Shown here piece after piece: positions 1-34,539 of a stretch of 34,539 bases of DNA. Within the stretch, counting starts at the first letter, position 1. Every line of letters starts with the position of its first letter. The position numbers and the translations under genes are program-made. Source of the DNA: Candidatus Thorarchaeota archaeon (GTDB lineage Archaea > Asgardarchaeota > Thorarchaeia > Thorarchaeales > Thorarchaeaceae); NCBI GenBank assembly GCA_013388835.1, contig JACAEL010000032.1:1-34539 (forward strand), written 5' to 3'. Below the pieces are notes generated by a model. That model worked only from the letters and a program-made list of their open reading frames with translations. It was not told the origin of the DNA and searched no databases.

Positions 1-1
1 G

Positions 2-952
2 CTCATGACCGAGAGTTCTCTGGAGCCTGTTGTCCTCTTCATCGACGAGATGGAAGGTCCTTACAACACGTTTGGTGAAGAGGGTGAGAGGAAGTTCTTG
101 GAAGTCATCAAACGTGTCTACAATGAATGCAGTAACGTCGTGATAGTCTCATCGTGTCTGAGCGAGATATGGGACCGCATTCATGGATTGGCCGACGCTC
201 CGACTCAGTCACGAATGGAAGAGGCCGTCAGACTCCGCCACTTCACCAAGGAGGATGTGGAGGCATTCGTGACACAGAGCATGAAGTCCTACTGGGATGA
301 GCAGAACCTTGATCCTCCACCGGACCCTCTGTTCCCTCTGACCGGAAAGGAGATCGAAGAGGCCTTCAAGAAGTCCAAGGGTGTTCCCCGTGAGGCCATA
401 CGTGTGCTGATTGGAGCGAGCGACAAGATACTGTTCGGAAAGAAGGAGGCTGCTGTTGAACCTCAGTCAGACTATGTGCTCAAACTGACACCAACCGTGA
501 TGGTGAGCGCTGTCGTCAAGGCGTTCCAGCTGACCGGCAAGACCAAGGGCTACAACGTCCAGACCCATGTTGAGTCCGGTGAGTCCGAGTCTGACGTCGG
601 GGCAGTCGTGAGCATCGAGAAGGACGGGGCGACCCATATGATCGCTATTGATGTCCCCACAGTCAAGAGCTGGGACCGCAGTGCAGGTGTCGCTGCCTTC
701 TACTCTGCGAAGCGGCTCAAGGACGCTATTGGGTCCGGCCGGGCAGAGGTGGGACTTGTGGTCGTTCCTAAGAAGACCAAGGGCGCGAAGTTCGAGTCGG
801 TCCTCTCAGAGATGGGCTCGAAACTCCATGTGATGCCTCTCACCGAGCAGTCGGCGGTCGCAATGTTCGAAGCAACCAATACTGACGCAACCACGCCTGA
901 GGAGGAGGCTCTGCTCGCCAGCTTCATCGACAGAGTCTTCTCTGCAACATGA
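2..952 (+). CDS. AAA+/ORC-like P-loop ATPase, 3' part (5' end outside window)
   Basis: The reading frame is open to the left edge, so the Walker A half is missing and the ATG at 5 is probably internal. Counting from that ATG, a Walker B motif (VVLFIDEMEG, about residues 9-18) is followed by a sensor-1-like strand (NVVIVSSC, about 44-51), then a helical lid (HFTKEDVEAFV and KGVPREAIRVLIGAS). This order fits archaeal ORC/Cdc6-like or related AAA+ ATPases. The last 150 residues form a separate alpha/beta domain with alternating hydrophobic strands (HMIAID, VGLVVVP) that could be a restriction-endonuclease-like fold; that is inference, and no confirmed catalytic set was recognised. The gene converges on the acetyltransferase gene, 74 nt away. 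The role is unknown; DNA-associated ATPase is the best guess. Confidence 0.6.
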   Translation, partial: LMTESSLEPVVLFIDEMEGPYNTFGEEGERKFLEVIKRVYNECSNVVIVSSCLSEIWDRIHGLADAPTQSRMEEAVRLRHFTKEDVEAFVTQSMKSYWDEQNLDPPPDPLFPLTGKEIEEAFKKSKGVPREAIRVLIGASDKILFGKKEAAVEPQSDYVLKLTPTVMVSAVVKAFQLTGKTKGYNVQTHVESGESESDVGAVVSIEKDGATHMIAIDVPTVKSWDRSAGVAAFYSAKRLKDAIGSGRAEVGLVVVPKKTKGAKFESVLSEMGSKLHVMPLTEQSAVAMFEATNTDATTPEEEALLASFIDRVFSAT

Positions 953-972
953 GGTATGGGAGTTTCGATGGT

Positions 973-1024
973 CATCAGCATACGCTGATGAAGCGACATG
1001 TCGCAATCAGTAGCCAGGCTGGCT
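973..1024. terminator. Three consecutive inverted repeats between convergent genes
   Basis: Three perfect dyads lie back to back in the 74-nt gap between two convergent stop codons. CATCAGC/GCTGATG has a 4-nt loop (973-990). GCGACATGTCGC is a 12-nt perfect palindrome (993-1004). AGCCA/TGGCT has a 3-nt loop (1012-1024). The position suggests bidirectional transcript 3'-end formation or insulation. No long T-run follows on either strand, so a classical intrinsic terminator is not shown. Confidence 0.4.
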
Positions 1025-1026
1025 CT

Positions 1027-2211
1027 CTAGAAGTCCTCGGTCAACCATGGGACCGCTCTTGGGAGCCAGTCCATGAGGGGGCCCTGAACCTCACCTGACA
1101 GCCAGCCCATGCTCGCCATCTGTTCAAGTGACAGAGTCCCGTATAGGAGCGCAGTCAGTCCTTCAATGGTCACCTGTGCGCTGGGCCTCTTGTCTGACCT
1201 TGTCACCGAGAGCTTGCCACCCACACCCGTGAAGAGATAGGTGCCTGTGTTGGATGTCAGACAGGGGTCCTCAACACTGAGCACGACTTCTCCCTCTTCG
1301 TTGACGGGTATTCCCTCGAAGGCCTGTTGCACATCGATGACTCTGGACATGTGAACTATTCTCGATGTCAACGTAGGATTGTGCACTCCCGATATCCAGT
1401 GATAGTAGTCGTCTGCTCTCGGGTCCACTGGAATGGAGACCTTGACGACTTGGTCGGCATGGAGATACAAAAAGGTCAGGAGGGCGTTCCGTGCCTGCAG
1501 GTTTGACCACAGTATCTCCCTGACAGATATCCGACCCGTCTCAGCCCAGTCGTATCCCTCACCGTAGCCCCTGATACCATAGACAACGACTCCCTCTGGT
1601 GTCATGTCGGGACCGTATGCAATTGCCATCTTGGACTTCATGTACTTGGTGAGTTCGTCCCATCTCTTCTGAGACCTTCTCACACCCCCATGTGCAGCCG
1701 TGACGACCCGAGAGTGCACCGAGGTCCACGGCTCCTTTCCCTCAGCAGGGTCAACCATCATGACGGAGTATCCTTCTGGCATCGACCTGTTGACGATGTT
1801 GCTGGGATTGAGTTCGAGGACTCCCAGAGGTGGCATCTTGACATACCCCACCCTCATGTAGAACGAGTCCTTGAAGGGATACAGACAGCTGACTGCATAG
1901 TCGCTTCGCTGTATGTCCGCCATCATCTTCATGATCATATCACGGACGTGGCCCTGACGACGGTGTTCTGGTGTGCTTGCCACCATCGCCACTCCGCCCA
2001 TCTTCTTCCAGACCCCTCTCACATTCTGTTCAAGCGGCAACACTCGAGCTAGCGCGACGACGCGTTCCTTCTCTTCCACGACGTAGTGTTCATCGTACGA
2101 ATCTATGAATCTCTCTCTCGCCATGTCTGTATACGACTCGGGAAATGAGTACGAGTAGCCTGCAACCCTGAGATAGCTGTCCACATCATCTGCGGTAGCC
2201 CTGCGTATCAT
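1027..2211 (-). CDS. Eis-like GNAT acetyltransferase with C-terminal SCP2-type domain
   Basis: This 394-aa protein has the architecture of the Eis (enhanced intracellular survival) family: an N-terminal GNAT domain, a second GNAT-like domain and an SCP2-like C-terminal domain. The start MIRRATADDVDSYLRVAGY is a typical GNAT opening. The acetyl-CoA binding motif is VASTPEHRRQGHVRDMI (about residues 77-93), and LYPFKDSFYMRVGY follows, carrying the Tyr region used in Eis catalysis. The chain ends in Phe; in mycobacterial Eis the terminal Phe carboxylate acts in catalysis (established knowledge). Length agrees with Eis (about 400 aa). Eis proteins acetylate amines such as aminoglycosides or lysine side chains; the substrate here is unknown. 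A possible TATA-like element (CCTTAACTG) lies at 2246-2254. It appears monocistronic. Confidence 0.85.
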   Translation of the reverse strand: MIRRATADDVDSYLRVAGYSYSFPESYTDMARERFIDSYDEHYVVEEKERVVALARVLPLEQNVRGVWKKMGGVAMVASTPEHRRQGHVRDMIMKMMADIQRSDYAVSCLYPFKDSFYMRVGYVKMPPLGVLELNPSNIVNRSMPEGYSVMMVDPAEGKEPWTSVHSRVVTAAHGGVRRSQKRWDELTKYMKSKMAIAYGPDMTPEGVVVYGIRGYGEGYDWAETGRISVREILWSNLQARNALLTFLYLHADQVVKVSIPVDPRADDYYHWISGVHNPTLTSRIVHMSRVIDVQQAFEGIPVNEEGEVVLSVEDPCLTSNTGTYLFTGVGGKLSVTRSDKRPSAQVTIEGLTALLYGTLSLEQMASMGWLSGEVQGPLMDWLPRAVPWLTEDF

Positions 2212-2285
2212 GTTCGGTCTCCGGACACTTGACTGTCCACTTGACCAGTTAAGGATGTCCCACAGAGCTGCGGATGGAGGACCAG

Positions 2286-3368
2286 TCAGCTGACCAGCAC
2301 ATCGACAAAACCCGGAGTGCCGCGAACATCCTCGGTGGAGATGACTTGACCTTCTTGTCCGAGTCGACTGAGAATGCCCGGGTCTGGCATACCCCAGTCC
2401 TTGCGTGGATATGTGGAGACCAGAAAGCGTGGTTTCCGTGCCTTGTCAATCAGGGACTTCCAGACTTCTGGCATCGCGACAGGTGTACCGTTCGGGCTGG
2501 CATGGTGCGCGACCTTCAGGAGGTCGACCGGTCTGAGCACTCCCTTCTCATGCATGACCTCCCAGCTGGGAAGCTCGGCATCGCCGGGAAACAGCAGAAG
2601 CTTTCCCTTCCACTCCAGAGAAAAGACCAGGCTCGTCGAGTTGTCATACTCTCTCTCTGCCATGAGCAAGTCCTTGAGGGCGACCCGTGACTTGATTCTC
2701 TCTCTTATCATGTCAAGAATAAGGCCTCTGCCAATCGAGCGTCTCTCCGGTGCTGTCAACAGCTTGGAGAACGTCCTCTCAGTGTATGCAGTGTTGTCTC
2801 TCTCTGGAGCCAGTATCTCAATCTTCGCCCCCGTCCCTCTGAGAAAGGGGGCAAGCACTTGGTGTGCACCACGAGCCAGGTATCGCACTCTGTCACCAAG
2901 CTCCTTACAGAGCTCGTCAAGCATCCGGTCGGTCTCATCTCTGTCTTCGGCAAGCGCCCTTGTCTCCTCGTCGCTCTTCTCGGACTTCAGTCTCGACTTG
3001 AGGTCCTTCATGACCGTGTCGAGAGCACTCATGACTGGGCCGTCGCGTGTACCGGCTCTCATGGCCTCTGCAGTCCTGAGATGATGCGTCGTCAGAAGGA
3101 CCTCTGTCTTTGCGTCAAGCTCACTGAGATGATTGTGCAAGCCCTTGAAGTGGTCCATGTGGCCGTGCGAGAGGAACACTGCCAGAGGGTCGTCTCCCAC
3201 TTGCTCTAGTATGTCTTTACACACTGCCTTCAGGTATGCCTTGTCCTTTCCCCGTGTGCTTCCGAAGTCAACCAGTAGGTGTTTCCTTTCCTTTCCCGCA
3301 GGCAGTGTAACAAGAATACAGTCGCCAAGACCGACGTTGTAGGCTCTCACTCTTAGCGTTTCTGACAC
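2286..3368 (-). CDS. Metallo-beta-lactamase-fold hydrolase, ComEC C-terminal-domain type
   Basis: The protein begins with the MBL-fold opening LRVRAYNVGLGDCILVTLP and carries the zinc motif HGHMDH (about residues 68-73 from the chosen start). Near the C-terminus are FPGDAELPSWEVM and LLKVAHHASPNGT, which match the GDA and HH motifs of the ComEC/Rec2 soluble domain. No membrane segments are present, so this is a free-standing cytosolic version. A charged helical insert (about residues 110-160) interrupts the core. The open frame extends to an ATG at 3398, but a TATA-like box at 3416-3423 would place transcription start near 3394, so the GTG at 3368 is preferred; GTG at 3380 is also possible. 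The substrate is probably nucleic acid or a phosphoester, by family only. It lies 75 nt upstream of the acetyltransferase start, on the same strand. Confidence 0.85.
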   Translation of the reverse strand: MSETLRVRAYNVGLGDCILVTLPAGKERKHLLVDFGSTRGKDKAYLKAVCKDILEQVGDDPLAVFLSHGHMDHFKGLHNHLSELDAKTEVLLTTHHLRTAEAMRAGTRDGPVMSALDTVMKDLKSRLKSEKSDEETRALAEDRDETDRMLDELCKELGDRVRYLARGAHQVLAPFLRGTGAKIEILAPERDNTAYTERTFSKLLTAPERRSIGRGLILDMIRERIKSRVALKDLLMAEREYDNSTSLVFSLEWKGKLLLFPGDAELPSWEVMHEKGVLRPVDLLKVAHHASPNGTPVAMPEVWKSLIDKARKPRFLVSTYPRKDWGMPDPGILSRLGQEGQVISTEDVRGTPGFVDVLVS

Positions 3369-3415
3369 GGCGCATCCCACTTGACATGGGTGGTCCATCC
3401 TTATGGACGTAATTC

Positions 3416-3423
3416 GGATAAAG
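3416..3423 (-). promoter_or_regulatory. TATA-like box upstream of the MBL-fold gene
   Basis: On the minus strand the sequence reads CTTTATCC. It resembles boxes upstream of several other genes here (CTTTTATC, CTTTATCT). Archaeal transcription starts about 25 nt downstream of the box centre, near 3394, which would put the upstream ATG (3398) outside the transcript. Confidence 0.4.
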
Positions 3424-3638
3424 TCGTCTTGGTGTGCTTGGTGTTGGTTTGCTGTGAACTACATGAGACCTAATCATCGTCTGTCTTCGGCAGTTCGAGA
3501 CTCCTGCGTTTCAAGCATGCGCTCGGTCGAAGTCTACAGCGCAAATCGGCCGTGATCTTCCACTTCTCCATCTGGGTCGTCTTCACTCTTGCTGTCTTGT
3601 GTCCCAGTATCTACGACCAGCAAGTGCTCGGATGGGAG

Positions 3639-5087
3639 TCACACTTCACTGGTGTATTCGCTGTCAGTGCGGATTGAGCTGAGGTCTTGCGCCCTTGGTA
3701 TCGGATAGCGATAGCCCTTCCATATCATCAGAGTGCCTACGAGCGTTATCATCGAACAGATGGCGAACGAGACTGCAAACCCGTACATTGGCAGGATGAA
3801 GCTGAATGCATAAATCACTGGTATGGACGCGATTATTGTCAGTGCTGGCCTGAGCGAGTAGAGGCTGTTGCGAATCCTGTTGGGAACCACGTCGATTATG
3901 ACTCTCATCTCCAAGACCTCGGCGAAGGCACCGAAGAAGTCACCTGCTGTGAAGACGATGAAGACTACCACTAGAGCAGGAACAGAGTCCACCGGCACCT
4001 GGAACAATGGAGTCTGTGTGAACGGAATGAATACGGAGAGCAGCTCTGCCGTTGCGGGGTTTGGAGGCGGCCAGAAGAGTGTCGTTGCGGCAAGCAACAC
4101 AAAGAACGCCACCCCTCCGAACTGGACGAGTCTGAAGCGTGGCACCCACTTGATAGGGTCGAAGCGTGCTGACCAGAACCCGCTCCGTTCCTGAGCGACG
4201 GCGTTTGGCACAAAGACCAGAGTCCTGTACCCGGCCACAGCAACATCAGTCAGGAGATAGATGAAGTACATGGGGAACAACAGGAGCTGCCACCACACAT
4301 TGCCCACACAAAACAGGACTATGTCGCCGAGTATCACTAGCGCCACAAATCGACTTGAGAAGACAAACCTCACTCCGTCCGCCAGGATACCAGCATAGCT
4401 TCCGGACTCCCCATTCTCCTTCTTCCTGATCTCCTCGGTCTCAGGAAAGTCCCTCACTGCCTTGAGCACCGCAAAGGCAAGCAGCACACAGGCAACAGCC
4501 TGAAGCTTGAACACCCACTGCCTAGAGTAGAGCATGGCAAGCCACGCTCCCGGCAGTAGTATGAGTGTGGAGATTATCTCGTAGACCATTGCCATGCGAC
4601 CCTTCAGCTTGCCGTATTGTTTTCGGTCCGAGTCATGTGGCATGGCCACTCTGTAGTTGTTGTCAAACCATGCATCCACTGCACCACTCTGCTGCGACTG
4701 ACCAAGACCATTGAGCGCGTAGATCAAGATGAAGTGCTCGTAGGGTGACGCGGTGTCGACGAGGGAGGTCAACCAATAAGCAAGGCTGAAGCACAAGAGT
4801 GCAGAAGCCAGTACCCATCTCTGGCCTATCTTGTCACCGACCGCCCCGCTTGGATAGTCGAGGAAGGTCTGGACCACAAGCTGGATTATCACAAGCAACC
4901 CCACCCGCTCAAGCCCTAGGATATAGTCCCCTCCACCAAGACTCTCCGCTATGTAGATCATCCAGAATGTGGTGCTGATTGTGAATGTCATTGCCATGGT
5001 TGGCATGAGCAGTACGATACGCTGAATCAGTGTGGTCACTTTGGGAGTGGGCGTCACCAGTCCGAAGAAGCGTGCAAAGAGGGCCAT
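3639..5087 (-). CDS. MFS-family membrane transporter
   Basis: This is a protein of about 482 aa with roughly a dozen hydrophobic helices. The loop after helix 2 reads LDYPSGAVGDKIGQRWVL, the major-facilitator motif A (G-x3-D-x-x-G-x-R). A second helix bundle begins after a charged central loop (DFPETEEIRKKENGESG), as is usual for MFS six-plus-six topology. A large loop with FWSARFDPIKWVPR separates helices in the second half. The frame can start at GTG 5099, but ATG 5087 has GGTGA five bases upstream and is preferred. The substrate cannot be told from sequence, and no neighbour suggests one. The 240-nt gap to the MBL-fold gene shows no other supported gene. Confidence 0.85.
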   Translation of the reverse strand: MALFARFFGLVTPTPKVTTLIQRIVLLMPTMAMTFTISTTFWMIYIAESLGGGDYILGLERVGLLVIIQLVVQTFLDYPSGAVGDKIGQRWVLASALLCFSLAYWLTSLVDTASPYEHFILIYALNGLGQSQQSGAVDAWFDNNYRVAMPHDSDRKQYGKLKGRMAMVYEIISTLILLPGAWLAMLYSRQWVFKLQAVACVLLAFAVLKAVRDFPETEEIRKKENGESGSYAGILADGVRFVFSSRFVALVILGDIVLFCVGNVWWQLLLFPMYFIYLLTDVAVAGYRTLVFVPNAVAQERSGFWSARFDPIKWVPRFRLVQFGGVAFFVLLAATTLFWPPPNPATAELLSVFIPFTQTPLFQVPVDSVPALVVVFIVFTAGDFFGAFAEVLEMRVIIDVVPNRIRNSLYSLRPALTIIASIPVIYAFSFILPMYGFAVSFAICSMITLVGTLMIWKGYRYPIPRAQDLSSIRTDSEYTSEV

Positions 5088-5452
5088 AGGGGTCACCACA
5101 TCTGGTCGTGCGTCCTTCTGGACAGAACATCAATCTGCCTCTCGATGCCAACGAGAGCCGAAGCACGTTGGAACGGGTGTCATGTCAGCCGGACCAGGTT
5201 CGGGCGGTTCATCACTTCGACATGGCAGCAAATGAACTGAGTCAGACATGAATTCGCAGCATTGATGAAGACTATGGTGATGGTTACCACAGTGAGCATC
5301 ACTTGGTCCAGAGTCTCATGTCTCATGGGTTACCCAAGGAGCTTTAGGACGGAGTCTCTCCTGAGGAAATCCTTTTATGGTGTCCAAAGGTTCGGGGCCG
5401 CCCAGCCTAGTCTGGCCAAGTCCGTGTTGAAAGCTAGAGTGTGGCTCAAATG
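5088..5452. other. Divergent intergenic region, 365 nt
   Basis: This gap separates the minus-strand MFS gene from the plus-strand surface-protein gene. The only element I can support is the TATA-like box at 5373-5380 serving the surface protein. A 63-codon open stretch (5262-5453, plus) crosses that box, lacks family features and is judged non-coding. No tRNA or strong hairpin was seen. Confidence 0.5.
5366..5380 (+). promoter_or_regulatory. BRE/TATA-like promoter of the surface-protein gene
   Basis: GAAATCC is followed directly by TTTTATGG (5373-5380), a plausible archaeal BRE plus TATA box. Transcription would start near 5400, giving a leader of about 50 nt before the ATG at 5453. Confidence 0.5.
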
Positions 5453-7348
5453 ATGATAAGAAGTAGCGCTTTGGCCCTGTTGCTCATCTTGCTGTTGGGA
5501 GCCGCAGCATCGTCAACTGCACCCTCAGTTCCTGTTCGGACATCTGACTACGAACTCGAGTACGAGAGTGTTATCGCCGCCACAAGCCTGCAAGTTGAGG
5601 TCGACAACTTCAACTACCTGAAGGCGTTTGATGATGACGACTTCGCATTCCATGTCTACAACTATACGTACCAGGTTGGCGGAGCGAATGTGAGCATCTA
5701 CTTCCTGAGCAACAAGACGATCTACTCGTCCAAACTCTCTCTGGGTGACGGCTCTGCTGTCTTCTACAACATCCCACAGGGGTCGTACACCTACAACGTG
5801 ACTTGGCAAGCGGCCCCCGGGGTTCAGCAGAGCGGCGTTCTTGTGTCGAATGGACCGGACGCATTCACAACTCCGAGTGTTGGCAATCTTGACCGCGAGA
5901 ACGACCTGGATGACCTCCAAGCGACTGTACTTGATGTTGACGATAACCCTGCTCAAGGACTGAACTTCTCGATCCACTTCCAGAGCAACAACAGCATCTG
6001 GGGACAGGTAATACTGGGCGCCAACGGATTCGCCAACTTCACGGATCTGCCCAATGACAACTACACTTGGAAGGTGACTGTGATGTCCGGTCCGTACACT
6101 GGTTCTGTGATCAAGAGCGGCAACTTCACTGCCGACGGCACAGCCAAGCTTGTCCATCAGTGGGTTGGTCCCATCACTGGCAACCCTGACTACTACGACC
6201 TCGAGGTGTTCACCTACTATGAGACCACTCTTGATGCCCTTCAGGGCGCTATAGTTAATGTGACGTACAAGAACGGTATGAGTATCGACGCAAAGACGAC
6301 TCCCACAAACGGTACTGTGCTGTTCATCGACCTGCCCATCGCCTTCATCAACTGGACTGTAAAACACATGGGTGAGTATCTTGGTCTTGGAAACTACTCA
6401 TATGACCTGACATCGGCGAGCTCTGATGTGCGAAAGCCGGTCATCACATCGCCGGGCGACAAGGAGTTCCTTGTAGACTCCAAGAATATCACTGTGGCAT
6501 GGCATGTGGAGGACGAACACCCCAAGCAACTGAACGTCTATCTTGACGGTGTGGTCAAGGTGACACAGTCCTACAATGCAACCAGCTATGACTACCTCTA
6601 CAATGTCACTGGATTCGCGATTGGTGTGTATAATGTGAAGTTCGAGGCCATCGACTTGAACAACAACAAAGCCGAGGACACCATCCGACTTCGAATCTAC
6701 GAAAATGTGACGCCGGTCATAGACGGGCCTGAGAACCTGACGATCTACTACATGGAGAGCGGTAGGACTCTTCGTTGGAACATAAGTGATGCGCATCCCT
6801 CCGCCTACACACTCACACGCAACACCACGGTTGTCAAGAGTGGCAACATCTCCCTGACTGAACCCTATGTGCGTCTCTCTCTTGATGGACTGGCAATCGG
6901 TTATTACGAGTTTGTACTGAGCGCAAATGACACAAGTGGAAACACTGCGAATCACACTGTGGGTGTCACGGTGAAGGCCGATGACATTGCTCCTGTCATC
7001 ACGTACGCCCCGCCATCCGTGTCCTACTACCGGGGTGACGCGCGCATTGTTCGCAACTGGACTGTGACCGACGACCACAAGAGCAAGTATTCCATAGCAG
7101 TCGATGGGTTCGTTGTTGTTGAGGCCGTGTGGGTGACAGACACCATCTCCTTTGACTTCTCGGGCCTGCTTGAGGGCGAACATTGGGTCGTTCTCACAGT
7201 CTATGATGTCGGGAACAACACTGCGGTGTCAGCGGTGCACGTGACAGTCTATCCTCCCCAGGTTGTGCTGGGACTGGCCTACGCAGGCGGCATTGTCATT
7301 CTTGTTGTCATCATAATTGCCGTCCGTATCTACCTTCGACGGAGGTAG
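5453..7348 (+). CDS. Secreted, membrane-anchored surface glycoprotein with Ig-like repeats
   Basis: This 631-aa protein has an N-terminal signal peptide (MIRSSALALLLILLLGAAAS), a long extracellular region, one C-terminal membrane helix (about residues 603-625) and a short positive RRR tail. More than twenty N-x-S/T sequons are visible, so heavy N-glycosylation is likely. The first half holds two or three beta-rich modules. The second half has three repeats of about 90 aa with the pattern PVI...P, a W-x-V/I-x-D core (WHVEDEHP, WNISDAHP, WTVTDDHK) and a closing Y/W-x-V/F strand, probably Ig or FN3-like folds. The frame opens at GTG 5441, but the ATGs at 5450 and 5453 put the signal peptide at the terminus. 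It could be an S-layer-associated or adhesion protein; no enzyme motif is seen. Confidence 0.8.
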   Translation: MIRSSALALLLILLLGAAASSTAPSVPVRTSDYELEYESVIAATSLQVEVDNFNYLKAFDDDDFAFHVYNYTYQVGGANVSIYFLSNKTIYSSKLSLGDGSAVFYNIPQGSYTYNVTWQAAPGVQQSGVLVSNGPDAFTTPSVGNLDRENDLDDLQATVLDVDDNPAQGLNFSIHFQSNNSIWGQVILGANGFANFTDLPNDNYTWKVTVMSGPYTGSVIKSGNFTADGTAKLVHQWVGPITGNPDYYDLEVFTYYETTLDALQGAIVNVTYKNGMSIDAKTTPTNGTVLFIDLPIAFINWTVKHMGEYLGLGNYSYDLTSASSDVRKPVITSPGDKEFLVDSKNITVAWHVEDEHPKQLNVYLDGVVKVTQSYNATSYDYLYNVTGFAIGVYNVKFEAIDLNNNKAEDTIRLRIYENVTPVIDGPENLTIYYMESGRTLRWNISDAHPSAYTLTRNTTVVKSGNISLTEPYVRLSLDGLAIGYYEFVLSANDTSGNTANHTVGVTVKADDIAPVITYAPPSVSYYRGDARIVRNWTVTDDHKSKYSIAVDGFVVVEAVWVTDTISFDFSGLLEGEHWVVLTVYDVGNNTAVSAVHVTVYPPQVVLGLAYAGGIVILVVIIIAVRIYLRRR

Positions 7349-7375
7349 TCTGGGCAAGACCACGGTGGCGTCACG

Positions 7376-7383
7376 CTTTTATC
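7376..7383 (+). promoter_or_regulatory. TATA-like promoter of asnS
   Basis: CTTTTATC lies 57 nt before the GTG start of asnS. Transcription would start near 7405, leaving a leader of about 35 nt that carries the ribosome binding site AGGTGA (7428-7433). Confidence 0.5.
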
Positions 7384-7439
7384 GCCGGACACGCCGGGCG
7401 TGACGACTCGTACCGTGTGACAGAGTCAGGTGACCTCAT

Positions 7440-8738
7440 GTGACACGCTATATCCCGATAGGTGATGTGCTTGAAGGCAAGCACGAAGGAAAGAAGGTCA
7501 ATCTTCGTGGCTGGGTCCATCGCATCCGGAAGCAGAAGAAGATGATTTTCGTACTTCTTCGGGACTCTTCAGGTGTCGTTCAGACGGTGGTCAAGCCAGA
7601 GGCTGTGACCAAGGAGCAGTATGCAGACGCAGAGAAGATGCTAATCGAGTCGCTTGTGACCCTGTCGGGAATAGTAAAGGCTGACTCACGAGCTGAAGGC
7701 GGTTTTGAGATCCAAGTCGACAGCATCAGAGTCCTCCATTTCGCGGAGGAGTTTCCAATCACTGAGGATCAGAGTGTAGAGTGGCTCAATGACAACCGTC
7801 ACCTGTGGATGCGTTCGAGGAGGATGTCCTGCATTCTCAAGGTCCGGGATGCTGTCTTCCACGCAGCAAGGGAATACCTCCGAAAGAACGGGTTCTACGA
7901 GACCACATCCCCAATGTTCGTGACAACTCTTGGTGAGGAGGGCGCCGACCTGTTTCAGGTGGACTATTTCGGCCAGAAGGTGTTCCTCACTCAGACCAGC
8001 CAGATGCACCTCGAACCTCAGCTGTTTGCAATGGAGCGGGTGTTCACACTTGCCCCTTCGTTCAGGGGCGAGAAGTCACGGACAAGAAAGCACCTCACGG
8101 AGTTCTGGCACCTGGAGGTCGAGGAGGCCTGGTGTGACCATGAATGCAACCTGCGGCGGCAGGAAGAGCTCGTATCCTACATCTGCCAGTACGTGGCGAA
8201 GCACAGGCTCAAAGAGCTGAGAGAACTGGGTGTCAGTCCCGACAGGCTTCTTCGAGTGAAGCCTCCGTTCGATAGAATGACCTATGACGAGGCGATAAAG
8301 TACTGTCAAGAGCGAGGGCTTGACATCAAGTGGGGCGAGGACATAAGAACGGAGGCAGAGGAGATCCTCACCAAGGGGCGCGAGAACTTCCTGTTTGTGC
8401 AGTTCTATCCGAAAGAGATCAAGAGCTTCTACATGAAGCACAACGAGTCAGACCCGCGGACGTACAAGAACGCGGACTTGCTTGCACCAGATGGATTTGG
8501 TGAGATTATCGGAGGAAGCCAGCGCGAGGACGAAGAGAAGAGAATCATTGAGAATCTCGTGAGGATTGGGGACAATCCAGAGAAGTACAGATGGTACCTT
8601 GACATCAGAAAGTACGGAAGCGTTGAACACTCAGGTTTTGGTGTGGGCGTCGACCGATTGATAGTCTGGATGTTACAGCTGGAACACATACGTGATTGCG
8701 TGCCTTTTCCCAGGACCGTGTCACGACTCTATCCGTAG
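7440..8738 (+). CDS. asnS: Asparaginyl-tRNA synthetase, archaeal type
   Basis: This 432-aa class II synthetase ligates asparagine to tRNA-Asn. An N-terminal OB-fold anticodon-binding domain (about residues 15-100, VNLRGWVHRIRKQKKMIFV) precedes the catalytic core. Motif 2 is FRGEKSRTRKHLTEF (about 208-222) and motif 3 is GFGVGVDRLIVWM (about 399-411), ending FPRTVSRLYP. The stretches GEIIGGSQRED, WYLDIRKYGS and the FPRT ending are AsnRS features; AspRS would show SGAQR and FPRDP. Motif 2 has Gly where most AsnRS have Ala (FRAEKS). The GTG start is forced: an in-frame TGA lies 9 nt upstream and AGGTGA is 6 nt before it. The gene has its own TATA-like box, and endonuclease V follows on the same strand. 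Confidence 0.93.
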   Translation: MTRYIPIGDVLEGKHEGKKVNLRGWVHRIRKQKKMIFVLLRDSSGVVQTVVKPEAVTKEQYADAEKMLIESLVTLSGIVKADSRAEGGFEIQVDSIRVLHFAEEFPITEDQSVEWLNDNRHLWMRSRRMSCILKVRDAVFHAAREYLRKNGFYETTSPMFVTTLGEEGADLFQVDYFGQKVFLTQTSQMHLEPQLFAMERVFTLAPSFRGEKSRTRKHLTEFWHLEVEEAWCDHECNLRRQEELVSYICQYVAKHRLKELRELGVSPDRLLRVKPPFDRMTYDEAIKYCQERGLDIKWGEDIRTEAEEILTKGRENFLFVQFYPKEIKSFYMKHNESDPRTYKNADLLAPDGFGEIIGGSQREDEEKRIIENLVRIGDNPEKYRWYLDIRKYGSVEHSGFGVGVDRLIVWMLQLEHIRDCVPFPRTVSRLYP

Positions 8739-8838
8739 ACTCAGACCATGAAGAGCGCGCTTTGACAGCCATGGCTCTCTATCTGTGAGCCAAACCTTCT
8801 TCTTTGAGTCCTCGTCATCACCGGGCAGGAGACTCAAG

Positions 8839-9486
8839 ATGGCAGGCGACTCTGAGGAGGATGTCATCGCCGAGCAGCTCCGCATGGCTGGTTTGGTGGA
8901 CAAGACCGACCAGTCATCAGGTCATGCAGACTGTATCAGCGGCGCCGACATCTCATATCGTGGCCACACTGGCTTCGGGGTTGCAGTCACGATGGACTCT
9001 GCTTGTAGTAGTGTCATCAGGTGGGTGTCGCTGTCGTCACATGTATCTCACCAGTACCGTCCCGGAGTCTTTCAGTTGCGTGAAGGTCCGATGCTGTTAG
9101 CGCTCCTGAGGAGTCTGGACACCAATGGGCCGGTGCTGATTGATGGCAACGGGGTCTTGCACCCGCGGAGGTTTGGATTGGCTTCATATGTGGGTGTGAC
9201 ACTAGGCCTGCAGACCATAGGCGTTGCGAAGAGTCTGCTCTTGGGCTCACTGTCCGCTCGGCAGGGCAATCGTGCGGATGTCATCGACAATGGGGAAGTA
9301 TTGGGAGCTGCAGTCTGGCTTGGTCAGAAGAGCAGACCTGTCTATGTGTCCGTCGGAAACATGGTGTCGTTGGACAAGGCCGTCGAGATCGTGGAATCAT
9401 GCTCCTTGCATGGATACCCCGAGCCGCTACGACAGGCTCATCTCATGTCCCGTGCAATGGCGAAACGGGGACTACAGTCCGGATAG
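8839..9486 (+). CDS. nfi: Endonuclease V (deoxyinosine 3' endonuclease)
   Basis: Endonuclease V nicks DNA, or RNA in some lineages, one nucleotide 3' of inosine. The 215-aa protein contains the expected order: GADISYRG with the first catalytic Asp, YRPGVFQLREGP with the catalytic Glu, VLIDGNGVLHPRRFGLAS with the second Asp, TIGVAKSLL, then PVYVSVGNMVSL and a PEPLRQAHLMSR helix. The usual DGHG here reads DGNG, while the following HPRR is kept. The open frame begins at GTG 8785, but AGGAG (8827-8831) lies 7 nt before ATG 8839, which also gives the normal N-terminal length. It follows asnS by 100 nt and may be co-transcribed. Confidence 0.9.
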   Translation: MAGDSEEDVIAEQLRMAGLVDKTDQSSGHADCISGADISYRGHTGFGVAVTMDSACSSVIRWVSLSSHVSHQYRPGVFQLREGPMLLALLRSLDTNGPVLIDGNGVLHPRRFGLASYVGVTLGLQTIGVAKSLLLGSLSARQGNRADVIDNGEVLGAAVWLGQKSRPVYVSVGNMVSLDKAVEIVESCSLHGYPEPLRQAHLMSRAMAKRGLQSG

Positions 9487-9506
9487 ACTCGCAAATCTAG
9501 TTCCAG

Positions 9507-9779
9507 TCAGTCTGCCTGTCCATGATTCCCCTTCTCTGTCATCAGCTCTGCCTGTTCACGGGCTCTCTTCGCAGCCACCAACTCTGCCTGATGAACTCTG
9601 ACCATGCGTATCGAACAGAGTGTGCCTATCCCTCCCAGGAGTATGCCGACAAGCCAGACATCTGACGACATGGGATGTGACAGCAGTCTTCCAAGTATCC
9701 ACACATTGAGGCTGAAGAAGAAGACACCGAAGGTCAGGAGGATTGAGTAGAAGGACCATGGTAGACTGTTAGGTGCCAT
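9507..9779 (-). CDS. Small two-helix membrane protein
   Basis: This 90-aa protein has two predicted membrane helices (about residues 10-30 and 41-58) and a highly charged amphipathic C-terminal segment (HQAELVAAKRAREQAEL) that is probably cytoplasmic. No family was recognised. It lies 58 nt downstream of the AbrB-fused ABC ATPase on the same strand, so it may be the last gene of the export operon. However, a TATA-like element (CTATAACC on the minus strand, near 9808-9815) sits in the gap and could give it its own, nearly leaderless transcript. A helper or assembly role for the exporter is only a guess from position. Confidence 0.6.
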   Translation of the reverse strand: MAPNSLPWSFYSILLTFGVFFFSLNVWILGRLLSHPMSSDVWLVGILLGGIGTLCSIRMVRVHQAELVAAKRAREQAELMTEKGNHGQAD

Positions 9780-9837
9780 ATTGACTCGATTGTAGTGGCG
9801 GGAGGTTGGTTATAGACGTTGCTCCGTTGAGCACGCC

Positions 9838-10755
9838 TCACGCATCCTGTGGAGAAGACTCAGGCTGTCCGGATGCGGAGGTGTTGTTGGCCTCTTCAGA
9901 CTCGAGTGGGACTATCAGCAGCCCTTCAGAAGTGACCTTGAGCACCACTCGCTTGCCTATGCCCGCCAACCGGCGGACGGTCTCAGGTATCACCATGCGC
10001 CCCTTGGCGTCAACTTCGCTGATGTCTCCATAGAGCGTATGCTTCTGTCCCTCGATGAGTCCGTCGCGGATACGGAGTGTGCGGTCCGCGAATGCGGCGA
10101 CTCTCGGATTGTGAGTCACATTGACCACAGTTGTTCCGAACTCCTCATTCACCTGCTTCAGTGCCTGCATCACCAGCTGCGTGGTCTCTGTGTCGAGTTC
10201 ACCAGTTATCTCGTCGGCGAGCAGGACCTCCGGTTTGTTAGCCAGTGCAACACAGATTGCCACACGCTGGTTCTCGCCGCCGCTCAGCTGATGCGGCCTG
10301 TGCGACATCCTTGCTCCCAACCCGAGGCTCGTGAGTAGGATTCGCGCTCTCTTTTCTGCCTCTCTGTGTGAGAGTCGTGACAGTCTCATTGGCAACATCA
10401 CGTTCTTCAGTGCGGTCAACCCGGGCACCAGGTTTCCGGTCTGCCATACAAATCCTACCTTCTGCCTTCTGTACAGCATTGCCCTCTGGTCATCAAGTAT
10501 CGTTACGCTATGTCCGTCATAGAATATCGTGCCCGCCGTGGGTTTTTCAAGAGCTCCCAGCAGCTTGAGCAAGGTTGACTTGCCGGAGCCACTGGGACCG
10601 ACAATGCTGAGGAACTCTTGTCTTTCGACTTCGAAGTCGATTCCTCTCAGAGCGATGACTTCCTTCGCCCCTCTCTTGTAGACCTTCATGAGGTCTCTGA
10701 CAATAATCTTGTACTTCTCCGAGACTTCTTCGAGATTCTCTGCCATATTACTCAC
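9838..10755 (-). CDS. ABC transporter ATPase (LolD/MacB type) fused to an AbrB-like domain
   Basis: The first 235 residues of this 305-aa protein are a complete ABC ATPase: Walker A GPSGSGKST (53-61), Q-loop WQTGNL (Q105), signature LSGGE (157-161), Walker B VLLADE (177-182) and H-loop His215. It belongs to the LolD/MacB subfamily that drives FtsX-type permeases; the usual DEPTGNLD reads DEITGELD. Residues about 243-286 form a SpoVT/AbrB-type swapped-hairpin domain (VDAKGRMVIPETVRRLAGI, then LLIVPLE), normally a DNA-binding or dimerisation module. A short acidic Ser/Asn-rich tail follows. The ATG overlaps the stop of the upstream permease by 4 nt (ATGA), so the two are translationally coupled. 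The AbrB domain could dimerise the ATPase or sense/regulate; which one is unknown. Confidence 0.9.
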   Translation of the reverse strand: MSNMAENLEEVSEKYKIIVRDLMKVYKRGAKEVIALRGIDFEVERQEFLSIVGPSGSGKSTLLKLLGALEKPTAGTIFYDGHSVTILDDQRAMLYRRQKVGFVWQTGNLVPGLTALKNVMLPMRLSRLSHREAEKRARILLTSLGLGARMSHRPHQLSGGENQRVAICVALANKPEVLLADEITGELDTETTQLVMQALKQVNEEFGTTVVNVTHNPRVAAFADRTLRIRDGLIEGQKHTLYGDISEVDAKGRMVIPETVRRLAGIGKRVVLKVTSEGLLIVPLESEEANNTSASGQPESSPQDA

Positions 10756-13574
10756 TCCGCGTACTGAATAGTCTCTGCGATACTCCCTGACAGGCTACGG
10801 ACAGCAGTGACGTATGTCGCGCAACTTGCCGCTACAAGTGTGATGATCATGATTGCGGCCAGAAGAGGAACTGGAACGATTAGGAATATGGGGAGTCGCT
10901 CCCATGCTACTGCGGCCGAGGTGCCCATGTAGACCAGCGGCATTCTTCCAAAGGCCGCTGCAAGTGCGAATGCAGCGCTTGCTCCTATAGCAGCACCGAT
11001 TGTCACTGTAATCAGAGTGTCCAACAGAATAACAGTGACCATTGCCCTTCTTTCGGCTCCTAGAGCCCTCAGTACTGCAAGCTGCTTCTTCAGCTTGCCT
11101 ATCTTCATTGCCGTCACGACAGCAACCCCTCCGGTGAGGTAGACAAGTGAGTAGACCACTTCCAGAGTGTATACGCCATAGATTGCCCTGCTTCCCCGGC
11201 TCCTGAGCGTGTCGTCCAGCAGCTCTTGCACCGACGTGATGGAGTCGAAGGAGTAGGGTGCGAGTTCACGGACCTGCTCCATGACACGAGTCGCATTTGC
11301 CCCTGCTTGAAGTCTGATGAACAACCTGCTCACCTCAGTGGAGTTCTTGCACGCATGCAAGTAGTCAATGTCCACAATTACAAAGTCGTACGTATCAGGA
11401 CTGCCGGGCAAGTACGTGATGCCGCCTCCCTGTTCGCTCGTGAGGGTGTCGACTATCCTCACATGGCTTGAATTGACTCCCTTTGGTCCTCTGACATATA
11501 GGGTGATCCTGTCGCCGTAGACATAGACATACGAATACCCTGTATATGACACACTGGAGACCGGTCTGAATGATGAGATTACGTTGCTATGGTTCCCTTC
11601 CAGTTCCATGAGGGCCGTCTGTGGGTTACCCTTGTAAGCGAAGTAGGGCAGCCAGAAGGCTGACTGCGCCCATCTTGAAGGTTGTACTCCGATGACCTCG
11701 ACCGACTTGTTGACCTGCCCCCATCCCCAGGTGACATCATCGTACATCACAAATGCAGTGATGGTCCAGGTGGCACTTGCGCTCTCCACACCCTCAATCG
11801 CTGTGATGTTATCTAAGAGGCTGATGCTCACATTGTGCAGGTTCTCCTTCACAGAGACCGTCAGGTCACTTCCCACCTGAAAACACATCAGGTCCTGTAG
11901 ATGGGTGTGACCGGTCGTTGCAGACACTGAAGCGAATACCCCAGCCATGAACACCAGTGCTACAAACATTGCACCTGTCGCCTCCGTTCTGAGATGCATT
12001 TGTGCTGACCCTGCCAGGACCTTCGCGGCAACTGCATGAGGCTGTCGCTTGAGCCTGGTCAGGAGCTTGAACTTTACTCTCGAAGTGGGTCTCGAAAACA
12101 ACCGAGTGACTGTGAATATCGCGATTGCCATGAGTGGAGTGATGAAGATCATGATAGGCGCCATGGTCTCCCCGTAGACAGTAGCAAACCCCAGTAACAG
12201 CACAAGGAAGGGTAGCATATACAGTGAGATGCCCAGACCTATCAGGTCCACAAGGAGGCTGCCCATCTTCTCCGTTCCGGCAAGCGACTCCCTCTCAATC
12301 ACGTCGTGTGTCTCTGCTGGTTCTGCCATCAGTGCCTTGACCGCAGAGGGTACTGAGACTATCGTGCCGGCTGCAAATGCGAACGCGAACACGGCCATCG
12401 CCGACTCGGCTGTGACGAGGATGGGCACTTCACCAAGCAGTGACAGGTCAAACACGAAGAATGTCCTCACCGCGGCCGAGAGCACTGCTGACAGAGCTCC
12501 GATACCTACTGCTCCCAGACTGCCTATCAGCCCGGTGACTAGTGCTGCCTCCAAGACCCAAACGAACGACTGCTTGCTGCTGGCACCTCTGGTCTTGATT
12601 GTGCCGATATCTCTTCTCTGTTCGTCGGCAAGCAGTCGGGCATTGTAGCTGACGAGCATCAGCCCCATGAATATGGCGGGGAGTGAGAATGCCAGTGATA
12701 CCGCCCTCATTCCGAGTGACCAGTATGCGTAGTTGTTCATGGCGGTCCTGAGGCTAAAGCCATCCCAAGTGAGGGCCAGGAATGGTAATGCCTCCTGTTC
12801 AATGCGCTTCCTAGTGTTGTCAAGTTCCAGTGCTCCTTGGACCGGGTCTTGACTCAGAATCATCTGACGGTCAAAAGACACCCAGATCTGGTGACTTCCA
12901 AGCAACTCCCATTGACCTTCCTCAGATGCCAATGCTGCCTCAAGACCTGCAGCTGTCGTAATCATATGGAGTGTGGATTCTGACGGTTGACCCCAGTAGT
13001 AGTATCTCTTCAGCAATTCAGATGTGAAGGTCCCAGTTATCTGCCATGTCCAGTTGCGGTACTGGGTTTGCTGACTGGTCTCGTTCCAGACTGGGTACCT
13101 GATGGTGAAGTTGTCACCTACTTCCAGATGGGCGGCCCTTGCCATCTGCACTGATAGGTAGCAGGTTTCATTGGTGAGGGGAGGCAATCCATCGCCAAGA
13201 TTGACCGCCTCTGGAAACGAGTCGAAGAAGCCCTCGTCTACGCCCAAGTATGACTTCATGGCAATGGGAATGTCGTCTACCCACCCGTAGTCCTCAACGA
13301 TGTATACCCACTCCGCCTGCTGTACCGCCTCTTGACTCTCGACAATGCTGAGGAGGTCCGCGTATGATGTTTCATTCTGTTGATAGAAGGAGTAGGTGAC
13401 ATCGAGCATCATGTCTACTTGGACTTCGTTCACCATTTCTCCGAATACTGTTGGACCGATGCTGTCAGTGTAGAAGAGAATGCCTCCGACAACTCCTGCA
13501 GACAGGGAGAACACCAAGAACGTAAGGAGCACTTTCGGAGCATCCTTCACCAGACGTGTGAACAAGAACATCAT
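10752..13574 (-). CDS. FtsX/MacB-like ABC permease (940 aa)
   Basis: This large permease has about ten membrane helices. An N-terminal helix (about residues 15-36) is followed by an extracellular domain to about residue 285, then a first FtsX-type helix set with further helices to about 490. A helix near 530-553 precedes a second extracellular domain to about 800, and a final three-helix FtsX set (about 805-925) ends the chain. This duplicated FtsX layout is that of MacB/LolC-like type VII ABC systems, which move substrates or transmit force outside the membrane. Several N-glycosylation sequons lie in the outer domains. Its start overlaps the stop of the upstream permease by 4 nt (ATGA), as does its stop with the next ATPase. 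The exported substrate is unknown. Confidence 0.85.
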   Translation of the reverse strand: MMFLFTRLVKDAPKVLLTFLVFSLSAGVVGGILFYTDSIGPTVFGEMVNEVQVDMMLDVTYSFYQQNETSYADLLSIVESQEAVQQAEWVYIVEDYGWVDDIPIAMKSYLGVDEGFFDSFPEAVNLGDGLPPLTNETCYLSVQMARAAHLEVGDNFTIRYPVWNETSQQTQYRNWTWQITGTFTSELLKRYYYWGQPSESTLHMITTAAGLEAALASEEGQWELLGSHQIWVSFDRQMILSQDPVQGALELDNTRKRIEQEALPFLALTWDGFSLRTAMNNYAYWSLGMRAVSLAFSLPAIFMGLMLVSYNARLLADEQRRDIGTIKTRGASSKQSFVWVLEAALVTGLIGSLGAVGIGALSAVLSAAVRTFFVFDLSLLGEVPILVTAESAMAVFAFAFAAGTIVSVPSAVKALMAEPAETHDVIERESLAGTEKMGSLLVDLIGLGISLYMLPFLVLLLGFATVYGETMAPIMIFITPLMAIAIFTVTRLFSRPTSRVKFKLLTRLKRQPHAVAAKVLAGSAQMHLRTEATGAMFVALVFMAGVFASVSATTGHTHLQDLMCFQVGSDLTVSVKENLHNVSISLLDNITAIEGVESASATWTITAFVMYDDVTWGWGQVNKSVEVIGVQPSRWAQSAFWLPYFAYKGNPQTALMELEGNHSNVISSFRPVSSVSYTGYSYVYVYGDRITLYVRGPKGVNSSHVRIVDTLTSEQGGGITYLPGSPDTYDFVIVDIDYLHACKNSTEVSRLFIRLQAGANATRVMEQVRELAPYSFDSITSVQELLDDTLRSRGSRAIYGVYTLEVVYSLVYLTGGVAVVTAMKIGKLKKQLAVLRALGAERRAMVTVILLDTLITVTIGAAIGASAAFALAAAFGRMPLVYMGTSAAVAWERLPIFLIVPVPLLAAIMIITLVAASCATYVTAVRSLSGSIAETIQYAE

Positions 13575-16396
13575 TCCCTACCTCCGAATGGGGCTGCCTC
13601 GGTCCAAGCATCATTGAGTGAAGTGGCTAGATGGATTCTCGACGAGAGCACGGACACACCAAGGACGAAGATGAGTGCAGTGGCGACAAAGAGCGCGAGT
13701 ATCGAAAGGATCACGTCGAACGGGACGACAATCAATGCAGGTGTGGGGAAGACGTAGTAGCTCGTATGACTCCCCAACACCGCATTCAGAATGAACAGGG
13801 GTCCCAGCAGACCCAGTAGCATCAGCGCGGACAAGACGATGACGGTCATCTCTGCGGCCTGCACTCGCCCCACCTCTCTGCTGTGTGCGCCCAGTGCTCG
13901 TGTGAGGGCGATTTCCCTCTTTCTGCCGCGTACGTCCTCTGCCGCGTACAGCATGAAGGCTGCCAGCATGACTGCTACAGACCCAACAGCGAAAACCGTG
14001 TCAGCTGCACGGTCCATCTGGAATGCTGCCCTATTGGTGTAGTAGTCCACCTCATCTTGAGCTGCTCTTGTGTGGTAGGGGAGTCGTCGAACCGTGGGGC
14101 TGATTCCTGTCACTAACGCTTCAGACCCACTTGACGTAACAATGTCCTCAGCTATGGAAGTCGAGTTGGTGCCGGGCTTAGTCCTTACAGCAAGAAAGTT
14201 CATGCATTCAGAAGTGAGGTTTGCCAGACCGGACAGGTATGCCCTGTTCACCCAGAGGGTCCTTCTTCCAACGCCTACGGACGACCACCACCAGTTCGGG
14301 TCAGTCCCGGTGTCATCCAGCTGGAAATCCGTCAGTGCAGTCACCACGCCGGTGACGATGAAGACATACACCGTGTTGCTGCCGTAGTAGCTGGAAACGC
14401 GAAGGGTGCTACCCACCTCGAGTTGATATGTCTCTGCGATGTCTGCTGACACTATTGCTCCGTGGGGCGTGTTCTGCAAGACAACGAGGTTCTGTTTCAG
14501 CTGGGACTCATTGAGCATCCTTCCATCCCAGTCGTAACCAACGTCCACATAACCGGGCTCCAACCCCACAATGTAGGTCGTGTGGTAGTCACTCTGGGAC
14601 ATCAATCCCGTAGCGACGGAAACGAAGCTCACTGACTGAACCTGAAGATGCGAAGACACATTCTCGGCGAACTCCATCCAGAGGTGACTGTTGACACTGC
14701 TCAGCCGATATGAGATGTCGCCACCAAAGGCGAATCTGGCCTGCGCCAGCTTGGTTGCTGGCAGACTGGTCGCCACAACGGCACTGCTCCATGCCATGCT
14801 TATTGCAAGAACCAAGACCAGAGCGGTCGGGGCGGCAGATGACGCTGTCCTTCCCAGTCTACGGATGCCTACTGATGAGGCGAGGCGTCCGAACAGAGGT
14901 GAGAGTGCCCTCGCGACATAGTCCGTCCCTCCCTTGAGACCCTTGATGAACAGGCTGCCGACCCCTAGAAAGAGTGCAAAGGGAGTAAACGATCTGAGCA
15001 TAAAGAAGGTGAACGACACTAGTGGATTGTACCTTATCTCCGGATCTGCAGTATACACAAGTGACAGCGCAAGGACACTGAGCATGACCAACAATGCGTC
15101 CCACTTAATCATGCTGAGTATTCGGGTCAGCTTCACCAGCTTTCCTGTCTTCGACTCAAGCTTCTTCACAGTGGAGTAATACCACTGGTACCCAACGTAC
15201 GGCACAAAGGGAAGTGCAGCCCCAGTGACCACGGAAAGAATGAGTGATTCACGTGTCATTAGGAAGGGCTCTGTCCAGAGTCTTGCAGGGTCAAAGACGA
15301 AATAGCCGATGGCTGTCGTGCCCACCCTACTGAGCAGAACCCCTACGCCTATACCAATGACAACAGCAAGTGACGACAGCACAATCATCTCTCGTATCAT
15401 TGAATGGTCCAGGTCACTCTTGGATGCTCCGCGTGCAGAGAGTATCTCCATCTCATACTTGCGTTCATTGTAGTTGTACCGCAGTGCTAGGAACACGACT
15501 AGTACTATTAGTAGAGCCACGCCAGCTCCCCTGAAGATCTGTGTGATTCGTGCGAGCAGAAGCGAGGAAGTGTATGTGTAAACAGCCATGAGTATCTGGT
15601 TGTTGACATGATACCTTGAGTAGGTTTCCTGGGGGGGGTGATAGTAGAAGTCTAGGTGACAGATTCTCTCTTGAATCTGCTGAAGATACATTGCGGAACC
15701 ATCAGAGTCTTCGGGCGAGAGCCGGCTTCGGTCGACATCCAACAAGATTACGTCCTGTCGGGGAATGGCCGTCATCGTCATGTTGACTATCGCTCCCCCC
15801 ACATATCCTGTCGCGTACGAATAGATGTTCGTCTCTACAGAGAACTCTTCTTGGTACAGCCCCACAATGGTGACGTTCTTCTCAATCTTGCCCTCGCTTA
15901 GGTAGACTTGAAATGAGACGACACTGCCAACGCCAGCTCCAATCCATTCCGCCGTCCATTCATTAATGGCTATCTCTTCACTGCTGCTCGGAAGTCTGCC
16001 CTCGAACAGCTGAACCATTCCGGGGAAGGTTGTGTTGGTCTCCAAGACCGAAGCTCTTGTCGATGCCATAGTATACTGAGTAGATCCATTCTTTGGGCCG
16101 CCATCTATCGCGACTAGCAGAACATCCTCATGTCGTTCCAGAAGAGCCGCTCTCGTGACTCCCTCGATTGCCTTGATATCGTCCAGAATGGTCCACAAGT
16201 TGCCATACTCGTAACTCGTGACGGTCATCGCCACTGGGCCCACACTTCCCACGCTTTCATCCCACATGTGGATGGAACGGCTATCGATATACACTGACAC
16301 ACCCGTCGTGACAATGGTGGCCAGCATCAAGCAGAGGACTGTGACCGCTCTTCTCCTCACGCTGTGAAATGCCTCATATGTAACGGGCACAGCCAA
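13571..16396 (-). CDS. FtsX/MacB-like ABC permease (about 940 aa)
   Basis: A second large permease with the same duplicated FtsX layout: N-terminal helix (RRRAVTVLCLMLATIV), big extracellular domain, central membrane helices (VALLIVLVVFLALRY and others), a second outer domain and three C-terminal helices. It probably pairs with the 940-aa permease as a heterodimer. The open frame reaches 16471, deep inside the upstream ATPase gene, so that start is unlikely. GGAGGT lies 7 nt before a TTG at 16396 and 13 nt before a GTG at 16390; either gives a normal N-terminus and a short overlap with the ATPase. Stop and next start overlap by 4 nt. Confidence 0.85.
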   Translation of the reverse strand: MAVPVTYEAFHSVRRRAVTVLCLMLATIVTTGVSVYIDSRSIHMWDESVGSVGPVAMTVTSYEYGNLWTILDDIKAIEGVTRAALLERHEDVLLVAIDGGPKNGSTQYTMASTRASVLETNTTFPGMVQLFEGRLPSSSEEIAINEWTAEWIGAGVGSVVSFQVYLSEGKIEKNVTIVGLYQEEFSVETNIYSYATGYVGGAIVNMTMTAIPRQDVILLDVDRSRLSPEDSDGSAMYLQQIQERICHLDFYYHPPQETYSRYHVNNQILMAVYTYTSSLLLARITQIFRGAGVALLIVLVVFLALRYNYNERKYEMEILSARGASKSDLDHSMIREMIVLSSLAVVIGIGVGVLLSRVGTTAIGYFVFDPARLWTEPFLMTRESLILSVVTGAALPFVPYVGYQWYYSTVKKLESKTGKLVKLTRILSMIKWDALLVMLSVLALSLVYTADPEIRYNPLVSFTFFMLRSFTPFALFLGVGSLFIKGLKGGTDYVARALSPLFGRLASSVGIRRLGRTASSAAPTALVLVLAISMAWSSAVVATSLPATKLAQARFAFGGDISYRLSSVNSHLWMEFAENVSSHLQVQSVSFVSVATGLMSQSDYHTTYIVGLEPGYVDVGYDWDGRMLNESQLKQNLVVLQNTPHGAIVSADIAETYQLEVGSTLRVSSYYGSNTVYVFIVTGVVTALTDFQLDDTGTDPNWWWSSVGVGRRTLWVNRAYLSGLANLTSECMNFLAVRTKPGTNSTSIAEDIVTSSGSEALVTGISPTVRRLPYHTRAAQDEVDYYTNRAAFQMDRAADTVFAVGSVAVMLAAFMLYAAEDVRGRKREIALTRALGAHSREVGRVQAAEMTVIVLSALMLLGLLGPLFILNAVLGSHTSYYVFPTPALIVVPFDVILSILALFVATALIFVLGVSVLSSRIHLATSLNDAWTEAAPFGGRE

Positions 16397-17108
16397 CTTC
16401 CCCACCTCCCTGTTGGTCCACGAATTGTCCGTCACGCATAATGTAAAGTCGGTCCATCTTCCTGCCGACATCGGGGTCGTGAGTCACCACTATCAGTGTG
16501 CCGCCTTCGGCTTTGGTCAGTTGTATCAGGACCTTCATTATCTCCTCGCCGGTCCGACTGTCTAGGTCTCCTGTGGGCTCGTCCGCCTGATCCTCGACTG
16601 AACTTGAAGCACCCGCTGGTTTGGCCAGAGCACGCGCTATCGCTACACGCTGCTGTTCACCGCCTGACAACTCATCGGGACGATGCTCCGCTCTATCAGC
16701 AAGTCCGACGACGCTCAAGAGGTGGTCGACACGTTCTTTGCGGTCACTCTCCTCTACTCCTGCAATGACAAGCGGGAGTTCCACGTTCTCATACGCGGAC
16801 AATACGGGCAGCAGGTTGAAGAACTGAAAGATGAAACTGATCTTGTCCCGCCTGACTCTGGTCAGCTGCCGTTCGTTCATCTGGGTGATGTCCACACCGT
16901 CAATCACTACTCTGCCAGATGTCGGCCTGTCAAGCGCACCAATCATGTTGAGGAGGGTTGTCTTGCCCGAGCCGCTCGGTCCCATGATCCCGATGGAGGC
17001 GCCTCGCTCCACCTTCAGCGACACTCCTCTCAGCGCTTGAACCTCGACTTCTCCCATAGAATAGACACGCGAAACGCGTTCAAGGTCGATAACGTACGGC
17101 GCTTCCAC
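16374..17108 (-). CDS. ABC transporter ATPase, LolD/MacB type, with aberrant Walker B strand
   Basis: This is the first gene of the export operon. It has Walker A GPSGSGKT, Q-loop FQFFNLLP, signature LSGGEQQRVAIARALA and the H-loop VVTHD, all standard for the LolD/MacB ATPases. The Walker B strand is odd: instead of about seven mostly hydrophobic residues, the sequence between ALA and DEPTGDLD is KPAGASSSVEDQA, longer and polar (DNA 16584-16622). The downstream DEPTGDLD, including the catalytic Glu, is intact and in frame. Two GTG starts are possible; GTG 17108 has GGAGAGG 6 nt upstream, while 17123 has no ribosome site. The end overlaps the permease start. Activity may be altered unless this is a sequencing or assembly error. 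Confidence 0.85.
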   Translation of the reverse strand: MEAPYVIDLERVSRVYSMGEVEVQALRGVSLKVERGASIGIMGPSGSGKTTLLNMIGALDRPTSGRVVIDGVDITQMNERQLTRVRRDKISFIFQFFNLLPVLSAYENVELPLVIAGVEESDRKERVDHLLSVVGLADRAEHRPDELSGGEQQRVAIARALAKPAGASSSVEDQADEPTGDLDSRTGEEIMKVLIQLTKAEGGTLIVVTHDPDVGRKMDRLYIMRDGQFVDQQGGGEVGCARYI

Positions 17109-17220
17109 GAAGATCCTCTCCACGTGAATACTCAGTCAAACCGAAGTCCGACGGACGCACATAAGCATCACGGTTCACGTACTGCTGCAAGTGTTGGAAC
17201 GGTTCTACAGTGGTCGAAGA

Positions 17221-17229
17221 CTTTATCTA
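17221..17229 (+). promoter_or_regulatory. TATA-like box of the four-helix membrane protein gene
   Basis: CTTTATCTA lies 48 nt before the ATG at 17277. Transcription start would be near 17250. It is in the divergent gap between this gene and the ABC operon. Confidence 0.45.
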
Positions 17230-17276
17230 TGCGCGGGCCTCTCTGCATATAGAATAGTTTAGTGAGAAGCTGCAAT

Positions 17277-17918
17277 ATGGCCGAGAGCGCTCTGTCCATG
17301 CACTACGAGTTCTTCTCGTGGAAGGGTTTCATGGTGGGAGCTACTATGATTGCACTCCTGCTCATCGTGCAGTCGTGGCTGGGTTTTCCAGCAGTGTGGT
17401 CGCAGAGAGCGATTGACTATGTGCTGTTCATAGTCGTATCGGCCGTAGTCGTAGGCACTGCATCAGGAAGCGTGTTGGTCTATCTGATACCCCCTGACCA
17501 AGATGTCATCGGTGTCAGTGGCTTGGGGAGTGACGCAGGTGCTCAACATGTCTCGTTGGTGCTCGTCCTTCTTGGTCTTCTTCAGCCCATGATGACCGGG
17601 TTCGTCTACTTCTTCGAGTACTTCGGTAATGACCCTCTGATCGTTGTGTGGGTCGTTCTCAGCTTCGCCGCTCCAAGTGCCGGTCTTGCCGAAGCGATGT
17701 ATGATAGGCAGGCCGCAATTGCACAGGACCTGCGCGCGTACTTCTCACATCACGACAGACTCGACTTGGTGAGACTTGACTGGCTTCACGGACACGGACC
17801 TAGGAATGCAGTATATCGGATGGGCATGTTGGAAAGCGCTGCCAAGAAGGTCAAGTACTTGAAGGTCGTCGGTCACGAAATAGTTCGAGACAAGGATACT
17901 ATTCCTGTCACCCAGTAG
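17277..17918 (+). CDS. Four-helix membrane protein of unknown function
   Basis: This 213-aa protein (counted from ATG 17277; an in-frame GTG lies at 17262) has four hydrophobic helices (about residues 13-35, 42-68, 87-112 and 115-138) and a soluble C-terminal region of about 75 residues rich in charged residues (ESAAKKVKYLKVVGHEIVRD). No family or catalytic motif was recognised. It is divergent from the ABC export operon and converges on the zinc-finger gene, the two coding ends overlapping by 11 nt. Confidence 0.65.
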   Translation: MAESALSMHYEFFSWKGFMVGATMIALLLIVQSWLGFPAVWSQRAIDYVLFIVVSAVVVGTASGSVLVYLIPPDQDVIGVSGLGSDAGAQHVSLVLVLLGLLQPMMTGFVYFFEYFGNDPLIVVWVVLSFAAPSAGLAEAMYDRQAAIAQDLRAYFSHHDRLDLVRLDWLHGHGPRNAVYRMGMLESAAKKVKYLKVVGHEIVRDKDTIPVTQ

Positions 17919-18237
17919 GCTTTCCACTACTGTGCCTCTTCTTCATGTGGACGGTCAGACCCAGTTCAGTCCACGCTATCCATGCGCACTTCAGGCATGA
18001 GAACTTCTGACTGCCGAGCCCGAATCTGGGGGGTGCCTTCTCCTCAAGGTCGTAGACCGTACCGCCGTAGCCGCTCTGTTTCCTTGTGACCACCTTGAAG
18101 CGTTTCGTGAAACACTCCATGCAGATTCCGATACTTCGTCTCTGCTCACTGACGAAACTGTCCTCCAGTGTCTTAATGGGCCCTTCTGGCTCGATTTCCT
18201 TTCCACAGCTCTCACAGAGTTCGACGATACGCAGCAC
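17908..18237 (-). CDS. Small zinc-finger protein (CxxC pairs plus C2H2 finger)
   Basis: This 109-aa protein has two CxxC pairs in its N-terminal half (C8/C11 and C39/C42), which can form one zinc site. A classical C2H2 finger follows at the C-terminus: C81-x2-C84-x12-H97-x4-H102. Such small proteins are common in archaea and may bind DNA, RNA or protein; the role here is not evident. A minus-strand TATATG element lies about 70-80 nt upstream. The 190-nt gap upstream separates it from the GTPase-like gene on the same strand. Confidence 0.7.
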   Translation of the reverse strand: MLRIVELCESCGKEIEPEGPIKTLEDSFVSEQRRSIGICMECFTKRFKVVTRKQSGYGGTVYDLEEKAPPRFGLGSQKFSCLKCAWIAWTELGLTVHMKKRHSSGKPTG

Positions 18238-18305
18238 CTTCCCTATACTGGTTGCGGCAGCGCAGCTCTTTCACAATCGCGTTCCAATGTGATGTCGCAT
18301 AACAT

Positions 18306-18315
18306 CCATATATGT
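18306..18315 (-). promoter_or_regulatory. TATA-like box of the zinc-finger gene
   Basis: On the minus strand the sequence reads ACATATATGG, a close archaeal TATA match. Transcription start would be near 18285, giving a leader of about 48 nt. Confidence 0.4.
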
Positions 18316-18426
18316 CCAACTGATGCGCCTTCGTCAACATGTAGACACTTGCGGCTCGGCGCGCACATGTGACGTTCGTTGGACAGACAGTGTTGCTTCT
18401 GGGGTGACGAGTCCCGAAACCATTGC

Positions 18427-19830
18427 TCACTGCTTTTCCAGTGTGTATTGGACATGTAGTTCCGCGGCAGTCCGGAATGCAGTCACGACGCCTTCAGATG
18501 TGAGGCAGCTGGTCTCGATGAAGGCCACTGGGTGGAGCTTGCCTTGAGAGCCGAGCTTGGTTGCCAGGTACTCAGCATACTTGAATCCCTCGTCGCTGGA
18601 CACGGGCTGCGGACCTCCATCCTCGATTTCATCACGCCTGAGATCCTTCTTGTTCGCGGTTATCACAACCGGAGGTAGTCCCTTGAGCACAAGGGAGACC
18701 TCCTTCAGCCAGAAGTCAACGCTCTCGAAACTCCACCTGTCCGATGCGGAGTACACTATCATGACGACCTGAGCGTCCGAGTAGAACTCCTTTCTGGTGA
18801 TGCCTGATTTCGCTGCATCATCAAAGCACCAGACGTTCAGTTGAACCCGATAGTCATCAAGCTCAAACACATGCTGGTACACATAGGGGCGATTGTCCTC
18901 CTCCGAGGCCAGTTTCACAAGACCGGCCTTTTGCATGAGGGTGTGCTTGCCCACCGTGTCCTCTCCCAGAATGAGGGCCTTTGCTTTGACAAGCGGTTTC
19001 ACAACGTGTTCGGGTGTCTTCCTTGATGTCGTAGGCACTCCGGTCGGGCCTGTTTCGCCTTCAGACACCGTGACTGTTCTTGGTGCGGCAGATGACACCG
19101 AAGTGGTGCCTTGTGCCTGTTCTGGAATGACTTCGGGTGCCGCTGCATGGCTCTTTGCGGAGGCGACTATCTCTTCCTGTCCGTCAATCCTCAGGGCTGA
19201 CCGCTTATGTGGTTGCTCAGGACTTGTCAAGCTGTCTTGCGGTCCCGCGGCAAGAAACGAGTCACTGAGCTTCTCAACAGCAGAGAGTGCCTGTTCAATG
19301 TCGACAAGGTCTGTTCCCGTGAGCGACGGCGCCTCCACCTTGATGGGTTCGAGTTCAATTATCGACTGTCTCTTCTTGGCGCGCACCTCTGGTTCGGGTT
19401 CTGTCAGCGTGTGAGGTGCAGCAGATGTCACAGGTTGAGCCATTGATGCAGTCGACTCCTGTGGCACTGTTGTCAATCGCTCGGCAGCTCTGACTGACAC
19501 CTCTTGGACGGCCGGCGTTGGTGTTCTTGCGTCCTGTCCGGACGGCTCCTCGACAACCGCACTAGCCGTCGACGTCTCCTCAGTCTCTTGCACCTGTGAG
19601 CCTACGAGTATGACCCTCACTTGGGGGACACCAATTCGAATCAGCGAGTCTCTGATTATGCTGGGTGCAAGCATCTTGCCCTTTGTCTTGAAGTAGACCT
19701 CAAGGTCCCCGAGTACTTCTTCGAAGGAGCGATTCTTGATCTTGATCTTCTTCTCCACTCTGCCCTTGTCACGGACCTCCACATACCCTGGCAGCAGAGT
19801 GATACCAACTGTTGTTCCGGGGACTATCAA
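18427..19830 (-). CDS. Long protein ending in a degenerate Ras/Rab-like GTPase domain
   Basis: This 467-aa protein has three parts. Residues 1-90 form a compact basic domain of unknown type (GYVEVRDKGRVEKKIKIKNR). Residues about 95-280 are a low-complexity Ser/Thr/Pro/Glu linker, probably disordered. Residues 284-467 are a small-GTPase fold. G1 reads GEDTVGKHT (289-297), with His where Ser/Thr normally binds magnesium. G3 reads FDDAAK (336-341) where DTAGQ is expected, so the conserved Gly and catalytic Gln are absent. G4 NKKD (393-396) and G5 ETSC (about 439) are intact. It may bind nucleotide with little hydrolysis. The start is TTG 19830; GGAGAA lies upstream within a palindrome (19841-19852). 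It is transcribed away from the phosphoribosyltransferase gene. Confidence 0.8.
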   Translation of the reverse strand: MIVPGTTVGITLLPGYVEVRDKGRVEKKIKIKNRSFEEVLGDLEVYFKTKGKMLAPSIIRDSLIRIGVPQVRVILVGSQVQETEETSTASAVVEEPSGQDARTPTPAVQEVSVRAAERLTTVPQESTASMAQPVTSAAPHTLTEPEPEVRAKKRQSIIELEPIKVEAPSLTGTDLVDIEQALSAVEKLSDSFLAAGPQDSLTSPEQPHKRSALRIDGQEEIVASAKSHAAAPEVIPEQAQGTTSVSSAAPRTVTVSEGETGPTGVPTTSRKTPEHVVKPLVKAKALILGEDTVGKHTLMQKAGLVKLASEEDNRPYVYQHVFELDDYRVQLNVWCFDDAAKSGITRKEFYSDAQVVMIVYSASDRWSFESVDFWLKEVSLVLKGLPPVVITANKKDLRRDEIEDGGPQPVSSDEGFKYAEYLATKLGSQGKLHPVAFIETSCLTSEGVVTAFRTAAELHVQYTLEKQ

Positions 19831-19840
19831 TTGGTTGCAC

Positions 19841-19852
19841 TTCTCCGGAGAA
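19841..19852. repeat. 12-nt palindrome upstream of the GTPase-like gene
   Basis: TTCTCCGGAGAA is perfectly palindromic and sits 10 nt before the TTG start. It includes the only purine-rich ribosome-site candidate, so it could be an operator or simply a ribosome site in a dyad. Confidence 0.3.
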
Positions 19853-20077
19853 ATTCCTCTTGCTCAGTCGTCGCTGGAGTTCTTAACAGTTTCGTAGCTC
19901 ATGCTGCTCTGCAGTGGTCTAGTAGTCGCCGAGAATCTAACACAATCGGTTTGCTGCATCACTGCCGCAGAGACTCGTTGACTTGTCAAATCAGCTTCTC
20001 AGGTCCTGTTGGTGGCTCATCGTTCATATCGTCACACAACGTTTCTGTTGGTCACTGTGAGGCGAATAGAAAGGATT

Positions 20078-20677
20078 ATGACCTACATGAACGGCTCACA
20101 AGCTGAGGTTAGGACCGTGACTGAAGTTGACTTTCGCGAGTATGTCGAGGTGATTCGAAACTGGCCACAGCCCGGCATGGCCGTCTGCGATATCAGCAGA
20201 CTCCTCGAACACCCAACCGTCTTCCATGAGGCTGTTGTCACACTTGCCCGACCCCTCGTTGAGCTCAAGCCGAACAAGGTGATTGGAATCGAGCAGCGGG
20301 GCCTTGCCTTGGGGAGTGCCATTGCCTACTTCCTGGGATGCGGGATTGTCCCTGCTCGTTCAATAGCATATCTGCCCGATGACTACAGTCGTCCGGTGGA
20401 GTTCCTGCCCGCCAGCAGGTTTGCTGACCGACGACTTGCGCTGGTCTCCGACTCGATTGATCCCGGCGATAGAGTGGCGATAGTTGACGATTGGCTCGTT
20501 CAGGGCACCTCAGTCCTTGCAGTTGCCAAGGTTGTTGAAAAGTTGGGCGCATCCGTCGTTGGTGTGGCGTGCGTCATAAACAATATGTCGGAGACAAGGA
20601 GAAAGATGCTGGGGCGTCCTGAGATACACTGTCTCATCAGGAACCTCGAAACGGATGCCCTGCATCCGCTCGACTGA
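20078..20677 (+). CDS. apt: Adenine phosphoribosyltransferase-like protein
   Basis: This 199-aa type I phosphoribosyltransferase is closest to adenine phosphoribosyltransferase (adenine + PRPP to AMP + PPi; purine salvage). The N-terminal hood motif NWPQPGMAVCDISRLLEHP (about residues 28-46) matches the APRT pattern FPxPGIxFxDITPLL. The PRPP loop is VAIVDDWLVQGTS (133-145). It keeps the paired acids but reads VQGTS where ATGGT is usual, and the flexible-loop region (PARSIAYLPDDYS) also differs from the KxGKLP consensus. Substrate preference may therefore be changed. The frame opens at 20009, but ATG 20078 gives the normal N-terminus; no strong ribosome site is visible. It converges on the acyl-CoA ligase gene, separated by a terminator. 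Confidence 0.8.
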   Translation: MTYMNGSQAEVRTVTEVDFREYVEVIRNWPQPGMAVCDISRLLEHPTVFHEAVVTLARPLVELKPNKVIGIEQRGLALGSAIAYFLGCGIVPARSIAYLPDDYSRPVEFLPASRFADRRLALVSDSIDPGDRVAIVDDWLVQGTSVLAVAKVVEKLGASVVGVACVINNMSETRRKMLGRPEIHCLIRNLETDALHPLD

Positions 20678-20712
20678 TCTGCCTGTTGAATGCAGCATGT
20701 CGAAAAGAAAGG

Positions 20713-20749
20713 AAAAAACCAATGAGTCAGAGCCTGACGACTCTGACTC
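20713..20749 (-). terminator. Intrinsic terminator-like hairpin after the acyl-CoA ligase gene
   Basis: A perfect 9-bp inverted repeat, GAGTCAGAG/CTCTGACTC with an 8-nt loop (20724-20749), is followed on the minus strand by ATTGG and then six T residues and further T-rich sequence. It begins 8 nt after the ligase stop codon. This is a textbook hairpin plus T-run on the minus strand, and may also mark the 3' end of the convergent apt transcript. Confidence 0.7.
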
Positions 20750-20757
20750 GTCTATGT

Positions 20758-22431
20758 CTACTTCTTCTCAGCCTCTCTGAGTTCTCGCCTGAGCACCTTA
20801 CCAACCATCGACTTTGGCAGTGTCTCGACAAATTCAACATGGGTGGGTACCTTATACACTGCCATCCGTTCCTTGCAGAACTGCCGAATCTCGTCAGCTG
20901 TGGCTGTTTGTCCCGGGTGCAGGACCACGAAGGCTTTCACGGTTTCGCCTCGCTTTTCATCCGGCACGCCAATCACTGCCGCCTCCTTGACTTTCGGATG
21001 CTCGAACAGGACTTCCTCGACGTCTCGGGGCCACACCTTGTAACCGCTTGCGTTTATCAGGTCCTTCTTGCGGTCAACAATGTACGTCCAGCCCTCGGGA
21101 TCCATCTTGGCAATGTCACCTGTGAAGAGCCATCCGTCAGGACTCAGAACGTCAGCAGTCTCGTCAGGACGGTTGTGGTATCCCTTCATGACCTGAGGAC
21201 CCTTCACTGCAAGTTCTCCAATCTCGCCAAAGGGCAGGGTCTTGGACCGGTCGTCAAGATCGACAATCTTGCAGTCCGTGCTAGGAACTGGAAGACCAAT
21301 CGCGCCTATCTTCCGGAGTTTCTTGTCGAGCGGGTTTGCGTGCGTGACAGGTGACGCTTCAGACAGTCCGTATCCCTCGATGATTGTCGAGTTGGTTGTC
21401 TCCTCGAACCTTCTTGTCACTTCAGCCGGCAGAGCCATTGCTCCCGCGATAGACAGCTTCAGTGATGTCAGGTCGTACTTCTTGATGTCCGGGTGGCTGT
21501 AGAGGGCAATCGCCATTGTCGCGACAGTCGGGAAGTATGTTGGCCGCATCTTGGTGATGCTCTTGAGAAGATGCGGTATGTCGCGAGCGTTCGGGACAAG
21601 GAGTATTCCACAACCCCATGATAGTGCAAGGTTCATCGACACAGTCTGTCCAAAGATGTGCTGGAGCGGCAGTGCAGCCACGAAGAGCTCCTTTCCTCTC
21701 TCTGAGAGACTTGACATCCATGCACCGCATTGTTCGCAGTTCGCCTTGAGGTTGTCGTGTGTGAGCATGGCGGCCTTCGGTATGCCTGTAGTCCCTCCAG
21801 TGAACTGGTAGACAGCAATGTCTGTCGCAGGATTGATGCTGACTGTCGGAGGAACTGGTTCTGTGTCCGCTATCCAGTCGTTCCACATGACGTCGCCCTC
21901 TCTTAGGGGTGGGACCTCCTTCATCTCATGCTTGAACCTCGTCTTGGGAGCAAGCACCTGCTTTATCTTGCTCATCATGTCCCACGCCGCGGTCACAATC
22001 ACATGCTCAAGATTGCTCTCCTGCCGCACGGCTTCGACTATCTTGTAGAAGAAGTTCAAGACTACAATGACCTTTGCCTTGGTGTCTTGGAGGTAGGTTC
22101 TCAGTTCCTTGGGCATGCTCAATGGGTTGATTGGAGCTATGGTTGCGCCACATTTCAGAGCACCATAGTAAGCAATCACGAACTGCGGGACGTTCGGTAG
22201 CATTAGGGCAACCGTGTCTCCCTTCTTGACACCCATCTTCGCAAAGCCATTGGCAGCCCGATTGACGAGCTCACCCAGCCTGCTATATGTGACTTCTACT
22301 CCCTCGAAATGCAGTGCTCTCCCATCAGGGAACTCCTCAACTGCCTTGTCAAGGTAGGCCCAAAGAGGCCCGGGCGGTATCTTGATTTCTGCGGGGATGC
22401 TTCCGTACAGCTTGTGCCATGGTCGTTCCAT
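20758..22431 (-). CDS. Long-chain fatty-acyl-CoA ligase (AMP-forming)
   Basis: This 557-aa member of the ANL superfamily activates a carboxylic acid with ATP and CoA. Seen in order: P-loop YQFTGGTTGIPKAAMLTHDN, hinge and acceptor motifs including EGYGLSEASPVTHANP, GWLFTGDIAKMDPEGW, DRKKDLINASGYKVWPRDVE, and the catalytic lysine near the end in PKSMVGKVLRRELRE. This pattern and length fit FadD-type long- or medium-chain ligases; acid chain length is not determinable. The frame extends to 22491, but ATG 22431 follows GAGGAGAG by about 8 nt and gives a standard FadD N-terminus. A clear terminator follows the stop. It is downstream of the peptidase gene on the same strand, but a structured 334-nt gap argues for separate transcription. 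Confidence 0.9.
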   Translation of the reverse strand: MERPWHKLYGSIPAEIKIPPGPLWAYLDKAVEEFPDGRALHFEGVEVTYSRLGELVNRAANGFAKMGVKKGDTVALMLPNVPQFVIAYYGALKCGATIAPINPLSMPKELRTYLQDTKAKVIVVLNFFYKIVEAVRQESNLEHVIVTAAWDMMSKIKQVLAPKTRFKHEMKEVPPLREGDVMWNDWIADTEPVPPTVSINPATDIAVYQFTGGTTGIPKAAMLTHDNLKANCEQCGAWMSSLSERGKELFVAALPLQHIFGQTVSMNLALSWGCGILLVPNARDIPHLLKSITKMRPTYFPTVATMAIALYSHPDIKKYDLTSLKLSIAGAMALPAEVTRRFEETTNSTIIEGYGLSEASPVTHANPLDKKLRKIGAIGLPVPSTDCKIVDLDDRSKTLPFGEIGELAVKGPQVMKGYHNRPDETADVLSPDGWLFTGDIAKMDPEGWTYIVDRKKDLINASGYKVWPRDVEEVLFEHPKVKEAAVIGVPDEKRGETVKAFVVLHPGQTATADEIRQFCKERMAVYKVPTHVEFVETLPKSMVGKVLRRELREAEKK

Positions 22432-22765
22432 TGTCTTCTCTCCTCGCTTTCTTGCGAAAACAGAATGTAAAACCGATTCAAGGGCGGCCATTTATCCCTT
22501 TTGGGCGTTCGGGAGCAGCAGGTGAAGTGAAGCATAAAACTACAGGTCATCTAGGTCATGTACAGCCCTGTTCGAATTCCGCGGCACCCATTGTGCGCAG
22601 CTGTAAGCCGATGTCTTGTAGCGGGTCTTCCTCCATCGGTTGCGACCACAAGGTTGTAATGCAAAAGACTATTGTCCAGGTAGTGGATGAGGGCTCATGG
22701 CGGAGTGGCCGGTCACCCCGCCAAGGTCCTCTGAGATCTGTTGATTTCACACTCCAGAGGCGTCC
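22432..22765. other. Intergenic region of 334 nt with strong hairpins
   Basis: The gap between pepF (stop at 22766) and the ligase start holds no supported gene. A strong stem-loop, GGCGGAGTG/CACCCCGCC (eight of nine pairs, 6-nt loop), lies at 22699-22722. A second inverted repeat, CCTCTG/CAGAGG, spans about 22728-22760. Both are just downstream of the pepF stop, and there is no T-run. A T-loop-like TTCGAAT at 22571-22577 has no tRNA around it. The GAGGAGAG ribosome site of the ligase lies at the left end. Confidence 0.45.
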
Positions 22766-24547
22766 TTACAGTGCTGCCTCGAACAGCTTCACGAACTCCT
22801 TGAACTGGTCGATGCCCTTCTGCCAGAACGCCTCGCTCGTTATGTCAAACCCAATCTCGGCCGCTAGGTCTCTGGGCGACCTGCTCGACCCAGCGGACAG
22901 TATCTTCTTGAGCTTGGGCACGAATGACTTGCCTTGTTCCTTGTAGAGCCGGTACATGGCGTAGACAAACAGCTGAGCATAGACGTATGGGTAGTTGTAG
23001 TAGCGGAAGTTGGGTATGTAGAAGTGCAACTTCATTGTCCACCACCACTTCATCTGTGGAAGCCACTCGACAGCATCACCGTACATCTTGTCTCTTGCCT
23101 TCATCCAGAGTTCTGAAACCTTCTCTCCATCGAGGTACGTCCCCTTCTCAAGAGCCTCGTAGAGGAGCGTTTCAAACCAGTATCTGGTTGAGACCTGAAA
23201 TGCAGCTTCGCCGAACTCGTCGCAGACCGTTGCCAGTATTGCACGTCGTTCCTCCTTGGACTTGGCTTTGGCCAGCATCTTCTCGGTCAGCAGGAGTTCC
23301 CCGAATATCGAGCCGGTCTCTGCGATGCATGCGCCAATCTCATAGTTTGAGGGCTTCTGCGCACGGGTGCCAAGGTACGCGTGGAGGGCATGGCCGAGCT
23401 CGTGCGCGGATGTGTAGACGTCCCCCATGTTACCGTTGAAGCTCTGGAGAATGTAGGCGCTCTTGCCTTTCAGCCAGGTCGCACAGAATGCTCCTGAGGT
23501 CTTTCCTTTTCGGACTTCGCCGTCAAGGTGGCGTCGGGAATACATCTCCTCAATCCACTTGCCGGCCTCCTCGTCGAAGTCGGTGTAGGCCTCGACAATG
23601 AGGCGTCTGGACTCCTCCCATTGATATTTCTTCTCGGGCGCATTGGGAAGCGGTGCTATTATGTCCCAGTTGCCAAGCTTTGGGAGGCCCATGGCCTTCG
23701 CCTTCAGCTTCAGGTAGTCCCTGTAGGTCCCAACGTTCTTCTCAATCGTGGCCATGAGCGCGCTGATTGTCTCCTCATCGACATCGTTGTCAATCAGACT
23801 CTGCGTCAACGGACTCGGCCACTTCCTCAGCCTACACACCTCCATGTGGTCCGAACAGACTGCCCGGAGTGCGGACGACCACACGATTTCATCCTTTCCC
23901 AAGGTTTCATAGACGGTCTGGTTTGCTCTCCTCCTCACCTCCCTGTCAGGACTCTGGTATAGACCGATGATCTCTCCATATGGCAGAGTCTTCTTCTGGC
24001 CGTCAACCTCAATCTCGAAAGTCCTAGTTGCAAGCCAATCGCTCTGGAGCTGCGACCACGCGTTTATGCCGTTCTTGTCCTTCATTATGATGAGCTGCTC
24101 TGCCTCCTCGGTTAGCATATGGGGGATTCTTCTTGCTATTCTCTCAAGCCTGTGCCTGTACTCGCCCAGTGCGGGGCCATTGACAATCTTTGGCTTCTCT
24201 CGAATCAGCTGTCCTAACTCAATGTCGACGAAGGCAGTGTTCTGTTGAACTAGCATGCCAGCGTTCCGTGAGTTGTCAAACAGACGCTTGGCGACATCTT
24301 GTGTCATGTCCGCGTTGTACATCAGGTTCGCGTAGAGGAAATAGCCCTGGAACTCCTCCATCATCTGGTCTCCTTCCTCAAGCATCTGGCTCACTTGCTT
24401 GGCAGTGAGTCGTCGGATCTTGCCTCGGTATTTCTCCCGGTATTCCTCTGATGCCTTGACGGCAGCCTTAAGTCGCTCCGATATGAAGTCGGGGTTGTCA
24501 ATCTCCACAAGCTGTGACAAGTCCCACTTCATCTCTTGCAGTGTCAT
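22766..24547 (-). CDS. pepF: Oligoendopeptidase F, peptidase family M3
   Basis: This 593-aa zinc peptidase cleaves short peptides in the cytoplasm. The M3B layout is complete: an N-terminal helical region (residues 1-190), then the catalytic domain with HELGH at 382-386 (two zinc His and the catalytic Glu), and the third ligand Glu in ACIAETGS about 25 residues later. A Tyr-rich stretch near the C-terminus (PNFRYYNYPYVYAQLF) is typical of the family's substrate-binding Tyr/His region. Length matches bacterial and archaeal PepF (about 600 aa). No signal peptide is present. On the minus strand a GCAGCC/GGCTGC hairpin and a TTAA-centred element (CTCTTAAGC) lie 12-40 nt upstream of the ATG and may be promoter elements. 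Confidence 0.93.
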   Translation of the reverse strand: MTLQEMKWDLSQLVEIDNPDFISERLKAAVKASEEYREKYRGKIRRLTAKQVSQMLEEGDQMMEEFQGYFLYANLMYNADMTQDVAKRLFDNSRNAGMLVQQNTAFVDIELGQLIREKPKIVNGPALGEYRHRLERIARRIPHMLTEEAEQLIIMKDKNGINAWSQLQSDWLATRTFEIEVDGQKKTLPYGEIIGLYQSPDREVRRRANQTVYETLGKDEIVWSSALRAVCSDHMEVCRLRKWPSPLTQSLIDNDVDEETISALMATIEKNVGTYRDYLKLKAKAMGLPKLGNWDIIAPLPNAPEKKYQWEESRRLIVEAYTDFDEEAGKWIEEMYSRRHLDGEVRKGKTSGAFCATWLKGKSAYILQSFNGNMGDVYTSAHELGHALHAYLGTRAQKPSNYEIGACIAETGSIFGELLLTEKMLAKAKSKEERRAILATVCDEFGEAAFQVSTRYWFETLLYEALEKGTYLDGEKVSELWMKARDKMYGDAVEWLPQMKWWWTMKLHFYIPNFRYYNYPYVYAQLFVYAMYRLYKEQGKSFVPKLKKILSAGSSRSPRDLAAEIGFDITSEAFWQKGIDQFKEFVKLFEAAL

Positions 24548-24852
24548 TTGAATCAGGCAGCCGCATGTCTTGGCTGCTTAAGAGTCAAGCGGATGAACCA
24601 AAACGAAACGAGTACAGAAATGGGGCATATGGTTAATGGTTCGGTCGTGCATGGCTAATCAACAGATGACCGTGTGACGATCTCCTCTCGGATTGCTTGC
24701 TTCTCAGAATGGCATGAGTACGCAGAGTAGTGTCGTGGGAGGTCCGAATCTCCTCAAGTGTCGGAACCCCACATGGGGTCCAATCGTTCACGATGCTAAC
24801 ATGCGCTCGAATAGTGCTGTTCCTACCACACGCTTGGAGGCGTGCCACCACC
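24548..24852. other. Divergent intergenic region, 305 nt, with several inverted repeats
   Basis: The gap separates pepF (minus) from a secreted-protein gene (plus). It contains GCAGCC/GGCTGC near pepF (about 24558-24578), GGAG/CTCC (about 24738-24754) and a GC-rich dyad ACCCCA-CA-TGGGGT (24766-24779). No clear TATA box close to the plus-strand gene was found, so a long structured leader is possible. No gene is supported. Confidence 0.45.
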
Positions 24853-25323
24853 ATGAACAAGAGAGGGATAACGATCACCATACTAGCAGTCATGCTTGTT
24901 ACCATGACTGCCGCGCGAGTGATGGTTTCTAGTTCAGACTGCAATGATACACCGCTGACACCAGTGGTAACAAATGACACGAGAGCTCCAGCAGAATCTG
25001 TTGAACAGCCGGCTTCCATGGGCCGAATCACGCTGTCTGCTCAGTCCGACTTCGAGATCTCAACTGACGATGGTCTCACGGTCCGGCTCTCTCAGTCCGG
25101 TCATATGACAGGATTGACAATTGACGGCATCGACCTGACGGTCAGTGACATACCACCCGTCACCGTGTATGATAGGAATCGGAATCAGACTGCCCAGCTT
25201 CTGGGCTCAGTGCGGCAGGTAGGCAATACTGTTCAGCAGACAAGTACCGTGCTAGATCTGTTTGTCAACGCGACCCATGTGCCGCACGCTCAGTACATCG
25301 AGGTCCTGTTCGAAGGAGAGTGA
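24853..25323 (+). CDS. Small secreted or membrane-tethered protein
   Basis: This 156-aa protein starts with a basic N-terminus and hydrophobic segment (MNKRGITITILAVMLVTMTA) typical of a signal peptide or anchor. The exported part has a Thr/Pro-rich spacer and then a beta-rich domain of about 100 residues with two N-glycosylation sequons (RNQT, VNAT). It lacks a C-terminal membrane helix and ends VLFEGE. No family was recognised. The frame is open from 24730, but ATG 24853 sits at the signal peptide, with GGAGG 12 nt upstream. It stops 90 nt before the desulfurase-SelD fusion; the gap holds a 21-codon open frame judged non-genic. Confidence 0.6.
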   Translation: MNKRGITITILAVMLVTMTAARVMVSSSDCNDTPLTPVVTNDTRAPAESVEQPASMGRITLSAQSDFEISTDDGLTVRLSQSGHMTGLTIDGIDLTVSDIPPVTVYDRNRNQTAQLLGSVRQVGNTVQQTSTVLDLFVNATHVPHAQYIEVLFEGE

Positions 25324-25413
25324 CCATGTCGATGCCTATTGACGCGGTCGACCTGCACACACTCGCAGTGCTCACAGGAGAAAAGGGATAAGAAGCGAAA
25401 CACAGGAGCACCG

Positions 25414-27672
25414 ATGTCCAAGTCGCTCGAGTGTGTTAAGTTGCCTGAATCAAGACCGATCTACCTAGACTACAACGCCACGACGCCCATCGCGAGAGAA
25501 GTTGCGGATGCGATGACGCCGTTTCTCTATGAGCACTTCGGCAACCCGTCCAGCATTCACCCCTATGGAGCTCTTGCAAAGAGGGCAGTTGAGAAAGCAA
25601 GATTGCAAGTCGCGTCACTGCTCGGATGCCAACCGATGGAAGTTGTCTTCACCAGTGGTGGCACAGAGAGCGACAACTTCGCAATCAAGGGGGCCGCACT
25701 TGCCTATCGGTCCAAGGGAAACCACATCATCACCTCCGCCATCGAGCATCCTGCAGTCATCGAGGTCTGCAACTGGCTCAGAGAACAGGGGTTCCGAGTG
25801 ACCATGTTGCCTGTCGATGATTATGGGCTTGTCAACCCAGAGGACCTCAAGCGAATGATTACCGCCGAGACAACTCTGGTCACTGTGATGCATGCAAACA
25901 ACGAAGTTGGCACAATCCAGCCGATTAGGGAACTCGCGCAGATTGTGCATGAGCACGGTGCGCTAATTCATACTGATGCAGCTCAGTCTGTGGGAAAGAT
26001 CCCCGTCCATGTGGATGAGTTGCAGGTAGACATGTTGACAGTTGCTGGTCACAAACTGTACGCTCCGAAGGGGGTCGGAGTCCTGTATGTGCGGAGTGGT
26101 GTTCAGCTTCAGCAGCTGATGCATGGAGCGGGGCACGAAGGAGGAAGACGACCCGGCACGGAGAATGTGCTTCAGATAGTCGGTCTTGGGAAGGCTTGTG
26201 AGGTGGCGGGACGAGACCTTGAGAAGAACATGCGGCACTTCACAGAGATGAGGGACCGGCTGCACAAGAGGCTTCAAGAAGCGCTGGGTGAGAACGCAAT
26301 CCGACTGAACGGCCATCCTGAGAAGCGCCTGCCCAACACGCTGAGCATCGGCTTCAGAGACATTGAGGCGAACACGCTGCTGTCCGAGATTGGAGAGCAG
26401 GTCGCAGCTTCAGCCGGAGCAGCGTGTCATGCCGACCGGGTTGATGTGTCCGCGGTGCTGCAGGCCATGCGAGTGCCCATGGAGTATGCGATGGGTACAG
26501 TCCGGTTCTCAGTAGGAAGAGAAACCACTCCTGAGGACATTGACAGAGCAGCAGAGATAGTCAGTCTTGCAGTCAAGAGACTGCAGCCCAAGACGGATCG
26601 GGGTGGTGTTGAAACCATTTCTGAGATAGGTGAGTACAAGCTGACCCACTACACGCACGGTCTCGGCTGCGCCTGCAAGCTGCGTCCTCAGGCGCTTGAG
26701 GAAGTTCTGGCGGGGCTCCCTCTGTCGAAGGACCCGGCGGTACTAGTCGGCATTGAGACCGGTGACGATGCTGCAGTCTACAGACTGACGGACAGTATCG
26801 CGCTCGTGAAGACGGTTGATTTCTTTACACCGATTGTTGATGACCCCTACTGGTTCGGAGCAATATCGGCGACGAACTCTCTGAGTGACATCTATGCTAT
26901 GGGTGCGACGCCGCTGTTTGCTTTGAGCATCGTCGGCTTCCCGTCCGCGAGACTCCCTCTCTCAGTTCTTCAGAGGATTCTGCGAGGCGCGCAGGACAAG
27001 GCAGCAGAGGCGGGAATCAGCATCGTTGGCGGACACACGGTGGACGACACGGAACCAAAGTACGGTCTCGCTGTCACAGGCATTGTTCATCCCGACAGAC
27101 TGGTCCGTAACAGCACGGCAAGACCGGGAGATGCACTGGTACTGACAAAGCCGCTCGGACTTGGAATCATGACCACTGCGCTCAAGCGGGGTCTCCTGAC
27201 TGAGGACGAGGCGGGGCGAATCACTCAGCTGATGGCCACTCTCAATCGGAGTGCCGCTGAGGCCATGGTTGAGGTGGGTGCCAACGCATGTACTGACATC
27301 ACCGGCTTCGGGCTTCTCGGTCATCTGAAGGGGATGGTCAAGGGAAGCGGGGTCGACGCAACGATTGTGGCAGACAGGGTTCCCATGATTGAACAGGCAC
27401 TCGCGTTGGCTGGAGCGGATGTCATTCCGGGGGGCACACTGAACAACATGGAGTATGTGAAGGAGAGCGTGACCTTTGACCCATCGATACCGAGGGTGAT
27501 ACGACTGCTCTTGGCAGACGCTCAGACCTCGGGAGGTCTACTGATCAGTGTTCCGCCAGAGAGACTCAACAGGTTGCTTGAGTCGCTCCAAACAAGAGGT
27601 GTTCCGACGGCCAGTGTGATTGGCAGCGTGACCGGCAAGGGGTCGGGCCATATCACTGTGGTACCGTCATGA
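25414..27672 (+). CDS. Cysteine desulfurase/selenocysteine lyase (NifS-like) fused to selenophosphate synthetase SelD
   Basis: This 752-aa bifunctional protein joins two selenium/sulfur enzymes. Residues about 15-395 are a class V PLP desulfurase: YLDYNATTP, FTSGGTESDN, PLP lysine in VAGHKLYAPKGVG (Lys214), RPGTEN and a catalytic Cys338 in SAGAACHADRV. Residues about 405-752 are SelD: LTHYTHGLGCACK, with Cys419 and Lys422 at the E. coli Cys17/Lys20 positions, then ETGDDAAVYRL, VDFFTPIVDDPYWFGAISATNSLSDIYAMG, GGHTVDDTEPKYGLAVTG, DITGFGLLGHL and DAQTSGGLLISV. SelD makes selenophosphate from selenide and ATP; the desulfurase would release selenium or sulfur for it. ATG 25414 has AGGAG 5 nt upstream. 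The SelD active-site residue is Cys, not Sec. Both halves look complete, so both activities are likely. Confidence 0.93.
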   Translation: MSKSLECVKLPESRPIYLDYNATTPIAREVADAMTPFLYEHFGNPSSIHPYGALAKRAVEKARLQVASLLGCQPMEVVFTSGGTESDNFAIKGAALAYRSKGNHIITSAIEHPAVIEVCNWLREQGFRVTMLPVDDYGLVNPEDLKRMITAETTLVTVMHANNEVGTIQPIRELAQIVHEHGALIHTDAAQSVGKIPVHVDELQVDMLTVAGHKLYAPKGVGVLYVRSGVQLQQLMHGAGHEGGRRPGTENVLQIVGLGKACEVAGRDLEKNMRHFTEMRDRLHKRLQEALGENAIRLNGHPEKRLPNTLSIGFRDIEANTLLSEIGEQVAASAGAACHADRVDVSAVLQAMRVPMEYAMGTVRFSVGRETTPEDIDRAAEIVSLAVKRLQPKTDRGGVETISEIGEYKLTHYTHGLGCACKLRPQALEEVLAGLPLSKDPAVLVGIETGDDAAVYRLTDSIALVKTVDFFTPIVDDPYWFGAISATNSLSDIYAMGATPLFALSIVGFPSARLPLSVLQRILRGAQDKAAEAGISIVGGHTVDDTEPKYGLAVTGIVHPDRLVRNSTARPGDALVLTKPLGLGIMTTALKRGLLTEDEAGRITQLMATLNRSAAEAMVEVGANACTDITGFGLLGHLKGMVKGSGVDATIVADRVPMIEQALALAGADVIPGGTLNNMEYVKESVTFDPSIPRVIRLLLADAQTSGGLLISVPPERLNRLLESLQTRGVPTASVIGSVTGKGSGHITVVPS

Positions 27673-27871
27673 GCATTGAAGTTCGCTGAAGAGCATTCTC
27701 GGTCCACTCGTCATAATGGAGCCTCATCTGAGCCGGGGCTGTCTTGCCAGAATATGCGACGGCCTAGGCTACTTAGTGAAGCGCCATGAAGCATCGTCTT
27801 GTGGTCACATGGCAACTTCTCAAGTGAGTGTCGAAAGTGTTTTAGGACAAGGGGAGTCCTAGCCGGTCCGT

Positions 27872-28657
27872 ATGTCACTGTCTACACACAGATGGTACAC
27901 TGCGATATCCCTGAGGCACTCGGTCAGAAGATACACGGGCGAGGCAGTGCCAGACGACATACTCGATTCACTGGACCGCCTGATAGCTGAATTCCGCCCG
28001 TTTCGTGGAGCGAGGGCAGTGCTTGTGCGAACTCCTTCCAGGCAGTTCGTGAGGCGGTTCATTGGTGTGCTTGACAAGTCTGGTGTAGTTCACTACGTAG
28101 CCTTTCTCGGCGACATGACCAACTTGCATGTGCAGGAGGTGACGGGCTACATTGGAGAGGCTGTTGTCCTGGAGGCCACTGCTCTGGGATTGAACACATG
28201 CTGGATTGCAGCGTTGTTGAGAAAGGAGAGCATCGCAAGAGAAGTCGGGGCCGGTCCTAACGAGCAAGTCCTGGCCATAACTCCAGTGGGGTATGCAGAG
28301 AATGAGTCGGAACGCGTGGAGAGTCTTAGACGCGGTCCGGCCAGACCGCATAATCGGAAGCCACTCGAGAAGCTGGTCATCGCTGGCGATGCGACACAAA
28401 ACGACTGGTCACAGAGCGCCCTCGAAGCCGCTAGACTGGCGCCTTCAGCAGTGAACCGTCAGCCTTGGAGATTCTCCATTGACGACAGGTCCATTACAGT
28501 GTCGGCTGCTGAACTACGATATAGCTTTGGCGTTTCACCCCGGCTTGACTGTGGCATAGCCACACTGCACCTGCAGCTTGGAGCAATGATCAAGGGGGTG
28601 GAGTGCAGGGTGGATTTCCTCGAGCCGCCCGATGTTGCCAGACTCTCAGTCCAGTGA
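27872..28657 (+). CDS. Nitroreductase-family flavoprotein (TM1586-like)
   Basis: This 261-aa protein has the duplicated nitroreductase-like layout of the TM1586 group. It opens with SLRHSVRRYTGEAVPDDIL, the FMN-binding R-x-S-x-R-x-Y/F motif, then has GEAVVLEATALGLNTCWIA and a second unit with ALEAARLAPSAVNRQPWRF, which matches the flavin-family A-x-x-APSA-x-N-x-QPW motif. The fold usually binds FMN and reduces quinones, nitro compounds or flavin intermediates; the substrate is unknown. Start is ATG 27872; a small hairpin, AGGAC/GTCCT, lies about 12 nt upstream, and the 199-nt gap to the selenium fusion has no gene. It probably has its own promoter. Confidence 0.85.
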   Translation: MSLSTHRWYTAISLRHSVRRYTGEAVPDDILDSLDRLIAEFRPFRGARAVLVRTPSRQFVRRFIGVLDKSGVVHYVAFLGDMTNLHVQEVTGYIGEAVVLEATALGLNTCWIAALLRKESIAREVGAGPNEQVLAITPVGYAENESERVESLRRGPARPHNRKPLEKLVIAGDATQNDWSQSALEAARLAPSAVNRQPWRFSIDDRSITVSAAELRYSFGVSPRLDCGIATLHLQLGAMIKGVECRVDFLEPPDVARLSVQ

Positions 28658-28861
28658 GAGATGAGCACCAGAAGCAAGTATGAAACGAGGACTCGAAGTA
28701 CGCACGGCTAGGTATCGGTGCATCGTATACTTGGGTCAAGAACAGGCATGGTAGAGCCGTACACGAGGTCTGGATGAGTTCTGGGGCTGGGCTCCGCTCT
28801 GAGGTTCTCCTGCAAGGACATCTCAAACTCGCCAGTGTTGACCTCTCAGTGGCTTCTTCAC

Positions 28862-30115
28862 TCAGCTCTGTCTCATTCTCTCTATCTCTCGAATGCGTTT
28901 CTCCTTGGCCATCTCTGCATTCTTGATTCGCTTCATCTGTTCATCAACGCGCTTCAGTGCCTCGGCGACTTCCTTGTCCCTTCGGCTTCGTATTCTTCGA
29001 TAGTCCTTGTCCGCATCGCTCCACTCAGCCTTTGCTCGGCGCAGGTCTTCCTCAAGATTCTCGACCCGTATCCGCTTTGCCTCCGCTGCGGCCGAGTATC
29101 GCTCCATTTCCTTGTCAAGACTGGAGCGTATTCTTTCGAGTTCAGCCTCCAGCTGCCTGTGCTGGTCGGTGAAATGCGCTATGTCAGACTCTATCTCTCG
29201 TATCCTGCTGTCGTCAGAGTACTTGGACACAGTGGCCACTGAAGGGTACGGCACACCCACTGAGGGGGTTCGGGGTGTTGGCTGCTCGGTTCCTGTGGCA
29301 ACATAGTCCGTCAGAGATCGGCTGCTCGATGCACCCATGGGGGCTGTCTTGGGGATAATGTGGATAGCTGGTGCTTCTGCCAGTCCCTCCGATTTGCGGG
29401 ATGACAGGGATGGTTCAGGAGGTGTGTCTGCCACGAGTCTTGCCATCGTCGGACCACTCTGACCTGGCGGACTAACTGAGATGCCTGTTCCGCCATCGCT
29501 GTAGCTCGGTGTCGTGTGTTCTGGACCCGATGCCTTAATGGCCACAGCCTGCAAAGATGTTCTTGTGGACTCGGGCACGACAGGCTTCACGCCCACGGGT
29601 GTTGAAGGTGTCCTTGCTGGTTCGGACGCGACTGGTCTCACGCCCACGGGTGTTGAAGGTGTTCTCGCCGGCTCAGAAATGGCCAGTTGGGGCTCAGTGA
29701 CGACTCGTGGTTCTGGGACTGAAGCAGATCGCGCAGATACCGCAAGATCTCTGAGCTCGCTTGCCCTCAACATCCGCTGCTCAGGATCGGTCTTGTCTGC
29801 GATAGCAAATGCCTCACGAGCTTTCTCAAGCTCGGTCTTCTCTGTGTGCCGCTGACCAATCCTTAGACGGTCACGTGCAACTTGGCTCGGCCGAACCCAC
29901 TTATCGCCTGTCGTGACACTCAGCTTCTCGGGTGAGACTGCATCTCCAGATGTTCTCAGTGTCTCGACTGAGTCCGTCTTGGTTGTAATGCGGACACTGG
30001 CACTCGATGCGGGTGCCTCGGACACTGCCCCGGTCTTCAAGAGCGAAGCTCCACAGCGAATGCAGAACTTACGTGTGGGCTGGTTGGCCTTCCCGCATGA
30101 TACGCATGTTATCAA
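28862..30115 (-). CDS. Zinc-ribbon, disordered-linker and coiled-coil protein
   Basis: The protein starts with a zinc ribbon (CVSCG...FCIRCG, two CxxC pairs), continues through about 200 residues rich in Pro, Ser, Thr and Glu, and ends with a long charged coiled coil from about residue 310 (AHFTDQHRQLEAELERIRSS onward). The linker carries two near-identical copies of SEPARTPSTPVGV. The frame is open to GTG 30208 and has an ATG at 30187, but neither has a ribosome site and the extra residues do not look like protein. TTG 30115 puts the ribbon at the terminus and lies about 40 nt after a TATA-like CTTGTATGG. No enzyme domain is seen; a scaffold or adaptor role is inferred. It is divergent from the GTPase gene. 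Confidence 0.75.
   Translation of the reverse strand: MITCVSCGKANQPTRKFCIRCGASLLKTGAVSEAPASSASVRITTKTDSVETLRTSGDAVSPEKLSVTTGDKWVRPSQVARDRLRIGQRHTEKTELEKAREAFAIADKTDPEQRMLRASELRDLAVSARSASVPEPRVVTEPQLAISEPARTPSTPVGVRPVASEPARTPSTPVGVKPVVPESTRTSLQAVAIKASGPEHTTPSYSDGGTGISVSPPGQSGPTMARLVADTPPEPSLSSRKSEGLAEAPAIHIIPKTAPMGASSSRSLTDYVATGTEQPTPRTPSVGVPYPSVATVSKYSDDSRIREIESDIAHFTDQHRQLEAELERIRSSLDKEMERYSAAAEAKRIRVENLEEDLRRAKAEWSDADKDYRRIRSRRDKEVAEALKRVDEQMKRIKNAEMAKEKRIREIERMRQS
29588..29686 (-). repeat. Two tandem 51-nt repeats inside the coiled-coil protein gene
   Basis: The sequence CACGCCCACGGGTGTTGAAG starts at 29588 and again at 29639, a period of 51 nt, or 17 codons. The encoded repeat is SEPARTPSTPVGV plus four variable residues; a third, decayed copy (PESTRTSLQAV) follows in the protein. 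Confidence 0.8.
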
Positions 30116-30280
30116 TGTAAACTCATCCTGTGGAAGTTTTGATGTTCTACCATACCATACAAGACTGAAATGTGTTTGCTTCGGCATGTGTCGAACCGAT
30201 AGGAACACAGGAGGTGACGCGTTGAGGGGTTGTGCCGCCCTTGTGAGCCGTTTTGTTGTCAGATGCCATCCCGAATATCC

Positions 30281-30288
30281 TTAAAATG
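30281..30288 (+). promoter_or_regulatory. Candidate TATA-like box of the small-GTPase gene
   Basis: TTAAAATG in an A+T-rich patch lies 39-46 nt before the TTG start at 30327. Expected transcription start is near 30307; GAGGTG (30313-30318) then serves as ribosome site. Confidence 0.35.
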
Positions 30289-30326
30289 ACTCTCGCGAGT
30301 TATCACTTGCCCGAGGTGTACCTGCC

Positions 30327-30944
30327 TTGTCAGACGCTCAGAGTATCGTGCTTCAGGCCAAGAAGGCCAAGCGGATCATTCGTACTCTCCTAGTAGGCGA
30401 TGGGGGTGTCGGCAAGACCACACTGATCTATGCAATCAAAGAATTGTCAGCAGGGCACGCTACGGAGAGGTCAGAGGAAGGAAGCGAGAGGCCCGGCGAA
30501 GGAAGCATCAAACGTACGCCATTCATGGAGATTGCCACTTGGTGCTACGATGGCGTCACAGTTCAGTGCTTCGACCTAGCAGGCCAGAGGATAGAAGGAA
30601 CACATCCCCTAGACTTGGTGAGAGAACAGGTTGTCACTTTGATAGACGTTCTTATCATGGTGTTCTCTCTTGAGAGGTACGAGTCCTTCGAGCGGCTGTA
30701 TCAGTGGATTGAACTGCTGAGGACGGGTCCCCAAGTCTTGGATGACACTGTCAAGATGGTGTTGGTAGGAAACAAGAGCGACTGTGAGCGGTGTGTCTCT
30801 AGAGAGCTGATCGAGCCCATTGTGGGGGAGGGGCGGCCTTTCTTGAAGTACTTTGAGACCTGTGCTATCGATGACCAAGGTGTGTCAGCTCTGATGCAGG
30901 AGATAGCACGGTTGGGCGGCTGCATCTTGGATGGGATAGTATGA
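30327..30944 (+). CDS. Ras-superfamily small GTPase
   Basis: This 205-aa protein has all the nucleotide motifs: G1 GDGGVGKTT (24-32), G3 DLAGQ (83-87) with the catalytic Gln, G4 NKSD (149-152) and G5 ETCA (about 177-180). A probable switch I Thr is at residue 64. Between G1 and switch I is a charged insert of about 20 residues (TERSEEGSERPGEG). There is no C-terminal CAAX lipidation motif. It belongs to the Ras/Rab/Arf-like expansion known in Asgard archaea; an exact subfamily cannot be given. The TTG start is supported by GAGGTG 8 nt upstream. The next gene begins 28 nt after the stop on the same strand. Confidence 0.9.
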   Translation: MSDAQSIVLQAKKAKRIIRTLLVGDGGVGKTTLIYAIKELSAGHATERSEEGSERPGEGSIKRTPFMEIATWCYDGVTVQCFDLAGQRIEGTHPLDLVREQVVTLIDVLIMVFSLERYESFERLYQWIELLRTGPQVLDDTVKMVLVGNKSDCERCVSRELIEPIVGEGRPFLKYFETCAIDDQGVSALMQEIARLGGCILDGIV

Positions 30945-30972
30945 CCCCCAGCATCGGGAGCTGCACTGACAG

Positions 30973-33192
30973 ATGACCGAGTTCAAATGCAGACTGTGCC
31001 GTACCACAGTTAAGTTCAGTCTGGACGACCCCAGCAGCTACCAGACCAAGACCGAGTCTGGAAACCCATTCATTGGGCGACTGTTCACTGTCAGAGTGAT
31101 CCATGCCGCTGCCGACGAGAAGACCCACGTCAATGTGGTTGTTGTAGATGAACACGGAGAATACAGAGCACACAAAGACTGCTACGAGCAGCACTCTTCA
31201 CTGTCGGGGCTGGTCGATGATTTCGAAGTGGTTGCGGCCCAGTTGCCGCAGGAGATTCGACCTTATCTCGACTTGGCCACTCCAGAAGACCGGCATGCAA
31301 TAGCCAAGCTCGGTGTCAGGAGTGAACAGACGCCAAGACAGTGGCTCAAGACTCTCGACAGGCTTCGATTGACAAACCCCAACAGCAGGCTCCTTGAGTT
31401 TCTGTACGCAAAGTGGGCGTTCGTTACTGGCAGTGCTGATCTGGTCCTGTCCATACCTGCGACCGAGAAGTCTTGGGTCTGTCCGCTAAACCTTCGGTTA
31501 CAAGCAAGACTCTCCACTCAAGGCACAGCGGAGAGGGCGAAGGCGCTAGACATGTCAAGCGAGCCGGAGCTCATTCAACTCGAGGATGCCGTAGCCAAGG
31601 CGGATGTCTATAGCCGAGCAGGGGTCATGGACGCACTGGAGGACGTCTATCGAACAAGCGCAAAAAGATGGGGTGCACAGTCCTCCTCAATCACCCCGAA
31701 GGTGGCTTCACTCTTCATTCAATGCTTCTACGCCTTAGGACTAATGAGGCAAGGGATGCTGGCTGCAGGTCTGAGCCTTCTCGAGCCAGTGTTCACATTT
31801 GCCCAGATTGTGGACAACCGAGAGATGATAGTTGTCGCTGGTAATGCCTATGCGAGCATCTTGAGACGGACTGGTGACACCCGTCGGGCGCTTCTGGTCT
31901 ATGAGATAGCGCTCAATGCGGCGGAGCAGCTCGAAGACGAGAGAAGCAGAGTGGCACTCCTGATGAATCTTGCAATCGTGGAGCATACCCAGGGAATGTA
32001 TGAGACAGCTCTGGAGAAACAGAGACGTGCCTATGCGAGCCAGTTGGTCCAATCCGAGCCTTCCATGAAGCTCTCTATCATGACTGACATGTCTGAGAGC
32101 CTATGTGCGCTGGAGCGGTACGAAGAGGCAAAGGAGATGATTCTCGAGGGCCTAGCACACAGCGACATTCCAACGCACATACGAGTAGCTCTTCTCACCA
32201 ATCTGAAGAAGATTGCAGGCAAGACCCAGTCACGAGAGCTAACCACTTGGATACGGCACAATCTTCCCACAGGCGACTTCTTGACCAGTCCACATGGTGT
32301 GCTCTTCTCACATGAGCTTGACGCCCTCGAATTCGAGATCAATCAGGAATGGCAAGGACTGGTGTCCAATCTCGATACGCAGCTTGAACTGATGGCCCAG
32401 TATGGAATGACAGAGTCTGCCGGTGAAGTTGAGTTCAGAGCTGCGGAGGCCTACTTCCTCCTGTATCAGAAGACACACAGGCAAGACCACCTCGTCAGTT
32501 GTCTCCGTCATCTAGACCTCGCGAAGGCCATTGCCATGGAGGGCGGGTACCATGGAGACCTCTGCCGTCTGTCGCTCATGAAAGGGCTCGTTGCCGCGTA
32601 CAGCGGTGCCTACGACAGGGCGAGAGCGCACTTAGAGGAAGCAGTGGGCCTCGCTCGAGACCATGGTCTTCAGTCGCTTGAGGAGCAGGCAAGAGCGCAG
32701 CTTGAGTCACTCGACAGCAAGAGGGGTACGGAGAGTACTAGACTCGAGTCTGTCGTCAGGGCCATGTTCAAGAGACTGTCCTTCGGAAAGAACGAACCGC
32801 CAAGTACACCAAAGCCAGCAGCCATCCATGCTCTGTGGATTGGCGATAGAAAGCAATCACTGAGCGTTTTCTTTACGAGTCGCGGTGAACAGTCCAAGAC
32901 CCATCAAGCATACCTCAACGGTGTTGTTGATGCTTGGACCAGCCATGCAGACACCACATACATTGAGTCGTTCTCAGGCACAATGGGAGACGTGATCATT
33001 GAAGCCTCGCGTGATTGCATGGGCGTGATTGTCTGTGACAGAATGAACTATACTGCAGGTAGGACGCTCCAACGCATTCTGTCCGAACTTGACAGGTTTC
33101 CGCTCAGAGCGATTCCCGAGGAAGCTGCTGGCCGCGTTAAAATCTTGGTCTCCTCCAGCTTTGAGGGTCTGGAGGAAGTGAACGGGGGCTGA
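30973..33192 (+). CDS. Zinc-binding TPR protein with possible longin/roadblock-like C-terminal domain
   Basis: This 739-aa protein is likely co-transcribed with the small GTPase. Its N-terminus has a zinc site (C6-x2-C9 with H67-x2-C70, a treble-clef pattern). The middle (about residues 230-600) is a helical repeat array with recognisable TPR units such as NAYASILRRTGDTRRALLVY, LMNLAIVEHTQGMYETALEK and LCALERYEEAKEMILEGLAH. The last 125 residues form an alpha/beta domain (ALWIGDRKQSLSVFFTS, then MGDVIIEASRDCMGVIVCDR) whose strand order resembles the longin/roadblock profilin-like fold; that is inference. TPR arrays bind proteins, so an effector or regulator of the neighbouring GTPase is plausible. 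GGGAG lies 11 nt before the ATG. Confidence 0.8.
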   Translation: MTEFKCRLCRTTVKFSLDDPSSYQTKTESGNPFIGRLFTVRVIHAAADEKTHVNVVVVDEHGEYRAHKDCYEQHSSLSGLVDDFEVVAAQLPQEIRPYLDLATPEDRHAIAKLGVRSEQTPRQWLKTLDRLRLTNPNSRLLEFLYAKWAFVTGSADLVLSIPATEKSWVCPLNLRLQARLSTQGTAERAKALDMSSEPELIQLEDAVAKADVYSRAGVMDALEDVYRTSAKRWGAQSSSITPKVASLFIQCFYALGLMRQGMLAAGLSLLEPVFTFAQIVDNREMIVVAGNAYASILRRTGDTRRALLVYEIALNAAEQLEDERSRVALLMNLAIVEHTQGMYETALEKQRRAYASQLVQSEPSMKLSIMTDMSESLCALERYEEAKEMILEGLAHSDIPTHIRVALLTNLKKIAGKTQSRELTTWIRHNLPTGDFLTSPHGVLFSHELDALEFEINQEWQGLVSNLDTQLELMAQYGMTESAGEVEFRAAEAYFLLYQKTHRQDHLVSCLRHLDLAKAIAMEGGYHGDLCRLSLMKGLVAAYSGAYDRARAHLEEAVGLARDHGLQSLEEQARAQLESLDSKRGTESTRLESVVRAMFKRLSFGKNEPPSTPKPAAIHALWIGDRKQSLSVFFTSRGEQSKTHQAYLNGVVDAWTSHADTTYIESFSGTMGDVIIEASRDCMGVIVCDRMNYTAGRTLQRILSELDRFPLRAIPEEAAGRVKILVSSSFEGLEEVNGG

Positions 33193-33308
33193 TAGACTGT
33201 GCCTTTGCCCGGGCTCACTATCAGGTGCGCTGCTCCTACTTCATGGAGACTCTGGATTTAGTTGGCTTCTCCTTGAATGGACACCATGTCGAGCAAACAC
33301 ACTACTAC

Positions 33309-33316
33309 CTTATCTT
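33309..33316 (+). promoter_or_regulatory. TATA-like box of the barstar-like gene
   Basis: CCTTATCT lies 22-29 nt before the ATG at 33338, so the transcript would be nearly leaderless if this is the promoter. Confidence 0.35.
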
Positions 33317-33337
33317 GGCAAATGTATGGTGGGATTC

Positions 33338-33625
33338 ATGGCAGTCAAGGAGTTCGTGCTTGACGGAAGCAATATGGTGTCCGTCGATGGTTTCTATGAT
33401 GAGGTACAACGAGTGCTGTGCCCCGACTTCAGCGGCTTTGGTCGGAATCTCGATGCATTGAATGATATCCTCAGAGGAGGATTCGGGACATTCGAATACG
33501 GCGATCAGATTCGGATTCGAATCGTGAATGTACACAAGATGAGGATGAACTTGGAAGCAAGCTTCTTCAGGCATGTGATGGAGGTACTGGAAGAGAGCGA
33601 GAATGTAGAGTTGTCACTGGAGTAG
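33338..33625 (+). CDS. Barstar-like RNase-inhibitor family protein
   Basis: This 95-aa protein matches barstar, the inhibitor of barnase-type ribonucleases. The key helix region reads FSGFGRNLDALNDILRGG (about residues 31-48), parallel to the YYGENLDALWDCL stretch of Bacillus barstar, whose acidic residues bind the RNase. An opening strand (KEFVLDG) and a central RIRIVNV strand also fit. No barnase-like ORF was seen in this window, so it is solitary here. The frame opens at ATG 33326, but ATG 33338 is preferred from the promoter position. A hairpin follows the stop directly. Confidence 0.8.
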   Translation: MAVKEFVLDGSNMVSVDGFYDEVQRVLCPDFSGFGRNLDALNDILRGGFGTFEYGDQIRIRIVNVHKMRMNLEASFFRHVMEVLEESENVELSLE

Positions 33626-33626
33626 T

Positions 33627-33643
33627 CGCGTCGTAGGGACGCG
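33627..33643 (+). terminator. Hairpin directly after the barstar-like gene
   Basis: CGCGTC/GACGCG with a 5-nt loop begins one base after the stop codon. There is no T-run, so it may stabilise the 3' end rather than terminate. Confidence 0.35.
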
Positions 33644-33654
33644 CTGTTGATGTC

Positions 33655-33672
33655 AGTCATTCATACATGACT
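33655..33672. repeat. Inverted repeat AGTCAT/ATGACT
   Basis: Perfect 6-bp arms are separated by TCATAC, in the 170-nt gap before the phospholipase-like gene. It could be a protein-binding site; function is not shown. Confidence 0.25.
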
Positions 33673-33795
33673 GTGCCAGAATCGTGGCGATGCAGAGACG
33701 AGACGGCACTCACGTCATGAGCGTCAGCAGTACACCTTCATCGCAATTACCCTGATAAACAGCAGAACCACCTTGGCAGGCGGTGTGCGGCGAGA

Positions 33796-34539
33796 ATGGC
33801 CATCGTTGAGTCAAGTGCATATCAGACGCTACTGAAGAACACTACAGGGACACACAAGTGGATAGTTGTAAAGGCAGTCGCTCTCCTACCTGACGAGTGG
33901 GGTGCGCTCTTCGTAAGGTACTCCACCGAGCTGACAGAAGGAGCGAAGCTCCCAGATGATGTGTTCAAGGACTTTCAGAATCACTGCTTCCATCCTCCCT
34001 CATGGGGTGGAGCTCCGAGTGCGTGCAAGAGATACTGGGAGAAGCTTGTCGACTCTCTCTCTAAGGGGAGCTGGTCTGAGGCAGTGAGTTTTGCAGGTGT
34101 GGTCTCGCACTACTACTCTGATGTGCTCAATCCGACACACACCGGACAGGTGCCCAGAGAGCAGATTGTACACAAGTTCATCGAGTGGGGCGTGGGGTCG
34201 AAACTGAAGACCTACGGTCCTCGCATGACGGTCCGTACACCACTCGAAGTCGATGACATAGAACAACTGGTGAAACAGAGTGCGACCTTATCCCATCAGT
34301 ACTACCGTATCTTCGTGGATGACTACGACATGGTGAGGGGTGAGCAGCACGGTTGGGGTGAGGGCTTCGATGAGGAGTCTCATCAGCTGAATATGTCTCT
34401 GCTCGAGCTGGCCATCAGAGGAACAGCAGGTCTGTGGATGAAGGCCATCCGGGCCGCAGGGGTTGAGCCGCCTCAAGTCAACATGACTGTAGTGTCGATT
34501 GTGCAAGCAATCAAGTCGCCTATTACGAGACTTGGCAAC
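33796..34539 (+). CDS. Zinc-dependent phospholipase C/S1-P1 nuclease-like protein, 5' part
   Basis: An ATG at 33796 opens a frame that runs 248 codons to the window end without a stop. The protein is helical and contains VSHYYSDVLNPTHTG (H105-x3-D109-x5-H115), resembling the H-x3-D...H zinc motif in zinc-dependent phospholipase C and S1/P1 nucleases. Other possible ligands are H63, H66 and H157 (LSHQYY). There is no signal peptide, unlike the secreted bacterial enzymes, so the substrate may be intracellular. Assignment rests on the motif and helical character only. A ribosome site is weak (GGCGAGA). The 170-nt upstream gap holds an inverted repeat. Confidence 0.6.
   Translation, partial: MAIVESSAYQTLLKNTTGTHKWIVVKAVALLPDEWGALFVRYSTELTEGAKLPDDVFKDFQNHCFHPPSWGGAPSACKRYWEKLVDSLSKGSWSEAVSFAGVVSHYYSDVLNPTHTGQVPREQIVHKFIEWGVGSKLKTYGPRMTVRTPLEVDDIEQLVKQSATLSHQYYRIFVDDYDMVRGEQHGWGEGFDEESHQLNMSLLELAIRGTAGLWMKAIRAAGVEPPQVNMTVVSIVQAIKSPITRLGN

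Follow-up and report, generated by a model that had tools for sequence, protein, structure and literature searches.

PG-A, as we call the protein considered here, is on the evidence of its sequence no one-off; it belongs to a family that is conserved, confined to one lineage, accompanied by a family of paralogues (PG-B) and equipped with an N-terminal domain of its own. The explanation that best accounts for the whole of the evidence is that it acts as a lineage-specific, non-switching pseudoGTPase adaptor that tethers its partners, and we hold this to be probable, with considerable reserve. The gene lies in the window, by which is meant the entire 34,539-nucleotide stretch of Thorarchaeal DNA that was analysed, and the coordinates and strand given for it in a preliminary description, made from the sequence alone, were correct. 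Its parts, by window position, are as follows.

18427-19830, reverse strand: PG-A, 467 amino acids, with an N-terminal domain, a disordered linker, a predicted pseudoGTPase domain and a TTG start codon
19843-19846, reverse strand: Shine-Dalgarno-like GGAG, 12 nt before the TTG start
19606-19830, reverse strand: N-terminal domain, residues 1-75 (PGTT...), confidently modelled with AlphaFold2, lineage-restricted
18994-19605, reverse strand: linker, residues 76-279, rich in A, E, S, T and P
19246-19311, reverse strand: conserved linker helix, residues 174-195 (DLVDIEQALSAVEKLSDSFLAA), with an AlphaFold2 helix at 178-189
18430-18993, reverse strand: predicted pseudoGTPase domain, residues 280-467 (Ras/Rab fold 280-462), from the Pfam Ras match and Foldseek
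18943-18966, reverse strand: G1 GEDTVGKH, residues 289-296, Lys16 kept and His at the Ser17 position
18814-18831, reverse strand: degenerate G3 W-C-F-D-D-A, residues 334-339, with Asp57, Gly60 and Gln61 lost
18709-18738, reverse strand: aromatic motif RWSFESVDFW, residues 365-374, at the start of alpha3, PG-specific
18643-18654, reverse strand: G4 NKKD, residues 393-396, intact
18505-18516, reverse strand: G5 ETSC, residues 439-442, Ser145 kept and Lys147 of the SAK motif replaced by Leu

A Pfam search of PG-A returned matches of the Ras-family type alone, the best of which (Ras, PF00071; residues 284-457; E 7e-15) lay above the cut-off. AlphaFold2, with 30 orthologues in the alignment, resolved three regions: an N-terminal part (pLDDT ~90 over residues 1-70), a linker with values mostly below 50, and a G domain (from about residue 280 to the end) mostly above 90. 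When the model of the G domain was searched with Foldseek, crystal structures of Thorarchaeota Rab ranked first (best 7eze; E 6.5e-13, probability 1.00), and membership of the Ras superfamily is thus indicated by both the profile match and the fold.

The TTG start is supported by the orthologues, which begin at the identical alignment column, many of them likewise with a GGAG some 10-12 nt upstream. Start codons at this conserved position, in the window (19830) and the 39 orthologues (L039, L044, L045, L050-L053, L059, L060 and L148 among them), were TTG (17), CTG (13), ATG (8) and GTG (1). For 10 of the 13 with CTG, the stretch from the in-frame upstream stop to the CTG contains no ATG, GTG or TTG, for which reason CUG initiation looks real.

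The state of the G domain was read from a residue table, numbered on H-Ras, that covered 39 PG-A proteins, 11 PG-B proteins and 29 Ras-family domains from the genome to which the window belongs. Among the 29 own-genome canonical GTPases, Ser/Thr17 is found in 29, Thr35, Asp57 and Gly60 in 28 each, and Gln61 in 25. In PG-A, position 17 is occupied by R, G, K, E, H, S, Q, A or L, with Ser in four, so that Ser/Thr17 is missing from 35 of 39; Thr occurs at position 35 in three of 39, within a loop that aligns poorly and in which Thr is not conserved; at position 57 Asp never occurs, its place being taken by Ser (33), Cys (3) or Leu (3); position 60 is scattered among many residues; and position 61 is Ala in every case, Gln being lost throughout. 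Phe28 and Lys147, which help to hold the base, are gone as well. PG-A therefore lacks the G1 GxxxxGK[S/T], switch I Thr35, G3 DxxG and Gln61 of a functional small GTPase, and it retains the G4 [N/T]KxD (39/39). Indeed, the P-loop Lys and the NKxD residues (Lys16, Asn116, Lys117 and Asp119) are invariant in 39/39, and Ser145 is present in every PG-A with sequence at that position. The preliminary description had rightly recorded the His in place of the G1 Ser/Thr. It had also reported a G3 without Gly and Gln, which is so as far as it goes; the list was incomplete, since the window's protein also has Cys for Asp57 (Ser in most orthologues), against W-D-x-A-G-Q at this site in canonical GTPases, and has no Thr35 in switch I. 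Its statement that G4 and G5 are intact holds for G4 and is half right for G5, in which Ser145 stands and Lys147 does not.

Taken alone, degenerate motifs of this kind could be read as a sequence error or a decaying pseudogene, and orthologues with normal G1 and G3 had been named in advance as the sign of such an error. A protein search among 59 relatives yielded about 30 PG-A orthologues, and the addition of further genomes brought the number tabulated to 39. Most of the named records are Candidatus Thorarchaeota MAGs, while two bear the label Lokiarchaeota and two just "archaeon"; some of these records are also among the numbered genomes, and counts from the two are accordingly not independent. 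All relatives are metagenome assemblies or numbered genomes, and the losses recur across separate assemblies. The orthologues carry the altered G1 and G3, their frames are intact, and dN/dS, computed for pairs of close relatives, lies at 0.05-0.15 in the N-terminal domain and the G domain alike (0.13-0.45 in the linker), values that place both folded domains under strong constraint. Since the same losses occur in 39 orthologues under purifying selection, they are neither chance nor error, and the probability left to the pseudogene reading is negligible. That selection keeps the altered state suggests that the protein serves as a constant platform to which other proteins bind, and not as a switch. 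A viral or phage origin was also ruled out, as no relatives were found in viral contigs or phage records, and a search of the literature, beyond whose reach most subscription papers lay, found no description of the PG-A/PG-B family.

PseudoGTPases are divided into those that bind no nucleotide (class i), those that bind it without catalysis (class ii) and those that are active but atypical (class iii). The third class, with residues that have migrated, would accord with the intact Lys16 and NKxD of PG-A and with the Ser/Thr that follows the lost Ser17 in 36 of 39 sequences. A Ser/Thr at position 18 is also present in 23 of the 29 canonical GTPases, however, and so offers no clear replacement; moreover, none of the 39 has Asp57 or Gln61, very few have Thr35, and many different residues occur at position 60. 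Such an enzyme is thus very unlikely. By the definition of PMC5593906, PG-A is, as judged from its residues, a pseudoGTPase of class i or ii, which bears out the designation first given to it.

PG-B has the same order of parts as PG-A, and a profile comparison of the two aligned the N-domain, the linker helix and the G domain (E 2e-70). A tree unites PG-A and PG-B in a single clade (100/100), which sits on a long branch next to four canonical Ras-like GTPases of the window's own genome (L004, L006, L008 and L010; join 90/76). PG-B was found in 12 genomes of five genera; the window's own genome has PG-A without PG-B, and MAG SMTZ1-45 carries both (L088 and L108, respectively). In 10 of 11 PG-B proteins the P-loop Lys has become Val or Ile, and position 57 is mostly Thr. 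The loss of the residues that handle Mg2+ and water, together with the base recognition and P-loop Lys that PG-A conserves and the absence of even this Lys from PG-B, fits a family in which switching would be gone and nucleotide would be at most structural. Given its unvarying P-loop Lys and NKxD, PG-A may yet hold nucleotide, and some slow chemistry is conceivable.

The usual order at PG-A loci is an acyl-CoA ligase, a divergent phosphoribosyltransferase, PG-A, a zinc-finger protein and, on the opposite strand, a protein with four transmembrane segments, and most loci then carry a LolD/MacB-type ABC transporter set. The nearest neighbours in the window are the following.

20009-20677, forward strand: phosphoribosyltransferase, divergently transcribed, PF00156 (4.4e-11), syntenic
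17908-18237, reverse strand: 109-aa zinc-finger protein (CxxC...CxxC and CxxC...HxxxxH), the next gene on the same strand as PG-A
17262-17918, forward strand: 218-aa protein of unknown family with about four predicted transmembrane segments, syntenic

The gene neighbourhood of PG-A indicates no clear process. The phosphoribosyltransferase is apt-like (purine-PRTase-like), below NCBIfam cut-offs, and its conserved adjacency to PG-A would suit a class ii nucleotide sensor, one that takes up GDP, GTP or an alarmone, does not hydrolyse it, tunes partner affinity by binding it and is perhaps linked to this neighbour. The invariant Lys16, Asn116, Lys117 and Asp119, and Ser145 wherever its position is present, point the same way, as does human LIC1, the G domain of which retains nucleotide with switching not demonstrated (PMC4359372). 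Weighing against a sensor are the lost base-holding Phe28 and Lys147 and also PG-B, which shares the architecture yet has lost the P-loop Lys, so that the family can probably do its general work without nucleotide. We judge a sensor unlikely.

The zinc-finger protein has invariant Cys and His residues in its relatives, and its gene is syntenic with PG-A; it was found in 38 of 227 Asgard genomes, all of them in the window's Thorarchaeal family and all with PG-A. As the two genes are adjacent, their co-occurrence is weak independent evidence of function and may reflect linkage alone. It was set aside as functional proof: the genomes from which the genes are missing are mostly incomplete or end at a contig edge (G013, G221), and the one near-complete genome without PG-A and the zinc-finger gene (G008) also lacks the neighbouring phosphoribosyltransferase, the whole locus being missing. 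A functional link between the two proteins is conceivable.

Turning to the docking face that the G domain may have, residues common to PG-A and PG-B and absent from the nearest canonical GTPases include Phe at Ras position 58, Trp 88, Ser 92 and Phe 95 (the last three being Trp366, Ser370 and Phe373 in the window's PG-A). These PG-specific invariant residues lie near switch II and alpha3, the region in which one would look for a permanent docking face. It is also conceivable that PG-A is a naturally occurring counterpart of Ras S17N, a trap that would sequester or tether the exchange factors of Thorarchaeal GTPases or other proteins that regulate them. In PG-A, Ser17 is lost while Lys16, NKxD and the Ras/Rab fold are kept, a combination that resembles dominant-negative mutants, the sister group consists of canonical Thorarchaeal GTPases, and loss of Ser17 and Asp57 would favour a nucleotide-free or GDP form and tight regulator binding. 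The regulator-facing residues, however, are not preserved; with switch I variable and switch II rebuilt, mimicry of the parent GTPase's surface is unlikely, and a regulator trap seems decidedly improbable.

The N-terminal domain, described at first as small and unknown, has no Pfam match in the window's PG-A, and when modelled alone (AlphaFold2, 32 sequences) it is predicted with confidence (mean pLDDT 94.7) as a beta-beta-beta-alpha-alpha fold. A search of this model against the PDB gave no convincing match (best E 0.59). Asgard archaea are known for multi-domain small GTPases, including fusions with longin or roadblock domains (PMC10933270), and PG-A resembles these in being multi-domain. 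Its N-domain matches neither family: no longin or roadblock match was obtained in Pfam among 32 N-domains, nor any fold match with E below 0.5, and both identities were ruled out for lack of profile and fold support. The early remark that the architecture is unusual for Asgard GTPases is upheld. Matches of a few N-domains to DUF1882 and Hda_lid were set aside as weak and inconsistent. In a profile search of 227 Asgard-phylum genomes, the domain was present in 42 of the 47 from the window's Thorarchaeal family and in none of the 180 others. A stand-alone 77-aa copy of the domain (loci L149:5886-6146, reverse strand; L151; L152) also exists in 13 genomes, the window's own among them, near genes that, as named by eye, are glycyl-tRNA synthetase-like and HMG-CoA reductase-like.

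The linker had been put at about 185 disordered residues. It is mostly disordered, as claimed, and measures some 204 residues in the window's PG-A (152-364 in orthologues), with a conserved predicted helix at 178-189. The motif DFxDIxEALxAVESLSDSFMAP is conserved, with A181, L182 and V185 invariant, and the rest of the linker is variable. A profile of the helix was tried on PG-B linkers, 11 of them real and 990 shuffled; the best three matches were real, and nine of the 11 real linkers were among the best 22. The recurrence of the helix in PG-B, above most shuffles, thus has moderate support.

Together, these features suggest how the adaptor would work. A Thorarchaeal Ras/Rab-like GTPase would have been fused to a small novel N-terminal domain via a long, acidic, disordered tether, and it has lost its magnesium and gamma-phosphate machinery (Ser17, Thr35, Asp57 and Gln61). 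Switching would have ceased in the G domain; held in one fixed conformation, it would either have an empty pocket or contain a guanine nucleotide in a structural role, kept in place by Lys16 and NKxD, and the new aromatics near switch II/alpha3 (Phe 58, Trp 88 and Phe 95, Ras positions) would present an unchanging surface for docking. A second partner would bind to, or dimerise with, the N-terminal domain, the conserved tether helix would serve as a short binding motif, and PG-A could thereby hold partners together at a flexible distance. A scaffold role can reasonably be inferred from these features, and the best reading is a class i/ii pseudoGTPase scaffold resembling the dynein light intermediate chain (LIC) by convergence.

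In LIC, a degenerate Ras-like domain docks via a conserved aromatic patch, and a disordered region contains a partner-binding helix; the fungal protein binds no nucleotide and human LIC1 prefers GDP (PMC4359372, PMC6336354). PG-A likewise joins a degenerate Ras-like G domain to a long disordered region with a short conserved helix. PG-B offers a further parallel, its Val/Ile and Thr corresponding to fungal LIC's replaced P-loop Lys (Gln60) and switch II Asp (Thr116) (PMC4359372). In LIC, however, the G domain has insertions and comes first, with the tail after it, whereas PG-A has a separate N-terminal domain and its G domain last. The DLIC Pfam profile scored below its cut-off against PG-A (E 0.0072; 15.7 bits versus 19.7), and the likeness would be one of design, by convergence. 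CENP-M and the pG1/pG2 domains of p190RhoGAP also combine a Ras-superfamily fold with lost G motifs and, where proven, a non-enzymatic structural role (PMC4080450, PMC5593906). Their partners and domain context are unrelated to those of PG-A, and CENP-M has no switch I region and is missing two of its P-loop glycines, whereas PG-A retains the P-loop and G4. In AAGAB, a eukaryotic AP2 assembly chaperone, a GTPase-like domain serves binding and is joined to a separate binding region (PMC12429027), a likeness of design. Thorarchaeota Rab (7EZB/7EZD/7EZE) and other Asgard Ras/Rab-like GTPases belong to the same superfamily, the former giving the best fold match; Thor-Rab binds Mg-nucleotide and hydrolyses GTP (PMC10933270) through residues that PG-A lacks.

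The pseudoGTPases with proven scaffold roles that were found described (CENP-M, LIC, p190RhoGAP and AAGAB) are all eukaryotic. An Asgard pseudoGTPase family under selection and with a new domain would mean that conversion of a GTPase to a fixed scaffold also took place in a prokaryotic lineage; Thorarchaeota belong to the Asgard archaea, which are kin to the ancestors from which complex cells arose. The question is open to direct test, as a Rab from MAG SMTZ1-45, a carrier of both PG-A and PG-B, has already been expressed and crystallised (PMC10933270). It is tempting to go further and to suggest an Asgard-born family of prokaryotic pseudoGTPase scaffolds, in which one Thorarchaeal Ras-like lineage gave rise by duplication to PG-A and PG-B, tethered to a domain of possibly new fold and perhaps organising membrane or surface machinery without switching; if true, small-GTPase scaffolds evolved outside eukaryotes as well. 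The idea of a membrane or surface organiser comes from the proximity of PG-B to an ESCRT-II/ESCRT-III/Vps4 cluster in one genus and from the pairing of PG-A with the zinc-finger gene, and this broader proposal is possible and rather doubtful.

With regard to PG-B loci, the gene is divergently paired with a ~210-aa leucine-rich-repeat (LRR) protein in genera g3, g6, g10 and g11, and in several genera a very large probable surface protein lies beyond the LRR gene (L106-L111, L113, L114, L150). In genus g6, PG-B lies a few kb from a cluster of ESCRT genes (EAP30/Vps22, Vps25, Vps4 and Snf7; loci L106-L108, L112 and L113), where Vps4 has a weak MIT match. Linkage to ESCRT as a family-wide feature was rejected, as it is confined to g6; PG-B and the ESCRT genes are 1.26 Mb apart in G020 and on different contigs in G019, G028 and G013.

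Within the window no RNA genes were found, and a scan of the locus for sigma-70 promoters and terminators, the models of which do not extend to archaeal promoters, gave no more than chance. A second small GTPase (30327-30944, forward strand) has a normal G1 and G3 and an unusual G5 (ETCAID), and is divergent from a zinc-ribbon/coiled-coil protein (28862-30208, reverse strand). Further along are a Barstar-family protein (33326-33625, forward strand; PF01337, 1.4e-10), for which no barnase partner was noticed in the window, and a match to zinc-dependent phospholipase C (33796-34539, forward strand; PF00882, 3.5e-6) in a protein cut by the window's end.
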